This document shows positions 1 to 64,000 of a DNA stretch of 64,000 nucleotides, piece after piece. The stretch's first letter is position 1. Every line of letters begins with the position of its first letter. The translations under genes were made by a program, and so were the position numbers. Source of the DNA: a virus. Below the pieces are notes generated by a model. The model did not search any database and had not been told where the DNA came from. It saw nothing but the letters and a program-made list of their open reading frames with translations. The stretch covers positions 186,001-250,000 of the IMG/VR virus record IMGVR_UViG_3300020477_000990; one strand, given 5' to 3'.

Positions 1-9
1 TTTTTTTGG

Positions 10-37
10 TTGACAGATTTCTATAGTATGCTATTAT
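10..37 (+). promoter_or_regulatory. sigma70-like promoter of the lipoprotein gene
   Basis: TTGACA at 10-15 and TATTAT at 32-37 with a 16-nt spacer. Predicted start of transcription is near 44, leaving a short leader with a GGAGG ribosome site (50-54) before the ATG at 64. Confidence 0.7.
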
Positions 38-63
38 AGTTGAATATGTGGAGGTTATTAATT

Positions 64-636
64 ATGTATAAATTAAAAACAATAGTTGCAGGTTTGTTTG
101 CTATATTATTATTAACAAATTGTACAGCAACAACTGGTCAAACTGTTTCTAAAACAGATACCTATACATTAGGTGGAGCAGTAGTTGGCGGAGTTATTGG
201 TAATCAATTTGGTAGTGGAAGTGGTAAGACTGCGGCTACTATAGTTGGAATATTACTAGGTTCAAACATTGGTAATAATATTGGTCAACAATTAGATCAA
301 TATGATGAACTAAAACATCAAAAAGCGGCCTATCAAGCATTAGAGTATACTAAAGACGGAGTTCCAGTTAGATGGTCAAATCCAAATGGTCATAAAGGTG
401 GAATAATGATTACAGATACTTACTATATTGAAAACGGCCAGGTACCTTGTCGTAAGTTTTATCAAGAAGTACAAATTGGTGCTAGAATAGAAACAGGTGA
501 AGGAATTGCTTGTAGAACAGCATCAGGTAAATGGGAACTTATGAAAGATCCTAAAGTAAAGATTGAAAATGGTATGCAAGTCACTAATGATAAAGGCCAA
601 TATATGCTAACACCTGTTGGCGTTGGTTGGAATTAA
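64..636 (+). CDS. 17-kDa-antigen-like glycine-zipper lipoprotein
   Basis: Predicted outer-membrane lipoprotein of 190 residues. A hydrophobic signal peptide ends in a lipobox (LLTNC, Cys20), so it should be lipidated and cut by signal peptidase II. Residues about 35-80 are a Gly-rich zipper (GGAVVGGVIG, then GILLGSNIGNNIG) typical of the Rickettsia 17 kDa surface antigen family, followed by a soluble domain. An upstream in-frame TTG at 40 is possible, but GGAGG at 50-54 sits correctly for ATG 64. It has its own sigma70-like promoter and its stop overlaps the convergent gp5 gene. This is a host-type envelope protein. A role in superinfection exclusion or envelope change is inference. Confidence 0.85.
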   Translation: MYKLKTIVAGLFAILLLTNCTATTGQTVSKTDTYTLGGAVVGGVIGNQFGSGSGKTAATIVGILLGSNIGNNIGQQLDQYDELKHQKAAYQALEYTKDGVPVRWSNPNGHKGGIMITDTYYIENGQVPCRKFYQEVQIGARIETGEGIACRTASGKWELMKDPKVKIENGMQVTNDKGQYMLTPVGVGWN

Positions 637-2096
637 CTTGTATATTCTTCCCTAGCATAAGGTTCTCTAGATGGGAACCTTGTTAGGATTGTTCCTACCC
701 TCTCAGTATTTCTCGTATCAGTATCAGGACTTCTTGTATAAAGAGTATTTGTAAAATACAATTCACCTTTAGCATTTGCTTTAACAGTCAGCCCACCATA
801 ATTACTTGCACCAGCGGCTTCTGGTCCATTCATATGAACATTTGTTGCAGTTTCTATATGATCACCGCCACTTTTAATATTAGTACTTGCAGAAGCAGTA
901 AAATGATTTGCTCCTGTAGTTGATAAATGGAAATCACTTCCGGAAGTAATTTTTGTATTGTTACCTGTTTTAATGTTTACTGAACCTTCAACATCTAAAT
1001 TTAAATTACCTTCAACTGACGTTAATATGTTTGTTGTATCAGATGGTTGTCCACTATCACTAGTTTTATGAGCTTTAATATTAATATGTCTTCCTGACTC
1101 AATATTAAAATCTCTATCTGCTCTAAAATTAATATCTTTTTGTGAACGCACACTAATTGAATCATTTGCCCAAACATCTATTTTACCATCATTATCAATT
1201 TCAACATATCCAGATCCTTTTTTATTAATAATATAAACATTACCATTAGATTCATCTAATAATATTTGGGCTCCAGATTTAGTTCTTAATCTAATTAATT
1301 GTTGGTCACCATCATCCATTACAAATTGGTTTGCATCTGGTGTTAATATACCAAATACTTTTGAAGGTGTTTCACGTCTAGCTGATGACGATGTTAATCC
1401 TCTATTAGTATCAGATTCTAATCCTTGTTCTCTTAATCCTTCAAAGTGTGGAGTATGTGTAGGTCTTTTAATACCTGATTCTGGTTCACTAGTACTTTTT
1501 CGTTCTTTTGTCCAGTCAACGTCATCTGCTATTTCTGATAATTTATTGTATTCAGTTACTGGACAATCTTTTGATTCTTCATCATTAGATGTAAATGTTC
1601 CTGAACGAGCAATTCCTGGAACCATATGATTCATTAAATGTTGATATAAACAACCAACAACTACACCTCTAGAAATATCACCACCAACAAACATTACTAA
1701 AACTTTATTTCCAACATCAGGTGGAATCATCCACATACCATAACTTCTTTGTGAACCACTATATGTTTTAGATGGATCTGTATTTAAATGTGGAGTAACT
1801 ATTTCGCCTGGGGCAATATTATTATTAATATTTGTTGCTCCAGCAAATGGAGAAGACCAACGAACAGTTAAATTAAGATGTGTTTCATTAACATCAAATG
1901 AGTCTGGTAAAAAATCTACATTAACGTTTGCTCCAATTAAGCGAACAGTTAGCCTACCATTTTTTTGTATATCAGCGGCACTAATAACGATAGCTTCGTA
2001 TATGCCGTCATATGTTTTAACGTGACCTAGTGATTTAGCACTATCACTTTCTAAATTTTTAACATTTGATATTCTAGTTATTTTTTTAGTTGCCAT
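633..2096 (-). CDS. 5: gp5-like baseplate spike, no lysozyme domain
   Basis: Central tail spike/hub protein of 487 residues. An OB-fold-like N-terminal half (about 30-165) carries the spike signature PPDVGNKVLVMFVGGD. A linker follows, then from about 255 a beta-helix of short alternating strands (for example VWANDSISVRSQKDINFRAD) like the gp5C/VgrG needle. T4 gp5 has a lysozyme domain between OB fold and needle. I see no such domain or its catalytic Glu-Asp-Thr context here. First gene after the hub cluster on the minus strand; its start overlaps the stop of the 982-residue gene. Late expression is expected. Confidence 0.8.
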   Translation of the reverse strand: MATKKITRISNVKNLESDSAKSLGHVKTYDGIYEAIVISAADIQKNGRLTVRLIGANVNVDFLPDSFDVNETHLNLTVRWSSPFAGATNINNNIAPGEIVTPHLNTDPSKTYSGSQRSYGMWMIPPDVGNKVLVMFVGGDISRGVVVGCLYQHLMNHMVPGIARSGTFTSNDEESKDCPVTEYNKLSEIADDVDWTKERKSTSEPESGIKRPTHTPHFEGLREQGLESDTNRGLTSSSARRETPSKVFGILTPDANQFVMDDGDQQLIRLRTKSGAQILLDESNGNVYIINKKGSGYVEIDNDGKIDVWANDSISVRSQKDINFRADRDFNIESGRHINIKAHKTSDSGQPSDTTNILTSVEGNLNLDVEGSVNIKTGNNTKITSGSDFHLSTTGANHFTASASTNIKSGGDHIETATNVHMNGPEAAGASNYGGLTVKANAKGELYFTNTLYTRSPDTDTRNTERVGTILTRFPSREPYAREEYTS

Positions 2097-5044
2097 TATT
2101 CTTCTCCAAATGATTCTAAAGTATTAGTATTATATATAAACGTTTCTCTAGGTCCTTTAATATTTTGTGTAAATTGACCACCTTCAAATCTACTAACAAT
2201 TTCTACTGCGGCATACACACCATTTAATAATCTTTCTTTATGTGTATCGCCTGGTGTTGCAATTCCAGTTTCTAAACTTGGTTCTCCAGCACTAGTACGT
2301 GCTGTAAATAGTAAATAATTTTCTCCAGCAAAGGTTGATACAGAGAATTCATCTGGATCATTTTCACTTTCTAACCAAAATATATCACCTCTAATTTCCA
2401 TATCCATTTGTACCATATCAGCTTGGAAGTCACTTAAAGTACCTTCCATTACCATATCAAATTGGTGTTTTCCTTTGTTTTTAGGATGTCCTTCACTATT
2501 ATATTTACCGCTCTCAGAACGATTAAGTCCCCACATTACTGTTACAGGACGATCCATACTTTCAATTTTATCAACTAATGATTGCTCATTTATTTTTTCT
2601 GCGTAAATTTGTTTAAAGTTTTCAGTTCCATCTACAGATACAGGAGTTTTTGCATCATCGTTCATTCTACCACGAACAATAACTTCTTTTTTATTTCCGA
2701 ACTCGTCTTCTACAACTTTAGTTCCACCATAAGTTGCTAACTGTCTATCTTCTTTTGTGTTTAAAGATTCAAGTGAGGTCGCCAATGCCTGGTCTGCTTC
2801 AAATGTACCATCTTTAATACCTGCAACAAATTGACTTACTAATTCTTTTCTTTCTTTTTCAAAATTACTTAATCCTGATTTCATTTCTTCTGTATTCTTT
2901 TTTTCTAATGAACTTGCTTTTGTTTTTAAATAACTTTTCCATGCTTCACGAACATTTTTTTGTTGTTCTCTAAAGTCATTAACTCTTATTGATGACTCTT
3001 TGATTTTTGTTTGTGCAGTATCATCTAACCCGGTAAATAAGTTTTGATAACTTTGTAGTGCCATGAAAAAATTATTATTATACTTAATATCAAATCTTAA
3101 AACTTTATCGTTTAACCCTGTAAATAGATAATCATATCTTTTCCTCATACATTTGTATGATGTAGTTTGACCTTCTTCACTACCAAAATTTTCATTTACT
3201 AGTGCTGTTATTTTCTTTTTTGCCCATTCTTCTGATTTATTAAATATTCCTTGTAAAATTTCTGGTCTGATAGTTGGAAACAATGATACTGTATAATGAT
3301 ATTCTCTAGCATAATCATTTCTTAATGAATCCCAAGCTATGTTAACAACGTCACATTTAATTTTAAAAATATATTTTATATGGTTTTTAACTTTATCTGA
3401 ATCATTTGAATCTGGATCTTCGTCATCAGGATTAAATCCTTTGGCTAAATTTTGCATTTTTTTTGAATGCGATAATCCAAATTCTAGTATTCTATCTAAA
3501 CTTGTATCTTGTGGAATAACAAATGATCTTAAAGTTGGATCCCATAACTCTTTATCCAATCCAGTACTTCTGTTTTCAGCAGTTGACTCTTTTTCTCCAT
3601 CAGTTGGAACAATATCATCATCGCCAATAAATTTTTTAGCTCCTGGACTTAAATGTATGTAATATTCATCTAATGTTTCTTTTTCAATTGCTAATTTATC
3701 AACTTCGTTAAGATTAATTGCTTCTGCTACTGAATCACATAAATTTTTAACTGTTCTAATATTGTTAAGTTGTAATGGTCTATCTGTAGTAAAGACGTGA
3801 TCGTATTTTCCTTGGTCACCTGCTCTAATACATTGTAAACTATATATTGCTCCTGATGTATCTACAGAAGTTTCTACAGCAATTATATTAATTAAAAATT
3901 GTCTTTCAGTATTTGGAATTGGTTTTACAATTTCTCCTGTATCTGGTTTACGTCCTATGAATTGGAGTTTCAATAAGTATGTTGCTTTTAAGCCATCTGG
4001 CATACCAAGTTTAACTGCACTATTAACTAAAATTGTTGTAAGTGATTCTCCTAATGGCTGAGCCATTGTAATCATAAAATCAACAGCCCCAGAAACTCTA
4101 TGAGCATTGCTAATTGGACCACCCACAGCATTAATTTGCACTCCTTGTATATTCATAACTGTAGAGGCTGTTTCTGCAATTGTAATAGGTTGTATAGTTG
4201 GACTCCATTTATTAAAAGATTTTCCACCTTCAACAATATATCTTTGAGCTCTAATGGCATCATCTTCATGAAGCATTTGTAGTTCAAAGTTATATGTTGG
4301 TCCATCATAATCTAAAAGTACATTTCTTTGAAAAAAGTGTGATAAATTTCTTTCAGCATCAGAAGTTACATTACCAGCTTTGTCTTTATAGTCGATATCA
4401 TCAAACCTTTGGAGAGCAACTGTTATATCTTTTTTAGTAAATTTTACAGCCGAACCTTCATGAGGATTTATAACAATTTTATCCTTTAGTACTGCTTTGT
4501 CTTCATTTGAAAACTTTTTTATTTTACCTTCTCCGGCATTTTCGTCACCTTCAAATAATCCTGGTTGTCTATCAGAAATTATTGATGCATTTGAATTTTT
4601 AATTATTTCTGCATGATCTCTATATGCTTTTGTATATATTGGATGTTGGAATGTTTTTTTCTCTTTACTTGCAACAGTATTATCAGTATTAGTAAGTGAA
4701 TTTTCTAAACTTCTTTTCCAACCAACATGAGCAAAACCTTTACCTGCGGCAGTATGATCACCTTTATAGTTGTTACCATGGGCTAATATTTCACTATGGT
4801 TAGTTTTTTTATTAGTAAGATCTTCGCCGCCAGTAACAATAGCTTCTGCAGATATACTATTTTTATGATTAGCTACCTCGGCAAATGCTCTAGGTTTATA
4901 AAATTTTCCATCTTTTATAAATCCACCTCTAGTTCGAACACCTCCCTCGATTTTACCCCAGTTTGGGTTTTCAGTCACAACCTCATCTTTCTTTTTATTT
5001 TTTTCTTTGTGTGCTGGATGTTTATTTTTTCCAAAGCCAACCAT
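2096..5044 (-). CDS. large baseplate hub protein, gp27-like by position
   Basis: 982 residues, far longer than T4 gp27 (about 390). The N-terminal 200 residues are polar, Lys-rich and low-complexity. The middle (about 270-430) reads like a beta-rich hub domain. A charged helical, coiled-coil-prone part lies around 690-770, and a compact C-terminal domain ends in the last 150 residues. It sits between the gp5 spike gene (overlap of one base) and a LysM-like baseplate gene, the place where the hub gene belongs. No single motif proves the family. The gp27 assignment rests on position and size class only. Confidence 0.6.
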   Translation of the reverse strand: MVGFGKNKHPAHKEKNKKKDEVVTENPNWGKIEGGVRTRGGFIKDGKFYKPRAFAEVANHKNSISAEAIVTGGEDLTNKKTNHSEILAHGNNYKGDHTAAGKGFAHVGWKRSLENSLTNTDNTVASKEKKTFQHPIYTKAYRDHAEIIKNSNASIISDRQPGLFEGDENAGEGKIKKFSNEDKAVLKDKIVINPHEGSAVKFTKKDITVALQRFDDIDYKDKAGNVTSDAERNLSHFFQRNVLLDYDGPTYNFELQMLHEDDAIRAQRYIVEGGKSFNKWSPTIQPITIAETASTVMNIQGVQINAVGGPISNAHRVSGAVDFMITMAQPLGESLTTILVNSAVKLGMPDGLKATYLLKLQFIGRKPDTGEIVKPIPNTERQFLINIIAVETSVDTSGAIYSLQCIRAGDQGKYDHVFTTDRPLQLNNIRTVKNLCDSVAEAINLNEVDKLAIEKETLDEYYIHLSPGAKKFIGDDDIVPTDGEKESTAENRSTGLDKELWDPTLRSFVIPQDTSLDRILEFGLSHSKKMQNLAKGFNPDDEDPDSNDSDKVKNHIKYIFKIKCDVVNIAWDSLRNDYAREYHYTVSLFPTIRPEILQGIFNKSEEWAKKKITALVNENFGSEEGQTTSYKCMRKRYDYLFTGLNDKVLRFDIKYNNNFFMALQSYQNLFTGLDDTAQTKIKESSIRVNDFREQQKNVREAWKSYLKTKASSLEKKNTEEMKSGLSNFEKERKELVSQFVAGIKDGTFEADQALATSLESLNTKEDRQLATYGGTKVVEDEFGNKKEVIVRGRMNDDAKTPVSVDGTENFKQIYAEKINEQSLVDKIESMDRPVTVMWGLNRSESGKYNSEGHPKNKGKHQFDMVMEGTLSDFQADMVQMDMEIRGDIFWLESENDPDEFSVSTFAGENYLLFTARTSAGEPSLETGIATPGDTHKERLLNGVYAAVEIVSRFEGGQFTQNIKGPRETFIYNTNTLESFGEE

Positions 5045-5050
5045 AGTTAC

Positions 5051-5335
5051 CTACCTTATATTTTTTAATTTAGGAATTCTAATTACTATACCTGCTCTAA
5101 AATCTTGAATAGGATCAATTAATATGTTTTCATTTCTTACAGCAAATACCCACCAATAGTCTACAGTTCCATATTTATTGTTTGATAATAAATCTGGTCT
5201 TTTGTCATATTTTGATTCAATAACATAAGACTCATCTGACTCATCTTTAATAATATATTTTGGATCCATTATATCAAGGTAATCACCTTTAATTGATGTT
5301 TTACTATATGGACTTGTAGATTTATATGATGCCAT
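5051..5335 (-). CDS. LysM-like baseplate protein (gp53/tail protein X type)
   Basis: 94 residues. The C-terminal half (KYDKRPDLLSNNKYG, then YWWVFAVRNENILIDP, then FRAGIVIRIP) matches the LysM-like fold found in T4 gp53 and P2 tail protein X, which joins baseplate parts around the hub. It is shorter than T4 gp53 (about 196), so it may be a minimal gp53 or a gpX-type protein. It lies directly between the tube-initiator-like gene (one-base overlap) and the hub gene, so all four minus-strand genes probably form one late operon read from the promoter near 6057. Confidence 0.7.
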   Translation of the reverse strand: MASYKSTSPYSKTSIKGDYLDIMDPKYIIKDESDESYVIESKYDKRPDLLSNNKYGTVDYWWVFAVRNENILIDPIQDFRAGIVIRIPKLKNIR

Positions 5336-6045
5336 TAATAAAATCCTTTATCTAATAATTTTCCTGTACGGAAATCTTCTAAATTAAATTCGTCTCTTAA
5401 TGCTGATGGATTAGGACTTACAACCAAATCAACAAACACATTAAGAATTAATGGTACATATGATTTTGATAGCATTTCTTGAAGTTGTGAAGTTTCGTTT
5501 CTTTGTTCTTGGATATTCATTCCTTCATAATCCATTGAAGAACCGCATGGAACATAATCAACATCTTGGTCTAAACCATAAGCAACTGATCTTATATATA
5601 CTGGTGTTCTATCAAACATTGCAGGACCATAAGCACTAAAGGCTAATTTTGGAGGTGGTGTACCTCTTTTTTGACGGTCTGCTTTATCTGATTCAACTCC
5701 ACCAAAAGCAGATTTTGACACCACTCTAAAAAAATGTAAAGCGGCCATCATATATGATGCTTCTTCTTCAGTATGAGCACCAAAAGTTCCTGTAACAGTC
5801 ATTGATGGTGATTGTGTTCTTGAGTATGCTAGATAATCATAGTTTGTGTGTGGTAGTTCATATTGTCCAAAACCAACGTTGGCGTGTTGTACTTGAATCA
5901 TTGGAGTATATGGAAACATTAATCCATTTGTTTTCCATAATGGTCTTATTAAATTACCTGGTTCATCTGGACCATAAATTAAGGCCTTATGTTCAGGTAA
6001 TTTACCCATTGCTTGAATTTTTGCTCTATAATCTGTACGTGCCAT
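5335..6045 (-). CDS. tail-tube-like baseplate protein (gp54/gp48 type)
   Basis: 236 residues. The pattern of an N-terminal loop (LMFPYTPMIQVQHANVGFG) followed by a beta-barrel domain with TVTGTFGAHTEEEASYMM is that of tube-fold proteins that start the tail tube on the baseplate. It heads the minus-strand baseplate operon (tube-initiator-like, LysM-like, hub, spike). A late-type box ATAAATA lies on the minus strand at 6060-6054, 8 nt before the ATG. I cannot choose between gp48 and gp54 from sequence alone. Confidence 0.6.
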   Translation of the reverse strand: MARTDYRAKIQAMGKLPEHKALIYGPDEPGNLIRPLWKTNGLMFPYTPMIQVQHANVGFGQYELPHTNYDYLAYSRTQSPSMTVTGTFGAHTEEEASYMMAALHFFRVVSKSAFGGVESDKADRQKRGTPPPKLAFSAYGPAMFDRTPVYIRSVAYGLDQDVDYVPCGSSMDYEGMNIQEQRNETSQLQEMLSKSYVPLILNVFVDLVVSPNPSALRDEFNLEDFRTGKLLDKGFY

Positions 6046-6053
6046 TATAGTAT

Positions 6054-6060
6054 TATTTAT
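6054..6060 (-). promoter_or_regulatory. late promoter box (ATAAATA) of baseplate operon
   Basis: Minus-strand ATAAATA matches the T4 late consensus TATAAATA recognised by gp55. By T4 geometry transcription would start about 3 nt before the ATG at 6045. Confidence 0.65.
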
Positions 6061-6096
6061 TGGAAAAATTAACTACACACATAATAAAAAACATTC

Positions 6097-6125
6097 TTGA
6101 CTTTTAGCCGTTAATATTATATTAT
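6097..6125 (+). promoter_or_regulatory. sigma70-like promoter of gp55-gp47-gp46
   Basis: TTGACT at 6097-6102, 17-nt spacer, TATTAT at 6120-6125. An AAAGG ribosome site at 6138-6142 precedes the GTG start at 6150. Confidence 0.75.
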
Positions 6126-6149
6126 ATTATATAAATCAAAGGATATAGT

Positions 6150-6956
6150 GTGGCTAAAAGAGTAAATTACCTTAATAACAAAGATATGTTGGCTGAAATT
6201 CATAAGAGTAAAACCTCTTATTGCCATTATACAAAGCCAGAATATCAGCAATATGACATAATTTTACCAAGTATTTCAAAGATTAATAGGCTAACAATAT
6301 CACAAGCACGTAAGAACCATGCAGAAAGATTACTTCAAATTAAAGTAGATGAGCTTGGGCTAAAAAGATCACAATATGATGAATATAGAGTTGATCATAA
6401 AACAATACCTGTAACTTCTTTAATTTTTAGAGTAATGACATATGATCATATTCCAGATGAACCGGGGCGTAAATTAAATCCAAAAACTGTTGCTGACACA
6501 AAAGTTAAATTAAATTTTCCACCATTTAAACATTATAAGTTAAACAAAAATGGACAACCTTTTGAAGTAGGAAAAAGCCATTATAGAAATCATAATGAAT
6601 TTTGTTTAGATCATGGAAAAATTACACCAAAGTTAGCTACTATGTTTATTAAGTTATGCCATAGATATGGTACACGAGCTAACTGGCGAGGATATACGTA
6701 TAACGATGAAATGCAAGGACAAGCATTGTTACAATTATCACAAATTGGTTTACAATTTGATGAGTCAAAATCACAAAATCCATTTGCTTATTATACAGCA
6801 ACAATTACAAACTCATTTACAAGAGTTTTGAATATGGAAAAGAAAAATCAAAATTTAAGAGATGACTTGTTACAAGAGGCAGGAGTAATGCCATCCTTAA
6901 CAAGACAAATGCAAAACGAAGAAAAGCAGAAAGAACCACCCAAGGAAACTAAATGA
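6150..6956 (+). CDS. 55: late-transcription sigma factor gp55
   Basis: Redirects host RNA polymerase to late promoters (ATAAATA boxes seen across this window). The sigma part is the C-terminal half: ANWRGYTYNDEMQGQALLQL and DESKSQNPFAYYTATITNSF correspond to sigma region 2 of T4 gp55. At 268 residues it is longer than T4 gp55 (185). The first 130 residues form an extra domain with a basic helix (ARKNHAERL) and a segment ending NPKTVADTKVKLNFPPFKHY. Start is GTG, with AAAGG upstream. It overlaps gp47 by 4 nt and heads a replication/recombination operon, so it is made early from a sigma70-like promoter. Confidence 0.88.
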   Translation: MAKRVNYLNNKDMLAEIHKSKTSYCHYTKPEYQQYDIILPSISKINRLTISQARKNHAERLLQIKVDELGLKRSQYDEYRVDHKTIPVTSLIFRVMTYDHIPDEPGRKLNPKTVADTKVKLNFPPFKHYKLNKNGQPFEVGKSHYRNHNEFCLDHGKITPKLATMFIKLCHRYGTRANWRGYTYNDEMQGQALLQLSQIGLQFDESKSQNPFAYYTATITNSFTRVLNMEKKNQNLRDDLLQEAGVMPSLTRQMQNEEKQKEPPKETK

Positions 6957-7963
6957 CGTTATTTAAAAAGGCGGCGTGTTTTACTGACATACACTTTGGT
7001 ATGAAAAACAATGCTAGGCAACATAACATAGATTGTGAAAATTTTGTCAAATGGTTTATAGAAGAAGCTAAAGAACGTGGATGCGAAACCTGTTTCTTTT
7101 TAGGCGATTGGCACCACCAAAGATCCGCAATTAATATTTCAACATTAAATTATTCAATATCAAATTTAAAAAGATTAAATGAATCTTTTGAAAAAGTTTA
7201 TTTTATTGTTGGTAATCATGATTTATTTTATAGAGATAAACGTGAGATATCTTCAGTAGTATTTGCTAATGAACTTGCAAATATTAAAGTAGTTGATGAA
7301 TGGATTGTTGAAGATGAAGTTGCTATTATACCATGGTTAGTAGGTGATGAATGGAAACAAATTAAAAAAATGAAATGTAAGTATATGTTTGGTCATTTTG
7401 AATTGCCACATTTTAAAATGAACGCAATGGTAGAGATGCCAGATATAGGAACAATACGAAGTGACCATTTTAAAAATGTTGGTCAAGTGTTTACAGGACA
7501 TTTTCATAAAAGACAACATTCAGGGAATATTTCTTATATTGGAAATCCTTTTCCTCATAACTTTGCAGATGTTTGGGATGATGACCGTGGAGCAATGTTT
7601 TTAGAATGGGACCAAAAACCAGAATATAGAATTTGGCCTGACGCACCTAGATATAGATCAATTAATTTAAGCAAGTTATTAGAAGACCCAGAAACAGTTT
7701 TAGAACCAAATTCTTATATAAGAGTAAAAGTAGATTTAGATATTTCATATGAAGAAGCAAATTTTATTAAAGAAAATTTTGCACAAAATTATGATATTAG
7801 AGATTTATCTTTAATACCGCAGAAAAAAGAAGAACACGCACAAGAAGTAGAAGGTGAGATTATATTTGAATCAGTTGATCAAATAGTAACAAATCAATTA
7901 TCAAAAATAGAATCTGATACTTTTGAAAATAATGTGCTAATTGAGATTTACAATAATTTATGA
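6953..7963 (+). CDS. 47: gp47 recombination nuclease subunit (Mre11/SbcD-like)
   Basis: Metallophosphoesterase subunit of the gp46/gp47 complex that resects DNA ends for recombination-dependent replication. All phosphoesterase motifs are visible: DIH (12-14), GDWH (51-54), GNHD (87-90), FGHFE (about 147) and GHFHKRQ (about 181). 336 residues is normal for the family (T4 339). It overlaps gp55 and gp46 by 4 nt each, so the three are translationally coupled. Confidence 0.95.
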   Translation: MTLFKKAACFTDIHFGMKNNARQHNIDCENFVKWFIEEAKERGCETCFFLGDWHHQRSAINISTLNYSISNLKRLNESFEKVYFIVGNHDLFYRDKREISSVVFANELANIKVVDEWIVEDEVAIIPWLVGDEWKQIKKMKCKYMFGHFELPHFKMNAMVEMPDIGTIRSDHFKNVGQVFTGHFHKRQHSGNISYIGNPFPHNFADVWDDDRGAMFLEWDQKPEYRIWPDAPRYRSINLSKLLEDPETVLEPNSYIRVKVDLDISYEEANFIKENFAQNYDIRDLSLIPQKKEEHAQEVEGEIIFESVDQIVTNQLSKIESDTFENNVLIEIYNNL

Positions 7964-9792
7964 TTAAATTACAAAACATAACTATTAAAAATTTTATGAG
8001 TGTAGGTAATACTACTCAAGCAGTTAATTTTTCCCATGATGGACTTACACTAGTTCTTGGTAATAATTTAGACTTGGGTGGTGAAGGTTCTAGAAATGGT
8101 ACTGGAAAAACTACACTTATAAATGCTCTAAGCTATGCAATATATGGACAAGCACTTACAAATATTCGTAAGGACAATCTTGTTAATAAAACTAACAATA
8201 AAAACATGATTGTTACTGTGGATTTTGAAAAGGATGGTCACAAGTATAGATTAGAGAGAGGACGTAAGCCTAATAAATTCCAATTCATTGTTGACGATGC
8301 CGTTGTAAACGAGCAAGGTACAGATGAAGCACAAGGAGAAAATAGACTTACGCAAGATGAGGTGTTGAGGGTATTTGACATGAGCCACACCATGTTTAAA
8401 CATATTGTTGCCCTCAACACTTACACCGAACCATTTTTAGCAATGAAATCAAATGACCAACGTTCTATTATTGAAGAATTGTTAGGTATATTAAGGTTAA
8501 GTGAAAAAGCAGAAGTATTAAAAGAAAGAATTCGAGAAGTTAATGATGATATAAAAACTGAACAAGCACGATTAGAACAAATTAAAATATCAAATGAAAA
8601 AATTGAAGATACTATTAGAAAGTTTCATATTAAAAGTATTGCTTGGGAAGAGTCACATAAAAAAGCAATTACAGAACTTACTAATGGTATTATAGAATTA
8701 GAAAAAATAGATATTAATAGTGAAATTGAAAAACATAAATTACTAACATTATGGCAAGAACAATCTCAAAAAATTAAATCATATACACAAAATCTAAACT
8801 TTAATAAAAGTAATATAGTTGCTGTACAGAAGCAAATAGACTCTTTAAACACACAATTAAACACACTTGATGGTAAGCAATGCCCTATGTGTGAACAAGA
8901 ATTGCATACAGAGAAGCATACGCACTTGGTTGATGACGTTAAGGTACAACATACTGCTAAACTTGAAGAAGAAACACAAATACAATCAACAATAGAGTCA
9001 ATTGAAAAGCAAATTGCTGAACAAGGAGATATTGGTGAAAGGCCGGAAACAGCATACAGTTCAGCTGATGAGGCATATCAACATAGGCAAAATCTTGCAG
9101 AGTTAAAAACACAATTAGAAACAGAACAGCAAAAAGAAAATCCTCATACAGAACAAATTAATACTTTAAAAACTAAAAATATAGAAGAAGTTGATTATGC
9201 ACAAATTAATTCTTTAACAAAACTAAAAGATCATCAAGACTTTTTATATAAATTATTAACATCAAAAGATTCATTTATACGTAAAAAAATTATTGATCAA
9301 AACTTATTATATTTGAATTCAAGATTAAATTATTATTTGGATAAAATTGGTTTGCCTCATGAGGTTGTGTTTAAATCAGATTTATCTGTAGAAATTACTG
9401 AACTAGGACGAGAGTTAGACTTTGATAACTTATCTAGAGGTGAACGTAATAGACTTATACTTGGTTTAAGTTGGGCATTTAGAGATGTGTATGAATCAAT
9501 GAATACTACTGTAAACTTATTGTTTATTGACGAACTTGTAGATTCTGGTATGGATACAATGGGTGTAGAGTCAGCAATGTCGGTATTGAAAAAAATGTCT
9601 AGAGAACGTAGTAAAAATGTTTTCTTAATTTCACACAGAGATGAGCTAACATCTAGATGTTCTAATGTATTAAATGTTGTTAAAGAAAATGGATTTACAT
9701 CATTTGCTACAGACATTGAAACTGTAAGTCATAAATCACATCCTGATTTGTTTAAGGAAAAAGCAAATGAGCACGATACAGTTAGCACCTAA
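7960..9792 (+). CDS. 46: gp46 recombination ATPase (Rad50/SbcC-like)
   Basis: SMC-type ATPase partner of gp47. Walker A is GEGSRNGTGKTT (41-52). Long coiled coils flank a zinc hook CPMC at 308-311. The ABC signature (LSRGERNRLILGL) is near 490, Walker B (LLFIDEL) near 520 and the switch His (ISHRDE) near 552. 610 residues compares with 560 in T4. The last 26 nt overlap the next gene in another frame. Confidence 0.95.
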   Translation: MIKLQNITIKNFMSVGNTTQAVNFSHDGLTLVLGNNLDLGGEGSRNGTGKTTLINALSYAIYGQALTNIRKDNLVNKTNNKNMIVTVDFEKDGHKYRLERGRKPNKFQFIVDDAVVNEQGTDEAQGENRLTQDEVLRVFDMSHTMFKHIVALNTYTEPFLAMKSNDQRSIIEELLGILRLSEKAEVLKERIREVNDDIKTEQARLEQIKISNEKIEDTIRKFHIKSIAWEESHKKAITELTNGIIELEKIDINSEIEKHKLLTLWQEQSQKIKSYTQNLNFNKSNIVAVQKQIDSLNTQLNTLDGKQCPMCEQELHTEKHTHLVDDVKVQHTAKLEEETQIQSTIESIEKQIAEQGDIGERPETAYSSADEAYQHRQNLAELKTQLETEQQKENPHTEQINTLKTKNIEEVDYAQINSLTKLKDHQDFLYKLLTSKDSFIRKKIIDQNLLYLNSRLNYYLDKIGLPHEVVFKSDLSVEITELGRELDFDNLSRGERNRLILGLSWAFRDVYESMNTTVNLLFIDELVDSGMDTMGVESAMSVLKKMSRERSKNVFLISHRDELTSRCSNVLNVVKENGFTSFATDIETVSHKSHPDLFKEKANEHDTVST

Positions 9793-10924
9793 TAATTTAG
9801 CATATAAATTTGAAAGTCCTGGAAGATATGCTACTCATGTAAATTATCTTAATGGACATAATAGTTATGATATTATAGAATTTAATTCTTATTTAGATAA
9901 GCCATATCATCTTAATGATAGTTTTAAATTTGTTAATTTAACTAAATTAAAAAATCCAAATACCAGAGTATTAATAAGTCATATAAGAGAACGTTTAAAT
10001 TCTGATAGTAGTATATTACGAGGCCAGGCAGTTTTTATTGATTGGTTAGTGCAAAGCGAAGTATGTAAGGCAGAGCAAATTTTATATATTGTTGGATGTC
10101 AAACTGAACAAGATTTTTTACAAGAGTATACACAGGCTTGTTTAAAAGAACATACATTCCAACATAAAATAAAAATATTATCATATCCTCATTTTGAAAC
10201 TGATGCTGTTTGGCGTATGTATCAAGAAGGATTATCTATTGCAAATAGAAATTATGATGAACTAAAAACATTTGTTAAAAAAGATTTTTTATTTTTAAAT
10301 GCAAAAATACATAAAGCTAATAGAATTAATTTAGCAGTTGATTTGTTTCAACGTGGAATTTTAGATAATGGAATTTACTCTTTAAATACAAGTCATACAA
10401 GTACTGAACTTTATCCTTTAGTACAACACTTAATAGATCAATATTCATTTGGTCATTTTTATAGTAATATCCCACATAGTCCAGATAATATTGAGTACGA
10501 TAGTGAGTCGGACCATTATTTAGGTTATCCTTTTGATTATACTTTATATGAAAAAACAAAATATAGTTTAGTCGCAGAAACTCATTATGAAAATAATCCT
10601 TTTTTATTAACAGAAAAAACAGCAAGACCTATTTTAAATAAGCACCCTTTTGTTATAGCCAGTACGGTTGGTTTTTTAAAACAATTACATGAATTTGGAT
10701 ATCATACTTTTAATGAACTATGGCCAGAAGAATATGATTTAGAAACTGATACAACAAAACGTTTAAGCCTTGTTGCAGATACAGTTGAATACATAAACAA
10801 TAATACTGTTGATTGGATTTACGCATATCAAATCTCTAAGGAGAATTATACAACCCTGCAGAGGAGATATGATAGAAGTGTTAGACTATTAACAGAATGC
10901 CTTAGCGGTTCTTTTCGGATTTAG
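9767..10924 (+). CDS. conserved phage protein with glycosyltransferase-like C-terminus
   Basis: 385 residues, function not known to me. The C-terminal third (SLVAETHYENNPFLLTEKTA, then HPFVIASTVGFLKQL and FGYHTFNELW) resembles a block recurring in marine phage proteins and in exostosin-like glycosyltransferases, where a Glu-Lys pair contacts the sugar nucleotide. No DxD motif was found. It starts inside gp46 (26-nt overlap), so it is cotranscribed with gp55-47-46, and it is followed by the non-coding block. Confidence 0.75.
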   Translation: MSTIQLAPNNLAYKFESPGRYATHVNYLNGHNSYDIIEFNSYLDKPYHLNDSFKFVNLTKLKNPNTRVLISHIRERLNSDSSILRGQAVFIDWLVQSEVCKAEQILYIVGCQTEQDFLQEYTQACLKEHTFQHKIKILSYPHFETDAVWRMYQEGLSIANRNYDELKTFVKKDFLFLNAKIHKANRINLAVDLFQRGILDNGIYSLNTSHTSTELYPLVQHLIDQYSFGHFYSNIPHSPDNIEYDSESDHYLGYPFDYTLYEKTKYSLVAETHYENNPFLLTEKTARPILNKHPFVIASTVGFLKQLHEFGYHTFNELWPEEYDLETDTTKRLSLVADTVEYINNNTVDWIYAYQISKENYTTLQRRYDRSVRLLTECLSGSFRI

Positions 10925-10942
10925 TTACCATTACCTAAGAGA

Positions 10943-11315
10943 TAAAATCATTTTGATTAATGATTGTATTGCATCATACAGAACCAGTCATAACTCACCC
11001 TGTTACGGGATGAGTCATTTTCGGCATCATACGAGACCACGCCATTCTAACTTTACAATCCTAAGGAAGCGGTTGGCCGGTACTCCCATCAATTGCGTCT
11101 CATCCAACGGAACTAAAATGTGTAAAGTAAGTTAGCACTACACACCTAGCTGAAGTTGTATCTTTTTCACAGAGCTTCATCGTTTAGCAGATATTAGCCT
11201 TTAGTCGCAACATCAGATTCACCATCATGAAGACGCATTTCTGAGATATTTCTATCAAGTAAGGTTGCTATGTAAGTTGATATTAGTTGATATTAGCCTT
11301 TATTAGCCTTATTGT
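10943..11315 (-). ncRNA. candidate structured non-coding RNA
   Basis: This 480-nt interval (10925-11408) holds no credible gene. Its middle (about 10990-11110) is clearly GC-richer than the AT-rich genes around it. A minus-strand promoter (11351-11322) points into it. The predicted RNA starts near 11315 with tandem 10-nt repeats (AAGGCTAATA twice, then TCAACTAATA). Possible helices: TGCGTCT at 11239-11233 with AGACGCA at 11100-11094; a TGAAG/CTTCA stem; and a hairpin at 10993-11015 (ACTCACCC, loop TGTTAC, GGGATGAGT with one bulge). A weak AU hairpin at 10946-10965 followed by TTATC could end it. No tRNA-like end, tmRNA tag or RNase P core is recognisable. Confidence 0.55.
11271..11310 (-). 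repeat. 10-bp tandem repeats, AGGCTAATA type
   Basis: Four consecutive 10-mers read on the minus strand: AAGGCTAATA (11310-11301), AAGGCTAATA (11300-11291), TCAACTAATA (11290-11281), TCAACTTACA (11280-11271). A further AGGCTAATAT occurs at 11200-11191. They lie at the very 5' end of the predicted RNA. The same motif, also in a 10-bp register, is found in the gp32 leader (46937-46986). Confidence 0.8.
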
Positions 11316-11321
11316 TATTAA

Positions 11322-11351
11322 AGTATAAGATTAAATTGGGTGTTTTGTCAA
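11322..11351 (-). promoter_or_regulatory. sigma70-like promoter of the candidate ncRNA
   Basis: Minus-strand TTGACA (11351-11346), 18-nt spacer, TATACT (11327-11322). It is divergent from the promoter at 11370-11398 and predicts an RNA start near 11315. Confidence 0.6.
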
Positions 11352-11369
11352 GAGGAAAATTAAAAAATA

Positions 11370-11398
11370 TTGACTAATTGTGAAAATAGTTGTATAGT
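11370..11398 (+). promoter_or_regulatory. sigma70-like promoter of the 98-residue gene and nuclease
   Basis: TTGACT 11370-11375, 17-nt spacer, TATAGT 11393-11398. The ATG at 11409 is only 10 nt after the -10 box, so the mRNA leader is about 4 nt and holds no ribosome site. Confidence 0.7.
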
Positions 11399-11408
11399 AT
11401 TATTATAA

Positions 11409-11705
11409 ATGACGAAAGATACAGTAATATCTAACATATATGGTGAAGATGAAAATGGGAATCCTATATTCATAGATAGGATTTATGGAGATAAAAATAC
11501 ACAAAGACTTATACAAAAAGATGGGTCTGAATATAAAGGTAGTATAACTAAACGTAGAATTATAGTAAAAAGAAGTAATGGAGATAGTTTTACATCACAC
11601 GTACATGAAACAGCAGACGGAAGATGGTTTGATAGAGGTGGTATGCCAATTGATAAACCAAAGAATTTAGATACTAGAAAAAAAGAAGAGGAAACACAAG
11701 AGTGA
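11409..11705 (+). CDS. small protein of unknown function
   Basis: 98 residues, not recognised. Beta-strand-rich and charged, with a Lys/Glu-rich C-terminal tail. It follows a sigma70-like promoter with almost no leader and overlaps the nuclease gene by 4 nt, so it is likely coexpressed early with a DNA-processing enzyme. Confidence 0.7.
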   Translation: MTKDTVISNIYGEDENGNPIFIDRIYGDKNTQRLIQKDGSEYKGSITKRRIIVKRSNGDSFTSHVHETADGRWFDRGGMPIDKPKNLDTRKKEEETQE

Positions 11706-12220
11706 GTGGAGCAAAATCTAAAAATAAAGGTAAAATATACGAAAGAGATGTAGCAAATTTTCTTTCTGAATTATACAAAGAACCTTTTACAAGGGTTCCA
11801 TATTCAGGTGCATTTATTGGTGGACAAAATATTAAAAGAATAGATAGTTTATCTGAAAATCAAACTAGAGGTTTTAAAGGTGATATTATACCACCTGATA
11901 CATTTCCATTGTTAGTTATTGAAGCAAAGAACTATGGAGAGTTTCAATGGCATAATTTAGCATTAGGTAAAGAAGTAAAACAGTTAGATGAATGGATCAA
12001 ACAAGCACAAGATTCTTGTGAAGATAAAGACAAATGGATATTAAGTGTTAAAATATCTAGGCAAGGTGAATTTGTTTTATGGGATCCAACTTTATGGAGT
12101 GATTTAGATACAGACAATATGTATAAGCAATTCTTTTATACTGAAGCTTCAAAGTTTTGGCAATTAAATAGTGATAAAGTTAAACAACAATCTAAACAAC
12201 TACTTGACCAGCCTTCTTAA
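11702..12220 (+). CDS. PD-(D/E)xK nuclease, Holliday-junction-resolvase-like
   Basis: 172 residues. The N-terminus GKIYERDVANFL with a downstream GDIIPP and LLVIEAKNY gives the E, D, E-x-K pattern of Hjc-type resolvases and related nucleases (catalytic Asp of GDI and Glu/Lys of EAK). T4 endonuclease VII (gp49) is not seen in this window, so this protein could resolve recombination and packaging junctions; that is inference. The GTG start overlaps the previous stop. The 3' end overlaps the convergent gp51 reading frame by 29 nt. Confidence 0.75.
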   Translation: MSGAKSKNKGKIYERDVANFLSELYKEPFTRVPYSGAFIGGQNIKRIDSLSENQTRGFKGDIIPPDTFPLLVIEAKNYGEFQWHNLALGKEVKQLDEWIKQAQDSCEDKDKWILSVKISRQGEFVLWDPTLWSDLDTDNMYKQFFYTEASKFWQLNSDKVKQQSKQLLDQPS

Positions 12221-12428
12221 ATCGTTCTGCATTTTCACCAACATACTTAATCATCTCATTACGGTCCACATCGGAAAGTGACCATGCTTCTTCCCAAGTA
12301 ATTGATCCTCGCATATACCAACAAATTTCTGTTATTTGTTTTTGTATTGCAGAACGTTCTTTAGCTAACTGATCAAAGTAGGCATTTATTTCTTGAGGCT
12401 CAGCCCTTAAGAGCCAGCTACGAAAAAA
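12192..12428 (-). CDS. 51: gp51-like extension made by -1 frameshift from gp26
   Basis: An open frame of 78 codons in the -1 frame relative to gp26, running past the gp26 stop. Translation includes NAYFDQLAKERSAIQKQITE, then ICWYMRGSITWEEAW, a block I associate with marine T4-like gp51 (baseplate hub assembly factor). The frame has no ATG, GTG or TTG before codon 39, which lies inside the conserved block, so it has no usable start of its own. A slippery T_TTT_TTC where the frames meet explains how it is translated. The gp26-gp51 product would be 358 residues. It ends in TAG at 12194-12192, inside the 3' end of the convergent nuclease gene. Confidence 0.75.
   Translation of the reverse strand, partial: FFRSWLLRAEPQEINAYFDQLAKERSAIQKQITEICWYMRGSITWEEAWSLSDVDRNEMIKYVGENAERFKKAGQVVV
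12397..12428 (-). promoter_or_regulatory. programmed -1 frameshift signal in gp26
   Basis: In the gp26 frame the codons read gaT TTT TTC, a canonical X_XXY_YYZ heptamer (12428-12422). After a 6-nt spacer comes a GC-rich stem GGCTC/GAGCC (12415-12411 with 12401-12397) whose loop holds the gp26 stop codon. Spacing and order are those of stimulated bacterial -1 frameshifts. Confidence 0.75.
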
Positions 12429-13267
12429 TCAGTTGGATTAATGTCTAACGTAGTTTCCCACTCATGTTTACATTTTTCATTTTGACAAATTAACGATATT
12501 TTTTTGTCAACGTCTAATGCATTAATTTCTGCTAATTTACTGTCAATTGCCTTAGCGGCAGTTGAATCTATATTTTGTAAAAATGCAAAAATTTCATTTG
12601 CGTGAGTTTCTTCGTCACCATCTGGTGTTACTACTTTAACAATACTTCTAGCAAGTAGTGATACACTAATGTCAGCCATTTTATTAAAACTTTTATTATA
12701 CACAGACATAGCGTCAGCACTAATGTCAGCAGTTTCTTTTGTCAATTGCTGTATTGCTTTTGTTTCATCAAAAGCCGCAAGTGCCGCCTCTGTTTGCATT
12801 GTGTAAGTATAAGGTTTAATATAAACTTTAATGCCAGTCTCTAATGTTACAACGTATTCAGTTTCTAACATTTTAGCAGTAGCTAACAAGTTACGCATAT
12901 TAACAGTAACTCTGTTGTCAGTTTTACAGCTAGGACATTTAGCAGTAACTTCGTGTTCATCTCCACTAGATGCAATTTTAATTGCAATTAAAAGAGTATC
13001 AATATCTGTTATTGGAATGTTTTTAGGTTCGCCAACTCCAGGAACACAACTTTTAATAACACTAGTAATAGCTTCGCCATTTAATAATGCATCTGGGTTT
13101 TTAGTTAATACTTCATCACGACCTGTCATAGCCATAACAGCTAATTCACCACTCATTGATTGTTCCATCTCTGGATTAAAAGCACCTTGACTTGGTATTT
13201 TTACATACAGTTTTGGAGCTCTATAATACTTCGATAGTTTGCTTTCGGTTTTAGTTTCTGTTGCCAT
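12407..13267 (-). CDS. 26: gp26-like baseplate hub / tail chaperone protein
   Basis: 286 residues. Four cysteines in two pairs (C111-C114 and C261-C266) should form one zinc site. The N-terminal PKLYVKIPSQG and AMTGRDEVLTKNPDALLNGE are the typical gp26-family opening. T4 gp26 is a baseplate hub assembly protein. The frameshift into gp51 and the divergent tape measure gene at 13363 suggest it acts as the G/GT-type chaperone of tape measure and tube; that role is inference. Several minus-strand late boxes lie at 13313-13346. Confidence 0.85.
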   Translation of the reverse strand: MATETKTESKLSKYYRAPKLYVKIPSQGAFNPEMEQSMSGELAVMAMTGRDEVLTKNPDALLNGEAITSVIKSCVPGVGEPKNIPITDIDTLLIAIKIASSGDEHEVTAKCPSCKTDNRVTVNMRNLLATAKMLETEYVVTLETGIKVYIKPYTYTMQTEAALAAFDETKAIQQLTKETADISADAMSVYNKSFNKMADISVSLLARSIVKVVTPDGDEETHANEIFAFLQNIDSTAAKAIDSKLAEINALDVDKKISLICQNEKCKHEWETTLDINPTDFFVAGS

Positions 13268-13307
13268 TTTTATTAGTTTCCCATTATATACGTAGTTTTC
13301 TACTACG

Positions 13308-13346
13308 ATAAATATTTATAATAATAGTATTTATTGAAGTATTTAT
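13308..13346. promoter_or_regulatory. cluster of late promoter boxes, one bidirectional
   Basis: ATAAATATTTAT at 13308-13319 is a palindrome holding a plus-strand ATAAATA (13308-13314) and a minus-strand ATAAATA (13319-13313). Two further minus-strand boxes lie at 13334-13328 and 13346-13340. The cluster stands between divergent gp26 and tape measure genes. Confidence 0.6.
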
Positions 13347-13362
13347 ATAGGGTTTTAATGAA

Positions 13363-15699
13363 ATGGCAGATGGCGATAGAATTATAGTTGATAAGATAAA
13401 TTGGAGTCCAGATCTTCCGGAATGGGCTACAGAAGCCACTCAAGCTAAAATTTTAGAAAAATTAGGTGGCCAATTAGATATTGTTAAAAAGACAGCAACT
13501 AAAACTACAACTAATTTAAAAGATAATACTAAAGCCCAAAAAGATACAACAACAATGCTTGAAAAAGGCTTTAAGTCGATGAAAGAAGCGGCTAGAAACC
13601 AAACGTCAGCCTTTAATAAATTTTCAGCACAAAAGCTAATACCCAAAACACCATTTAAAGCATTTAATAATGGAATTCAAAAAGTTGCAGGTAAATTAGG
13701 AATATTTGGTGCGGCACTAGGTGCAGTTGGATTTGTTATTGGTGGAATTATTGGTAGAATGAAAGCCTTTAGTGATCAATTTAGACAATTGTTTGCCGTA
13801 GGTTTCAGATTTGAAAAAGGTTCAATAGGTTTAGCACAGGCGGCTGTTAGAGCTGAAATGAGTTTAGATCAGTATAGTGAAATTTTAGGAAGATATTCAA
13901 CTACAATAGGAGTACTTGGTACAAGAGCATTTTCAGATTTAAATGTACAGATGAGGGAAACATTAATGGAAGTTGGATTACTTGGTATGAACTTATCTGA
14001 GTTAACTGAGTATACAGCTGATTATTTAGATCAAAGAAGATTGCTTGGTATATTAGAAGAAACAGATAGAGCGGCGTTGGCACAACAAACAGAAACATAT
14101 TTAAAAAATATTTCTGCAATGTCTACTTTACTGAATGTATCTAGAGACCAAATATCACAAATAGTTAAATCATCTGTAACAGTAGCGGCATTTACAAATG
14201 CATTAAACAAAGCACCACAAGAGTTACGAGAGCAGATGTTAGCTACAGCACAGGTAGTTACTGCCGGTTTTGCGGCATTAGGTAATGATTATGGTAATGC
14301 TTTAGCAAATGCATTTACAACAGCAGTTGGACGAGGTGGGTTATACTTCACAGAAGTAGGTAGAGAACTATTAGCAATAAGTCAACCATTGTATCATGCA
14401 ATGTCTGAATTAGCCAACACAGTTGGTCCACAAGAAGCTGGTGCTAAATTTAGTGCAATGTTAGATATAATGGCAAATGTATCTGATGCAGAACGTCAAC
14501 GTTTAATGATTTTAGAACGTTCTAATACTCAATATGCACAAGGTGCCAGAAATATGATTACATTAATTAATCAAGCACAACAATTAGAAGAAGAGCAAAT
14601 TGCGGCAATTAGAAACATGGAAAAAATGAGAGAGGCTCAAAGACCAGATGATACTACAAGAGCATTTACAAATTTAGAAATTGCAATGCAAAAATTAAGA
14701 GTTGTTTATGATAAGTTTTTTACAACATTATTTGGTAACAATAGAATATTAAATCTATTTGAAAGAATTATGATTAAGTTATCTAAAGCAGTAGTTAAGT
14801 TTGCTGATTGGATTTTAGAAAGAGCAGAAAAAATTGGTGATGCTATTGCTAATGTAGTTACAAGATTAATGGATTGGATTAAAGGTTTTGAAGGAATGGG
14901 ACTAGGAGCGTCAATTGCCAGAGCATTAAGCGGTGTGTTTGGATTAATGTCAGATATGATTGTTGGTGCAATTGTTAAAGGAATGAAAATGGCTCTACCA
15001 GGTGGTGGAGCGGCAAAAAGAGCTGAAAGTCAAAGACAAATAGCAAATCAAGATATTCAAAGATTATCAGGTGGTGGCTTAAATATAGATCCTAATAATA
15101 CAACATTTAATAAAGAATGGTTAAAGAGATGGTCCGGACCTAACGCAACAAGATTTGATTTTGATAACGATATAGTATCAGGAATTGCTAACGAATTACC
15201 ACCTACTCTTGCTAAAACGTTTGCATCAATGTTTCCAGATGGTGACGTAGATACGTCAGCAATAGAAACAATGCAATCTAGAGAAGGTGTTTTTGCAACA
15301 ATACTTGAAGAAGTAACTAAAAGTGGAAATAAAGATTTAATTGAAGCATTAAATAAATTATTACTTTCTCAAGCAGTTCTAGTAAGTAATACTGCAAAAG
15401 CAACACTAGATGACGAACTAGGTGTTAAAACAACTACTATGTCTGGTACTGACATTGCTAATAATTTAGCTGGCAAACAAGATGATAATGCAGTATTAAC
15501 TGGTACAAAAACACCAGCTGAAATTACTGAAGCTAAATTAAAAATAATGAGACAATATTTGCCAATGGCCGGAAAAGGTGATCCAAATCAGGACGCAACT
15601 GGTAATTATTATGAACAAATGATTGCTGAATTAAAGATTTTAAACGGTAAACAGGAAAAACAAATAAAAGAATTAGAGTCAGCAAACGCCAAATTATAA
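13363..15699 (+). CDS. 29: gp29-like tape measure / baseplate hub protein
   Basis: 778 residues. It sets tail length and seeds tube assembly. It opens with IDKINW-type sequence and DLPEWATEATQ as in marine gp29 proteins. There is a hydrophobic Gly-rich segment near 110-130 (GIFGAALGAVGFVIGGIIG) like the membrane-active stretch of tape measures. Long helical parts span about 150-480 and amphipathic helices about 440-560. Directly divergent from the gp26/gp51 chaperone pair, the usual tape-measure neighbourhood. It is longer than T4 gp29 (590), predicting a longer tail if helical length scales. Confidence 0.8.
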   Translation: MADGDRIIVDKINWSPDLPEWATEATQAKILEKLGGQLDIVKKTATKTTTNLKDNTKAQKDTTTMLEKGFKSMKEAARNQTSAFNKFSAQKLIPKTPFKAFNNGIQKVAGKLGIFGAALGAVGFVIGGIIGRMKAFSDQFRQLFAVGFRFEKGSIGLAQAAVRAEMSLDQYSEILGRYSTTIGVLGTRAFSDLNVQMRETLMEVGLLGMNLSELTEYTADYLDQRRLLGILEETDRAALAQQTETYLKNISAMSTLLNVSRDQISQIVKSSVTVAAFTNALNKAPQELREQMLATAQVVTAGFAALGNDYGNALANAFTTAVGRGGLYFTEVGRELLAISQPLYHAMSELANTVGPQEAGAKFSAMLDIMANVSDAERQRLMILERSNTQYAQGARNMITLINQAQQLEEEQIAAIRNMEKMREAQRPDDTTRAFTNLEIAMQKLRVVYDKFFTTLFGNNRILNLFERIMIKLSKAVVKFADWILERAEKIGDAIANVVTRLMDWIKGFEGMGLGASIARALSGVFGLMSDMIVGAIVKGMKMALPGGGAAKRAESQRQIANQDIQRLSGGGLNIDPNNTTFNKEWLKRWSGPNATRFDFDNDIVSGIANELPPTLAKTFASMFPDGDVDTSAIETMQSREGVFATILEEVTKSGNKDLIEALNKLLLSQAVLVSNTAKATLDDELGVKTTTMSGTDIANNLAGKQDDNAVLTGTKTPAEITEAKLKIMRQYLPMAGKGDPNQDATGNYYEQMIAELKILNGKQEKQIKELESANAKL

Positions 15700-15734
15700 T
15701 GGTTGCTTATTTTATTAAAATACTATATAATTTA

Positions 15735-15742
15735 TATAAATA
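15735..15742 (+). promoter_or_regulatory. late promoter box TATAAATA of the head operon
   Basis: Exact T4 late consensus, 24 nt before the portal ATG, with AAAGG between. Confidence 0.8.
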
Positions 15743-15766
15743 CTGTTATAAAGGTACATATATACA

Positions 15767-17485
15767 ATGAGCTGGAAAAAACATTTTACAGAATATAGCA
15801 CAAAATTAGGTCAACAGTCAGTAATTGGTAATGCTGGAACGTCATATGGTAGTTCTTCACAATCAAAATACAGCACATGGTTACCAGAAGTATATGCAGG
15901 TCAACCAAATCGTATTGAACGTTATTACCAATATGATCAAATGGATTTAGATACTGAAATTAATGCTTCATTAGATACTATTGCAGAATTTGCCACTCAA
16001 GTAGAAACAAAAACAGGTACCCCATTTAAAATATTTTATAAAGATAAGCCAACAGATACAGAAACAGAAATTTTAAATCAATCAATTAAGCAATGGACTA
16101 ATATAAATGATTGGGACAAAAGATGCTTTAAGTTATTTAGAAATGTTATTAAGTATGGAGACCAAGTATTTGTTAGAGATCCAGAAACTTATAAATTACT
16201 TTGGGTTGATCAAAGTAAAATTGAAAAAATTATTGTTAATGAAGGTAAAGGTAAAAAACCAGAAGCATACTTTATTAGAGATTTAGATTTAAATTTACAA
16301 AACTTAAACTTAACAACAATGAGTCAATATAAAATGTCGGCTCCTATAGCATTCCAAGGTGGTAGTATGCCTTTTGCCACAGATGCAAAATATCAAGGAG
16401 TGACAACAAGTATTAGTACGTCAACAGGTGGTAGATTTATGCAAGAAACTCAAACAACACCTGTAGATGCTTCGCACATAGCACATATAAGTTTATCAGA
16501 AGGTATGGATAGATTTTGGCCTTTTGGTACTTCAGTACTAGAAAGTATTTTTAAAGTTTATAAACAAAAAGAATTATTAGAAGATGCAATTATAATTTAT
16601 AGAGTACAAAGAGCACCTGAAAGAAGAGTGTTCTATATTGATGTAGGTAATATGCCAACAAATAAAGCAATGGCATTTATTGAAAGAGTTAAAAATGAAA
16701 TACACCAAAAACGTATTCCAAATAAAACAGGTGGTGGTGCTAATGTAATGGATGCCGCATATAATCCATTGTCAATGATTGAAGATTATTTCTTTGCACA
16801 AACGGCTGAAGGTAGAGGATCAAAAGTTGAAACATTACCAGGTGGACAAAACTTAGGCGAAATTGATGATTTAAAATACTTTAATAATAAGTTGATGAAA
16901 GGCTTAAGAATTCCATCAAGTTATTTGCCATCAACACCAGAAGATCCAGGGTCAGCATTTACTGATGGTAGAGTTGGTACAGCATATATACAAGAATTTA
17001 GATTTACAAAATATTGTAAACGTTTACAATCAATGATTATGCCAACACTTGATAAAGAATTTAAAATGTTTTTAAAACATAGAGGTATTGAAATTGATTC
17101 AGGATCATTTGAATTACAATTTAATGAACCACAAAACTTTGGTAAGTATAGACAAATTGAAATTGATAATCAACAAACAAGTATCTTTACACAATTACAA
17201 CAAATTCCATTTATGTCAAAACGTTTTGCAATGAAACGTTATCTTGGACTTGATGAACATGAAATTTATCAAAATGAAAAATTGTGGGCAGAAGAAAATG
17301 CAAATGTAACAGGTCCAGCACCACAAGGTGATGATATAGCCGGCGGAGCAGGATTAAGTGATGTTGGTGCGGCTCCAATGCCAATGGCAGAACCAGAAGC
17401 AGATGCTGATGTAACTGACCCAGATACAGCAGGTGAAACTCCACCAATTAGTGGTGCTGAACCTACTCCAGACGAAACAGCATAA
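15767..17485 (+). CDS. 20: portal protein gp20
   Basis: 572 residues (T4 524). Forms the dodecameric DNA gate at the head vertex. Family blocks include EIYAGQPNRIERYYQ-type opening (here PEVYAGQPNRIERYYQYDQM), DQSKIEKI, SEGMDRFWPFGTSVLE and ERRVFYIDVGNMP. The C-terminal 60 residues are Pro/Ala/Asp-rich and probably disordered. First gene of the head morphogenesis operon, preceded by a consensus late promoter. Confidence 0.95.
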   Translation: MSWKKHFTEYSTKLGQQSVIGNAGTSYGSSSQSKYSTWLPEVYAGQPNRIERYYQYDQMDLDTEINASLDTIAEFATQVETKTGTPFKIFYKDKPTDTETEILNQSIKQWTNINDWDKRCFKLFRNVIKYGDQVFVRDPETYKLLWVDQSKIEKIIVNEGKGKKPEAYFIRDLDLNLQNLNLTTMSQYKMSAPIAFQGGSMPFATDAKYQGVTTSISTSTGGRFMQETQTTPVDASHIAHISLSEGMDRFWPFGTSVLESIFKVYKQKELLEDAIIIYRVQRAPERRVFYIDVGNMPTNKAMAFIERVKNEIHQKRIPNKTGGGANVMDAAYNPLSMIEDYFFAQTAEGRGSKVETLPGGQNLGEIDDLKYFNNKLMKGLRIPSSYLPSTPEDPGSAFTDGRVGTAYIQEFRFTKYCKRLQSMIMPTLDKEFKMFLKHRGIEIDSGSFELQFNEPQNFGKYRQIEIDNQQTSIFTQLQQIPFMSKRFAMKRYLGLDEHEIYQNEKLWAEENANVTGPAPQGDDIAGGAGLSDVGAAPMPMAEPEADADVTDPDTAGETPPISGAEPTPDETA

Positions 17486-17506
17486 TATTAACGTCAATAT
17501 TTTTAT

Positions 17507-17514
17507 TATAAATA
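17507..17514 (+). promoter_or_regulatory. late promoter box TATAAATA
   Basis: Exact late consensus 19 nt before the ATG at 17534, just after the portal stop. Confidence 0.75.
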
Positions 17515-17533
17515 GTATTAAAGGTATAGTACT

Positions 17534-17929
17534 ATGAAAATTTACGAAATTAGCAATACAGATTTTTATTGTTTTGAGCCAGTATTAGGCGAAGCAAGTA
17601 GAAGACAAGGTGGAGCATTCCAAATATTTGGTAGAAGTCCAGGTAAATTTGGATCAGGTGCTAAAAAAGGAAAACTAACTAGAAAATTTAGATGTCCTAC
17701 AGGTCCACGTAAAGGACGTATTGTTGCTAAACCTGAAACTTGTAATGCACCGTTAAATGTTAGACAAAGTACTAGAATGAAAGGCACACGTGCCGCGAAA
17801 GCTGGAATACATGGTAAAAAATCAAGCTATACTAAAAAATATAGTCCAGCATCAATACGTACTAAAAAAATGAATAAAGGCTTAAAGAAATTGCGTGGTA
17901 GAGCAAGAAAAAGTATTAGAAGAAGGTAA
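17534..17929 (+). CDS. very basic prohead/internal DNA-binding protein candidate
   Basis: 131 residues, strongly Lys/Arg-rich from residue 20 on, ending in RGRARKSIRRR. Residues 1-20 are not basic and end in VLGE|A, which fits the T4 prohead protease rule (cut after L/I-x-E). Removal would free a histone-like protein packed with the DNA. It lies where T4 has prohead core genes 67 and 68, between portal and protease, but does not resemble the acidic gp67. One C-x13-C pair is present. Function is inference from composition and position. Confidence 0.75.
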   Translation: MKIYEISNTDFYCFEPVLGEASRRQGGAFQIFGRSPGKFGSGAKKGKLTRKFRCPTGPRKGRIVAKPETCNAPLNVRQSTRMKGTRAAKAGIHGKKSSYTKKYSPASIRTKKMNKGLKKLRGRARKSIRRR

Positions 17930-17932
17930 ATA
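17926..17932 (+). promoter_or_regulatory. late-like box GTAAATA, 5 nt before an ATG
   Basis: One mismatch to ATAAATA. The ATG at 17938 would be position +1 by T4 late promoter geometry. The AGAAGG at 17921-17926 could alternatively serve as a ribosome site for readthrough mRNA. Confidence 0.4.
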
Positions 17933-17937
17933 TTAAT

Positions 17938-18138
17938 ATGCGTTATAGAGAGTTAATTAAAGAGAATTATTTTCCAGCAGATGATCAATATCATCAAGCA
18001 ACTGTTAACGATAGTCGTAAGACTAGATTAACTTTAGTTCATTTAAATAAGTTGCGTAAAGTACGTGAAATGCGTAAAGCAGATAAAGAAAAAAACAGCG
18101 AATTTGTAGCTACAATGTATGCTCCAGTAATGCAATAG
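17938..18138 (+). CDS. small prohead-cluster protein (gp67/gp68 position)
   Basis: 66 residues. The block DSRKTRLTLVHLNKLRKVRE recurs in small proteins at this place in marine T4-like phages. It is basic and helical. An N-terminal LIKE|N fits the prohead protease rule. Nine nt after the previous stop. Probably a prohead core component; the exact role is unknown. Confidence 0.75.
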   Translation: MRYRELIKENYFPADDQYHQATVNDSRKTRLTLVHLNKLRKVREMRKADKEKNSEFVATMYAPVMQ

Positions 18139-18223
18139 GCCAAATAAAGCATATTTTAATATAAAATAGGTTCAAAAATGGCTCAAAATAGGCTTCTTTA
18201 CCTTAAATTTCCTATAAATCTGT

Positions 18224-18230
18224 TAAATAA
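18224..18230 (+). promoter_or_regulatory. late-like box TTAAATA upstream of prohead core gene
   Basis: A weak match (TTAAATA) in the 158-nt gap between 18138 and 18297. The gap also holds the palindrome at 18264-18277 and a TTAGGAG ribosome site; no gene is visible in it. Confidence 0.4.
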
Positions 18231-18263
18231 TATATACGATGGGTATCTTATAGGTATCTAAAC

Positions 18264-18277
18264 TATTCACGTGAATA
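18264..18277. repeat. perfect palindrome TATTCACGTGAATA
   Basis: 14-bp perfect inverted repeat without a spacer, 20 nt before the start codon of the acidic prohead gene. It could bind a dimeric regulator or be chance. Confidence 0.5.
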
Positions 18278-18296
18278 AGATTTAGGAGTATATATT

Positions 18297-19301
18297 ATGT
18301 CTACAACCAGATCAAAACTAGAACAAGTTCTAGAATATCTAGTAAACAATGAATCTGAAAAAGCTTCAGAGCTTTTGCATGATGTTATTGTTGAGAAAGC
18401 TAGAAAAATTCATGAAGAGTTAATCGATACACAGACTGATGAGATCGAAGAAGATCTTACTACTGAAACAAAAGACGAAGCAGTAGATGAAACTAAAGAC
18501 GAAGCTAAAGACGAAGCTAAAGAAGAAGTAGCTGAAACAGAAGAATCAAAAGATGAAGAAGCTGTTGAAGAAACTACTGACGCTGAAGCTGAAGATAAAG
18601 CTGATGTTGAAGAAACAGTTCTTGGTACAGGTGACTCTGAAGAAGATTTAATTAATGCTGTTAAAGACGAAGCTGACACAAATGCTGAAGAAATTGAGCA
18701 TGAAGAAACTAATGAAGAAGGCGACGATGACGAAGCATCTGATGATGCTGAAGCACCAGCTGACGACAATGGTGACGATGAAGGCGAAGTTGAAGACAGA
18801 GTTGACGACTTAGAAGACGCTTTAGAAGATCTTAAAGCTGAATTTGAAAAACTTATGGGCGACGAAGAAGCAGGTGACGATGCTGAAGCGGCGGCTGATG
18901 ACTTAGAAGGTGATGCAGAAGTTCCTGCAGAAATTCCAGTAATTGGTGCACCTGAAGAATCAGTTGAAGTTGCAGACGAAGTTGCTACTGAAAGCGAAGC
19001 TAAAGAAGATTCAAAAGAAGGCGAAGATTTAGAAGAAGCAACTGAATTATCTAAAGTGGCAGTTAGCCATTCAGATGGTTCTGATAGTACTAAATCACCA
19101 GTTGCGGCAGATGGCGGAGCTAAAAGAATCGACGGAGCAGATCCAGTTGATTTTACAGGCGGTGACGAAAAAGGTGGAAAAGCACCAGCAGTTAAGGACA
19201 ATCCAAATAGTTCTAAACAAGGCGATGCTAAATTGAAACCGGCACCAAAAGCTAAAGCACCAGCGAGTGATAAAAGTAAATCACCAGTTGCATCTAGATA
19301 A
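18297..19301 (+). CDS. acidic prohead core protein
   Basis: 334 residues, extremely Glu/Asp/Ala-rich from 40 to 250, with a short basic Pro/Lys/Ala tail (APKAKAPASDKSK). The composition matches prohead core proteins (T4 gp67 is acidic and is destroyed by gp21), but this one is about four times longer. It is followed by the protease gp21. A 263-codon reverse-strand frame over it is a composition artefact of GAA/GAC-rich codons. Multiple L/I-x-E sites would let gp21 degrade it. Confidence 0.8.
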   Translation: MSTTRSKLEQVLEYLVNNESEKASELLHDVIVEKARKIHEELIDTQTDEIEEDLTTETKDEAVDETKDEAKDEAKEEVAETEESKDEEAVEETTDAEAEDKADVEETVLGTGDSEEDLINAVKDEADTNAEEIEHEETNEEGDDDEASDDAEAPADDNGDDEGEVEDRVDDLEDALEDLKAEFEKLMGDEEAGDDAEAAADDLEGDAEVPAEIPVIGAPEESVEVADEVATESEAKEDSKEGEDLEEATELSKVAVSHSDGSDSTKSPVAADGGAKRIDGADPVDFTGGDEKGGKAPAVKDNPNSSKQGDAKLKPAPKAKAPASDKSKSPVASR

Positions 19302-19338
19302 GGTGTAAGGAAGTTAGAAGATTAGGAGATCGTCAAAT

Positions 19339-19968
19339 ATGGTAAAACCGTTACTAGAGAGTTTAACTTTTGACCAAGCCGGAATGCAAGTATTACATGA
19401 AGGCGAAGGTGATAAGAAAAACTTATATATGAAAGGTGTTTTCATCCAAGGCGGAGTGAAAAACCAGAATCAACGTGTTTATCCACTTGAAGAAATTCAA
19501 AAAGCAGTTTCTTCAGTAGATGAAAGATTGAAATCTGGATTTTCAGTTTTGGGAGAAGCCGATCATCCTGAAGAATTAACAGTCAATTTGGATCGTGTGT
19601 CACATATGATAGAAAATATGTGGATGGACGGTCCGAATGGAATTGGTAAACTTAAAATTTTACCAACCCCAATGGGGAATATTGTTAAAACACTTTTGGA
19701 AAGTGGAGCGAAATTAGGTGTAAGCTCAAGAGGAACAGGAAACGTTAATGAGTCAGGCAATGTGTCTGATTTTGAAATTGTTACTGTTGATATTGTAGCT
19801 CAGCCATCGGCTCCAGATGCTTATCCGAAAGCAATATATGAAGGTCTTATGAACATGAGAGGCGGCAGACGAATTTATGGTCTAGGCGCTGAATCCGTAT
19901 ATGATCGTAGGGCTGAACGTTACCTTAAAGAAGAGGTAATGAAATTAATAAAAGAGCTGAAGTTATAG
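19339..19968 (+). CDS. 21: prohead maturation protease gp21
   Basis: 209 residues (T4 212). Serine protease that cleaves core and capsid proteins. The catalytic His is in GEADHPEEL (H76) and the nucleophile Ser in LGVSSRGTG (S129/S130). GGVKNQNQRVYPLE is the family opening. Followed within 12 nt by the scaffold gene. Confidence 0.95.
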   Translation: MVKPLLESLTFDQAGMQVLHEGEGDKKNLYMKGVFIQGGVKNQNQRVYPLEEIQKAVSSVDERLKSGFSVLGEADHPEELTVNLDRVSHMIENMWMDGPNGIGKLKILPTPMGNIVKTLLESGAKLGVSSRGTGNVNESGNVSDFEIVTVDIVAQPSAPDAYPKAIYEGLMNMRGGRRIYGLGAESVYDRRAERYLKEEVMKLIKELKL

Positions 19969-19979
19969 GAGAACGACTC

Positions 19980-21092
19980 ATGGCAGATATTTTTACAGGT
20001 ATTCTTGAAGCAGACGGTATTTCAGAAGAATTGAAAAATCAAATTCAAGAAACGTGGAAAACTAAATTAGATGAAGCCAGAGAAGAAATCACAGCTGAAC
20101 TTCGCGATGAGTTTGCTCAACGTTACGAAAGTGACAAGAGCCAAATTGTTGAAGCAATGGACAAAATGTTAACTGATAGACTTGTTTCAGAAATGGAAGA
20201 GTTTAAAGCTGACAAAGAAGCTTTAGCGACAGAAAGAGTTGCATACAAAACTAATGTTGCAAAACATTTAGGTTTGGTAGACAAATTTGTTGCTGAGCAC
20301 CTTGCTAAAGAAGTGAAGGAATTACACGCTGATAAGACTGATTTGAAAAACAATTTTGCAAAATTGGAAAACTTTGTTGTTAAACAATTAGCAAAAGAGT
20401 TAACTGAGTTTGAAAATGACAAAAAAGCAGTTGTAGAACAAAAAGTTAAATTAGTAGCAGAAGGCAAGAAAATGATTGCTGAAGCTAAAAAACGTTTTGT
20501 TACTAAAGCGGCTGGTGTTGTTGAGAAAGCAGTTGAAAAATCACTAACTAGCGAATTATCACAACTTAAAGATGATATTAAAGTTGCTAAACAAAACAAC
20601 TTTGGTAGAAAAGTATTTGATGCATTCGCAGGCGAGTATATGTCTTCTCATCTAGCCGAAGGTACAGAGGTTAGAAAACTTCAAAAAGAATTAGAAACTG
20701 TTAAAGCAAATACTACTGAAACAGAATCTAAGATTAAAGAAAAAGACGCTGAAATTGAAGCAACTCAGACTAAATTGAGAATTGCTGAAGATAAAAACAT
20801 TCGTGAAAAAACTCTAGTAGAGTTAACAAGTGCTTTATCTAAAGATAAGCGTCGAGTAATGAATGAATTGCTTGAATCTGTACAAACAAGCGATTTAAAA
20901 AAGCAGTTTAACAAATACTTGCCAGCTGTTTTAAATGAATCTGCTCCGGCAGAATCAAATAAAACAATTGTTACTGAATCAGCTGATTCAAGAACAGAGG
21001 TAACTGGTAACAGAGAAACACCTGCTGAGCCTAGCTCAGAAGCTGGTGAAATTGTTGAACTTAAAAAACTAGCAGGTCTAGGAGTTAAGTAA
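19980..21092 (+). CDS. 22: prohead scaffold protein gp22
   Basis: 370 residues (T4 269), almost entirely Lys/Glu helical coiled coil (about 60-310), as expected for the core scaffold. It lies between protease and capsid as in T4. The C-terminus ends in VELKKLAGLGVK; a similar L-x-x-LAGL motif appears in two other proteins of this window. Confidence 0.9.
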   Translation: MADIFTGILEADGISEELKNQIQETWKTKLDEAREEITAELRDEFAQRYESDKSQIVEAMDKMLTDRLVSEMEEFKADKEALATERVAYKTNVAKHLGLVDKFVAEHLAKEVKELHADKTDLKNNFAKLENFVVKQLAKELTEFENDKKAVVEQKVKLVAEGKKMIAEAKKRFVTKAAGVVEKAVEKSLTSELSQLKDDIKVAKQNNFGRKVFDAFAGEYMSSHLAEGTEVRKLQKELETVKANTTETESKIKEKDAEIEATQTKLRIAEDKNIREKTLVELTSALSKDKRRVMNELLESVQTSDLKKQFNKYLPAVLNESAPAESNKTIVTESADSRTEVTGNRETPAEPSSEAGEIVELKKLAGLGVK

Positions 21093-21093
21093 A

Positions 21094-22290
21094 ATGACTG
21101 ATAAAGTAATCACAGATCAATGGGCTGATACAAAGAAGGCTTTAACTGAAGGTCTTGAAGGCCAAAGAAAAGCTTCAATGGAAACAGTTCTAGAGAATAC
21201 TAAATCATACTTGGCAGAGGCGGCAACAACAGGTGCTACAGGCGCCGGTAACGTTGCGGCTTTAAACAAAGTTGTATTGCCAATTATTAGACGTGTGATG
21301 CCAACTGTTATTGCGAACGAAATCATTGGTGTGCAACCAATGACTGGTCCAGTTGGACAAATTCACACATTAAGAGTTAGATATGCAGAAACAGCCGCTG
21401 GCGTAACAGCAGGTTCGGAAGCATTATCACCATTCGACATTGCAAGATCTTATTCAGGTTCTGGCACGTCAGACGATGGTAACCAAGGAACAGCAGGAAT
21501 GACTGGTGCAACTACTTCTACTTTAGAGGGTGCGGCAGGTTCTAAGATGTCAATTCAAATCTTAAAACAAACTGTTGAAGCTAAAACAAGAAAACTATCT
21601 GCAAGATGGACATTTGAAGCGGCGCAAGACGCAAGTGCTATGCACGGTTTAGATGTTGAAGCAGAAGTTATGGCGGCTTTAGCTCAAGAAATTACTGCTG
21701 AGATTGACCAAGAAGTTTTAACATCATTAGATAGATTAGCGGCACCAGGTGGTACTGCAGATGCTACTTATGATCAAAACTCTACAACAGGTACAGCAAC
21801 GTTTATTGGGGACAAACACGCGGCTTTGGCTGTTATGATCAATCAACAAGCTAACTTAATTGCACAAAAAACAAGACGTGGCGCGGCTAACTGGGCAGTG
21901 GTATCACCACACGCATTAACAGTTATCCAATCTGCGACAACTTCAGCGTTTGCAAGAACAACTGAAGGTACGTTCGAAGCTCCAACAAATACTAAATTCG
22001 TTGGTACATTAAATGGCGCTATGAGAGTTTATGTTAACTCTTATGCGGCTTCTTCAGCAAGAATCCTTATTGGATACAAAGGTGCTGGTGAAGTTGATGC
22101 GGCGGCTTTCTATTGCCCATACATTCCACTAATGTCTTCAGGCGTTATCGTTGATCCGTCAACTTTTGAACCAGTAGTAAGCTTCATGACAAGATATGGT
22201 TATGTTGAGTTAACAAACACAGCATCATCACTTGGTAATTCAGCTGACTATGTGGCTTCAATTGCGTTATCAAACGTAACATTTATCTAA
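21094..22290 (+). CDS. 23: major capsid protein gp23
   Basis: 398 residues, clearly shorter than T4 gp23 (521). HK97-fold blocks include LPIIRRVMPTVIANEIIGVQ, PMTGPVGQIHTLRVRYA and the C-terminal FMTRYGYVELTNT. An N-terminal propeptide ends in SYLAE|AAT (E42), matching the gp21 cleavage rule; the mature protein would be about 356 residues. Two nt after gp22 and followed by a strong terminator. Confidence 0.97.
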   Translation: MTDKVITDQWADTKKALTEGLEGQRKASMETVLENTKSYLAEAATTGATGAGNVAALNKVVLPIIRRVMPTVIANEIIGVQPMTGPVGQIHTLRVRYAETAAGVTAGSEALSPFDIARSYSGSGTSDDGNQGTAGMTGATTSTLEGAAGSKMSIQILKQTVEAKTRKLSARWTFEAAQDASAMHGLDVEAEVMAALAQEITAEIDQEVLTSLDRLAAPGGTADATYDQNSTTGTATFIGDKHAALAVMINQQANLIAQKTRRGAANWAVVSPHALTVIQSATTSAFARTTEGTFEAPTNTKFVGTLNGAMRVYVNSYAASSARILIGYKGAGEVDAAAFYCPYIPLMSSGVIVDPSTFEPVVSFMTRYGYVELTNTASSLGNSADYVASIALSNVTFI

Positions 22291-22334
22291 TTTATATTAG
22301 ATACTTGAAGTGCAAATTAATTAATGAATAACTT

Positions 22335-22366
22335 AAACCCCCGGGGCAACTCGGGGGTTTTCTTTT
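22335..22366 (+). terminator. Rho-independent terminator after gp23
   Basis: 9-bp stem AAACCCCCG/CGGGGGTTT (22335-22343 with 22352-22360), 8-nt loop, followed by a T-rich tail. It ends the head operon. Confidence 0.9.
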
Positions 22367-22400
22367 ATAACAGCATATAATACATATTGGCCAAATCTGC

Positions 22401-22407
22401 TAAATAA
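22401..22407 (+). promoter_or_regulatory. weak late-like box before fibre-like gene
   Basis: TAAATAA with CTAAATA overlapping, 30 nt before the ATG, downstream of the gp23 terminator. GAGAGATTA lies before the start codon. Confidence 0.35.
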
Positions 22408-22436
22408 CTATATAGATATAAAAGAGAGATTATATA

Positions 22437-24848
22437 ATGGCTGATCTAACTATTTTAAAAGCAGATGATTTAGTAATTTCTGGTAACCTTACAGTTAAAG
22501 GTACAGAAGAAGTTATTACTACGACACAAACAGATTTACATATTAAAGATAGAATAATTACACTTAATAAAGGTGGTACTTTAGGTGGTAATACAGCAGG
22601 TATTGAAATAGAATCAGGTGGTGGTATTGTAGCTACAATGGGATACACTACAGCATCAGGATTTGATTTTGGTAATAAAAATATAACAACAAGTGGTACT
22701 ATTGCTGGTACTTTTAATATAGCAGTTAATTCAATTAATGATACACACTTAGATTGGGGTACTGGTGCTGATCAAATTAGTACAGCAGATATTCCAGAAA
22801 ATACAAATTTATTTTATACTCAAGCAAGATTTGATGCGGCTTTAACAGCAAAAGATACAGATGCATTATCAGAAGGTTCAACGAATTTATATTATACAGT
22901 TGCAAGAGCAAATTCAGCCATTGATGCTAGAGTATTAACAACGTCAATTAATTCATTACAAGATGTTGATACATCAGGTGTAGCAAGTAATAACACTTTA
23001 AAATGGAATGGTACAACTTGGGTACCAGGTGATCCAGGACACTCAACAACAGATACTTTAAATGAAGGATCAACAAATCTTTATTATACAAATGCAAGAG
23101 CTGATGCACGTATAGCCGCGGCAAGTATTAATGCATTATCAGATGTTAATACAACTGGAGCGGCAGGTGGTAAAGTTTTAATGTGGGATGGTACAAATTA
23201 TGTACCAAATGAAATTGCAGTAGGAGCCGCAAAAGCACAAAAAGGAACGTTAGCATCAAACCTAACTCATACAGCAACGTCAACAAGCGCCGCTGGTGAT
23301 CATGGCACAATTGTTATGTCTGGTCCATTAATAAATTATGTGGCTGGACAAGGAAAATTCTTAGTAAGTGTAGATATGACAATTAGTCAAACACACTCAC
23401 ACTTGGCAGTAAATGGTAGTGGTAATGGTACTGGACACGGAAACAAATATGAATTTAAAGTTCATAAAGTTCAAGGTGGTGCGGCAGTAAATTATGCATC
23501 ACCAATTTATTCATCAACAGTTTCAGGTTGGGAAGAACATATATCTTTACAATTTATTGATGATGGTTCAGTTGTAGGACATGGTTCAGCTCCAGATGGA
23601 GTTACATACCACGTTACAACAAATACAATATCAAATGGAGCAACAGTATATAATACAGCTGGTACAAGTGCGGCGGCATCAACAATAACAATATCAGCAA
23701 TAAATGGTTATGCAGTTGAATTAAATGATAAAGATTTTAATATAGGTGAATTAAAGAATGTCTTAATAACAACACCAGCAGAAGGACACCAATTGTATTA
23801 TGAAAATGCAACGTCAAAATGGAAAAACCATTTACCAACTTTAAGTAAACTTTCTGATGTAGATAGTGCTTTAAATCCTGCAGGTGGACAAATTTTAAAA
23901 TATACAGCAGGTGCAACAAATAAATGGCAACACGCAGACTTTAGTTTAAATGATGTTTCAGATGTTAACACGGCCGGTGTAGCAAATGGATCTATTATAA
24001 AATATAATGGTTCAAATTGGGTAATTGCTTCTGATGTTGATACAACAACAGATGTTGTTGATGATACAACACCACAACTTGGTGGTGATTTAGATGTTAA
24101 TGGTAAACAAATTGTTACAACGGCAAATGGTAATATTGCTTTAACACCAAATGGTTCAGGACAAGTAATTATAACAGGTGACTTAACAGTAACTGGTACA
24201 GCAACAACAATGGATGTTCAAAATATGACTGTTGAAGATTCAGTTATATTAGTTAACAAACATGACTCACAACCAGCAAATAATACTAATGATGCTGGAA
24301 TTATGGTACAACGTGGTTCAAGTGAAAATAATGCGGCTTGGTTCTGGGAAGAAACTACTGATCGTTGGATTGCAACAACTACAACAAGTGCGGCAAATGC
24401 CGTAGATATTACAGTAACAGCAAACGCAGATATACAAGCAGGAACAGTTTACGCAACAGCAACAACGGCTCAATATGCTGACTTGGCTGAGATATATGAA
24501 TCTGATTCAAATTATGAACCAGGAACAGTAGTTGTATTTGGTGGTGAAAAAGAAGTAACACAATCAACACACTTTACAGATCATAGAGTAGCAGGAGTTG
24601 TATCATCTAATCCAGCATATTTAATGAATAAAGATGCTGAAGGTGTTGCAGTAGCATTACGTGGTAAAGTTCCTTGTAAAATTGATGGACCTGTTAAAAA
24701 AGGTGATATTATAGTAACTGGAACACAACCAGGAACAGCAACAGGATTAGCAGAAGATAGTGCTATGCCAAGTGCTGTATGTGTTATTGGTAAATCAATT
24801 GAAGATGACAGCGGAACTAGTGTAAGATTAATTAATATTGTTGTTTAA
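22437..24848 (+). CDS. tail-fibre-like structural protein with repeats
   Basis: 803 residues, Thr/Asn/Ser/Gly-rich. Two copies of a module (SEGSTNLYYTVARANSAIDA and NEGSTNLYYTNARADARIAA) are followed by SINxLxDVxT and a G-x-x-L-x-W-D-G-T-x-W type unit that recurs four to five times. An N-terminal block (KADDLVISGNLTVKGT) returns near 575 (QVIITGDLTVTGTATTMDV), each followed by a T-x-x-x-x-x-x-D-x-I-x-L-N/V-K segment. The C-terminal 110 residues (AQYADLAEIYESD to the end) resemble the terminal domain of phage fibre proteins. Likely a virion fibre or appendage; receptor binding is inference. Confidence 0.75.
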   Translation: MADLTILKADDLVISGNLTVKGTEEVITTTQTDLHIKDRIITLNKGGTLGGNTAGIEIESGGGIVATMGYTTASGFDFGNKNITTSGTIAGTFNIAVNSINDTHLDWGTGADQISTADIPENTNLFYTQARFDAALTAKDTDALSEGSTNLYYTVARANSAIDARVLTTSINSLQDVDTSGVASNNTLKWNGTTWVPGDPGHSTTDTLNEGSTNLYYTNARADARIAAASINALSDVNTTGAAGGKVLMWDGTNYVPNEIAVGAAKAQKGTLASNLTHTATSTSAAGDHGTIVMSGPLINYVAGQGKFLVSVDMTISQTHSHLAVNGSGNGTGHGNKYEFKVHKVQGGAAVNYASPIYSSTVSGWEEHISLQFIDDGSVVGHGSAPDGVTYHVTTNTISNGATVYNTAGTSAAASTITISAINGYAVELNDKDFNIGELKNVLITTPAEGHQLYYENATSKWKNHLPTLSKLSDVDSALNPAGGQILKYTAGATNKWQHADFSLNDVSDVNTAGVANGSIIKYNGSNWVIASDVDTTTDVVDDTTPQLGGDLDVNGKQIVTTANGNIALTPNGSGQVIITGDLTVTGTATTMDVQNMTVEDSVILVNKHDSQPANNTNDAGIMVQRGSSENNAAWFWEETTDRWIATTTTSAANAVDITVTANADIQAGTVYATATTAQYADLAEIYESDSNYEPGTVVVFGGEKEVTQSTHFTDHRVAGVVSSNPAYLMNKDAEGVAVALRGKVPCKIDGPVKKGDIIVTGTQPGTATGLAEDSAMPSAVCVIGKSIEDDSGTSVRLINIVV

Positions 24849-25516
24849 AGATAACGATTTTTAATATCGTCTTCAGAACCCCATTTTAAAAATTCTTGAA
24901 AAGTTTTAATCCAAGTAAGCATATCTTGTTCCATTTCTTTACAATGGTAATAACTCATTGGTAATACAAAATATGAATATTTTTCTTTAGCACGTAAATA
25001 TCTTTTTTGTAGCTCTTTTAATTTAAGCATATCATTTTTAATTGCAAATACAATTTCATTAATTTTTTCTACATTATGAAATTCTTTAACAATCCATATA
25101 TGATATTCTTCGGTAGCTTTATACATTGCCATTATTTCTTGGATTTCATATTTAAGAGCACGTATAGGATTAATATTTTTTCTATATTTAATTAGTATAG
25201 ATGGAACTTTCCATTTAGGATCTATAGTTTCTAGTTTTTGTAATAATGCAAAATAACTATCTTCGAGCTCGTATCTGATTTCTAAATTTTTATCACTAGT
25301 CATAGTTTTTACAGCACTTTTCATTTTTTGCAAAGTTTCATAAAAACGTACACGATCGTTGTCAGGATAGGAATCTAAAACATCATCTATATCGCTTTGA
25401 AAATGAAAATGTGGAATTATATTTTCTAATATATAATCAGTCACAGCAAAATCCTTTTCAAATTGTTCAAAAGTATGTGCTATTTTGGCTTGATCGAAAT
25501 TAATAATTCTTGACAA
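24845..25516 (-). CDS. helical protein of unknown function
   Basis: 223 residues, not recognised. Largely alpha-helical, rich in Lys, Glu and aromatic residues. The TTG start at 25516 is chosen because GGAG lies 9 nt upstream on the minus strand. Its 3' end overlaps the convergent fibre-like gene by 4 nt. Last gene of the minus-strand set that holds gp14, gp15 and Nudix. Confidence 0.7.
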   Translation of the reverse strand: MSRIINFDQAKIAHTFEQFEKDFAVTDYILENIIPHFHFQSDIDDVLDSYPDNDRVRFYETLQKMKSAVKTMTSDKNLEIRYELEDSYFALLQKLETIDPKWKVPSILIKYRKNINPIRALKYEIQEIMAMYKATEEYHIWIVKEFHNVEKINEIVFAIKNDMLKLKELQKRYLRAKEKYSYFVLPMSYYHCKEMEQDMLTWIKTFQEFLKWGSEDDIKNRYL

Positions 25517-25534
25517 TGTTTTTCTCCAGTATTT

Positions 25535-25957
25535 TTAGCTATTGTTATTTACTATTAATTTTAGTTTTTTAACATTGTTTTTATCTAATAATGTTCTTTT
25601 AGCACCACGATGTAAAGGAGCAGGAAAGTGATTAATTTCGCACCAACGGTATCCTTTAGATTCATGATTTATTTTTGGTTTAAACTCAGTAGGTGTAATT
25701 ATAACAAATGTATGATACATAAATTTTTCATCATCACTTAAGAATACATCAAGTGGTTGTATTTTTATAATTTCTGGAACAAATCCCATTTCTTCTTTTA
25801 TTTCACGTCTAAGAGCTTGAATTGGATTTTCTCCAGACTCAAGTTTTCCACCCCAAAAACTCCAAGTTCCAGAATGACTTACTTCTTTTGAACGTAAGTT
25901 AAATATAATTCTTTTTGTGTCTTGTGCTAAAAATGTGGCGCCTACTGCATCATACAT
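25535..25957 (-). CDS. Nudix hydrolase
   Basis: 140 residues. A perfect Nudix box G-x5-E-x7-RE-U-x-EE-x-GU is present at 37-59 (GKLESGE, then REIKEEMGF). The enzyme hydrolyses a nucleoside diphosphate linked to another moiety; the substrate cannot be read from sequence. T4 NudE and other phage Nudix enzymes act on ADP-ribose, dinucleoside polyphosphates or oxidised nucleotides. It lies between gp15 and a helical protein on the minus strand, unusual company for a metabolic enzyme. Confidence 0.88.
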   Translation of the reverse strand: MYDAVGATFLAQDTKRIIFNLRSKEVSHSGTWSFWGGKLESGENPIQALRREIKEEMGFVPEIIKIQPLDVFLSDDEKFMYHTFVIITPTEFKPKINHESKGYRWCEINHFPAPLHRGAKRTLLDKNNVKKLKLIVNNNS

Positions 25958-25964
25958 AAAATTA

Positions 25965-27335
25965 TCAGCCTGTTAAATTTAATATCCAATAACCTGGTTT
26001 ATATTGACCTTGATATGTGTCAATCCATTCTGCTCCAGTCCATTTATATTGGTAACCTGTTGCTGTATTAGTAACATATTGTACAGTTGATCCATTAACA
26101 CTAACGTCTAAACTTACATTCCAATTAGTTCCATCAAACTCAATTATATCATTTGTTGATGCCTCTACGGAACCCCAGTTAACAGAGCCACTTAAAATAT
26201 CACCTACTAGTAAATATCTTTGTCCTGTAACTTGACCTGCTAATGTACCATCTCCTGGATTATTTTTTATTGGATCGACAATTTTTAAAACAGCCGTTTG
26301 TGTGTTAGTTGGTAATGTTGCTGAATCAACAGTAAACACTAATTGGTTTTCATTTAATGGATTATATGCAATGCTACCAACAATATCTTGTGATGAATCT
26401 TCTATATCTGAACTTCTTCTTAATTTAAGTTTGTCTGTACCACTTTGAAACTCTCCATATTGTTCAAAAAATTCTTTCCATGAATAATTTTCATTTACAC
26501 CGTGTTTATTTAATAAGCTAATTGTATTTCCAGAAACACTAACTTGAGCATCTTGTGGAGTAATAACAATTTCTTCTAATGTATTAAATTGACCAAAGAA
26601 ATCTGACATATTTTTATCATAAACTAAATCATCCATAGTTTCGTCTAAATGAATTCTATTAATAATTTGGTTTATAATAGTTTGCTTTTTAACTTTAGCT
26701 GGTGGATTAATCCAAATAGGTACTTGAAATATTAGTGTTCCAATATCTAATTGTGTGTCAACACCTTGTGGAACTGATCTTGAAGACCATTGTATATCAA
26801 TAAGTTCAACAACTGTAATATTTGTCCAATCTAAAGGGTTTGTGTTTGCTTGTAATTCAACAGTAGGATTAAACAAAGTTAATATTTGTTCCATAATTTG
26901 TAATTTTTGTTCTGTGTTAGAACACCAAATATCAACATTAATTGTTAGGTCGTATGGTACAGGCATATAACGTTCTACTGTATATGTGTTTCCTAATTCT
27001 GCTGTATATTGATCATTTAGAGGATCATATTTTCTTTCTTGAACTTGCTGTGCTGAAATTAATTTTGGATCATGACGTCTTTCACGTGCAACGTTCATGT
27101 TTGCAATATTACAAGTCATAAATGGTGTTGAATTAATTGCGTTCTCAGTATTACCACGTAATACGTGTGCAACTAATCTAGACATATCAGCATAACGCAT
27201 AGGTACAGTTTTATATACTTGTGATGAACTACCACCAGCATTTTTCTGTCCGCTTTGTACTTGAAAGCCATTAAAGATACGTACAAATTGTAGTAAATAT
27301 CTTCTTATTTGTTGATCATACCAAAAAGTTGCCAT
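25965..27335 (-). CDS. 15: tail sheath stabiliser gp15 with C-terminal extension
   Basis: 456 residues, against 272 in T4. Residues 1-230 fit gp15: YDQQIRRYLLQFVRIFNGFQ, VPMRYADMSRLVAH, VPYDLTINVDIWCSN and MEQILTLFNPTVEL. gp15 caps the tube and sheath at the neck. The last 200 residues are an added part. They contain a W-rich segment (IIEFDGTNWN, then YKWTGAEWIDTYQG) like the G-x-W units found in gp14, gp18 and the fibre-like protein here. Confidence 0.85.
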   Translation of the reverse strand: MATFWYDQQIRRYLLQFVRIFNGFQVQSGQKNAGGSSSQVYKTVPMRYADMSRLVAHVLRGNTENAINSTPFMTCNIANMNVARERRHDPKLISAQQVQERKYDPLNDQYTAELGNTYTVERYMPVPYDLTINVDIWCSNTEQKLQIMEQILTLFNPTVELQANTNPLDWTNITVVELIDIQWSSRSVPQGVDTQLDIGTLIFQVPIWINPPAKVKKQTIINQIINRIHLDETMDDLVYDKNMSDFFGQFNTLEEIVITPQDAQVSVSGNTISLLNKHGVNENYSWKEFFEQYGEFQSGTDKLKLRRSSDIEDSSQDIVGSIAYNPLNENQLVFTVDSATLPTNTQTAVLKIVDPIKNNPGDGTLAGQVTGQRYLLVGDILSGSVNWGSVEASTNDIIEFDGTNWNVSLDVSVNGSTVQYVTNTATGYQYKWTGAEWIDTYQGQYKPGYWILNLTG

Positions 27336-27340
27336 ATCAT

Positions 27341-29176
27341 TTAATCCGTTTTAGGCGTAACTGCCTTACTTAATCCTTGTTTCTCTTTACCGTCTGAAGT
27401 ATCTGTGTTTGTATTAGAATTTTCTATAAATGTATTTAATATTCTATTAGCCGCAGAGTAAGTACCTCTAAAGTCATCTTCAATTCTAATATATCTGTTA
27501 CCAGCTTTTTTAAATAATCTATTTGGTGAGTAATCAGTTCTTAGAACATAATCCCCGTCATTTAATGAATTAGGGAAACTTGTACCAGTATGTGCTATTG
27601 CGATACCATTTGGTGGAGTACCATCTCCTGCATGAATACCAACTTTAACTGAAAATCCAAATGCACTATTGGCTGAATCTCTGCTAGAGTGTAAAGCTAC
27701 ATCAACACCAACCCAATTATCAACAGTTGAATCATATTTTTTAAATGAAAGATTTAATCCACCAGTTGTATTAGTTTTTAACCAAATTTTGTTTGCTGTA
27801 TTATTACTTGGGGTTGTTGAATTAATAGCAACGTCAACTCCTAGTAAAGCTAAATTAGTAGCGTCAGTTGAAATTTTAACCCAAGAGCCATTTGTAACTT
27901 TTTTATAATAAGCTGAACCAAAGCTACCATCAATATTAACTACTGCATAATCGTTTGTAGGTGCATATGATGAAATTGGTGCTTTTGTTTGTCCGTCAAT
28001 ATTTGCATCATCAACTATTGAAACTGCTTGACTTGTCCAAGTAGTTCCATTTCCAATATATAACCCCCAATTAGTTGAAGTTGTATCTAACCAATAGTCT
28101 CCATTTTTATAATTTGTAGTTGGTTTAGTTGAGCTAACAAAATAATCAAATGTTTCCCATCTAGAATCAGTTGACTTATATAATTTAAGTGAAGCTTCAT
28201 TAGTTTGCCAATGTGCGTAAATGCTACCAGGTGTATATTGATCTGCTTTATTAATATATAAATGACCAGTTTCAACACCTTTTTTAGGTACATCAGTTTG
28301 TGCTTGGTTTACTATTGCTTCTGAAATGTCAATTTCTGATTGATAAGTTGAAATTAAATTTTTAATATCATCTTTTTGTTCACCAGTACCAAGTATATCT
28401 GTAAATTCTTGACTATCTGTAATTGGAGTACATTTAACTCTCCAAATATGTGGGAACCAAGTTGGTGAATAACCTTCTGATCCTCTAGCGGCATCTTCAA
28501 TAACATAGTAACGGTTCATTGCTTGTGGACCTTCAGGATAAAATGCTGATACTTCACTAGTTGCAGTACTCTTACTACCAGTAACAGTTTCTCCTGCAAT
28601 AAACACACCGTCAGTAACCATTCTTAAAACTTTAGCATCTTGATTAAAGTTTACTACAGTTGCAGTTGCTCCACTTGATGCTCCAGTTATTGTTTCGCCT
28701 TTTCTAAATTTTTTAGCCGCTTTAGTTGTAAATTCTAAACGTGCCATATCAAGCATCATATCTTCACGTTGATGTGGAAGTTCAATTACGTCACCACTCA
28801 TTAACTTTCTACCTAATATGTCTACCATATCATTTAGATGGAAAGTTAAAAAGATTGTATCGTTAGATAAAAATGCACCAAATTGTGTTAAATCAAATTC
28901 AGAATCAGCAACTTGATATACTCCACGTAAATCATATACGTCTGCATCATACTTGCGATCTCTATTTTCTAAAAATAATAAGTCTTGTATATTAGTAGGT
29001 CTAACTACAGAATTATCTGGTTGTGTAGCATCAGTAGTTGATGCTTGGGCATGAGGACCAAGGTACTTATGTACAAAAACTCCAGTACCACCCATATTAA
29101 AATGCTCCCGTATAACACGGTCTATCATTTTATAATCATTACCTTTTTCTGGTTTCCACAAACTGATTCTTGGCAT
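27341..29176 (-). CDS. 14: neck protein gp14 with inserted modules
   Basis: 611 residues against 256 in T4. The N-terminal part (GGTGVFVHKYLG, DLLFLENRDRKYDADVYDLR, LMSGDVIELPHQRED, FPHIWRVKC) corresponds to gp14, the head-tail connector subunit. Residues 157-205 hold two short G-E-T-I/V-T-G-x-x-S units. Residues about 345-575 are an insertion with YWLDTTSTNWGLY and IWLKTNTTGG that is clearly related to one in the sheath gp18. Together with gp15 and Nudix it is on the minus strand under a late box at 29204-29198. Confidence 0.75.
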   Translation of the reverse strand: MPRISLWKPEKGNDYKMIDRVIREHFNMGGTGVFVHKYLGPHAQASTTDATQPDNSVVRPTNIQDLLFLENRDRKYDADVYDLRGVYQVADSEFDLTQFGAFLSNDTIFLTFHLNDMVDILGRKLMSGDVIELPHQREDMMLDMARLEFTTKAAKKFRKGETITGASSGATATVVNFNQDAKVLRMVTDGVFIAGETVTGSKSTATSEVSAFYPEGPQAMNRYYVIEDAARGSEGYSPTWFPHIWRVKCTPITDSQEFTDILGTGEQKDDIKNLISTYQSEIDISEAIVNQAQTDVPKKGVETGHLYINKADQYTPGSIYAHWQTNEASLKLYKSTDSRWETFDYFVSSTKPTTNYKNGDYWLDTTSTNWGLYIGNGTTWTSQAVSIVDDANIDGQTKAPISSYAPTNDYAVVNIDGSFGSAYYKKVTNGSWVKISTDATNLALLGVDVAINSTTPSNNTANKIWLKTNTTGGLNLSFKKYDSTVDNWVGVDVALHSSRDSANSAFGFSVKVGIHAGDGTPPNGIAIAHTGTSFPNSLNDGDYVLRTDYSPNRLFKKAGNRYIRIEDDFRGTYSAANRILNTFIENSNTNTDTSDGKEKQGLSKAVTPKTD

Positions 29177-29197
29177 ATTAATATCCTTTTACATTAG

Positions 29198-29204
29198 TAT
29201 TTAT
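29198..29204 (-). promoter_or_regulatory. late promoter box of gp14-gp15 operon
   Basis: Minus-strand ATAAATA followed by CTAATG; the ATG is at 29176 with AAAAGGAT between. Confidence 0.75.
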
Positions 29205-29225
29205 TTGATTGAAATCTATTAGTGA

Positions 29226-29253
29226 TTGACAAAACTAGCTAATTATGTATAAT
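29226..29253 (+). promoter_or_regulatory. sigma70-like promoter, divergent to the gp14 late promoter
   Basis: TTGACA 29226-29231, 16-nt spacer, TATAAT 29248-29253. Predicted start near 29260, about 11 nt before the ATG at 29271 with no clear ribosome site. Confidence 0.75.
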
Positions 29254-29270
29254 CATGTATATATAGCTAT

Positions 29271-30200
29271 ATGGAGAAGAAAAAATTGACAAATGAGGAT
29301 TTATTAGATATTCCTGAGTTTCTAAAGCGTCAAAGTAATGGCGATTCTGCCGAAACTGAAGTAAAACAGCCAGTTAAAGAAGAACCAAAGCCAGAAGTTG
29401 TCGAAGAAGTTAAAGAGCCAGAGAAGCCAAAAAAGCCTACGATTCAAGATCGTATGCAAAGACGATTTTTAACTATCATGGGTGATATACATGATGCATT
29501 TGAAGACGTATGGGATCGTAATGGTGATCCAATGAAGTTTAAAGCATATGATTATTTTGCTAAAGAAGAAATTCCTGGGGCTTTTATGAAAATGATTATA
29601 GCAGATGTTAATGAATGTTTAGATGAAGAACGTAAAGCACTTGATTGGAGAGCAATTCCAAAAAGTGAACGTACAGATATTCAAGAAGATTATGTTGAAA
29701 GTTTTGATTCATACACTAAAAAAGAAATGCAAACACATATTTCTTGGTGGGAAAGAATTATAAAAGACTGTGAAATATATAAAATTCAAAAATTAAAAGA
29801 ACGTAAGCCAAGAAGATTTAAAGCACCTAGTAAAGAAAAACTAGCTAAAAAAGTAAAATATAAAGAAAAAGATGATGATGCTAAATTAACATCAATAAAC
29901 CCAGTACTTATTATAGGAGCTCATGGATTAATAGTGTATAATAGCAAAACTAGAAAACTAGGGTTATATGAAGCAACACATAAACACCATGGATTAACAG
30001 TACGTGGTACTACAGTATTAAATTATGATAGTGAAACGTCAGTACAAAAAACACTCCGTAAGCCGGTTGAAGTATTAGAAAGAGTACATACAGGGGGAAT
30101 TCAAGCATTTAAAAATACACTTGAATCAGTTAAATCAACTGATGTGAAGCTTACAGGACGTTTAAATGCTGATACTGTACTTGTCCGTGTTTTTAACTAA
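29271..30200 (+). CDS. conserved T4-like phage protein, unknown function
   Basis: 309 residues. An acidic, Pro/Glu/Lys-rich disordered segment (25-65) precedes a helical domain (70-190) and a C-terminal beta domain (LTSINPVLIIGAHGLIVYNS, then LNADTVLVRVFN). I know similar proteins next to gp13 in marine T4-like phages but not their function. A TTG at 29286 with GGAG at 29273 is an alternative start. It is expressed from a sigma70-like promoter, while the following gp13 has a late box. Confidence 0.75.
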   Translation: MEKKKLTNEDLLDIPEFLKRQSNGDSAETEVKQPVKEEPKPEVVEEVKEPEKPKKPTIQDRMQRRFLTIMGDIHDAFEDVWDRNGDPMKFKAYDYFAKEEIPGAFMKMIIADVNECLDEERKALDWRAIPKSERTDIQEDYVESFDSYTKKEMQTHISWWERIIKDCEIYKIQKLKERKPRRFKAPSKEKLAKKVKYKEKDDDAKLTSINPVLIIGAHGLIVYNSKTRKLGLYEATHKHHGLTVRGTTVLNYDSETSVQKTLRKPVEVLERVHTGGIQAFKNTLESVKSTDVKLTGRLNADTVLVRVFN

Positions 30201-30204
30201 AACA

Positions 30205-30211
30205 ATAAATA
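30205..30211 (+). promoter_or_regulatory. late promoter box of gp13
   Basis: ATAAATA 20 nt before the ATG at 30231, with an AGGATAT ribosome site between. Confidence 0.7.
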
Positions 30212-30230
30212 CATATATAGGATATATAAA

Positions 30231-30980
30231 ATGGCTAAAGACAAAAGCAACAGATCAAAAATTATCGACGAACTTCGCAATATATTAGGTGATGGTATGG
30301 TTGATGTAGAGCTTGATCCCAAGCACTATGATACAGCATTAGATTTAGCAGTTGATAGATTTAGACAAAGATCATCAAATGCTAATGAAGAAGCAACATT
30401 ATTTTTAACTTTGCTTGAAGATATAAATGAGTATACATTACCTGGTGAAGTAATTGAAGTACGTGAAACATTTAGACGTGCTTTAGGATCTGATACACAA
30501 AGTGGTGTTGATGTAGATCCATTTGAATTAGCATATACCAACTTATATTTCTTACAAGCAGGTAGAATTGGTGGGTTAACTACTTGGGAAGCATTTAGTC
30601 AATATCAAGAAACTGTAGGTAGATTGTTTGGTAATAAACTTAATTTTACTTGGGATACTGTTACTAAAAAAATTACACTTGTTAGAAGGCCAAGAAATAC
30701 AGAAACTATTTTATTACAAGTTTATATGCTAAGAACTGATGAAACATTATTATCTGATCCTTATGCTAAACCATGGTTACGTGATTATGCATTGGCACAA
30801 TGTAAAATGATGTTAGGAGAGGCCAGAAGTAAGTTTGCATCATTACCTGGTGCACAAGGTGGTGTTAGCTTAAATGGTGCTGATCTTAAAGCAGAAGCAC
30901 AGGCTACAATGGATAGATTAGAAGAAGAAATTCAAAAATATTCAGATGGTGGCGATCCTATTACATTTTTAATTGGATAA
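30231..30980 (+). CDS. 13: neck protein gp13
   Basis: 249 residues (T4 309). Head-tail connector. Family blocks: RNILGDGMVDVELDPKHYD, DEYTLPGEVIEV-like DINEYTLPGEVIEVRETFRR, FSQYQETVGRLFG, LSDPYAKPWLRDYALAQCKM and GEARSKFASLPGAQGGV. Separated from gp14/gp15 by a strand change, unlike the 13-14-15 run in T4. Confidence 0.85.
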   Translation: MAKDKSNRSKIIDELRNILGDGMVDVELDPKHYDTALDLAVDRFRQRSSNANEEATLFLTLLEDINEYTLPGEVIEVRETFRRALGSDTQSGVDVDPFELAYTNLYFLQAGRIGGLTTWEAFSQYQETVGRLFGNKLNFTWDTVTKKITLVRRPRNTETILLQVYMLRTDETLLSDPYAKPWLRDYALAQCKMMLGEARSKFASLPGAQGGVSLNGADLKAEAQATMDRLEEEIQKYSDGGDPITFLIG

Positions 30981-30986
30981 TTCCAA

Positions 30987-31015
30987 TTGACAAACTCATT
31001 ATAATATTATACTAT
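30987..31015 (+). promoter_or_regulatory. sigma70-like promoter placing +1 on the ATG
   Basis: TTGACA 30987-30992, 17-nt spacer, TACTAT 31010-31015, ATG at 31023 seven nt later. No ribosome site. Confidence 0.7.
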
Positions 31016-31022
31016 ATTAACT

Positions 31023-31283
31023 ATGATTGAAGTTACTTTAGATATAGATAAAATTTCCAAACGAGATGAATATATAGGACAATCAACAGGTACTAGTGTT
31101 GAGGGCGGAGCTCTTAATGCCAACTATAGAGAAGTTGATGCAGTAGCCAGAGTAGCAAACTTTATGGGTATGGTAGGTTATAAGTATGAAAAAGATTGGC
31201 ATTGGGAAGATGCTGGTTGTGATGAATTAATACTTAAAGTAAAAGACGAAGAAATAGCTACACAATTAAAGTTAAGGTGGTAA
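31023..31283 (+). CDS. small protein of unknown function
   Basis: 86 residues, not recognised. Mixed alpha/beta, with Trp-rich KDWHWEDAGCDEL. Predicted leaderless from the sigma70-like promoter. One nt before the dNMP kinase gene, so cotranscribed with it. Confidence 0.7.
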   Translation: MIEVTLDIDKISKRDEYIGQSTGTSVEGGALNANYREVDAVARVANFMGMVGYKYEKDWHWEDAGCDELILKVKDEEIATQLKLRW

Positions 31284-31284
31284 T

Positions 31285-31953
31285 ATGATCGTTGGACTAG
31301 TAGGCTGGATAGGTAGTGGTAAAAATACAGTTGCTAATATACTAACAGAAAAGCATAGTTTTAATTCTGATTCATTTGCGGCACCATTAAAAGATGCAAC
31401 AGCACACATTTTTAATTGGCCTAGAGAAACATTAGAAGGTGATACAGATCGTAGTAGGCATTTTAGAGAATGCGTAGATTATTGGTGGCAATCAAAGTTA
31501 AATATTAAAAATTTTACACCAAGATTAGCATTACAAATAGTTGGTACAGAATTATTTAGAGAACACTTCCACCATGAAATTTGGTTAAACAGTTTAGAAA
31601 ATAGATACATATCAGCTGGTAAAAAACTTACAGTAGTTACAGATTGTAGATTTAGAAATGAAATACAATTTATTAAAAATTTAGGTGGATTTACAATACG
31701 TGTAAAACGTGGTCCAGATCCACATTGGACTACAATGGCAGAAGAAGCTCAACAAGGAGATGAGTTTGCTGAACAACAATTGGCTGATATTGGTATACAT
31801 AAATCCGAATGGGATCATACAGGAGCCCCTGTAGATTTTATTATAACTAATGATGGTACGTTAGAGCAGTTGCATGATAAGGTTAGTAGTGTAATAAAAG
31901 TATTAAGCAATATAACTAAAGTTAAAAGACAAAAGCAACGTGAAGTATTTTAA
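31285..31953 (+). CDS. 1: deoxynucleoside monophosphate kinase
   Basis: 222 residues (T4 gp1 241). Phosphorylates dNMPs to supply dNTP precursors. P-loop GWIGSGKNT (7-15), then DSFAAPLKDA, RLALQIVGTELFREH and VTDCRFRNEIQFI are characteristic of the phage dNMP kinase family. Expressed early with the 86-residue gene. Its stop overlaps the convergent HNH gene. Confidence 0.92.
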   Translation: MIVGLVGWIGSGKNTVANILTEKHSFNSDSFAAPLKDATAHIFNWPRETLEGDTDRSRHFRECVDYWWQSKLNIKNFTPRLALQIVGTELFREHFHHEIWLNSLENRYISAGKKLTVVTDCRFRNEIQFIKNLGGFTIRVKRGPDPHWTTMAEEAQQGDEFAEQQLADIGIHKSEWDHTGAPVDFIITNDGTLEQLHDKVSSVIKVLSNITKVKRQKQREVF

Positions 31954-32303
31954 TCTGGCATTAAATCACCTTGTCTCCATTTAAATTGATCAGTACTTAA
32001 TAAACGTTGACAATTAGCACATATAGTTTTTAGATTATCCCAGCTACTATTTTTTAAATTACCGTCAATATGAAACACATCCATTTGTGCAGAGTGTTTA
32101 GCTTTATACCCACACTTTTCACATATAGATTTTTTCTTATAGCCACTACTTTGCCAAGATGCAGTACCACCAATACCTTTACCTTTGCCTAGGCGTATAC
32201 ATTTATCACACATTTTTCTATAGTAAGTCTTATCACCTTTTTTATAATTAAAGGCGGCTGGTCTAGACTTACATTTAACACATAATTGACGTAATTCGTT
32301 CAT
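31950..32303 (-). CDS. HNH endonuclease
   Basis: 117 residues. Paired CxxC knuckles (C8/C11, C32/C35, C62/C65) and the HNH core DVFHIDGNLKNSSWDNL followed by TICANCQ. A free-standing homing-type nuclease set between dNMP kinase and sheath genes on the opposite strand. It has a late-like GTAAATA box 5 nt before its ATG. Confidence 0.85.
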   Translation of the reverse strand: MNELRQLCVKCKSRPAAFNYKKGDKTYYRKMCDKCIRLGKGKGIGGTASWQSSGYKKKSICEKCGYKAKHSAQMDVFHIDGNLKNSSWDNLKTICANCQRLLSTDQFKWRQGDLMPD

Positions 32304-32308
32304 ACTAC

Positions 32309-32315
32309 TATTTAC
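32309..32315 (-). promoter_or_regulatory. late-like box GTAAATA, 5 nt before HNH ATG
   Basis: Same variant box and same 5-nt spacing as at 17926-17932. Predicts a leaderless HNH mRNA. Confidence 0.45.
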
Positions 32316-32339
32316 TGCCCTTTTAAAGGGAATTTTATT

Positions 32340-32365
32340 GGTGTATAAACCCCTTGTTTTACACC
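32340..32365. other. hairpin upstream of the sheath gene
   Basis: GGTGTA and AAAC (one bulged T between) pair with GTTT and TACACC around a CCCTT loop. No T-run follows on the plus strand, so it is not a standard terminator. It may insulate gp18 from HNH or process an mRNA. The rest of the 142-nt gap holds a CCCTTTTAAAGGG palindrome (32318-32330) and the gp18 late box. Confidence 0.5.
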
Positions 32366-32373
32366 TGGTTCGA

Positions 32374-32380
32374 ATAAATA
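32374..32380 (+). promoter_or_regulatory. late promoter box of gp18
   Basis: ATAAATA 64 nt before the gp18 ATG, followed by AAGGAGAGATTA at 32431-32442. Confidence 0.65.
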
Positions 32381-32444
32381 TTACTAACAGAATACGGCAA
32401 ATTCAATACTTTATTGAAGCAAAAGAGTTTAAGGAGAGATTATT

Positions 32445-35438
32445 ATGCCAGATTTAGTTTCACCAGGTATATCAGTTTCCGTAACCGATGAATCGTTTTA
32501 CGCAGGCGCTGGTACAGGTACTATACCTTTATTTGTAGTTGCTACGGCTGAAAACAAAACAGACCCTAGTTCAACAAATGCAACGGCTATTGGTACTACA
32601 TCAGCAAATGTTGGTAAAGCATATTTGATTGGTTCACAGAGAGAATTGATATCTACCTTTGGTACACCAAATTTTTATTCAGCTGGAGCTACAATGCTAC
32701 CAGGTGATGAAAGAAATGAATACGGCTTATTAGCCGCATATAGTTATTTAGGAATTGCAAATAGAGCCTATGTAGTTAGAGCTGGAGTAGATCTAGCAGA
32801 ACTTACAGGTTCAACTTCAGTACCTACATCTAACCCAGCTAATGGAACATATTGGTTGGATACAGCATCTACTGATTGGGGAATTTACGAATCAGCTGGT
32901 GCAGACTCAACAAGTTGGTCAAAAGTTACACCAACAGTATTATTAGATACACCAAGTGCATCAGCAACTTCAAACGTTGGCGCAGACGGATACCCAAAAG
33001 CATCATACGGTGCAAATGACGACTATGTAGTTGTAGCTTCAACTACACCAGCTAGATTGTTTGAAAAACTTGCTGGAACTTGGTATCAAGTAGGCGGAAC
33101 TGACGGTGGTGCTGGTTCTTGGGCATCAGACAAAACAGGTTCAGTTGATACACACATACAACCAGGAACAGGCGTAGCACCAACGGCAGGTGCGGCAGGT
33201 TCAATTTGGTTGAAATCAACAGCAATTGGATCAGGCTCAAACGTAGTTGTTAAATATTGGACAGGTTCAACATCAACTTGGTCAACATTATCATCACCAT
33301 TACACGCAGATGATGACAATGCAATTGGTACAACAACAGCGGCAGGTAGCTTATATACATTGTTTGATGATGAAGATGACGCCGCTTGGGACAAAACAGA
33401 TATCGGTAATGCATCAGTAACACAAAAAGCAAACAATGCCACTCCAGAAATACAATGGACAATTAGAAAAAGAGCGGCAGGTACTGAAACTACGGTTACA
33501 GGTACAGCTGATATGGCAGATACTACAGCTTGGTATACAGCAGGTGGTTCTGATACTCACGTTAAAGTAAAAATTAACGGAGTAGAAGTAGAATGTGCTA
33601 CAGCAGGTGCGGCAGGTACAAGAGTTAAAATATCAGAAGTAGTTGCGGCAATTAACGGTAATGCTACATTGTCAGCGGCAAAAATTGTTGCATCAATTGA
33701 TGCATCTTCTGGAACAAAAGAATATTTAAAATTAACTAGAACAAATGGTAAAGCAATTTGGGTTGAAGATTCTTCAGCATCAGGGGCTAACAAAACTGGA
33801 ACTGTTACATCAGATCTAGGCTTTACAGACAATATGGGAACAGGTTCAGATTCATGGTACATGACGTCTTTATGGGCAGACTTATCATATGAAGCAAAAG
33901 CAACTGCACCAACATCATCGCCAACAGATGGTACATATTGGTACGATACTAACGTTACAGCAGACTTATATATTGCTGAAAACGATGGTGGTACAATGAA
34001 ATGGTTTGCTTATGCAAACAGTAAAAATACATTTACGGCAGGTTCAGTTGTTACTGGCGGCATCAAAGACTTGCAAATGGTATCTACAGAACCAACTAAA
34101 CAATCAGATGGTACTGCATTAGAAGACGGTGATATTTGGGTTGATTCAAATGAATTAGAAGCATATCCAACAATTTACAAATGGGGTTCTTCAAAATGGA
34201 ACGCAATAGATACTACAGACCAAAACTCAGCGGCAGGTATTGTTTTCGCAGATGCGGCTGGTAATCCAGCAGGCACAACAGACGCGGCAGTAGGTTGGGG
34301 AACAGCATACGCATCATTTGATGCAGATGCTCCAGATCCATCGGCTTATCCAGCAGGTATATTATTGTGGAATACTAGAACATCAGGTTATGCTACAAGA
34401 AAATACAATACTTCATATACTGCACCTAACGGTACGGCTATGGGAGCTACTTGGACTAACGCGGCAGGCCTTAAAGCAGATGGTTCACCATTCATGGGTA
34501 GAAAATCACAAAGAAAAGTTGTAGTAACAGCTCTTCAAAGTGCATTTAGCTCAAATGATGAAATCAGAGCTGAATCAAGAAACTTTAACTTGATTGCTTG
34601 TCCTGGATACGCAGAAACATATGATGAAATGATTGCTCTAAATACAGCGAAAAAAGAAACAGCATTTATTGTTGTTGACGCTCCGTTTAGATTAAAAACT
34701 CCATCAGAAGTTTCTAACTGGATGAATAATACAGCTAACTCAACTGAAAACGGTGAAGACGGTTTAGTATCAGCATCAACATATTCAGGTGTTTACTATC
34801 CATCAGCACTTACAACTGATTTAGCAGGTAACAATGTTGTTGTTCCAGCTTCACACGTAGCATTAAGAACAATTGCTTACAATGACCAAGCGGCATTCCA
34901 ATGGTTTGCTCCAGCTGGTTACCAAAGAGGTTCAGTAACTAACGCAACTTCAGTAGGTTATATTGATTCAAGCACAGGTGAATATAATTCAGTTGTTTTA
35001 AGTTCAGGATCTAGAGATACACTTTATACAGCTAAAGTTAATCCAATTGCTTATATGCCAAATAGAGGTTTAGTAGTGTTTGGTCAAAAAACATTACACT
35101 CTACAGCATCAGCACTTGATAGAATTAACGTAGCTAGATTAATTTGTTACTTAAGATATCAATTTGATAACTTGGCTAAACCATTCTTATTTGAATTAAA
35201 TGACAGAATGACAAGAGATCAAGTAACTGATACTTTCGAAAGATTCTTAGCTGATTTATCGGCAAAGAGAGCATTATATGACTTCTTAGTTGTTTGTGAT
35301 GAAACGAATAATACAGGTACACGTATTGATGCAAATCAATTATGGGTAGATGTAGCAATTCAACCAGCAAAAGCGGCTGAATTTATTTACATTCCAATCA
35401 GAATAAAGAACACAGGTGAGTCTTTAAGCTACAGTTAA
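32445..35438 (+). CDS. 18: tail sheath protein gp18 with large insertion
   Basis: 997 residues, against 659 in T4. Contractile sheath. The N-terminus (DLVSPGISVSVTDES) and C-terminal 320 residues (AETYDEMIALNTAKKETAFI, FEQFLADLSAKRALYDFLV-like FERFLADLSAKRALYDF, and AEFIYIPIRIKNTGESL) are sheath core. Residues about 122-650 are an insertion with repeated NGTYWLDTASTDWGIYE, DGTYWYDTNVTADLYIAEN and DGDIWVDSNELEAYPTIYKW units, related to the gp14 insertion. Followed by a strong terminator. Confidence 0.92.
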   Translation: MPDLVSPGISVSVTDESFYAGAGTGTIPLFVVATAENKTDPSSTNATAIGTTSANVGKAYLIGSQRELISTFGTPNFYSAGATMLPGDERNEYGLLAAYSYLGIANRAYVVRAGVDLAELTGSTSVPTSNPANGTYWLDTASTDWGIYESAGADSTSWSKVTPTVLLDTPSASATSNVGADGYPKASYGANDDYVVVASTTPARLFEKLAGTWYQVGGTDGGAGSWASDKTGSVDTHIQPGTGVAPTAGAAGSIWLKSTAIGSGSNVVVKYWTGSTSTWSTLSSPLHADDDNAIGTTTAAGSLYTLFDDEDDAAWDKTDIGNASVTQKANNATPEIQWTIRKRAAGTETTVTGTADMADTTAWYTAGGSDTHVKVKINGVEVECATAGAAGTRVKISEVVAAINGNATLSAAKIVASIDASSGTKEYLKLTRTNGKAIWVEDSSASGANKTGTVTSDLGFTDNMGTGSDSWYMTSLWADLSYEAKATAPTSSPTDGTYWYDTNVTADLYIAENDGGTMKWFAYANSKNTFTAGSVVTGGIKDLQMVSTEPTKQSDGTALEDGDIWVDSNELEAYPTIYKWGSSKWNAIDTTDQNSAAGIVFADAAGNPAGTTDAAVGWGTAYASFDADAPDPSAYPAGILLWNTRTSGYATRKYNTSYTAPNGTAMGATWTNAAGLKADGSPFMGRKSQRKVVVTALQSAFSSNDEIRAESRNFNLIACPGYAETYDEMIALNTAKKETAFIVVDAPFRLKTPSEVSNWMNNTANSTENGEDGLVSASTYSGVYYPSALTTDLAGNNVVVPASHVALRTIAYNDQAAFQWFAPAGYQRGSVTNATSVGYIDSSTGEYNSVVLSSGSRDTLYTAKVNPIAYMPNRGLVVFGQKTLHSTASALDRINVARLICYLRYQFDNLAKPFLFELNDRMTRDQVTDTFERFLADLSAKRALYDFLVVCDETNNTGTRIDANQLWVDVAIQPAKAAEFIYIPIRIKNTGESLSYS

Positions 35439-35454
35439 TAGTTAAAATACATAG

Positions 35455-35490
35455 AAAAGGCTACTATAGAGATATAGTAGCCTTTTTTTT
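35455..35490 (+). terminator. Rho-independent terminator after gp18
   Basis: 14-bp perfect stem (AAAAGGCTACTATA with TATAGTAGCCTTTT) closed by GAGA, followed by a T-run to 35490. Confidence 0.93.
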
Positions 35491-35533
35491 ACCCTTTAAC
35501 TTCAAACTTTTTCCTAAATTTTCCTATATTAGC

Positions 35534-35540
35534 ATAAATA
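35534..35540 (+). promoter_or_regulatory. late promoter box of gp19
   Basis: CATAAATACT 37 nt before the tube ATG, immediately downstream of the gp18 terminator. Confidence 0.75.
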
Positions 35541-35576
35541 CTAGTAATACAAATTAGTTTGTAAGGAGAGATTACA

Positions 35577-36179
35577 ATGGCTACATTAAATAAATTTGGC
35601 GTACCAATAGACGGTTCTACAGGTAGAGGTGGTATTTTACAACCTAAACTTAAATATCGTTTTAGAGTACGTTTTACAGGTTTTGGTAACCTTGGTGCTA
35701 ATCCTATTGATTTAACTCAACAAGTGATGAACATTACAAGACCAAAAGTAACACACGAAGAAGTACCTGTTCACGTGTATAACTCAGTAGCATACCTAAT
35801 GGGTAAACATACATGGGAACCAATCACAATTACTTTACGTGATGACATCAATAACAGTATTTCAAGATTAACTGGTCAACAAGTTCAAAAGCAAATGAAC
35901 CACTTTGAACAAACTGGTCCAATTAGTGGTGGACAATATAAGTTCACTTCAAAAGTTGAAATATTAGATGGTACTAACGATGCTGAATTAGAGCAATGGA
36001 ATCTAGAAGGTTGTTTCCTACAGAACGTTGACTATTCAGATGGTGACTATGCAGTTTCTGAACCTGTACAAGTTATTATGACCATGAGATATGATAATGC
36101 TACACACTTTGGTGCGGGTGGTAATGAAATATTCCCACAATTCCCATTAACGTTTCCTGGCAATTCATCGATTGGTTAA
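35577..36179 (+). CDS. 19: tail tube protein gp19
   Basis: 200 residues (T4 163). Tube subunit: LTQQVMNITRPKVTHEEVPV, HTWEPITITLRDDINNS and GGQYKFTSKVEILDGTN match the tube family. A strong GGAGAGATTA ribosome site precedes it. It follows sheath as in T4 but with its own promoter. Confidence 0.92.
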   Translation: MATLNKFGVPIDGSTGRGGILQPKLKYRFRVRFTGFGNLGANPIDLTQQVMNITRPKVTHEEVPVHVYNSVAYLMGKHTWEPITITLRDDINNSISRLTGQQVQKQMNHFEQTGPISGGQYKFTSKVEILDGTNDAELEQWNLEGCFLQNVDYSDGDYAVSEPVQVIMTMRYDNATHFGAGGNEIFPQFPLTFPGNSSIG

Positions 36180-36211
36180 TAGTATAACTTTAGTATAGGG
36201 AGAGATTAGCA

Positions 36212-37903
36212 ATGCCAGAGATTACACCGGAACACGCGAAGTTGCTTCATGCAAAATATAGTAAAAGCACAAATACAACTTCGCAGTTTCCTAATCCACA
36301 TTCAGATGACTATCAGAAGTATGTAAATCCAAACGAGGAAACTACTAGCTCTTCGGCTAAAGTACAAAAGACAGAAGCCAAAGAAGCTCAAGTCCAAGAA
36401 CCTGGTGCAGAGTCTAATTTTAGAACCGGTAATAATAGACGTCAGTCTGATTCATTTGATCCAAATCTTAGAGGTCCATCGAGAGCCCAAGAACAATTTA
36501 GTTTGCGACAATCGCCAACTGGTTTTATGGATGGTGTACCAAGGCAGAAATTTCAATATGTTGCAACACTTAGATTTGCAAATGATGATACGTTTGAGCA
36601 AGTATTTAAAACAGCAATTGATTCTCAAGTAGAAACAAATAGTGGACCAGATCAATATACTGGCCCAGATGCCGCTTGGTATGATCCAAACACAGAAGCA
36701 TTTAAAAATGGTTTAAAAATTATACGTCAAAATGTTATTAGAAATTTAAGAAAAGATTTAATTTGGAATATTAAAAATATAGATGGCCCAAAAGTAAATT
36801 TACAATTAGATGTTTTAAATCAATACAATAGAAAAAGAAATGTTTATAGAACTAGACAATACGATCCAATTAATGTAACATTTTATGATACAATGAATAG
36901 TACTGCATTAAATTTATGGAGATACTTGTATGAGTATTATGCAGTAGATGGAAGAAATAAAAGTAAATTATATAATAGTACTAGTGGTAAACATGGAAAA
37001 AGATCTCCGTATGGAAATACAACATTAGCAACAAGTGAACAGTTTACTGAAGAACATAATTATGGTTTGTCAAATAGCTTTACAAATGATGATTACTTAA
37101 TTAAAAGTTTAGATTTATTTTTAATTCATGGACAAAAATATACACTAATAAGATTTGTTCATCCTAAAATTACAGGAATGGATCATGATATATTTACATA
37201 TGAAGCTTCAGCACCTGTTGAGTTAAGAATGCAATTTGCATATGAAACAGTTTTATATGAAACAGTAAATCATCCATTTGAAGATGGAAAAGATATGAAT
37301 GTTGATTTAAAAGATTTATTTAGAACAGTAATGATGCCAGACACACCAACAGTTGATACTAGAGCAGGTTCAACAGGTGGTGGAGAAGGATCACTTAAAG
37401 ATGATTCATACTTAACAAAAATGACAGGAGATATGAATCTTCAAGATACATTAAAAGCAAAATCACCTGGTAGTGGAACAAATTATATGACAGCTAATCA
37501 AAGAGGTGACGCTAATATTATTAATAAAAAATCAAATGGAGTATTAACTAGTATATTAGGTGGGTCACCAATTAGTGATGCAATTAGTAAAGTTTCAGAA
37601 GAAGTTTATAATATAACAAAAGGTGCAGTTTCAAGTTTTGGTAATGCTATAGGAACTTCAGGAAATTCTTTTACTAATAGTACTGCAAGTATTGATAAAT
37701 TATATAGTGATGATATGTATGCTTCTTTTGGCGGCAAAGAAAATTATGAAGCGGCACAAAAGAAAGCATTAGAAAAAGCAAATTCAGGTGGCTGGGGTTG
37801 GCAGAAAAAAGATAAAAATAATAGAGTAGTTAAAAACAATGATGGTAATCCTACTAGACATGATAAGAAAAAAATTAATAATAATAAAGGGATTTGGACA
37901 TAA
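36212..37903 (+). CDS. tail-tube-fold virion protein
   Basis: 563 residues. A low-complexity N-terminus (1-105) with QPGAES-like linkers comes before a tube-fold-like domain (PKVNLQLDVLNQYNRKRNVY, then YDPINVTFYDTMNSTALNLW and YEYYAVDG). That strand/loop pattern parallels gp19 and gp48/gp54. The C-terminal 170 residues are Gly/Ser/Asn/Lys-rich. It follows gp19 under a GGGAGAGATTA ribosome site. It could be a tube cap (gp48-like) or tail completion protein; not resolvable here. Confidence 0.65.
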   Translation: MPEITPEHAKLLHAKYSKSTNTTSQFPNPHSDDYQKYVNPNEETTSSSAKVQKTEAKEAQVQEPGAESNFRTGNNRRQSDSFDPNLRGPSRAQEQFSLRQSPTGFMDGVPRQKFQYVATLRFANDDTFEQVFKTAIDSQVETNSGPDQYTGPDAAWYDPNTEAFKNGLKIIRQNVIRNLRKDLIWNIKNIDGPKVNLQLDVLNQYNRKRNVYRTRQYDPINVTFYDTMNSTALNLWRYLYEYYAVDGRNKSKLYNSTSGKHGKRSPYGNTTLATSEQFTEEHNYGLSNSFTNDDYLIKSLDLFLIHGQKYTLIRFVHPKITGMDHDIFTYEASAPVELRMQFAYETVLYETVNHPFEDGKDMNVDLKDLFRTVMMPDTPTVDTRAGSTGGGEGSLKDDSYLTKMTGDMNLQDTLKAKSPGSGTNYMTANQRGDANIINKKSNGVLTSILGGSPISDAISKVSEEVYNITKGAVSSFGNAIGTSGNSFTNSTASIDKLYSDDMYASFGGKENYEAAQKKALEKANSGGWGWQKKDKNNRVVKNNDGNPTRHDKKKINNNKGIWT

Positions 37904-38343
37904 TGGCACAAGATAGTACAAGTATAGTTAGTAAAGTAGGAGCAGAGTCTAAAGTTACTACATTATTTGGTAATATTGTTAATTCATTAAGTAATAGTGC
38001 TGGCGGTATTCCTGCAGGAGATGTTACAACAAGAATATTAAATCAATATGGTGGCGAGTTAAGACAAATAAGCCCTGCAAAATATGATTACATATATGGT
38101 ATATTTCAAAAAGAAACTGAATCTGAACAATTAGCAAAAGCATATACTTTATTAACAATAGATTCTGTTAAAACTTTAGGTATTACTGTTGATGAATTAT
38201 TTAAGAGTATAGAAAATCCAATTGAGTTTACTAATTTAGGATTAACATTATTAAATCATTATAGACCATTAACAAGCCAAGTAGGTAAAACAGTAACAGT
38301 TTCACAATCTCCTGATCATGTATCAAGAATGATATCATACTAA
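37903..38343 (+). CDS. small tail-region protein, unknown
   Basis: 146 residues from ATG 37903, which overlaps the previous stop as TAATG; the in-frame ATG at 37894 lies inside the previous gene and is less likely. Helical, with no known motif. Its place between a tube-fold protein and the radical SAM gene suggests a tail or assembly role. Confidence 0.65.
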   Translation: MAQDSTSIVSKVGAESKVTTLFGNIVNSLSNSAGGIPAGDVTTRILNQYGGELRQISPAKYDYIYGIFQKETESEQLAKAYTLLTIDSVKTLGITVDELFKSIENPIEFTNLGLTLLNHYRPLTSQVGKTVTVSQSPDHVSRMISY

Positions 38344-38350
38344 CATCTCA

Positions 38351-38357
38351 ATAAATA
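38351..38357 (+). promoter_or_regulatory. late promoter box, 5 nt before radical SAM ATG
   Basis: ATAAATA then CTAAT then ATG at 38363. By T4 geometry +1 is the A of the ATG. Confidence 0.65.
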
Positions 38358-38362
38358 CTAAT

Positions 38363-39616
38363 ATGACAACAAATGTAAACTGGCAGATTAATAATTCTGT
38401 GCATATTCATCCTGACAAATTAGTAAAAATTCAGTTTGAGCCAACGAGTTATTGTAATTTAAGATGTCCAGGATGTTCAAGAACTGATGAGTATACAGGG
38501 TTAGCAAAAAAAGATGTAATAAAATATCAACAACATATTCCAATGTCATTAATTAAGCCTATATTTTCTAATTTACCAAATTTAAAAGAAGTTAAAATGG
38601 ATGGTGATATAGGAGATGCAATGATGCATCCACATCTAGATAAAATTTGTGAAATGCTTATAGAAATGTATCCTAACATTTATATTCAAATTAATACTAA
38701 TGGAACTCCTGGGAAAGATAGTGTTTTTACAAAATTGTTAAGAATGAAAAATGTTATGTTTGTTTTAGGAATAGATGGATTAGAAGATACAAACCATTTA
38801 CATCGTGTAGGAGCAAACTGGAAAATAATTAAAAGGCGTCTTAAGTTAATTAAAAACATTGCTCCAGATCGTCATAAATGGAGATGGCTTGATTTTAAAC
38901 ATACTAGGCATCAGTTAGATGAAGCATTAGAGGTAGCAAAGTATTATCGAATAAGAAATCTTGAAGTTGGTGTACCTTATTCAGGGTCTGATGGAATGAT
39001 GCAAGAAGTTATAAAAGAAAGACAAGAAGGTATAAGAGACAGTAAAGGTCGAAAAGAAAAGAAAGAAGAAAAATTTACACCAGAACCTTATGAATTACCC
39101 AACATACACCAACACATAATAGAAGAAAAATTATTAAAAAAAGATGAATTGTTTAGTTGTCCATGGCAGGGTGCAAAGTTAATACAAGTTATGAGTACTG
39201 GTCAAATCTGGCCTTGCTGTTGGTCATCACAAATGCAAATAAGTACAATGAAATTTACAGCTGATGAAATAGTTAGTGAATATTATTTAGAAGATAATAT
39301 GAGGTATTTGCAGGTAGCTATGACTGATTGGTATAGTAAAATAAGTACTAATTGGGTAAAAGAAATAACAGTTACACCTAGTTATACTTTACGTGATGTA
39401 TTATTAGGAAAGTCATACAGAAAATTAGCAATGCTTTTAAAACCACAAAAAGAAAAGTATAATTTAAGTTATTGTAATATAACGTGTGGGAAATTTACCG
39501 AAGTGGAGAGGAATTCATCTAAAGGAGATAATTTATCTTCTGGGGTTGGTATAGCTCTTAAAAAGCAAATTTTAATTGACCCTTCAGGTCCAATTAATAT
39601 ACATAAAGGTTCGTAA
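38363..39616 (+). CDS. radical SAM protein with SPASM-like C-terminus
   Basis: 417 residues. The cluster motif CNLRCPGC is at 31-38 (C31, C35, C38) and binds the SAM-cleaving 4Fe-4S cluster. Downstream cysteines C266, C285, C286 and the C-terminal YCNITCGKF pair look like a SPASM/auxiliary cluster domain as in peptide-modifying enzymes. Substrate unknown; a ribosomal or virion peptide is possible but is inference. It sits among tail and head completion genes under a late box, so it acts late in infection. Confidence 0.85.
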   Translation: MTTNVNWQINNSVHIHPDKLVKIQFEPTSYCNLRCPGCSRTDEYTGLAKKDVIKYQQHIPMSLIKPIFSNLPNLKEVKMDGDIGDAMMHPHLDKICEMLIEMYPNIYIQINTNGTPGKDSVFTKLLRMKNVMFVLGIDGLEDTNHLHRVGANWKIIKRRLKLIKNIAPDRHKWRWLDFKHTRHQLDEALEVAKYYRIRNLEVGVPYSGSDGMMQEVIKERQEGIRDSKGRKEKKEEKFTPEPYELPNIHQHIIEEKLLKKDELFSCPWQGAKLIQVMSTGQIWPCCWSSQMQISTMKFTADEIVSEYYLEDNMRYLQVAMTDWYSKISTNWVKEITVTPSYTLRDVLLGKSYRKLAMLLKPQKEKYNLSYCNITCGKFTEVERNSSKGDNLSSGVGIALKKQILIDPSGPINIHKGS

Positions 39617-39691
39617 ATAGTGTATATATTGGTGTCTGTGTCCTATTTTAAGGTAGGCTACAATAAGGTTTAGAGGTTAAATAGTAGTGTT

Positions 39692-40129
39692 ATGCCAAAG
39701 TTTCAATCAGGTAATTATACGTTAAAAAATCCAACAAAATATGTTGGCCAAACAGTTCCAAGATATCGTTCTGGGTGGGAATTTTCTTTTATGAAGTTTT
39801 GTGATGAACATCCTAATATAATTGCTTGGTCCAGTGAGCCAATTAAAATACCATATCGTAATCCTTTTACTGGAAAATGGACGGTATATGTTCCAGACTT
39901 TTTAGTAACATATCTTAATAGAAGAGGTAGACGTTTTAGTGAACTAATAGAAGTTAAACCACGTGCAGAAACAATTTTTGAAGCGGCTAAAAATGCAAAA
40001 CATCGTGCCACTATTGTTCTTAATAGAGCTAAATGGAAAGCGGCAGGTGAATGGTCTAAAAGAAAAGGAATACGTTTTCGTATTTTAAATGAAGATTCTA
40101 TATATAAAATGAAGCCAAAAGGTAGATAA
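39692..40129 (+). CDS. 4: head completion nuclease gp4
   Basis: 145 residues (T4 150). Opening SGNYTLKNPTKYVGQ, then YRSGWEFSFMKFCDEHPNI, IPYRNPFTGKWTVYVPDFLV and LIEVKPRAE. VPDF with EVK is a PD-(D/E)xK nuclease core, consistent with gp4 trimming DNA during head completion. A weak TTAAATA lies upstream in the 75-nt gap. Confidence 0.9.
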   Translation: MPKFQSGNYTLKNPTKYVGQTVPRYRSGWEFSFMKFCDEHPNIIAWSSEPIKIPYRNPFTGKWTVYVPDFLVTYLNRRGRRFSELIEVKPRAETIFEAAKNAKHRATIVLNRAKWKAAGEWSKRKGIRFRILNEDSIYKMKPKGR

Positions 40130-40132
40130 ATA
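40126..40132 (+). promoter_or_regulatory. late promoter box of gp16
   Basis: GATAAATAAT overlapping the gp4 stop, 27 nt before the gp16 ATG. Confidence 0.6.
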
Positions 40133-40159
40133 ATATACGTAGTTAATAGGTATTATAAT

Positions 40160-40777
40160 ATGACAAAAAAATTAGAAGAAGAATTCGATTTACCACCAAT
40201 GGAAGAGGTAATTAGAAAAGCCAAGGAGAAAGCTGATGAGGAAACTATCGAAAAAACAGAAAATTCGAAAGATCAAAATGGACAAGAAGAAGTTCAGCAG
40301 GAAGTTAGTGAGCAAAGCGAAGAAAAAAGCGGAGAGAGTAGCGAAGGCAATTCACAGTCAATTATAAGAGCACTCTCAACAGCAGAAAAAATTGATAGAG
40401 CATTACCACAAGTAACAGGATTAGATTCAGAAGATATTGATATGGACACTTACTCAAATGAAGCAATGAAATCATATAAAGATTTAATGGATTTAGGAAT
40501 GAATGTAGAAGTACGACATTCAGGTAAGCTATTTGAAGTAGCTTCAGCTATGCTTAAAAATGCTGTAGAAGCCAAAAACGCCAAATTAGAGAAAAAATTG
40601 CGTATGGTAGAATTACAATTAAAGAAGCAACGTATAGATCAAATGTCAGGAAATGACACAAATTCTGCAGATATTGTAGAAGGTGAAGGCTATATTGTTG
40701 GTGAAAGAAACCAATTATTAAAGCAAATTATAGACAAAGTACAAGATAATAGCAATAAAGACAAAAAGGATAAATAA
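40160..40777 (+). CDS. 16: terminase small subunit gp16
   Basis: 205 residues (T4 164). The conserved core RALSTAEKIDRALPQVTGLD, then SYKDLMDLGMNVEVRHSGKL and KNAVEAKNAKLEKKLRMVEL is the marine gp16 pattern. The N-terminal 70 residues are acidic and disordered. It regulates the gp17 packaging motor. Four small genes separate it from gp17, whereas in T4 the two are adjacent. Confidence 0.8.
   Translation: MTKKLEEEFDLPPMEEVIRKAKEKADEETIEKTENSKDQNGQEEVQQEVSEQSEEKSGESSEGNSQSIIRALSTAEKIDRALPQVTGLDSEDIDMDTYSNEAMKSYKDLMDLGMNVEVRHSGKLFEVASAMLKNAVEAKNAKLEKKLRMVELQLKKQRIDQMSGNDTNSADIVEGEGYIVGERNQLLKQIIDKVQDNSNKDKKDK
40770..40776 (+). promoter_or_regulatory. late promoter box of internal-protein candidate
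   Basis: GATAAATAAA overlapping the gp16 end; an AGGATATT ribosome site lies before the ATG at 40795. Confidence 0.6.
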
Positions 40778-40794
40778 AAATATAGGATATTATT

Positions 40795-41406
40795 ATGAAA
40801 ACATTTAAAGACTATCTTGCAGAAGCAGTAAAAGAGTACACGTTTAAAGTTAAAATTGCTGGTATTCTTGAAGATGAACATTTAAGCTCAATGGAAAGAG
40901 CTTTATCACGTTATAACGTAGTTAAAATGTCATCACCTAAAAAAACTATTATGCAAGAACATCCACTGGATTTTCCAACAGATGTTACAAACACAGAAGT
41001 AACAATGTTTGAAGTAACAACTTCACTTCCGGTATCATATGATACTGTAGCAAGACAAATTTCTGATCATACAGGAATACCATTTCAATCAGTTGTAGTA
41101 ACACACGAAGGTATGCCTTTAGAGCAAGAGCAAGTTAAAGAAATTGAAAAAGCAAAAGCTAAACCAGAAGATTATAAACCAGTTATGGGTCAAGCATACG
41201 ATAAAAAAGAAGAAGCTAATACTAAAAATGTAGTACATGATGAAAAATCTAAAGTAAGTTTTTTAGCTAAATTAGAAAAAGCTAAAAAAGAACGTGCAAA
41301 CGTTGAAGTAGTTACAGGCTTATCAGAAAGTAAAGAACCAGAAACATTAAGTCCGTCAACTACAATTACTACACCAACAAGTTATTTTGCAAAGGGGAAA
41401 AAATAA
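40795..41406 (+). CDS. head internal protein candidate with capsid-targeting leader
   Basis: 203 residues. The first 11 residues MKTFKDYLAEA closely resemble the capsid-targeting sequence of T4 internal proteins IPII/IPIII (MKTYQEFIAEA), with the gp21 cut expected after LAE (E10). The rest has a small alpha/beta domain (20-110) and a Lys-rich linker. If correct it is packaged in the head and injected with DNA. Its function in the host is unknown. Confidence 0.75.
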   Translation: MKTFKDYLAEAVKEYTFKVKIAGILEDEHLSSMERALSRYNVVKMSSPKKTIMQEHPLDFPTDVTNTEVTMFEVTTSLPVSYDTVARQISDHTGIPFQSVVVTHEGMPLEQEQVKEIEKAKAKPEDYKPVMGQAYDKKEEANTKNVVHDEKSKVSFLAKLEKAKKERANVEVVTGLSESKEPETLSPSTTITTPTSYFAKGKK

Positions 41407-41726
41407 TGTCAGATAAAATTAACGAAGATTTTGGTTTATCAAGATTATTATCATTAGCTGGTCTAAAACCAACTATTGTTGTTCTTCCAACTAAAGCAGT
41501 TGAACCAACAGATGAAGAGGTTGAAGACGAAGTTGAAACTGATGCTGAAATGAAATATTCAGATGCTAAAGTTGTAGACCCTAATGCATTTGTTCCATCT
41601 AAAAAAACTACTAGAAAACTTAAATGGGTACCTTCTAAACAAGGTGACAATCCATTAGATGAAAAAGTAATCGACGAAAAAGCTACACAACTTCAAGACG
41701 AGTACGCAAAATTTAAAGCGGAGTAA
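41406..41726 (+). CDS. acidic small virion-type protein
   Basis: 106 residues, not recognised. An N-terminal helix GLSRLLSLAGLKP is followed by an acidic stretch (EEVEDEVETDAEM) and a basic patch. It overlaps the previous stop as TAATG, so it is coupled to the internal-protein candidate. The LSLAGL motif resembles the gp22 C-terminus. Confidence 0.65.
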   Translation: MSDKINEDFGLSRLLSLAGLKPTIVVLPTKAVEPTDEEVEDEVETDAEMKYSDAKVVDPNAFVPSKKTTRKLKWVPSKQGDNPLDEKVIDEKATQLQDEYAKFKAE

Positions 41727-41731
41727 CTATC

Positions 41732-42100
41732 ATGGCTACTTTAGGAGCCACGATATTTCTTTTTTTACTTCTTAAGCATTGTGTAATTGATTTATACTTA
41801 CAAAGTTTAATTCATTTTAAAACTAGAAAATCTGATTATCTTTCTTTACCGGCACAGTTCCATTATTTTGAACATGGTGTTGGTACTTTTATTGTATTAA
41901 CATTTTTTATTCCATGGCCAATGGCACTATTTTTTGGAATGGTGGATCATTTATCCCATTGGCATATTGATTATTCTAAATCAGTAGCACAAAAACATTT
42001 TGGTATTGTTGCACCAGATAAAGGATATTGGTTCTTGTCGTCAATTGACCAAGCACTACATTATTTTACATATTATCTAATTGTATTATTAATTACGTAA
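41732..42100 (+). CDS. DUF3307-type inner-membrane protein
   Basis: 122 residues with three to four hydrophobic segments (near 1-20, 48-75 and 105-122). Conserved polar residues lie inside or beside them: LKHCVIDLYLQ, HYFEHGVGT, MVDHLSHWHIDYSK and SSIDQALHYFTYY. This His/Asp pattern is that of the DUF3307 family, of unknown function. Predicted host inner-membrane protein. It could alter the membrane during infection or lysis; that is inference. Confidence 0.7.
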   Translation: MATLGATIFLFLLLKHCVIDLYLQSLIHFKTRKSDYLSLPAQFHYFEHGVGTFIVLTFFIPWPMALFFGMVDHLSHWHIDYSKSVAQKHFGIVAPDKGYWFLSSIDQALHYFTYYLIVLLIT

Positions 42101-42117
42101 TAATATTAAATAATTGT

Positions 42118-42366
42118 ATGCTTATTCGTGATCTAAGAATAACAACTATTAAAGTTTATTATTGGATGCCAGATTATATAAACATCCTACAATTATTCAT
42201 GTGGCAATTTGATGACTTGCCACCACGTTTTCCAAAAGCACATAAGTTTTTAAATCATTGGCATAAAAATATAGATGCAATTATTAAAGACATTTATTTA
42301 GGCCATTCCGGAAAATATAGACAAGTAGAATTTAATCCTATTGATGATATTTTTAATCTTCATTAA
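42118..42366 (+). CDS. small phage protein of unknown function
   Basis: 82 residues, aromatic-rich (TTIKVYYWMPDYINILQ, then HKFLNHWHKNIDAIIKDI). I recall similar short proteins in marine T4-like phages, without a known role. It lies between the membrane protein and gp17. Confidence 0.65.
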   Translation: MLIRDLRITTIKVYYWMPDYINILQLFMWQFDDLPPRFPKAHKFLNHWHKNIDAIIKDIYLGHSGKYRQVEFNPIDDIFNLH

Positions 42367-42383
42367 GTACGCATATAATTCTG

Positions 42384-42390
42384 ATAAATA
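42384..42390 (+). promoter_or_regulatory. late promoter box, 5 nt before gp17 ATG
   Basis: GATAAATA then TAATT then ATG at 42396. No ribosome site is seen; +1 should be the start codon. Confidence 0.7.
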
Positions 42391-42395
42391 TAATT

Positions 42396-43991
42396 ATGTC
42401 AAGAAGTAAAGTATTAGAAGGCAATTTAATTAAAAAAGCATACGCCAAAACAAAGTATACAGCAAAGCAAATAAGAGAATTAAAAAGTTGTGCTGATTCT
42501 GAAAACGGTTATATGTATTGGATGAAAAAGTATATGTGGATACAACATCCAACAAAAGGTCGTATGAAATTTAAACCATATAAGTTTCAAGAAGAATTAT
42601 TAGAAGCATACAATGGTTATAGATTTAGTATTGCCATGTGTGCAAGGCAAACAGGTAAAACAACCTGTGCGGCCGGATATTTATTATGGTATGCAATGTT
42701 TCATCCTGATACTTTAATTTTAATTGCGGCACACAAATATCAAGGTGCCCAAGATATTATGCAACGTGTTAGATTTGCATATGAAGAATGTCCGGATTAT
42801 ATTAGATGTGGGGTTACAAGTTATAATAAAGGATCAATGGATTTTGATAATGGATCAAGAATTATAGCACAAACAACTACAGAAACAACAGGACGTGGTA
42901 TGTCTATTTCAATGATATACATGGATGAGTTTGCGTTTGTTGAACCACAAAATAAAGCAAGAGAATTTTGGACTTCTTTATCTCCAACTTTGTCAACAGG
43001 TGGTAAATGTGTAATTACATCTACACCAAATAATGATGATGATTTGTTTGCTCAACTTTGGCGTGGTGCAAATAAATTGCAAGATGAATATGGTAATCCT
43101 GCTGAAGTAGGGCTTAATGGTTTTAAGCCAACATTTGTTCATTGGAGCCAACATCCTGAACGTGATGAAGATTGGGCTAAAGAAGAAAGACAACGTATTG
43201 GTGAAGAAAGATTTAGACGTGAGCATGAATGTGAGTTTATTGCATTTGATGAAACATTAATTGATGGATTAAAATTAATTACATTACAAGGAACGCAACC
43301 ACAAGTTAAACATGGACAAGTTCGTTGGTATGATAAAGTTAAAAAAGGTAGTAGTTATGTTATTGGACTAGATCCTTGTTTAGGAACGGGCGGTGATTAT
43401 GCCGCAATACAAGTTTTTAGTTTACCAGATTTTAAACAAGTTGCAGAATGGCAACACAATAAAACACCAATACAAGGACAAGTAAGAATAATGCATAGTA
43501 TATTAAAAGAAATAGATGCAAAATTACGTGAGCTAGGTACACCACAACCTGAAATATATTGGACAGTAGAAAATAATACATTAGGTGAAGCGGCAATTGT
43601 TACTATTGATGAAATGGGAGAAGATAAATTTCCAGGATACTTTTTACACGAACCACGTAAAGGTGGACAGCAAAGAAGAGTACGTAAAGGATATAATACT
43701 ACTCATAAATCAAAAGTTACTGCTTGTTCAAAACTTAAAGCATGGATAGAAACAGATAAAATTACAGTATATTCAAAACCATTAATACGAGAATTAAAAG
43801 TTTATGTTGCTAGAGGAAATAGTTTTCAAGCCAAGTCTGGTGAAAATGATGATTTAGTAGCCGCATTATTATTAGTAATTCGAATGACAGACTTTTTAAC
43901 AAAGTATGATGCTACAATGGAAGAGTCTTTAGGAGCCACACTTGAAGACGATGATGAATATAGAGATCCACCTCCAATAATGATTGGATAG
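42396..43991 (+). CDS. 17: terminase large subunit gp17
   Basis: 531 residues (T4 610). Packaging ATPase and nuclease. Walker A ARQTGKTT (83-90), Walker B with catalytic Glu IYMDEF (174-179), coupling motif TSTPNN. The RNase H-like nuclease has Asp in GLDPCLGTGGDY (326 and 334), Glu in TVENNTLGEA and Asp in GENDDLVAAL. Predicted leaderless late mRNA. The stop overlaps the next start. Confidence 0.97.
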   Translation: MSRSKVLEGNLIKKAYAKTKYTAKQIRELKSCADSENGYMYWMKKYMWIQHPTKGRMKFKPYKFQEELLEAYNGYRFSIAMCARQTGKTTCAAGYLLWYAMFHPDTLILIAAHKYQGAQDIMQRVRFAYEECPDYIRCGVTSYNKGSMDFDNGSRIIAQTTTETTGRGMSISMIYMDEFAFVEPQNKAREFWTSLSPTLSTGGKCVITSTPNNDDDLFAQLWRGANKLQDEYGNPAEVGLNGFKPTFVHWSQHPERDEDWAKEERQRIGEERFRREHECEFIAFDETLIDGLKLITLQGTQPQVKHGQVRWYDKVKKGSSYVIGLDPCLGTGGDYAAIQVFSLPDFKQVAEWQHNKTPIQGQVRIMHSILKEIDAKLRELGTPQPEIYWTVENNTLGEAAIVTIDEMGEDKFPGYFLHEPRKGGQQRRVRKGYNTTHKSKVTACSKLKAWIETDKITVYSKPLIRELKVYVARGNSFQAKSGENDDLVAALLLVIRMTDFLTKYDATMEESLGATLEDDDEYRDPPPIMIG

Positions 43992-44602
43992 TGATGTTTA
44001 ATTTAGATACAATAAAAAATACAAAAATAGATACGTATCCATGGGAGCATATTATAATTAAAAATTATATTAATAGTGATATAGCAATTAATCTTAGTAA
44101 AGAATTACAAGAAATATATAATTGGAAGTATGATACACATCCAGATATGAAAGGATGTGTGCAAGTTGCAGTTAATACAGAAAATTTTGAACATTTTAAT
44201 AGTAAAAATTTTTGTGAAGTTATAGTAGAAAAATTTGGTCATAAATTACCAAATAATTATCTATCAACACAAACTAATACTTGGCATACACAAGGAGCAA
44301 CTTTACCAGCTCATACAGATATGCATTGTCTTCCAAATACTAATGAAAAAATGAATACTAATTATACAAATTGTTTAACTTGGCAATTATATCTTCCAGA
44401 TACGGATAAATTTCCAAATAGTGGAGTTTGGTTGCATGGCGATTGGAATGATAGTGAAAATTCAAGGCAAAAAATAAAGCAAATTCCATGCTATCCAGGA
44501 ACATTTTTTGCATATATTAATACTAAAAAAAGCTACCATTCTGTACCAGAACAAATTGACAATTTTAATAGGGTAAGTCATATGGGTAGGATATATTGGT
44601 AG
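43991..44602 (+). CDS. 2-oxoglutarate/Fe(II) oxygenase-like protein
   Basis: 203 residues. The iron triad fits H108-x-D110 (AHTDMH) and H183 (YHSVPEQ), with R194 or R200 for 2-oxoglutarate. The double-stranded beta-helix order is right (TWQLYLPD, then PGTFFAYI). Marine T4-like phages often carry such oxygenases; substrates are mostly unknown. Start is GTG 43991 or ATG 43994, both overlapping or touching the gp17 stop, so it is translated with gp17. Confidence 0.7.
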   Translation: MMFNLDTIKNTKIDTYPWEHIIIKNYINSDIAINLSKELQEIYNWKYDTHPDMKGCVQVAVNTENFEHFNSKNFCEVIVEKFGHKLPNNYLSTQTNTWHTQGATLPAHTDMHCLPNTNEKMNTNYTNCLTWQLYLPDTDKFPNSGVWLHGDWNDSENSRQKIKQIPCYPGTFFAYINTKKSYHSVPEQIDNFNRVSHMGRIYW

Positions 44603-44608
44603 TAAAGG

Positions 44609-44615
44609 ATAAATA
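44609..44615 (+). promoter_or_regulatory. late promoter box, 5 nt before the 728-residue gene
   Basis: GATAAATA then TTAGT then ATG at 44621. AAAGG at 44604-44608 could serve readthrough mRNA. Confidence 0.6.
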
Positions 44616-44620
44616 TTAGT

Positions 44621-46807
44621 ATGGCAGTTAATTATAGTACAGTTTCTGATAAAGTTTTTAAAGTTATTAAAGGTAGTGGGCATGAAGTAAAGATGTATGA
44701 CTCAACTACTGGTGATGAAACAGTTGATCCATCAAAATCACGTTATTTTTACGTAAAAAATCCAAATTTTATGGTTAATATTGATGAAGAAACTGGAGAA
44801 ATTAAGTTCCACGAAGGGTCAAATGATAATGTGGCTACTAATTTAAAAAGTATTATAAATAACATAAAGCATTTAGCAAAAGGTTATATGCTTGATTTTG
44901 ACCATAGGCAATTTGGTAAAGAATTAAAACCAAAGAATTATGCTTGGAGAGTTGAGCAAAATAAAGGTACACAAATGGCAGACGTTACAACAGAAGGTTA
45001 TACACCGTTACAAGGATCAACAAAAACAAGTGAACAAAAACTTGAAGGTGTTAAAGTTATTGTAAGACACAATAAAGCAGTTGACGAAACTAGCAGAGGT
45101 GCTAGATCAAGAAATATACAAGGTATATTTGTTGAAACATCAGAAGGTGAAAGATTTAAATATCCGCACATTCATTTAAATGGTGCTAGAGCAATGGCAC
45201 GTCACGTACACGCAGGTGGTAAACCACATGATGAAGTAGGTGAAGCAATTGTTGAATTATCAGACACATTAGCAAAATTAAAAGAAGTTACAAAATACGC
45301 AAGACGTTTTAGCCAAGTACAAGAACAAGCGGCAGATATTTTACCATTAGTAGATAGCAAAATTGCTAGTGTTAAAAATCAAATTCATAAATTAACAACT
45401 GCAAGTGGATACACTTCATTTGTTGAAGGATATAAAAAAGCAGAATCAAAAGAACATAGTATTGAATCATTAGAAGATTTAAAAACTAAATTTACTGTTA
45501 CAAAATTTGATGAAAAAATTGGAGAGGTTCTTCCATTATTACAATCAATAATGGATGAAGCAAAAGCAGAACAAGACAATTCTACAGAAGCAATGATGCA
45601 ACGAATTGCACAAAAATTAAAAACTGGCGAACCAGTTGAATTAATGGCACCAGCCAAGGACGAGTACGCGATCGATAAAGTGGGGAGCTTTAAAGATAAT
45701 GCGAGTGCAATTTCATATAAATTAGCAGACATGGCAGGTAAAATTAAAGATGATGAAATGAGTGTATTCCTTTCAAGACTTTCAGATAAAGTTGGTCATA
45801 TGCATAGAAGTAAATATGAACCACAACCAACAAGACAAGAAATGGAATTAGCAAAACAAATAGTTTCTTTGTCTAAAATGAAAGATGTAACACCAAATGA
45901 AGATTTAGTTCCAGACACAGTTAAAGAGTTAGAAGAGTCAGTAGAAGACTTTGGTACAGATGCTTCATTTATAGAAGCAGACCCGGCAGTAAAAAGAGAT
46001 GATACTGTAGATAGAGCTGTTAAAAATGTTATGTCATATGTTGGTAAAGATGTTAATCCAAAAATGAGTTACCATAATTGGTTAAAAAAAGTTAAAGGTA
46101 TCGAAAGAGGTGCTAGAGGAATTAGTGGTAATCAACACGCAGAATTTTCAAAAGAGTTTAGAGCATATAAAGGTGAATCAGCTAATGAAGATGGAATAAC
46201 TCAAGCTGATTTAGATTCAGAAAGATTTGCTGAATTGCATGATTATGAAGAATATAAAGATGCAGTATTAGATGATATTAAAACAAATCCGCATTATGCA
46301 AAAATGTCAAGAGAACAAGTTATTGCAGATTTAAGAAAAGAAGCTGATAGTATTGGATATGCTGATGTTTCAGATGGTGATAGACGTCCAGAAGAACCAA
46401 CTTGGTTAACTAAAATTGCAGATGAGTTAGAAAGTGAACGACAAGAACCATCATTAAATGATCTAGTAAAACAAGATGCAGAATCAAAAGATGAAGATAC
46501 TACAGAAGCAAGTGGATATGAAGGACAAAATGAAGCACACGCACATCAAGTTTCATTTGATGGTGATTGGGATCAAGACAGAGGTATAAGTGATAAGGAT
46601 TGTAAAGAAGTTGAATTTGCACTTGCTAAAGTTGGAATTAAATCACAATGTGAACCAGATGAAATGAGACAAGGTGGAGTAATTATCCACACTATGGCTG
46701 ATAGAGATGCTACAGTTGATGCTTTAGATAAAGCAGGAATGAATTTAGACGAAACTTCTGAAGAATCAGAAGAAGTAAATAGAATCAAAGACCTAGCTGG
46801 TCTTTAA
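44621..46807 (+). CDS. large virion-type protein, unknown
   Basis: 728 residues, acidic and helical, no enzyme motif found. The N-terminal 250 residues form a mixed domain (RYFYVKNPNFMVNIDEETGE, then RFKYPHIHLNGARAMARHVH). The middle is helical with Glu/Lys, and the end is DLAGL, similar to the gp22 C-terminus. Late promoter, terminator directly after, and position between packaging and replication genes suggest an abundant virion or core protein. A short GC-richer patch near 45655-45705 has codon use unlike its surroundings. Confidence 0.7.
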   Translation: MAVNYSTVSDKVFKVIKGSGHEVKMYDSTTGDETVDPSKSRYFYVKNPNFMVNIDEETGEIKFHEGSNDNVATNLKSIINNIKHLAKGYMLDFDHRQFGKELKPKNYAWRVEQNKGTQMADVTTEGYTPLQGSTKTSEQKLEGVKVIVRHNKAVDETSRGARSRNIQGIFVETSEGERFKYPHIHLNGARAMARHVHAGGKPHDEVGEAIVELSDTLAKLKEVTKYARRFSQVQEQAADILPLVDSKIASVKNQIHKLTTASGYTSFVEGYKKAESKEHSIESLEDLKTKFTVTKFDEKIGEVLPLLQSIMDEAKAEQDNSTEAMMQRIAQKLKTGEPVELMAPAKDEYAIDKVGSFKDNASAISYKLADMAGKIKDDEMSVFLSRLSDKVGHMHRSKYEPQPTRQEMELAKQIVSLSKMKDVTPNEDLVPDTVKELEESVEDFGTDASFIEADPAVKRDDTVDRAVKNVMSYVGKDVNPKMSYHNWLKKVKGIERGARGISGNQHAEFSKEFRAYKGESANEDGITQADLDSERFAELHDYEEYKDAVLDDIKTNPHYAKMSREQVIADLRKEADSIGYADVSDGDRRPEEPTWLTKIADELESERQEPSLNDLVKQDAESKDEDTTEASGYEGQNEAHAHQVSFDGDWDQDRGISDKDCKEVEFALAKVGIKSQCEPDEMRQGGVIIHTMADRDATVDALDKAGMNLDETSEESEEVNRIKDLAGL

Positions 46808-46820
46808 GAATCCTCCCAGG

Positions 46821-46861
46821 AAAAAAAGGACCTAAGGCCTAAAAGCTATGGTTCTTTTTTT
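46821..46861 (+). terminator. Rho-independent terminator before gp32
   Basis: AAAAAAAGGACC pairs with GGTTCTTTTTTT (one G-T pair) around a 17-nt loop, and the T-run forms the 3' arm. It separates the late unit from the gp32 promoter. Confidence 0.8.
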
Positions 46862-46874
46862 ATGAAAAAAATAC

Positions 46875-46903
46875 TTGACAAATTGAAAAATAATAAATAT
46901 ACT
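46875..46903 (+). promoter_or_regulatory. sigma70-like promoter of gp32-uvsX-uvsY
   Basis: TTGACA 46875-46880, 17-nt spacer, TATACT 46898-46903. Predicted start near 46910, giving a 75-nt leader. Confidence 0.8.
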
Positions 46904-46910
46904 AGTAGAT

Positions 46911-46984
46911 AATGTTTATAGAAACATTATTTACAGAGGCTAACATAGGCAATTATAGGCTAATATTTACAAAAGGAGGCAATT
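46911..46984 (+). promoter_or_regulatory. gp32 leader: 5' hairpin and phased AGGC repeats
   Basis: A 7-bp hairpin AATGTTT/AAACATT (46911-46917 with 46922-46928) lies at the predicted mRNA 5' end. Then AGGC occurs at 46937, 46947, 46957 and 46977, an exact 10-nt register with one unit skipped: AGGCTAACAT, AGGCAATTAT, AGGCTAATAT, gap, AGGCAATTAT running into the start codon, where it includes the GGAGG ribosome site. T4 gp32 represses its own mRNA by nucleating on a 5' structure and coating an unstructured leader to the ribosome site; this layout fits a similar operator. Confidence 0.7.
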
Positions 46985-48004
46985 ATGGCTACATTGGCAC
47001 AAATTAGAGCAAAGCTTCAAGAACAAGAAGTAAAACGTTCACCGAACGCCACAGGAGGCGACAACGCAATTTATCCGTTCTGGAATATTCCTGAAGGTAC
47101 AACAGCAACATTAAGATTTCTAGCAGACAAAGATCAGAATAATACTTTTTTCTGGGTAGAAAGACAAATGATTAAATTACCATTTGCTGGAATTAAAGGA
47201 CAATCAGAAGCAAAACCAACTTTGGTACAAGTTCCTTGTATGGAGATGTGGGGAGAACCATGTCCAGTATTAAGTGAAATTAGACCATGGTTTAAAGATC
47301 CACAATTGGAAGATATGGGTAGAAAATATTGGAAGAAAAGAAGTTATATATTCCAAGGTTTTGTTGTAAATTCTCCACTTGATGAAGATACAACACCAGA
47401 AAATCCGATTAGACGTTTTGTAATTAATCCGTCAATCTTTAATATTATTAGATCAGCATTGATGAATCCAGAAATGGAAGATCTTCCAACTGATTTAGAT
47501 AAAGGTAGAGAGTTTAAATTAACTAAAACTCAAAAAGGTGGGTATGCTGACTATTCAACATCATCTTGGTCTTTCAAAGAAAGAGCATTGCAAGATAGCG
47601 AACGTCAAGCAATTAACACTAATGGGTTATATACTCTTAGTGATTATCTTCCTAAGAAACCTTCTTCAGAAGATGTTAAAATTATCGCAGAAATGTTTAA
47701 AGCATCTGTTGATGGTGAGTTGTATGATGAAAGCAGATTTGGTCAATATTACAGACCAGCTGGAATGGCATCAACACCTAAAACTGTACAAGCAACTACA
47801 ACAACTACAACTGCACCAGCGGCACCAGTTGTTGAAACTGCAACAGCACCAGCACCAGTAACACCGGTTCAAACTGCACCAGCACCAGCGGCACAGCCAG
47901 AAGTGGCTACTGCAACTGCAACTGCAAGTGCACCAGCATCGGATGGTTCTAAAGCATCAGCTGAAGATATTTTAGCAATGATTAGATCAAGGCAAAACAA
48001 ATAA
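46985..48004 (+). CDS. 32: single-stranded DNA-binding protein gp32
   Basis: 339 residues (T4 301). Coats ssDNA for replication and recombination. Family blocks: AQIRAKLQEQE basic N-terminus, YPFWNIPEGTTATLRFLAD, PCMEMWGEPCPVLSEIRPWF, GRKYWKKRSYIFQGFV, RRFVINPSIFNII and the core end ESRFGQYYRPAG. Only two cysteines (C84, C92) remain where T4 has a His-Cys3 zinc site. A Thr/Ala/Pro-rich linker (265-315) leads to a short C-terminal helix. Expressed early, probably autoregulated through the leader. Confidence 0.95.
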   Translation: MATLAQIRAKLQEQEVKRSPNATGGDNAIYPFWNIPEGTTATLRFLADKDQNNTFFWVERQMIKLPFAGIKGQSEAKPTLVQVPCMEMWGEPCPVLSEIRPWFKDPQLEDMGRKYWKKRSYIFQGFVVNSPLDEDTTPENPIRRFVINPSIFNIIRSALMNPEMEDLPTDLDKGREFKLTKTQKGGYADYSTSSWSFKERALQDSERQAINTNGLYTLSDYLPKKPSSEDVKIIAEMFKASVDGELYDESRFGQYYRPAGMASTPKTVQATTTTTTAPAAPVVETATAPAPVTPVQTAPAPAAQPEVATATATASAPASDGSKASAEDILAMIRSRQNK

Positions 48005-48014
48005 ATCAAAATTG

Positions 48015-48042
48015 TATAGTGCATAGGCAACTATGCACTATA
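48015..48042 (+). promoter_or_regulatory. 12-bp hairpin with GCAA tetraloop between gp32 and uvsX
   Basis: TATAGTGCATAG and CTATGCACTATA pair perfectly around GCAA. No T-run follows; an AAAAGGAG ribosome site for uvsX starts 5 nt later. Likely an RNA processing or stability element rather than a terminator. Confidence 0.75.
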
Positions 48043-48058
48043 TTAAAAGGAGAAATTT

Positions 48059-49120
48059 ATGGTAAGACCATTTGACGTTAGTAAGTTTAGAAAATCGATA
48101 ACAAAAAGCATTGGTGGTATTTCTGTTGGCTTTGATTCTGATCCAGTAGATTGGATAGATACAGGAAACTACACTTTAAATTATTTAATTAGCGGAGATT
48201 TTCAAAAAGGTATTCCGCTAGGTAGAGTAACAATGTTAGCAGGTGAATCAGGATCTGGTAAGAGTTTGATTGCATCTGGTAATATTATAGCTAATGCACA
48301 GAAGCAAGGAATATTTTGTATTCTTTTTGATTCTGAAAATGCATTAGATGAAAAATGGCTACAAGCATTAAACGTTGATACAGCAAAAGATAAATTAATG
48401 CGTATTAATGTTGCAATGATTGATGATGTAGCAAAAACAATATCAGATTTTGTAACAACATATAGAGCAGACTATGGATCTTTAGATATAAGTGAAAGAC
48501 CAAAAGTTATGTTTGTTATAGATTCGTTAGGTATGTTGTTAACACCAACAGATAGAGACCAATTTGATAAAGGTGATTTAAAAGGTGATATGGGTAGAAA
48601 ACCTAAAGCACTTACGGCACTTATTAGAAATTGTGTTAATATGTTTGCAGAATTAAACATTGGATTAGTAGCAACAAATCATACATACGCATCGCAAGAT
48701 ATGTTTGATCCAGATGACAAAATATCTGGAGGACAAGGATTTGTATATGCAAGTTCAATTGTAATAGCGATGAAAAAATTAAAACTTAAAGAAGATGAAG
48801 CAGGTAACAAGATATCGAGTGTTACTGGAATTAGATCGGCGGTTAAAGTAATGAAAACTAGATTTTCAAAACCTTTTGAATCTGTGCAAGTTAAAATTCC
48901 ATATGAATCAGGAATGGATCCATATTCAGGATTAGTTGATTTATGTGAGAAAAAAGGTTTACTTGTTAAAGATGGAAATAGATTAAGGTATGTAGATCGT
49001 TTAGGCAAAGAGCATAAGCACTATAGAAAAGATTGGACTGGAGACAACCTAGCAATGGTTATGGCCGAGTGGGATTCTAAAGTAGTAGAATCAGAGGAAC
49101 CTGCTGAAGCGGAGGCATAA
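48059..49120 (+). CDS. uvsX: UvsX recombinase (RecA-like)
   Basis: 353 residues (T4 391). Strand-exchange ATPase. Walker A GESGSGKS (62-69), Walker B region KVMFVIDSLGML, and ATNHTYASQDMFDPD of the family. Follows gp32 in the same operon and overlaps the next start by one base. It works with gp32, UvsY and gp46/47 in recombination-driven replication. Confidence 0.96.
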   Translation: MVRPFDVSKFRKSITKSIGGISVGFDSDPVDWIDTGNYTLNYLISGDFQKGIPLGRVTMLAGESGSGKSLIASGNIIANAQKQGIFCILFDSENALDEKWLQALNVDTAKDKLMRINVAMIDDVAKTISDFVTTYRADYGSLDISERPKVMFVIDSLGMLLTPTDRDQFDKGDLKGDMGRKPKALTALIRNCVNMFAELNIGLVATNHTYASQDMFDPDDKISGGQGFVYASSIVIAMKKLKLKEDEAGNKISSVTGIRSAVKVMKTRFSKPFESVQVKIPYESGMDPYSGLVDLCEKKGLLVKDGNRLRYVDRLGKEHKHYRKDWTGDNLAMVMAEWDSKVVESEEPAEAEA

Positions 49121-49365
49121 TGACTGAAGAAATTCAAGTGTTAATCGAAGCATGGGGAAAACTAAAAAGTTATATTCCTGCAAAAGATAGACTTGATGCG
49201 GCAATATCGTATGTTAATATAATTGACGAATACGGTGCAGATGAGCAAGATTGGAGAGAAGTTTTTTCATCGTCAACTCATTTACATGATGCATACAAAG
49301 AAGTCTTTGGTGAAATGGAAGATGATAACCCATTCCATGAAGATGAAAGCGAAGAGGATTATTAA
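49120..49365 (+). CDS. small acidic protein between uvsX and uvsY
   Basis: 81 residues, not recognised. Helical, with a strongly acidic tail (MEDDNPFHEDESEEDY). One-base overlaps with both neighbours imply coupled translation with the recombination proteins. An acidic tail could bind gp32 or UvsY or mimic DNA; that is inference. Confidence 0.75.
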   Translation: MTEEIQVLIEAWGKLKSYIPAKDRLDAAISYVNIIDEYGADEQDWREVFSSSTHLHDAYKEVFGEMEDDNPFHEDESEEDY

Positions 49366-49841
49366 TGATTAACTGGTATGGTTTAGTTTCAAGTAATTTA
49401 GGAAAGTTACCAGAATGTATTGAATACTATTTAAAACAATTAGAAGAGGCTAGAGTTGAAGCAGGATTAGTAGGTAATATTGAACGTAATGCTTCACAAA
49501 TACCTGGAGTTGTTGAACATAGATTTAATCAATTACAGGAAATTGAAGCCATACTAGAGCATCTTAATATTGAATTAAGAAAAATAAGAGCAAGACATTA
49601 TAAGAAATTTTTAGAAGCATATCAAAGAGCTTTAACATCAAGAGATGCTGAAAAATATATTGATGGTGAAGATGAAGTAGTTACAATGAGTAGATTAATA
49701 AACGAGTTTGCACTTGTTCGTAACAAGTATCTAGGATTATTAAAAGCCATAGATGCAAAACAATTTCAAATTAACAATATTGTAAAATTAAGAGTAGCGG
49801 GGTTAGATGATGCGGAACTCTACAGCAAAAACAGGCACTAA
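49365..49841 (+). CDS. uvsY: UvsY recombination mediator
   Basis: 158 residues (T4 137). Loads UvsX on gp32-coated DNA. Diagnostic blocks: LPECIEYYLKQLEEARVEAG, PGVVEHRFNQLQEIEAILEH, LNIELRKIRARHYKKFLEAY and DAEKYIDGEDEVV. The operon gp32-uvsX-small gene-uvsY is compact. Confidence 0.9.
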   Translation: MINWYGLVSSNLGKLPECIEYYLKQLEEARVEAGLVGNIERNASQIPGVVEHRFNQLQEIEAILEHLNIELRKIRARHYKKFLEAYQRALTSRDAEKYIDGEDEVVTMSRLINEFALVRNKYLGLLKAIDAKQFQINNIVKLRVAGLDDAELYSKNRH

Positions 49842-50022
49842 AGGTTGGAAAAACCACGAAGACGATCCTATGGAACAAATGCGTAGGTCACTTTTAGCTA
49901 AAGAAGATATCATACAAGGTCTTAAAAGACAAATAAAAGAAGAAGTAAAAGAGAAGTATTCTTTATATCATAGAATTATGGAATTGAATACTGAAATTGA
50001 AAAACTTAAGAGTAGTCTTTAA
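49807..50022 (+). CDS. small coiled-coil protein
   Basis: 71 residues, overlapping the end of uvsY by 35 nt in another frame. The C-terminal 45 residues form a charged coiled coil (DIIQGLKRQIKEEVKEKYSL). The WKNHEDDPMEQMRR block recurs in marine phage small proteins. The start could be ATG 49807 or the second ATG at 49810. Its 3' end overlaps the convergent minus-strand gene by 17 nt. Confidence 0.65.
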   Translation: MMRNSTAKTGTKGWKNHEDDPMEQMRRSLLAKEDIIQGLKRQIKEEVKEKYSLYHRIMELNTEIEKLKSSL

Positions 50023-50218
50023 GTGGACCACCATAGTGTACTGAACGTACTTTTTTACCCCTTAAAGATTTTCCTTTGTATTTTTTATCGGTTTCTCTAG
50101 CACGATGACCCTGTGCTTTACAACTAGATTCATCAGAAGCACCCAATTTTTTGTTACTTCTGCATACAGAACCGGGTACTGCACCCTTCCATTCACCAAT
50201 AATATCAATAACTTTCAT
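50006..50218 (-). CDS. small basic protein, unknown
   Basis: 70 residues from ATG 50218. Contains VPGSVCRSNKKLGASDESSC and CKAQGHRARETDKKY, a pattern I recall from small cyanophage-like proteins of unknown role; the two cysteines and Lys/Arg content might bind nucleic acid. The start is chosen because a late box ATAAATA ends 5 nt upstream. A longer TTG start at 50254 would overlap the divergent promoter. Confidence 0.65.
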   Translation of the reverse strand: MKVIDIIGEWKGAVPGSVCRSNKKLGASDESSCKAQGHRARETDKKYKGKSLRGKKVRSVHYGGPLKDYS

Positions 50219-50223
50219 ACATT

Positions 50224-50230
50224 TATTTAT
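50224..50230 (-). promoter_or_regulatory. late promoter box, 5 nt before ATG 50218
   Basis: Minus-strand CATAAATA then AATGT then ATG. Same geometry as at gp17. Confidence 0.65.
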
Positions 50231-50242
50231 GCTAAATTCCAG

Positions 50243-50270
50243 TTGACAAAGCAACTAAATATGTTATAGT
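50243..50270 (+). promoter_or_regulatory. sigma70-like promoter of the glucosaminidase gene
   Basis: TTGACA 50243-50248, 16-nt spacer, TATAGT 50265-50270, ATG at 50276 five nt later. Leaderless. Confidence 0.75.
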
Positions 50271-50275
50271 AAGAT

Positions 50276-50890
50276 ATGCGATTAATAACAGTTATATTAA
50301 TAGTTGTAATAACTCTATTACCAAGTACTACAGTTGGTAATGGTATTAAAAAAGTAGACGTATTTTCAGTACAAAATAATGAAGATTTTGTGCTAAAAAT
50401 ATTTTCTTGTGTAAAAACCCTATATACAGAATTTCCGGAAAAATATCCATTAGAAAAACAAATACCATTTGATTTAATTGTAGCTATGGCGGCATATGAG
50501 TCAGCTTGGGGTAAAAGTAGATTTGCATTTGAAGGTAATAATTTATTTGGTATTAGGACTTGGGATCCATTAATTCCTCAAATGAAAGCTAAACAGAAAC
50601 CAAATGCTCCATGGGGAGTAAGAAAATATGAAACATATTGTACTTGTATAGTAGATTATATTCAAATTTTAAATAATCATCCTGCATATGAAGAATTTAG
50701 AACAGAAAGATCAATTGAGCTTGAAACATACGGATATACAAATGCAACTAATTTAGCACAATTCCTTGTAGCTTGGTCTGAACTTGGTGACCAATATACA
50801 AATAGATTAAGAGAAATTATTGTTTTAATTCATAAGCAAGGATATTATCAAGGTCTACCGGTTGATAATAAAGGCCGGATTATTAAATAA
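50276..50890 (+). CDS. secreted glucosaminidase-like cell wall hydrolase
   Basis: 204 residues. A hydrophobic N-terminus (2-18) acts as signal peptide or signal anchor. The domain has MAAYESAWGKSRFAFEGNNLFGI (72-93), the GH73/Bax-type signature with catalytic Glu75, which cuts peptidoglycan glycan chains. Candidate endolysin exported by the host Sec system; no holin was recognised. It comes from a sigma70-like promoter without a leader, which is unusual timing for a lysin. Confidence 0.8.
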   Translation: MRLITVILIVVITLLPSTTVGNGIKKVDVFSVQNNEDFVLKIFSCVKTLYTEFPEKYPLEKQIPFDLIVAMAAYESAWGKSRFAFEGNNLFGIRTWDPLIPQMKAKQKPNAPWGVRKYETYCTCIVDYIQILNNHPAYEEFRTERSIELETYGYTNATNLAQFLVAWSELGDQYTNRLREIIVLIHKQGYYQGLPVDNKGRIIK

Positions 50891-50926
50891 GTTGCAATTC
50901 AATATTAAATCAGTTATTATATAATT

Positions 50927-52381
50927 ATGTCTAAAGTTACGAAATTAATTATTAAAGATGAAGTGAATGTAAGATTTGAAGGCCTAGATGTTATAACTAG
51001 ACGTAAAATTTCTGATAAGCTAAAATTCTTTTTACCGTATGCATATCATTTACCTGCTTATAAGTTAGGAAGATGGGATGGTAATATACGATTTTGTGAT
51101 ATTGGAGGAAGAACATATTTAAATTTACTTGATAAAATTTTACCAATAATTGAAGATCAAGAGTATGATGTGCAAATTGAAGATAATAGACAGCCACATG
51201 ATTTTCAATTTCAGTTAATAGATGAAAGTTTACATTTTAGTAAAAATTGGGGAGCAAAACATCCATTGGCAGGACAGCCAATTGTTTTAAGAGATTATCA
51301 AGTAAAAGCAATTAATAAATTTTTACAAGAGCCACAATGTTTACAAGAAATTGCCACAGGTGCAGGAAAAACATTAATTACAGCAACGTTATCTCAATTA
51401 GTGCAACCATATGGAAGATCAATTGTAATTGTTCCAAATAAATCATTAGTATCGCAAACAGAAGAAGATTATAAAACACTTGGATTAGATGTTGGTGTTT
51501 ATTATGGTGAAAGAAAAGAATTTGATAAAAAACATACAATTTGTACTTGGCAAAGTCTTAATGTATTATTAAAGAAAACAAAAAAATATGAAGCTGAAGT
51601 ATCTATAGGAGATTTTTTGCAAGATGTTGTATGTGTTATGGTTGATGAAGTACATCAGGCTAAAGCAGATGTTCTTAAAACATTATTAACAGGACCTTTT
51701 GCTAATGTTCCAATACGTTGGGGACTTACAGGTACAATACCTAAAGAAGATTATGAAATGGCATCATTAAAAGCAAGTTTAGGTGAAGTTATTAGTAAAC
51801 TATCAGCAAGTGAATTACAAGAAAAAGGTGTATTAGCAAAATGTCATGTAAATATTATTCAAACACAAGATACTCAAGCATTTACAAATTATGCAAATGA
51901 GCAAACACATTTAGTTACTAATCATGAACGTTTAGAATTTATTTCAGATTTAATTGATAAAATTAGAGCAGAAGGAAATACATTAATTTTAGTTGATAGA
52001 ATTAAATCAGGACAGTTGCTAGAAGAATTAGTTGTTGGATCGGTATTTGTTCAAGGTAGAACAAAGATGGAAGATAGAGAAGAAGAATATGATAGTATTG
52101 CAACAGAGCAACATAAAGTTATTATTGCTACATATGGTGTAGCGGCAGTAGGAATTAATTTACCAAGAATATTTAATTTGGTATTATTAGAACCAGGTAA
52201 ATCTTTTGTAAGGGTTATACAGTCAATTGGTAGAGGTATACGTAAAGCAGAAGATAAAGATCATGTAGAAATATGGGATATAACGTCGACGTGTAAGTTT
52301 TCAAAACGACATTTGACTACAAGAAAGAAATTTTATAAAGAAGCAAATTATCCTTTTACAATAGAAAAGGTAACAATATGA
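50927..52381 (+). CDS. uvsW: UvsW-like helicase
   Basis: 484 residues (T4 503). Superfamily 2 helicase that unwinds R-loops and branched DNA. Walker A ATGAGKTL near 144, DEVH (VMVDEVHQAK) near 241, motif III LTGTIP, motif VI QSIGRGIRK. A UvsW N-terminal domain (FLPYAYHLPAYKLGRWDGNI) precedes the motor. It overlaps the next gene by 4 nt. Confidence 0.94.
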   Translation: MSKVTKLIIKDEVNVRFEGLDVITRRKISDKLKFFLPYAYHLPAYKLGRWDGNIRFCDIGGRTYLNLLDKILPIIEDQEYDVQIEDNRQPHDFQFQLIDESLHFSKNWGAKHPLAGQPIVLRDYQVKAINKFLQEPQCLQEIATGAGKTLITATLSQLVQPYGRSIVIVPNKSLVSQTEEDYKTLGLDVGVYYGERKEFDKKHTICTWQSLNVLLKKTKKYEAEVSIGDFLQDVVCVMVDEVHQAKADVLKTLLTGPFANVPIRWGLTGTIPKEDYEMASLKASLGEVISKLSASELQEKGVLAKCHVNIIQTQDTQAFTNYANEQTHLVTNHERLEFISDLIDKIRAEGNTLILVDRIKSGQLLEELVVGSVFVQGRTKMEDREEEYDSIATEQHKVIIATYGVAAVGINLPRIFNLVLLEPGKSFVRVIQSIGRGIRKAEDKDHVEIWDITSTCKFSKRHLTTRKKFYKEANYPFTIEKVTI

Positions 52382-52878
52382 ACATATTAACAGTTGATAA
52401 CGTAACTTACGATTTAAATGCAGTTCCAAATGAAGTTGATGATTTACAATATTGTGTTTTAGATTGTGGAAATCCAAAATCATTGGATTATTTTTTTATA
52501 CCATTAATATTTTTAGAATCCTTTAATGCTCCAGCAGTAATATTAGACATTGGAGGACAACAAATAGAAATGCCAATGGATTGGAGTATATTAATTGGAG
52601 AAAAAGAAATGGGTATATGTGAAATGGTTCCATTAACAAGTTTAAATGATAGAGGATTTGAAGCATTTGTACATAATCCATTTTCAGGCTATACACACGA
52701 GTTTAAAGAAGTTAAAATAGTAAATGTATTTCAAGAAGTTAAATGGTATTTTCCAAAACTTAAAAATGGTCATATATTAACAGCACCGTTATATGCAGGA
52801 ACTAAACCGTCATGTGTATTTTTTGCTAAAGAATTAAACCAAATACCAGATACTATACAAGTAGGAGATTTAATATAA
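52378..52878 (+). CDS. conserved T4-like phage protein, unknown
   Basis: 166 residues, beta-rich. MPMDWSILIGEKEMG and the Pro-containing ILTAPLYAGTKPSCVFFAKE resemble a conserved protein near replication genes in marine T4-like phages. No function known to me. Coupled to UvsW and the next gene by overlaps. Confidence 0.7.
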   Translation: MNILTVDNVTYDLNAVPNEVDDLQYCVLDCGNPKSLDYFFIPLIFLESFNAPAVILDIGGQQIEMPMDWSILIGEKEMGICEMVPLTSLNDRGFEAFVHNPFSGYTHEFKEVKIVNVFQEVKWYFPKLKNGHILTAPLYAGTKPSCVFFAKELNQIPDTIQVGDLI

Positions 52879-53357
52879 TGAGTGATAAAAAAATTAATTT
52901 AAATCAAATGTTATATAATATTGATATGGCAAATTCTAATTGGTATAATACATTAGAAGATGAAGAAAAGAAAACATTTTCTCCATATACAGCAATGAGA
53001 TTTACTAGCAATGTACAAGGTCAGAAAGCATTTAAAGAGCATTATATTTTAGCTATAAATGATTTTGCTAATAAGCATTTTGGTGTAACGCAAAAGCATC
53101 AAGGAGATTCTACAATGTTTTGGAAATTATTATCACTAGCTGGTATTAAAAAGAAAATGTTTCATCCATGGGTTAAAGCACCAAAAGGAAAAGGTAAAAA
53201 AAACGTAGTTGATAAACTATTATATGAGTGTTATCCAAATGCAAAACGTGATGAAATAGAAGTTTTAAGACAAATTAATAATAAAGATAGTTTAAAAAAG
53301 TTAGCACAAGAGCATGGTTGGACAGATAAGGAAATTAAAGAGCTTGGTAAAAAATAA
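52878..53357 (+). CDS. 62: clamp loader small subunit gp62-like
   Basis: 159 residues (T4 187). The order of a SPYTAMRFTS block, a short helix with NDFANKHFGV, then LAGIKKKMFHPWVKAPKG and a C-terminal helical part parallels marine gp62 proteins (VNRSLSYF, LANEMN, RKKKRFSKWAK). gp62 with gp44 loads the sliding clamp gp45; neither partner is in this window. Assignment by pattern, moderately sure. Confidence 0.6.
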   Translation: MSDKKINLNQMLYNIDMANSNWYNTLEDEEKKTFSPYTAMRFTSNVQGQKAFKEHYILAINDFANKHFGVTQKHQGDSTMFWKLLSLAGIKKKMFHPWVKAPKGKGKKNVVDKLLYECYPNAKRDEIEVLRQINNKDSLKKLAQEHGWTDKEIKELGKK

Positions 53358-54031
53358 TGTTTAAATGTAAGTATTGTGAATCAGAATTTACTAAAGAACA
53401 AACGTTATCAATTCATATGTGTGAGCCAAAAAGGCGATGGAAACAACAAGATGATCGATTTGTTCAGTTGGCATTTAGAGCTTATCAACATTTTTATAAA
53501 CAAACAATGACTCAAGCAGTAAAAGAAAGAACATATGAAGATTTTTCTAAAAGTAGATATTATACGGCATTTACAAAATTTGGAAGATATTTAGTAGATG
53601 TAAATGTTATAGACCCAACTGATTATGTAAATTATTTAATTAAGAATACAGTTAATATTGATAAATGGCATTTGGATTCTATATATGAACAATATGTTAA
53701 AGATCATGGTAAAAAAGAAGAAGCAAAAAATGCCATAGAACGTGGAATAATAGTTATGAAACGTTGGGAAGATGAAACAGGAGAACCTTGGTATATGTTT
53801 TTAGAAAATATAACACCAAACAGGGCAGTTCATTATATTAGATGTGGAAAAATATCACCTTGGATCTTGTATAATTCCAAAAGTGGTGTTAAACTATTAC
53901 AGTCATTAAATGAAGAACAGGTATCATTAGTAAATGATTACATTGATCCTGATTTTTGGACAGCAAAATTTCAGATGGCAAATAATGATGTTAAGTTTGT
54001 AACTGAAGTATTAGAAAAGGCGGGTATATGA
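53357..54031 (+). CDS. zinc-finger helical protein, unknown
   Basis: 224 residues. An N-terminal zinc knuckle CKYCESEFTKEQTLSIHMC (C4, C7, H20, C22) is followed by a long helical domain rich in aromatic residues. The finger suggests nucleic-acid or protein binding. Gene overlaps on both sides place it with replication genes; a helicase-loader-type role is possible but unproven. Confidence 0.7.
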   Translation: MFKCKYCESEFTKEQTLSIHMCEPKRRWKQQDDRFVQLAFRAYQHFYKQTMTQAVKERTYEDFSKSRYYTAFTKFGRYLVDVNVIDPTDYVNYLIKNTVNIDKWHLDSIYEQYVKDHGKKEEAKNAIERGIIVMKRWEDETGEPWYMFLENITPNRAVHYIRCGKISPWILYNSKSGVKLLQSLNEEQVSLVNDYIDPDFWTAKFQMANNDVKFVTEVLEKAGI

Positions 54032-54579
54032 GTGAAAAAGATAATATGAAAAAATATCATGGCACACCAGAAATAGTTGCCAAAATAGCAGAAGAAAGTG
54101 ATCATCCATCTGTACGTGAAAAATGGGACGAGCTTAATACATTAGTACATTTGGTGCATAAAGAAAAAGTTATAAAGAAAAAACAAGAAGCATCTGACTT
54201 ATCAAAAACTTGGGATGAAATTGAACATAGAATGAGATTAGTTAAGAATGCAACTAAAGGTTCAGGTATTGATTATGAAGGATACGATGTTGATAAAGGT
54301 TTTTTAGATGGGTATAATCCAAATGTAACGTATTCGTTTGGTAATGATGATGGGACGTATGAATGGCCTGACCCGTCAACACAAATGACTTTAGACTTTC
54401 CTGGAGTAGATATGCAACCAACGGCATCAAGTGCTGTTAATGTAGAAACAGTTGCAGTATCGTTTCCAAAAGAAAAACCACTTAAACTTGATGAAATGGA
54501 AAAACATATTGAAGAAAATACATTGTCATCACCGTTATCAGAATATGAAGCAATTGAAAAATTAAGTAAAGATGATTAA
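54028..54579 (+). CDS. phage protein of unknown function
   Basis: 183 residues. A helical first half (EIEHRMRLVKNATKG) and an acidic, Pro-rich second half that looks disordered. The YNPNVTYSFGNDDGTYEWPD block stands out as a possible binding motif. Overlaps both neighbours. Confidence 0.7.
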   Translation: MSEKDNMKKYHGTPEIVAKIAEESDHPSVREKWDELNTLVHLVHKEKVIKKKQEASDLSKTWDEIEHRMRLVKNATKGSGIDYEGYDVDKGFLDGYNPNVTYSFGNDDGTYEWPDPSTQMTLDFPGVDMQPTASSAVNVETVAVSFPKEKPLKLDEMEKHIEENTLSSPLSEYEAIEKLSKDD

Positions 54580-55144
54580 AACAGACGTAGATATTGATGT
54601 AAAAGATAGAGATAAAGTTTTAGAAAAGCTAAAACATATACCAGCAAGTATTATACAAAATGGTGAAATTAAAAAGCATAATACTGGAGTATACTTTACT
54701 GACATACCTACACATCCGTTTACTAATTCAGCAAATATAGATTACAAGGAAGCAGAAGACAGAGGTTATTTTAAATTAGATTTTTTAAATGTAGGTGTTT
54801 ATGAAAAAGTAAAAGACGAAAAGCATTTAATTGAATTAATTAATCAAGAACCAAATTGGTCGTTATTAGACCATAAAGAAATTGTAGAGGGGTTATTTCA
54901 TATTCATAATCATTTTGATATTGTTAGTAAATTAAAACCAAAGTCAGTTGAAGAATTGGCGGCAGTTTTGGCAATAATAAGACCAGCTAAGAGACATTTG
55001 CTTAATGTTAGCTGGCCAGAAATTCATTCCAAAGTTTGGGTAAAGCCAGAGGATAACACATATTACTTTAAGAAAAGTCATGCTGTAGGATATGCGTTAG
55101 CCATTTGCGTACAATTAAATCTATTATCTAATGCTATTGTTTAA
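54572..55144 (+). CDS. short DnaE-like protein without the catalytic palm
   Basis: 190 residues. KPKSVEELAAVLAIIRPAKR and FKKSHAVGYALA match two blocks of the bacterial PolIII alpha finger/active-site region (in DnaE: K-P-x-S-x-E-D-x-x-A-x-x-A-L-x-R-P-G and F-N-K-S-H-A-x-A-Y-A). The PHP domain and the palm aspartates are absent. Known among marine T4-like phages as a small conserved protein. It may bind DNA or nucleotide; it cannot polymerise by itself. Convergent with the next gene. Confidence 0.65.
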   Translation: MIKTDVDIDVKDRDKVLEKLKHIPASIIQNGEIKKHNTGVYFTDIPTHPFTNSANIDYKEAEDRGYFKLDFLNVGVYEKVKDEKHLIELINQEPNWSLLDHKEIVEGLFHIHNHFDIVSKLKPKSVEELAAVLAIIRPAKRHLLNVSWPEIHSKVWVKPEDNTYYFKKSHAVGYALAICVQLNLLSNAIV

Positions 55145-55512
55145 TCGTCAGTCTTTTTCACTAATTGAATTTGACGCCTTTTAATACGTTTTCTTATAAT
55201 ATTGTTTAAGCTAGTTACAGGGCCAAATACTAATTTAACATCTTTAGTAGTAAATGTTTTTAAGCAGTTTCCAAATTTAGTAAAATCACCAGCTAAAAAT
55301 ATATTAATAGGAATTACACGGTTTGATTCCCACCACCATACATCACCTAGACGTAAAAATTCACGTTTTTGATCTTCATTATCTAGCACATCATACACGT
55401 ACATACTGGTAACAAAATCATCTTGATTTTGCATAATGCCAACATATTCGTTAGTACCATGCTTTATGCATGATAAGAAAGGAAATTTATCTGTAAGTTC
55501 GTTATAATCCAT
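55141..55512 (-). CDS. conserved small phage protein, unknown
   Basis: 123 residues. FLSCIKHGTNEYVGIMQNQD, then LGDVWWWESNRVIPINIFLA form a conserved pattern in marine T4-like phages. The C-terminus is basic (RKRIKRRQIQLVKK). It has its own minus-strand sigma70-like promoter with +1 on the ATG. Confidence 0.75.
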   Translation of the reverse strand: MDYNELTDKFPFLSCIKHGTNEYVGIMQNQDDFVTSMYVYDVLDNEDQKREFLRLGDVWWWESNRVIPINIFLAGDFTKFGNCLKTFTTKDVKLVFGPVTSLNNIIRKRIKRRQIQLVKKTDD

Positions 55513-55518
55513 CGCTAT

Positions 55519-55547
55519 ATTATACTTGCTTTAATTTTATTTAGCAA
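55519..55547 (-). promoter_or_regulatory. sigma70-like promoter, leaderless
   Basis: Minus strand TTGCTA (55547-55542), 17-nt spacer, TATAAT (55524-55519), then 6 nt to the ATG at 55512. Confidence 0.6.
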
Positions 55548-55548
55548 C

Positions 55549-55555
55549 ATAAATA
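55549..55555 (+). promoter_or_regulatory. late promoter box of the 263-residue structural gene
   Basis: CATAAATATA 27 nt before the ATG at 55582, with GAAGGAAA between. Divergent from the early-type promoter beside it. Confidence 0.7.
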
Positions 55556-55581
55556 TACATATAATTTGAAGGAAATTTACT

Positions 55582-56373
55582 ATGTCAATAAATGTATATG
55601 TATATAATAATACCCATACAGTTATAGTAAATACAAGTACAAATCAAGGTAGTGTAACTATGTACGATAAAACTATAAAACTATATCAAGGTATTGATAA
55701 TACAGTAAAGTTTGAGTTAAAAGATAATGACAGAGCACCTGTTAATTTAACCAATATGACTGTAACTATGAATATTCTTGATACTAAAAGCAACGAAACA
55801 TCAATCACACGAGCTTTAGAAATAACAAACGCAACTTCAGGGTTAGCATCATTGAATTTAACTAGTGCTGATTTAGACAATTTAGCTTCTGGATTTTATA
55901 ATTATAGTCTATATACTACAGATGCTAATAGTGAACAACAAATAGTATATACAGACTTAAATCAAGCGGCAAAAGGTACAGTTGAAATTATTGAAGGTGT
56001 AGTACCAAATCCAGCAACAACATTTACAATGGAATGGAATCCTGGTACAAATGATGGAACTTGGTATTATTCAAATGCAGTTTCAGGAGCATCAGAACGT
56101 AATTTAACATCAAGTAATCATACTATTGCAGTTTATACATCATCATTTGATGGTAAATTTAAAATGCAAGGTTGTTTGGCAGACACGGCTAGTACTGTTA
56201 ATACTGATTGGTTTGATATTCCATTAACAACTGGAACAACTGAAGTAACATTAACTAATTCAGATTCACTTGCACCATATAGATTTATAAGTCAAGCACG
56301 TTGGATTAGATCAGCATATGATCCAGATGCCGGTAACGCAGGAACTTTTACTAAAGTACTAATGAGGAACTAA
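55582..56373 (+). CDS. baseplate/tail structural protein with BppU-like N-terminus
   Basis: 263 residues, Thr/Asn/Ser-rich. Residues 25-135 (IKLYQGIDNTVKFELKDNDR, then VNLTNMTVTMNILD) resemble the Ig-like N-terminal domain of upper baseplate proteins. The second half is a beta-sandwich-like domain (FTMEWNPGTNDGTWYYSNAV). Late promoter. It ends 2 nt before the dehydrogenase gene, so both are on one late mRNA. Confidence 0.65.
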   Translation: MSINVYVYNNTHTVIVNTSTNQGSVTMYDKTIKLYQGIDNTVKFELKDNDRAPVNLTNMTVTMNILDTKSNETSITRALEITNATSGLASLNLTSADLDNLASGFYNYSLYTTDANSEQQIVYTDLNQAAKGTVEIIEGVVPNPATTFTMEWNPGTNDGTWYYSNAVSGASERNLTSSNHTIAVYTSSFDGKFKMQGCLADTASTVNTDWFDIPLTTGTTEVTLTNSDSLAPYRFISQARWIRSAYDPDAGNAGTFTKVLMRN

Positions 56374-56375
56374 GA

Positions 56376-57533
56376 ATGGTTAATAGACCATTTTTAAAAA
56401 TAGAAGAAATCAAAAGAGCTGATTTTGAAAGAGTTATTCATGCGACTCAAGAAGATTCAAATTTCAGTTGCTATATTGCAATTCATACTTTAAAAAATGG
56501 TCCAGCTTTTGGCGGCATAAGATTTTGGAAGTATAAAGATTCACAAACACCATATAAAGATGTTTTAAATTTATCAAGAGCAATGACAACTAAATGTGCA
56601 ATTGCTGGAATACAGTTAAGTGGTGGAAAAACAGTTATTGAAGGAGTAGTTCATAGAGAAACAGGTAATCTTGGTGTTGAACCAAAACGAATATTAGGTT
56701 GGTTAGGCGACGCAATTAATTATTTAAAAGGTGATTATTATGCAGGGCTAGATGTTGGCTTTGATTTTGATATGTTAACAAAACTAAGATTACATACAGA
56801 ATATACTGCAACATATTCTGATCCAAATGTTGGTAGTTCATGTACTGCTTATAGTGTTTATAATTCTATGAAAGCCGCTGTTGAATATAAACTTGGTAAG
56901 CAATCACTTGAAGGTGTTAAAGTAGGTATTAAAGGTTTAGGAAAAGTTGGTTTTCAGTTAGCAAATTATTTGTGTGATGATGGTGCTAAATTATATTTTT
57001 CAGAAGTAGATCAAGATAAATTTAATCAGTTTAAAAATGAATCATTACCACCTAGGTGGGTATATAAAGTTGTACCAACATATAATTTGCATAGAGAAGA
57101 TCTTGATGTTTATTCTCCATGTGCATTAGGTAATGATATAAAATTGCATATGGCTGAAGAAATGAATTGTAAAATTATTTGTGGAGCCGCAAATAATCAA
57201 ATTGATTTATCTGAACCAGATAGAACAATAGAAGCATTAACTAAAAAAGATATATTATATATACCAGATAATTTGGCCAATGTTGGCGGGGTATTTAGAT
57301 CTGCTGGAACAATATTAAAATCAAGAGATGAAGAAGAATCATTTAAATTAATAGGAACATCATATCCAAGAACATTGCATATATTAAAAATAGCAGAAAA
57401 TTATAAAGTTACACCTAATGAAATTTGTAAAGAAATGGGTCTAGCGGCATCAGGAGAAGGTCAAAATAGGTTTAAACTTAATGTTGGTGGCCTTGGTGAT
57501 GTTTTTGAAGGCAATAATACCTATAATTATTAA
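56376..57533 (+). CDS. leucine-dehydrogenase-like amino acid dehydrogenase
   Basis: 385 residues (leucine dehydrogenases about 360-370). Family: oxidative deamination of branched-chain amino acids to 2-oxo acids and ammonia, or the reverse. Substrate domain: AIHTLKNGPAFGGIRFWKY, K73 in MTTKCAIAG, K85 in SGGKTVI, D126 in LDVGF. NAD domain: GLGKVG (187-192), acidic residue after beta-2 (YFSEVD, favouring NAD), PCALGN, GAANNQ and PDNLANVGGV. All catalytic positions are kept, so it should be active. It is transcribed late with a structural gene. No degradation or frameshift; base composition is like its neighbours. Confidence 0.9.
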   Translation: MVNRPFLKIEEIKRADFERVIHATQEDSNFSCYIAIHTLKNGPAFGGIRFWKYKDSQTPYKDVLNLSRAMTTKCAIAGIQLSGGKTVIEGVVHRETGNLGVEPKRILGWLGDAINYLKGDYYAGLDVGFDFDMLTKLRLHTEYTATYSDPNVGSSCTAYSVYNSMKAAVEYKLGKQSLEGVKVGIKGLGKVGFQLANYLCDDGAKLYFSEVDQDKFNQFKNESLPPRWVYKVVPTYNLHREDLDVYSPCALGNDIKLHMAEEMNCKIICGAANNQIDLSEPDRTIEALTKKDILYIPDNLANVGGVFRSAGTILKSRDEEESFKLIGTSYPRTLHILKIAENYKVTPNEICKEMGLAASGEGQNRFKLNVGGLGDVFEGNNTYNY

Positions 57534-57562
57534 TTGACTTTTTGTTAATTTTCTTATATTAT
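57534..57562 (+). promoter_or_regulatory. sigma70-like promoter of primase, leaderless
   Basis: TTGACT 57534-57539, 17-nt spacer, TATTAT 57557-57562, then 6 nt to the ATG at 57569. It starts one base after the dehydrogenase stop. Confidence 0.75.
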
Positions 57563-57568
57563 ATAAGC

Positions 57569-58558
57569 ATGAATCTTCAAACAACAATATTAACACATTT
57601 ACGTGGAAAAAGAAAAATGACTCCAAGTGGGTGGACAACGGTTAATTGTCCAATGTGTGTGACTAACGGGCAACCAAGGCCAGACACTAGATCACGAGGA
57701 GGCTTCAGTTTTGTTGATGGAATGGTTTACCATTGCTTCAATTGTGGATTCAGTACTAGTTTTAAATCAGGTAGATTATTTGGTAAGAAACTAGTAGGAC
57801 TATTGCGTGGAATTGGTATACCTGATAATGAAGTTAAAAAACTTCAATTGTTAGCAATACGTGAAAAAGAAACTTTCACGCAAGAAGTCCATAAAGAAAA
57901 ACCAAAGGTATCGTGGAGAGAAATACAGTTACCAAAAGGATCTAAACCTTTAATCGAGATTATTAAAAATGATAATCCACCAGATGATGCTGTGTGGGTA
58001 TACAAGCACATTATTGATAGAGGTTTAGATCATTATGGTGATTTTTATTGGAGCAATGATACATATTTAGATTTGAACAGAAGGTTTATCGTACCGTTTT
58101 ATTATCAAGGTAGTACAGTTGGTTATACATCAAGAATTATTGATAATAATCCAGATAAGCCAAAATATTTTACAAATTCACAACCAAATTATATGTATAA
58201 TTTAGATGTATTAAGTAAAAAAAGAAAATATTTAATTGTTGTAGAAGGTGTACTAGATGCTTTAAGTATTGATGGATTAGCAGTATTACATAATAAACTA
58301 AACCAACAGCAAATAGATATTATAAATGAATTTGAAGGTGAAATTATAGTTTGTCCTGATAGAGATAGAGCAGGAACAACATTAATTGATCAAGCAGTTG
58401 AAAATAATTGGGCTGTCAGTTTTCCGCCATGGCATAAAAAAATAAAAGATTGTGCTGATGCTGTAAAAAATTATGGTCAATTGTTTACTATAAAAAGCAT
58501 CATAGAAAATCGAGTAAATAATAAAGTAAAGATTAATGTATTGAGAAAGATCGCATAG
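57569..58558 (+). CDS. 61: DNA primase gp61
   Basis: 329 residues from ATG 57569 (T4 342). Makes RNA primers with helicase gp41. N-terminal zinc ribbon: CPMC and, about 35 residues later, CFNC. TOPRIM domain: YLIVVEGVLDALSIDG (catalytic Glu) and IVCPDRDRAGTTL (Asp-x-Asp). An upstream in-frame TTG (57542) lies inside the promoter and is rejected as start. gp41 follows 2.6 kb downstream. Confidence 0.92.
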   Translation: MNLQTTILTHLRGKRKMTPSGWTTVNCPMCVTNGQPRPDTRSRGGFSFVDGMVYHCFNCGFSTSFKSGRLFGKKLVGLLRGIGIPDNEVKKLQLLAIREKETFTQEVHKEKPKVSWREIQLPKGSKPLIEIIKNDNPPDDAVWVYKHIIDRGLDHYGDFYWSNDTYLDLNRRFIVPFYYQGSTVGYTSRIIDNNPDKPKYFTNSQPNYMYNLDVLSKKRKYLIVVEGVLDALSIDGLAVLHNKLNQQQIDIINEFEGEIIVCPDRDRAGTTLIDQAVENNWAVSFPPWHKKIKDCADAVKNYGQLFTIKSIIENRVNNKVKINVLRKIA

Positions 58559-58571
58559 GAGAATAAAAAGA

Positions 58572-59183
58572 ATGGCGGATTTAGATAGAAAGAAAAAAGA
58601 AGATAAAGCAAGAGGGCCGACCCCATCTCCACAACCATTACAACCAGGAGTAATGATGTGGGAAGCTGGAATAATGTATTTTAGTGAACCATTTGATGCT
58701 AAAACAACGCAACCAGTTATTAACACAATTATCGAAAAGAACTTATTGCCAAATTCACAAAGACCAAATGAACTTACGTTAGTAATTAATTCACCAGGTG
58801 GGCAAGTTCATTCAGCATTTGCTTTAATTGACACGATGAAAGGATCAGCTATTCCTGTAAAAACTGTAGGATTAGGTATGATAGCATCATGTGGATTATT
58901 AACATTTATGAGTGGAACAAAAGGACGTAGAGTGTTAACACCAAATACATCTATATTATCACATCAATATAGTTGGGGATCAGGCGGAAAAGAACACGAA
59001 TTATTTGCAAGAGTACGAGAATTTGAATTAAGCACAAAAAGAATGATTGAACATTACAAAAAATGTACAGGATTATCTGAAAAGAAAATTAGAGAGATAT
59101 TATTACCACCAGAGGACGTTTGGTTATCAGCCAAAGAAGCAGTCAAATATGGTATAGCAGATAAAATTGTAAAAACTTATTAA
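58572..59183 (+). CDS. ClpP-like serine protease
   Basis: 203 residues. The catalytic triad is visible: S106 in GMIASCG, H131 in LSHQYSWG, D182 in PPEDVWLSAKEA. INSPGGQVHSAFALIDTM is the family oxyanion/handle region. The N-terminal 25 residues are Pro/Lys-rich. No ClpX partner is present, so it may mix with host ClpP or ClpX or work alone. AGGAG lies upstream. A separate enzyme from the prohead protease gp21. Confidence 0.9.
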   Translation: MADLDRKKKEDKARGPTPSPQPLQPGVMMWEAGIMYFSEPFDAKTTQPVINTIIEKNLLPNSQRPNELTLVINSPGGQVHSAFALIDTMKGSAIPVKTVGLGMIASCGLLTFMSGTKGRRVLTPNTSILSHQYSWGSGGKEHELFARVREFELSTKRMIEHYKKCTGLSEKKIREILLPPEDVWLSAKEAVKYGIADKIVKTY

Positions 59184-59365
59184 TGAGTCCAAGAGAAAAA
59201 ATATTAATAGTAATTTTTTTATTTGTATTAGGAATATCAAACTTGTTTTTAGCTTATCAGATAATTGATTTGCAGGTTACTGTAACTGAATTGTTTGAAA
59301 TGGTTTATAAGCATGATGCTTTTTTACGAATGATAGAAATGTTTAGTCCAGGAATGGAAATTTAA
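59183..59365 (+). CDS. small single-span membrane protein
   Basis: 60 residues: short basic N-terminus, one membrane helix (about 7-26), then an amphipathic helix. Start overlaps the ClpP stop and its stop overlaps the ThyX start (TAATG at both), so it is a real gene. Role unknown; size and topology would allow a pinholin or antiholin, but nothing proves it. Confidence 0.7.
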   Translation: MSPREKILIVIFLFVLGISNLFLAYQIIDLQVTVTELFEMVYKHDAFLRMIEMFSPGMEI

Positions 59366-60012
59366 TGATTGTAGAATTAATAGATAAAATGGGATCTGAT
59401 CTAACGGTAGTAAATGCCGCTAGAGTTAGTTATGGTAAAAACAAAGAAGTATTTGATGCATCAGATGAAAAACTTATTAAGTTTTTAGCTTTGCATAATC
59501 ATTGGTCTCCATTTGCTCATTGTAGCCTACAATTTAGAATTAAAGCACCAATATTTGTTGCTAGGCAGTTAGTTAAGCATCAAGTAGGATTAAGTTGGAA
59601 TGAAATTAGTAGACGCTATGTTGATTTCCCACCTGAATTATATAGCCCAAAAGAATGGAGAGGCAGACCAAAAAATTCTAAACAAGGATCAGATGGCACA
59701 GTTGAATTTAATAAAAATGAACAACATATACTTGATACAACTATGGAACAATGTTTATTAATTTATAATAATATGATAGCAAAAGGTGTAGCACCAGAGC
59801 AGGCTAGAATGGTATTACCACAATCAATGATAACAGAATGGTATTGGACAGGAAGTTTATATGCGTTTGCTAGAGTTTGTGATTTAAGATGTGCAAGTGA
59901 TACACAAGAAGAAACTAGAATAATAGCAAATTCAATTGATAAATTTTGCAATGAGGAATTTCCATATAGTTGGAAATATTTAAGACTTGTAAAACAACAG
60001 GAAAGTGTGTAA
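59365..60012 (+). CDS. thyX: flavin-dependent thymidylate synthase ThyX
   Basis: 215 residues. Makes dTMP from dUMP with FAD and methylene-tetrahydrofolate. The signature is KHQVGLSWNEISRRY at 71-85, where most ThyX have RHR-x7-S; first and third residues differ (Lys and Gln), while S-x-x-RY is kept. WSPFAHCSLQFRIK and DLRCASDTQEETR fit the family. It replaces the T4 ThyA (td) route. Confidence 0.92.
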   Translation: MIVELIDKMGSDLTVVNAARVSYGKNKEVFDASDEKLIKFLALHNHWSPFAHCSLQFRIKAPIFVARQLVKHQVGLSWNEISRRYVDFPPELYSPKEWRGRPKNSKQGSDGTVEFNKNEQHILDTTMEQCLLIYNNMIAKGVAPEQARMVLPQSMITEWYWTGSLYAFARVCDLRCASDTQEETRIIANSIDKFCNEEFPYSWKYLRLVKQQESV

Positions 60013-60021
60013 TATATAACT

Positions 60022-60189
60022 ATGGGTATGGATATTAAAAGAGAATATAGTGCTGATAAACCAGAAGATATAAAAGCAAAAGAAGATGCAAAGAAAAAAA
60101 TGTGGAAAGAGTTTTTTGCAAAAGGTGGAAAAATTGAAAAGATTCCATATAAGGTAACAAAAGATCAATTGAAAAAAGGACAACTGTAA
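60022..60189 (+). CDS. small basic protein upstream of gp41
   Basis: 55 residues, Lys-rich and helical (EDIKAKEDAKKKMWKEFFAK). Its TAA overlaps the gp41 ATG (TAATG), the typical spacing of this genome, and fills the gap between thyX and gp41 exactly. No function recognised. Confidence 0.7.
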   Translation: MGMDIKREYSADKPEDIKAKEDAKKKMWKEFFAKGGKIEKIPYKVTKDQLKKGQL

Positions 60190-61619
60190 TGGCCGCATCT
60201 GACTATAAAAATTATGATGAAAGTTTACAAAAACTTTTTATAGAGTTTTGTGCAACTGATCCTGAGTTATTTGTAAGAGTAAAAAATATAGTTAGGAAAG
60301 AATATTTTTCAGGAAAATTATCTAATGCAGTTAAGTTTATGTTAGAGCATACTGAACAATATAATGCATTACCAACAACTGAACAAATTAAAGCAACCTG
60401 TGATGTAGAATTAACAAAAGTTGAAATAACTGAACAACATAAAAATTGGTTCTTTGATGAGTTTGAAACATTTTGTAGGCACAAGGCATTAGAACACGCA
60501 ATTATAAGTTCAGCTGATTTATTAGAAAAAGGCGATTATGGTCAAGTAGAAGAAAAAATAAAACACGCAGTAAGAATTGGACTTACAAAAGATTTAGGTA
60601 CAGATTACTTTGTTGATCCAAAAGCAAGATTGTTAGCACTTAAAGATAATAATGGCACAATTAGTACAGGATGGACAGCATTAGATCAAAAATTATATGG
60701 TGGATTTAATAAAGGTGAATTGAATATATTTGCAGGACAAAGTGGTGCAGGTAAAAGTTTATTTTTACAAAATCTTGCATTAAATTGGGTAACTTCTGGA
60801 ATGAATGTAGTTTACTTTACTTTTGAGTTAAGTGAAAATTTAAGTTCGATGAGAATTGATTCGATGTCAACAGGTGTAGCATCAAATGAAATATTTAAAA
60901 AGATTGATGATATTGATTTAATGGTACGTATGCAAGGACAAAAAGCAGGTAAGTTTCAATTAAAGTACATGAATAGTGGATGTACAGTAAATGATTTAAG
61001 ATCATATATAAAAGAATATGAAGTACAAACAAATGCAAGACCAGATTGTATTTGTGTTGATTATTTAGATTTGTTAATGCCAATTAGTAAGAGAGTTTCA
61101 CCAAGTGATTTATATATTAAAGACAAATATGTATCTGAAGAATTACGTAATTTAGCAGTAGAAAATCAAATTGTATTAGCAACAGCATCACAATTAAATA
61201 GGTCATCAGTAGAAGAAATTGAATATGATCATTCACATATAGCTGGTGGGTTAAGTAAGGTTCAAACAGCTGATAATGTTATAGGGATTCAAACTAGTAG
61301 AGCTATGCGTGAACGTGGTAGATATTTAATACAATTAATGAAAACTAGGTCAAGTGGTGGTATTGGAAATAAAATATCATTATCATTTAATATAGATACC
61401 TTAAGAATTACTGATCTAACTGAAGAGCAAATAGCAGAAGATGATAATATGACGTCATCATCAATAACTAGTTCTATTAAGAAGCGAACTGCTACAATTA
61501 AGCCAAAAACACCACAAAATCAAGGAGCTCAAGTAGTTCAACAAGTAGAACAAGTAGCAAATTTACGTAGTATGCTTAAGACTAGAAGAACTGCATTAGA
61601 TGACACAGACAAGTTATAA
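60189..61619 (+). CDS. 41: replicative DNA helicase gp41
   Basis: 476 residues (T4 475). DnaB-type hexameric helicase that drives the fork and recruits primase. Walker A GQSGAGKS (183-190), Walker B CICVDYLDLL near 280, ATASQLNRSS sensor loop, MKTRSSGGIGN arginine finger region. The C-terminal 60 residues are Gln/Thr-rich. Coupled to the preceding small gene. Confidence 0.96.
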   Translation: MAASDYKNYDESLQKLFIEFCATDPELFVRVKNIVRKEYFSGKLSNAVKFMLEHTEQYNALPTTEQIKATCDVELTKVEITEQHKNWFFDEFETFCRHKALEHAIISSADLLEKGDYGQVEEKIKHAVRIGLTKDLGTDYFVDPKARLLALKDNNGTISTGWTALDQKLYGGFNKGELNIFAGQSGAGKSLFLQNLALNWVTSGMNVVYFTFELSENLSSMRIDSMSTGVASNEIFKKIDDIDLMVRMQGQKAGKFQLKYMNSGCTVNDLRSYIKEYEVQTNARPDCICVDYLDLLMPISKRVSPSDLYIKDKYVSEELRNLAVENQIVLATASQLNRSSVEEIEYDHSHIAGGLSKVQTADNVIGIQTSRAMRERGRYLIQLMKTRSSGGIGNKISLSFNIDTLRITDLTEEQIAEDDNMTSSSITSSIKKRTATIKPKTPQNQGAQVVQQVEQVANLRSMLKTRRTALDDTDKL

Positions 61620-61647
61620 TACACACTTATATAGGTTTCCTTTAATA

Positions 61648-61654
61648 ATAAATA
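61648..61654 (+). promoter_or_regulatory. late promoter box of the 87-residue gene
   Basis: AATAAATAAT in the 62-nt gap after gp41, 27 nt before the GTG at 61682, with TTAGGAG between. Confidence 0.6.
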
Positions 61655-61681
61655 ATAGTATAAGATTTAGGAGATGTAGTT

Positions 61682-61945
61682 GTGAATAAGCGAAATACAA
61701 AATCAATACTTGAAGAAATCAGTAAAGTTATACCAAATAGCAATCGTGAGTCATTAATTGAATCACGAGCTGGGCACGTTATATCTTCAGCTATAAATCT
61801 TATTGATATGCTCCACGAGTCATATGATCAAGAAACTGCCGGCGAGCTAACTAGACGTTTAGTTAATAGTATTAAAAGTAGCGACCCTGCTAAATTTGAA
61901 CGTGGAATTAGAAGGGTTTTACAGAATAAAAATGAAGATAAATGA
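61682..61945 (+). CDS. conserved small virion-type protein
   Basis: 87 residues. IESRAGHVISSAINLIDMLH and DQETAGELTRRLVNSIKSSD recur in short proteins of marine T4-like phages. Helical. GTG start with AGGAG upstream. Function unknown. It overlaps the next gene by 14 nt. Confidence 0.7.
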   Translation: MNKRNTKSILEEISKVIPNSNRESLIESRAGHVISSAINLIDMLHESYDQETAGELTRRLVNSIKSSDPAKFERGIRRVLQNKNEDK

Positions 61946-63926
61946 TATTAAAATCGATGAAAATATCAACACACATTTAACCCATTTAGAAGATTTAAGT
62001 CTTTTTAATGGTAAAAAAGGTGCGGTGCAGGCACTTGGTTTTTTAACAGGATTATCTAATATTGTAAAAGGGAATTCATCAAAAAAATTTAATATTACTA
62101 CAAAATGGGATGGGTCTCCAGCAATTGTTTGTGGAACAGATCCTAAAGATGGTAAATTTTTTATTGGCACAAAAGGTGTTTTTAACAAAAACCCAAAATT
62201 AAATAAGTCAATGAAAGATGTATCAGTAAATCATGCTGATACAGTTGCTAAAGGTGAAACTACAGATAAAAGTGAGTTAAGAGGCAAATTAAGACAAGCA
62301 TTAAAATATTTAGAAAAATTAAATATTAAAGGTGTATTACAAGGTGATTTAATGTTTACACAAGGTGACCTTCAAGAAAAGAATTGCCAAGGTGAAGCTT
62401 GTATAACGTTTCAACCAAATGAAATAGTTTATGCTGTCCCATCAAATAGTGAATTAGCACAAAGAATTAAAAGAGCTAAAGTTGGAATAGTATTTCATAC
62501 ATCATATGAAGGTGATAGTTTAGATAATATGACAGCGTCATTTAGAGTTGATTTATCTAATTTAACACCTACACCAGATGTTTGGTTTGATGATGCATAT
62601 ATTAAAGACTATTCTGGTATGGCAACAATGACAGCACAAGAGTCAGCGGCAGTAGATTCTGGAATAGCTCAAATAAAAAGTAGTTTGCAATCAGTAGGAA
62701 ATGCATTTGAATTTTTAGATGGTTCTGAAGCTGGTAATGATTTAAAGATTAATATTGCGGCTAATATTAATTCTAATATTAAGCAAAATGTAATACAACA
62801 AAATCCTGAAACATTTTTTAATCAATTTGTTGAGGATTATAAGAAAAGAGCAGAAGCTAAAATAGAGCAATTAAAGACGGGTAGAGAGGGTGTTGCAGGA
62901 CAACGTCGCTTAAATGCCCTACAAATTGGCTTAAATTACTTAAATACTAATAAGAATAATATGTTGAGTTTTTACTCTATATGGCTTAAATTAGGTGCTA
63001 TGAAGAACATATTATATAAAAAATTATCAAGTATTAAAGCAATTGATAGTTTTGAACAAAATGGAGATGAATTAAAAGTAAGAGATCCAGAAGGTTTTGT
63101 TGCTGTTGACCATATAGGAAATGCAATAAAAGTTGTGGATAGATTAGATTTTAGTAGGAAAAATTTTATGAAAAAAGAAGGTATAGAATTAGATTTAGTT
63201 ACACAATTGCTTACTGAAGCAAGAATGTTTAAATCAAGACAAGGTGTATCAAAGTTTTCAGCACGTGAAATAGCTGATATGGCTTTTGCACATTGTATCG
63301 CTTTGCAAGTAATGAATCGTGAATTCAAGTACACATCAGTTGCAAAAAGTTATGCATCAAGAACTTCAAGTTATGGTAACTATGATTATTTTAGATCAAA
63401 TGGTACTGATTTATATGTAATGTTACACGCCTTATTTGGTAAAGGTTCTATTATTAAATTTGATGATGAAAAAAATAGTAAAATTTTATTAAGCAGAATG
63501 AAAAGTGATATAATGCCGTTTAGAGAATTTTTAAGTCATATTGGATCTTCAGGATCAAATACTGATACTGAACAACGTATGTTAATGAGATTGCAAGGAG
63601 CATTGTATATTTCAAACAGTAAGTTACGTTCTATGAAACGTTTAGCAGGTGATTGGGAAAATTTAAAAACACGAGAAAAAAGAACATTAGTATCTAGCTT
63701 ATTAACTTATTTTAGATCAAATTCACCTATGTCATCGCTTACAACTTATATTCAAAGATTAGCACGTGAACGTGATTTTGGTGATGATAAGCAAAAAGTT
63801 AAAACATCAAAAGCAATGGCAGTTGGTGCGGCATTGGCAGGTGCATATTTAGGTTATAAACTTGGTCGTGGTAAAACACCAAGCTATGCAGATAAAAAAT
63901 TTAATTTTAAAAAGGATAAAAAATAA
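61932..63926 (+). CDS. KxDG nucleotidyltransferase / ligase-like phage protein
   Basis: 664 residues from ATG 61932 (a longer frame back to 61896 is less likely). KWDGSPAIVCG at 58-68 is a ligase motif I (K58 as adenylation site). GVLQGDLMFTQGD and the EIVYAVP and IVFHTSYEG strands fit motifs III-IV of the RNA/DNA ligase fold. The C-terminal 350 residues are a separate helical domain ending in a hydrophobic Gly/Ala stretch and a Lys tail. I associate it with the DUF6267 family of T4-like phages. Substrate unknown. Confidence 0.7.
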   Translation: MKINDIKIDENINTHLTHLEDLSLFNGKKGAVQALGFLTGLSNIVKGNSSKKFNITTKWDGSPAIVCGTDPKDGKFFIGTKGVFNKNPKLNKSMKDVSVNHADTVAKGETTDKSELRGKLRQALKYLEKLNIKGVLQGDLMFTQGDLQEKNCQGEACITFQPNEIVYAVPSNSELAQRIKRAKVGIVFHTSYEGDSLDNMTASFRVDLSNLTPTPDVWFDDAYIKDYSGMATMTAQESAAVDSGIAQIKSSLQSVGNAFEFLDGSEAGNDLKINIAANINSNIKQNVIQQNPETFFNQFVEDYKKRAEAKIEQLKTGREGVAGQRRLNALQIGLNYLNTNKNNMLSFYSIWLKLGAMKNILYKKLSSIKAIDSFEQNGDELKVRDPEGFVAVDHIGNAIKVVDRLDFSRKNFMKKEGIELDLVTQLLTEARMFKSRQGVSKFSAREIADMAFAHCIALQVMNREFKYTSVAKSYASRTSSYGNYDYFRSNGTDLYVMLHALFGKGSIIKFDDEKNSKILLSRMKSDIMPFREFLSHIGSSGSNTDTEQRMLMRLQGALYISNSKLRSMKRLAGDWENLKTREKRTLVSSLLTYFRSNSPMSSLTTYIQRLARERDFGDDKQKVKTSKAMAVGAALAGAYLGYKLGRGKTPSYADKKFNFKKDKK

Positions 63927-64000
63927 TGGCAGTAAGAATTAATGGTGCGGCAAGAGGCGGCGAGTTTATTAGTAATAACTTACAGTTTTATACAATGTAT
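63926..64000 (+). CDS. start of a gene cut by the window end
   Basis: 25 codons visible, opening MAVRINGAARGGEFIS. The ATG overlaps the previous stop (TAATG). Too short to identify. Confidence 0.6.
   Translation, partial: MAVRINGAARGGEFISNNLQFYTMY

Follow-up and report, generated by a model that had tools for sequence, protein, structure and literature searches.

Layout of the locus

How is the downstream part of a gp26-like locus translated when its reading frame carries no start codon ahead of its conserved core? The question arises in the window, the whole 64,000-nucleotide stretch analysed here, which derives from a 328,149-bp IMG/VR record of a T4-like jumbo virus. In an earlier note on this DNA, it was proposed that gp26 and a gp51-type extension are joined by a programmed -1 frameshift, as in lambda G/GT. 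Comparison with relatives strongly supports that proposal through the heptamer, the overlap, selection at the junction and the loss of the site in phages with separate genes. From these sequence comparisons we hold with high confidence that a programmed -1 frameshift at T_TTT_TTC gives the short and long forms of a tail-assembly chaperone. The features of the locus are listed in Table 1.

Table 1. Features of the chaperone locus and its neighbourhood, in window coordinates.
Feature	Position	Strand	Basis
TAC-N, the gp26-like short form of the chaperone (286 aa)	12407..13267	-	PF12322 and phrog_150 profile matches, jumbo-phage alignment
Slippery heptamer T_TTT_TTC, gp26-frame codons T|TTT|TTC	12422..12428	-	As T_TTT_TTC or T_TTT_TTT in all overlapping relatives examined
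TGA closing the -1 frame, abutting the 5' side of the heptamer	12429..12431	-	
-1 frame extension (TAC-C), 76 codons + stop	12192..12421	-	dN/dS, profile match to gp51 C-terminus
Possible stimulatory stem GGCTC/GAGCC, 9-nt loop	12397..12415	-	Kept unchanged in 8/9 clade members
Divergent 778-aa gene, tape measure candidate	13363..15699	+	Position and size only

The gp26-like ORF terminates in ...NPTD-FF-VAGS-stop, with the local DNA GAT TTT TTC, so that six codons (FFVAGS) lead from the heptamer to the gp26 stop. As the earlier note had it, the heptamer at 12428-12422 lies in the gp26 frame and the -1 frame is open back to it; in the other direction this frame continues down to the stop at 12192. 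Since the TGA at 12431-12429 shuts the -1 frame upstream, a shift is possible only on the heptamer itself or within the handful of codons that separate it from the gp26 stop. The first ATG, GTG or TTG of the -1 frame is codon 39 counted from the heptamer, located within the conserved WYMRG motif, which bears out the claim that the gp51-like frame has no start ahead of its conserved core. The predicted fusion length of 358 aa was likewise recovered, as 282 + 76 residues.

In the proposed mechanism, most ribosomes would stop at 12407 and release the 286-aa short form (TAC-N), while a minority would slip back one base on T_TTT_TTC with tRNA-Phe in both the P and A sites. Ribosomes that slipped would pass the stop and continue for 76 residues, producing the 358-aa long form (TAC-NC). 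By analogy with lambda G/GT and T4 gp26/gp51, the short form would serve as a coat for the tape-measure protein, with recruitment of tube or hub subunits falling to the long form; both forms would leave the particle, and their ratio would matter. On the same analogy, the two forms are most likely tail-assembly chaperones for the tape measure.

The short form and the extension

The gp26-like protein matches PF12322 (T4_baseplate, Pfam) with E 1.1e-19 and phrog_150 (baseplate hub, PHROG) with E 2.7e-24, and its identity to jumbo-phage gp26 proteins in alignment is 27-41%. It also carries two CxxC zinc-ribbon-like motifs. These matches place the short form in the PF12322/phrog_150 T4-like chaperone family. 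The predicted fold matches viral baseplate proteins (best E 1.9e-17), from a model that is moderate only, with a mean pLDDT of 70 and poor residues 17-62; when this model was searched against the PDB, no matching solved structure was found. Nor did a sequence search of solved structures match T4 gp51 or the window gp26. Relatives had been expected among the smaller marine T4-like phages; the nearest isolates at the chaperone locus are instead the jumbo phages Phosso, Atu_ph07 and SCTP-2.

Profile comparison of the -1 extension with the C-terminus of T4/cyanophage gp51 gave a modest match (E 4.5e-5, probability 69%, 34 columns). This match, combined with an identical position and layout, indicates that the C-terminal domain of the long form is homologous to the C-terminus of T4 gp51. 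The earlier description of the -1 frame as gp51-like therefore holds for the C-terminal part of T4 gp51 but not for gp51 as a whole. Searches of IMG/VR with the Phosso extension returned no relatives, and those with RaK2 gp26 returned only RaK2 gp26 itself.

Several extensions are incompletely represented in existing annotation. Atu_ph07 gp687 and SCTP-2 gene 87 (L002:3612-3734, L003:3540-3734) have annotated starts at an internal ATG, which makes them truncated frameshift extensions, and no gene is annotated over the extension in PA5oct. Aeh1, previously reported to lack gp51 (PMC3037559), has a frameshifted extension directly after gp26, with T_TTT_TTC (NC_005260.1, about 118867-119016; L145, L151). 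Furthermore, the gp51 of cyanophages and marine vibriophages has been described as "shortened", with the first ~200 residues missing (PMC3037559). The frameshift reading accounts for that shortening, as the missing part would be gp26, encoded in the other frame.

Conservation of the slippery heptamer

Alignment of the junctions of relatives, the comparison proposed in the earlier note, demonstrates that the heptamer and the -1 overlap are conserved throughout. T_TTT_TTC or T_TTT_TTT is located at the gp26 end in all 15 named overlapping phages (Phosso, Atu_ph07, SCTP-2, RAS14, PA5oct, 121Q, P-SSM2, S-PM2, HTVC008M, Cr30, phiM12, KVP40, phiW-14, RaK2 and Aeh1), and in each the open -1 frame leads into 59-82 codons of extension. 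The heptamer is also kept in the window's own IMG/VR clade. It can be observed as T_TTT_TTC in 78/78 distinct cyanophage-like IMG/VR loci, while 43 of the 45 distinct Pelagibacter-phage-like loci have T_TTT_TTT and the other 2 have T_TTT_TTC. Ten more loci did not match the search pattern; six were read by eye and the heptamer was found in every one. No exception was seen among the overlapping-layout loci examined (about 150).

The heptamer by itself is unremarkable at the sequence level, since T_TTT_TTY occurs at 4/19 Phe-Phe pairs in the window and at 9/58 other Phe-Phe pairs in the same locus set; it is the comparison across relatives that carries the weight. At the 9/58 background, 18 heptamers out of 18 would arise by chance with a probability of about 3e-15 if the lineages were independent, a value that overstates their independence because the lineages counted are related. 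In the Pelagibacter-phage relatives, the conserved -1 peptide precedes any start codon, the start lying at codon 11-21. Moreover, the DNA just past the heptamer is near-identical among loci of this type (L152-L231), reading TAATATGCCTCTCTCATA. This near-identity, perhaps beyond the needs of the peptide FFLICLSHI, suggests a constraint at the RNA level.

Phages with separate genes 26 and 51

The statement in the earlier note that T4 genes 26 and 51 are separate was correct, two phrog_150 genes being present in T4, and the same arrangement occurs in RB49, RB43, 44RR and Acj61. The heptamer is absent from gp26 in all five. At the old heptamer site, T4 has G_TTC_TTT and RB43 has G_TTT_TTA, and the Phe-Phe pair itself is gone in RB49, Acj61 and 44RR. 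Aeh1 and KVP40, which belong to the same family as the separate-gene phages, are still overlapping and retain the heptamer. The two-gene phages have lost the slippery site and the others have kept it, providing a natural experiment. Loss in the one group and retention in the other suggest that the slip, and not the protein, is what preserves the Phe-Phe pair.

T4 gp26 (208 aa) spans positions 14-235 of the phrog_150 profile, while T4 gp51 (249 aa) spans positions 13-280 of 282, and this difference in coverage indicates that T4 gp51 is a gp26 paralogue that already includes the extension. By profile coverage, then, T4 encodes the equivalents of the short form (gp26) and the long form (gp51) in separate genes. 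Relatives whose gp51 starts from an ATG of its own, without a slippery site, had been named in the earlier note as evidence against frameshifting. The five separate-gene phages are of this kind, but their gp51 holds the whole gp26 domain, an arrangement that supports the frameshift idea.

Selection at the junction

Selection was assessed in the window and its close relatives at codons 9-38 of the -1 frame, a region past the end of gp26 that, in loci lacking an earlier start, also precedes the first start codon. Here, dN/dS is 0.16 in the -1 frame versus 1.14 and 1.29 in the other frames. Codons 9-38 are thus under protein-level selection without a start codon, indicating that they are translated, and frameshifting is the simple way to get there. 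In the gp26 frame, synonymous differences are about 0.5-0.75 upstream but only 0.095 at the heptamer, a roughly six-fold drop; in the -1 frame they are low to about +45 and then return to 0.6. Dual coding explains part of the drop, but the constraint extends beyond the gp26 stop.

Stimulatory elements

The proposed stem stands where the earlier note placed it, with GGCTC at 12415-12411 and GAGCC at 12401-12397, beginning 6 nt past the heptamer, and with the gp26 TAA (12409-12407) inside the 9-nt loop. It is conserved in 8 of 9 clade members, L055 being the one in which it is missing, and SCTP-2 shares it. The stem of the window, however, folds no better than dinucleotide shuffles (z = +0.03 to +0.86), and no covariation is seen because the stem is invariant wherever it is present. 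The same bases also encode conserved peptide, for which reason the conservation of the stem is suggestive only. The stem was rejected as proof of frameshifting, the equal shuffles and lack of covariation making it too weak here. Long hairpins starting with GGCTC were found in Phosso (z about -3) and Atu_ph07 (z about -6).

The Shine-Dalgarno-like stimulator of the classic T4-like clades was not found at the window site. Among the 78 distinct cyanophage loci, 74 have an SD-like GGAGG (36) or GAGG (38) no more than 20 nt upstream of the heptamer, the GGAGG always at 10 nt from it. Strong hairpins directly follow the site in S-PM2 (z -7.1) and P-SSM2 (z -5.2).

Alternative explanations

The downstream frame might be a small gene in its own right, gp51, whose translation depends on coupled reinitiation once ribosomes have terminated on gp26. 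An ATG does lie close to the heptamer, a few codons away at most, in the frames of the cyanophages, KVP40, 121Q, Phosso and Atu_ph07, and databases annotate separate genes in these early-ATG phages. Such an ATG is, however, absent from the window, SCTP-2, RaK2, PA5oct, RAS14, Aeh1, HTVC008M and L055, and purifying selection acts on the -1 peptide ahead of any start codon. Reinitiation does not need a heptamer, yet the heptamer is invariant, and T4 gp51 is a full fusion. As a general explanation reinitiation is accordingly improbable. For the cyanophages, where 59/78 loci have a -1 frame start at codon 6, the early start means that reinitiation may add to, or replace, frameshifting.

Slippage could also take place during transcription, the fusion being made from transcripts edited by RNA polymerase on the T run and not by the ribosome. 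The run is T6 in the window and reaches T8 in HTVC008M-type loci; six is short for efficient polymerase slippage. In most clades, moreover, the run ends with C in the register for tandem tRNA slippage, and the internal SD-like GGAGG or GAGG upstream in the classic clades would act on ribosomes. A polymerase origin is consequently even less probable than reinitiation. Finally, the overlap could be an assembly error or a broken gene, in which one base change split a long gp26-51 gene, given that T4-type gp51 exists as one continuous gene. The same overlap occurs at the same heptamer in independent complete isolate genomes and in well over 100 metagenomic contigs, so that relatives already refute this explanation and its probability is negligible.

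Neighbouring genes

The earlier note described the chaperone pair as divergent from the tape measure gene. A divergent 778-aa neighbour is indeed present, but its identity as tape measure comes from position and size and not from a family match, and is plausible on those grounds. It has no Pfam or PHROG match and no significant match to T4 gp29, and T4 gp29 as query found no tape measure in the window's genome. Its position, beside the portal gene, is the same as that of structural protein genes in PA5oct (detected by MS) and 121Q.

On the other side of the locus, a RusA-like/PDDEXK_15 endonuclease gene (11702-12220, + strand) is convergent with the -1 extension, and the two share their final stretch (12192-12220). 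About 450 bases between two + strand genes (10950-11400, +) contain no long ORF, and within this stretch a GATATTAG motif is repeated near 11190-11310. The window yielded no tRNA, and the region 10800-12700 no Rfam family.

Relation to known systems and significance

The lambda G/GT slippery site differs from that of the window, and no sequence similarity between lambda gpG/gpGT and the window proteins is shown here. The lambda gene lies just upstream of its tape measure gene, while the window belongs to a contractile-tailed T4-like virus in which the chaperone gene is divergent from the presumed tape measure. The lambda tail assembly chaperone is absent from virions, and a 2016 review considered T4 the exception to the conserved G-T frameshift (PMC5009743). 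Both T4 proteins, gp26 and gp51, have been catalogued as hub assembly chaperones, and mature particles contain no gp51 (PMC3004832). At the TAC locus of Vandenendeviridae/Andersonviridae, a poly-T motif located at the TAC-N end was inferred by comparison to cause a -1 frameshift, as in the window; these are different phage families and their motif is GTTTTT (PMC12846349).

The closest known system is the T4-like gp26 (TAC-N)/gp51 (TAC-NC) pair, with a homologous short form (PF12322, phrog_150) and a gp51 C-terminus that the extension matches. T4 itself has two genes and no frameshift, unlike the window. The window lineage is furthermore far from T4, its extension comprises 76 residues versus about 60, and it has no SD-like element. 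According to Vladimirov, Gautam and Davidson, frameshifting is reportedly conserved in several T4-like groups, the group of T4 using genes 26 and 51. Their paper, as cited in PMC10885494 and PMC12846349, identified the T4-like tail assembly chaperone genes (Virology 2022, 566:9-15). The former cites it for T4-like phages with one short and one fused gene, the latter for poly-T slippery sites in T4-like TAC-N genes. Judging from these citations, the frameshift reading of T4-like chaperones was essentially published, in substance, in 2022. The present study adds a distant jumbo lineage, a test for selection, the control offered by split genes and a contrast between stimulators; the 2022 paper may contain some of this.

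With respect to evolution, we lean slightly towards a history in which the common ancestor of all T4-like and jumbo T4-like phages already used the T_TTT_TTC frameshift. Genes 26 and 51 of the T4 group would have arisen by duplication of the locus, with one copy becoming fused and the other losing the slippery site. Stimulators would have been replaced along the way, an SD-like element and strong hairpin serving the cyanophage-type loci and no SD element the jumbo lineage. The ancestral frameshift and the duplication origin of the T4 genes are probably already in the 2022 paper, while the extension to phages of 300-490 kb may be new, as may the replacement of stimulators. On this comparative evidence, a probable tail-assembly chaperone is identified for a jumbo virus and for several isolates of 300-490 kb, in which its pieces are mostly annotated as hypothetical or as baseplate hub.
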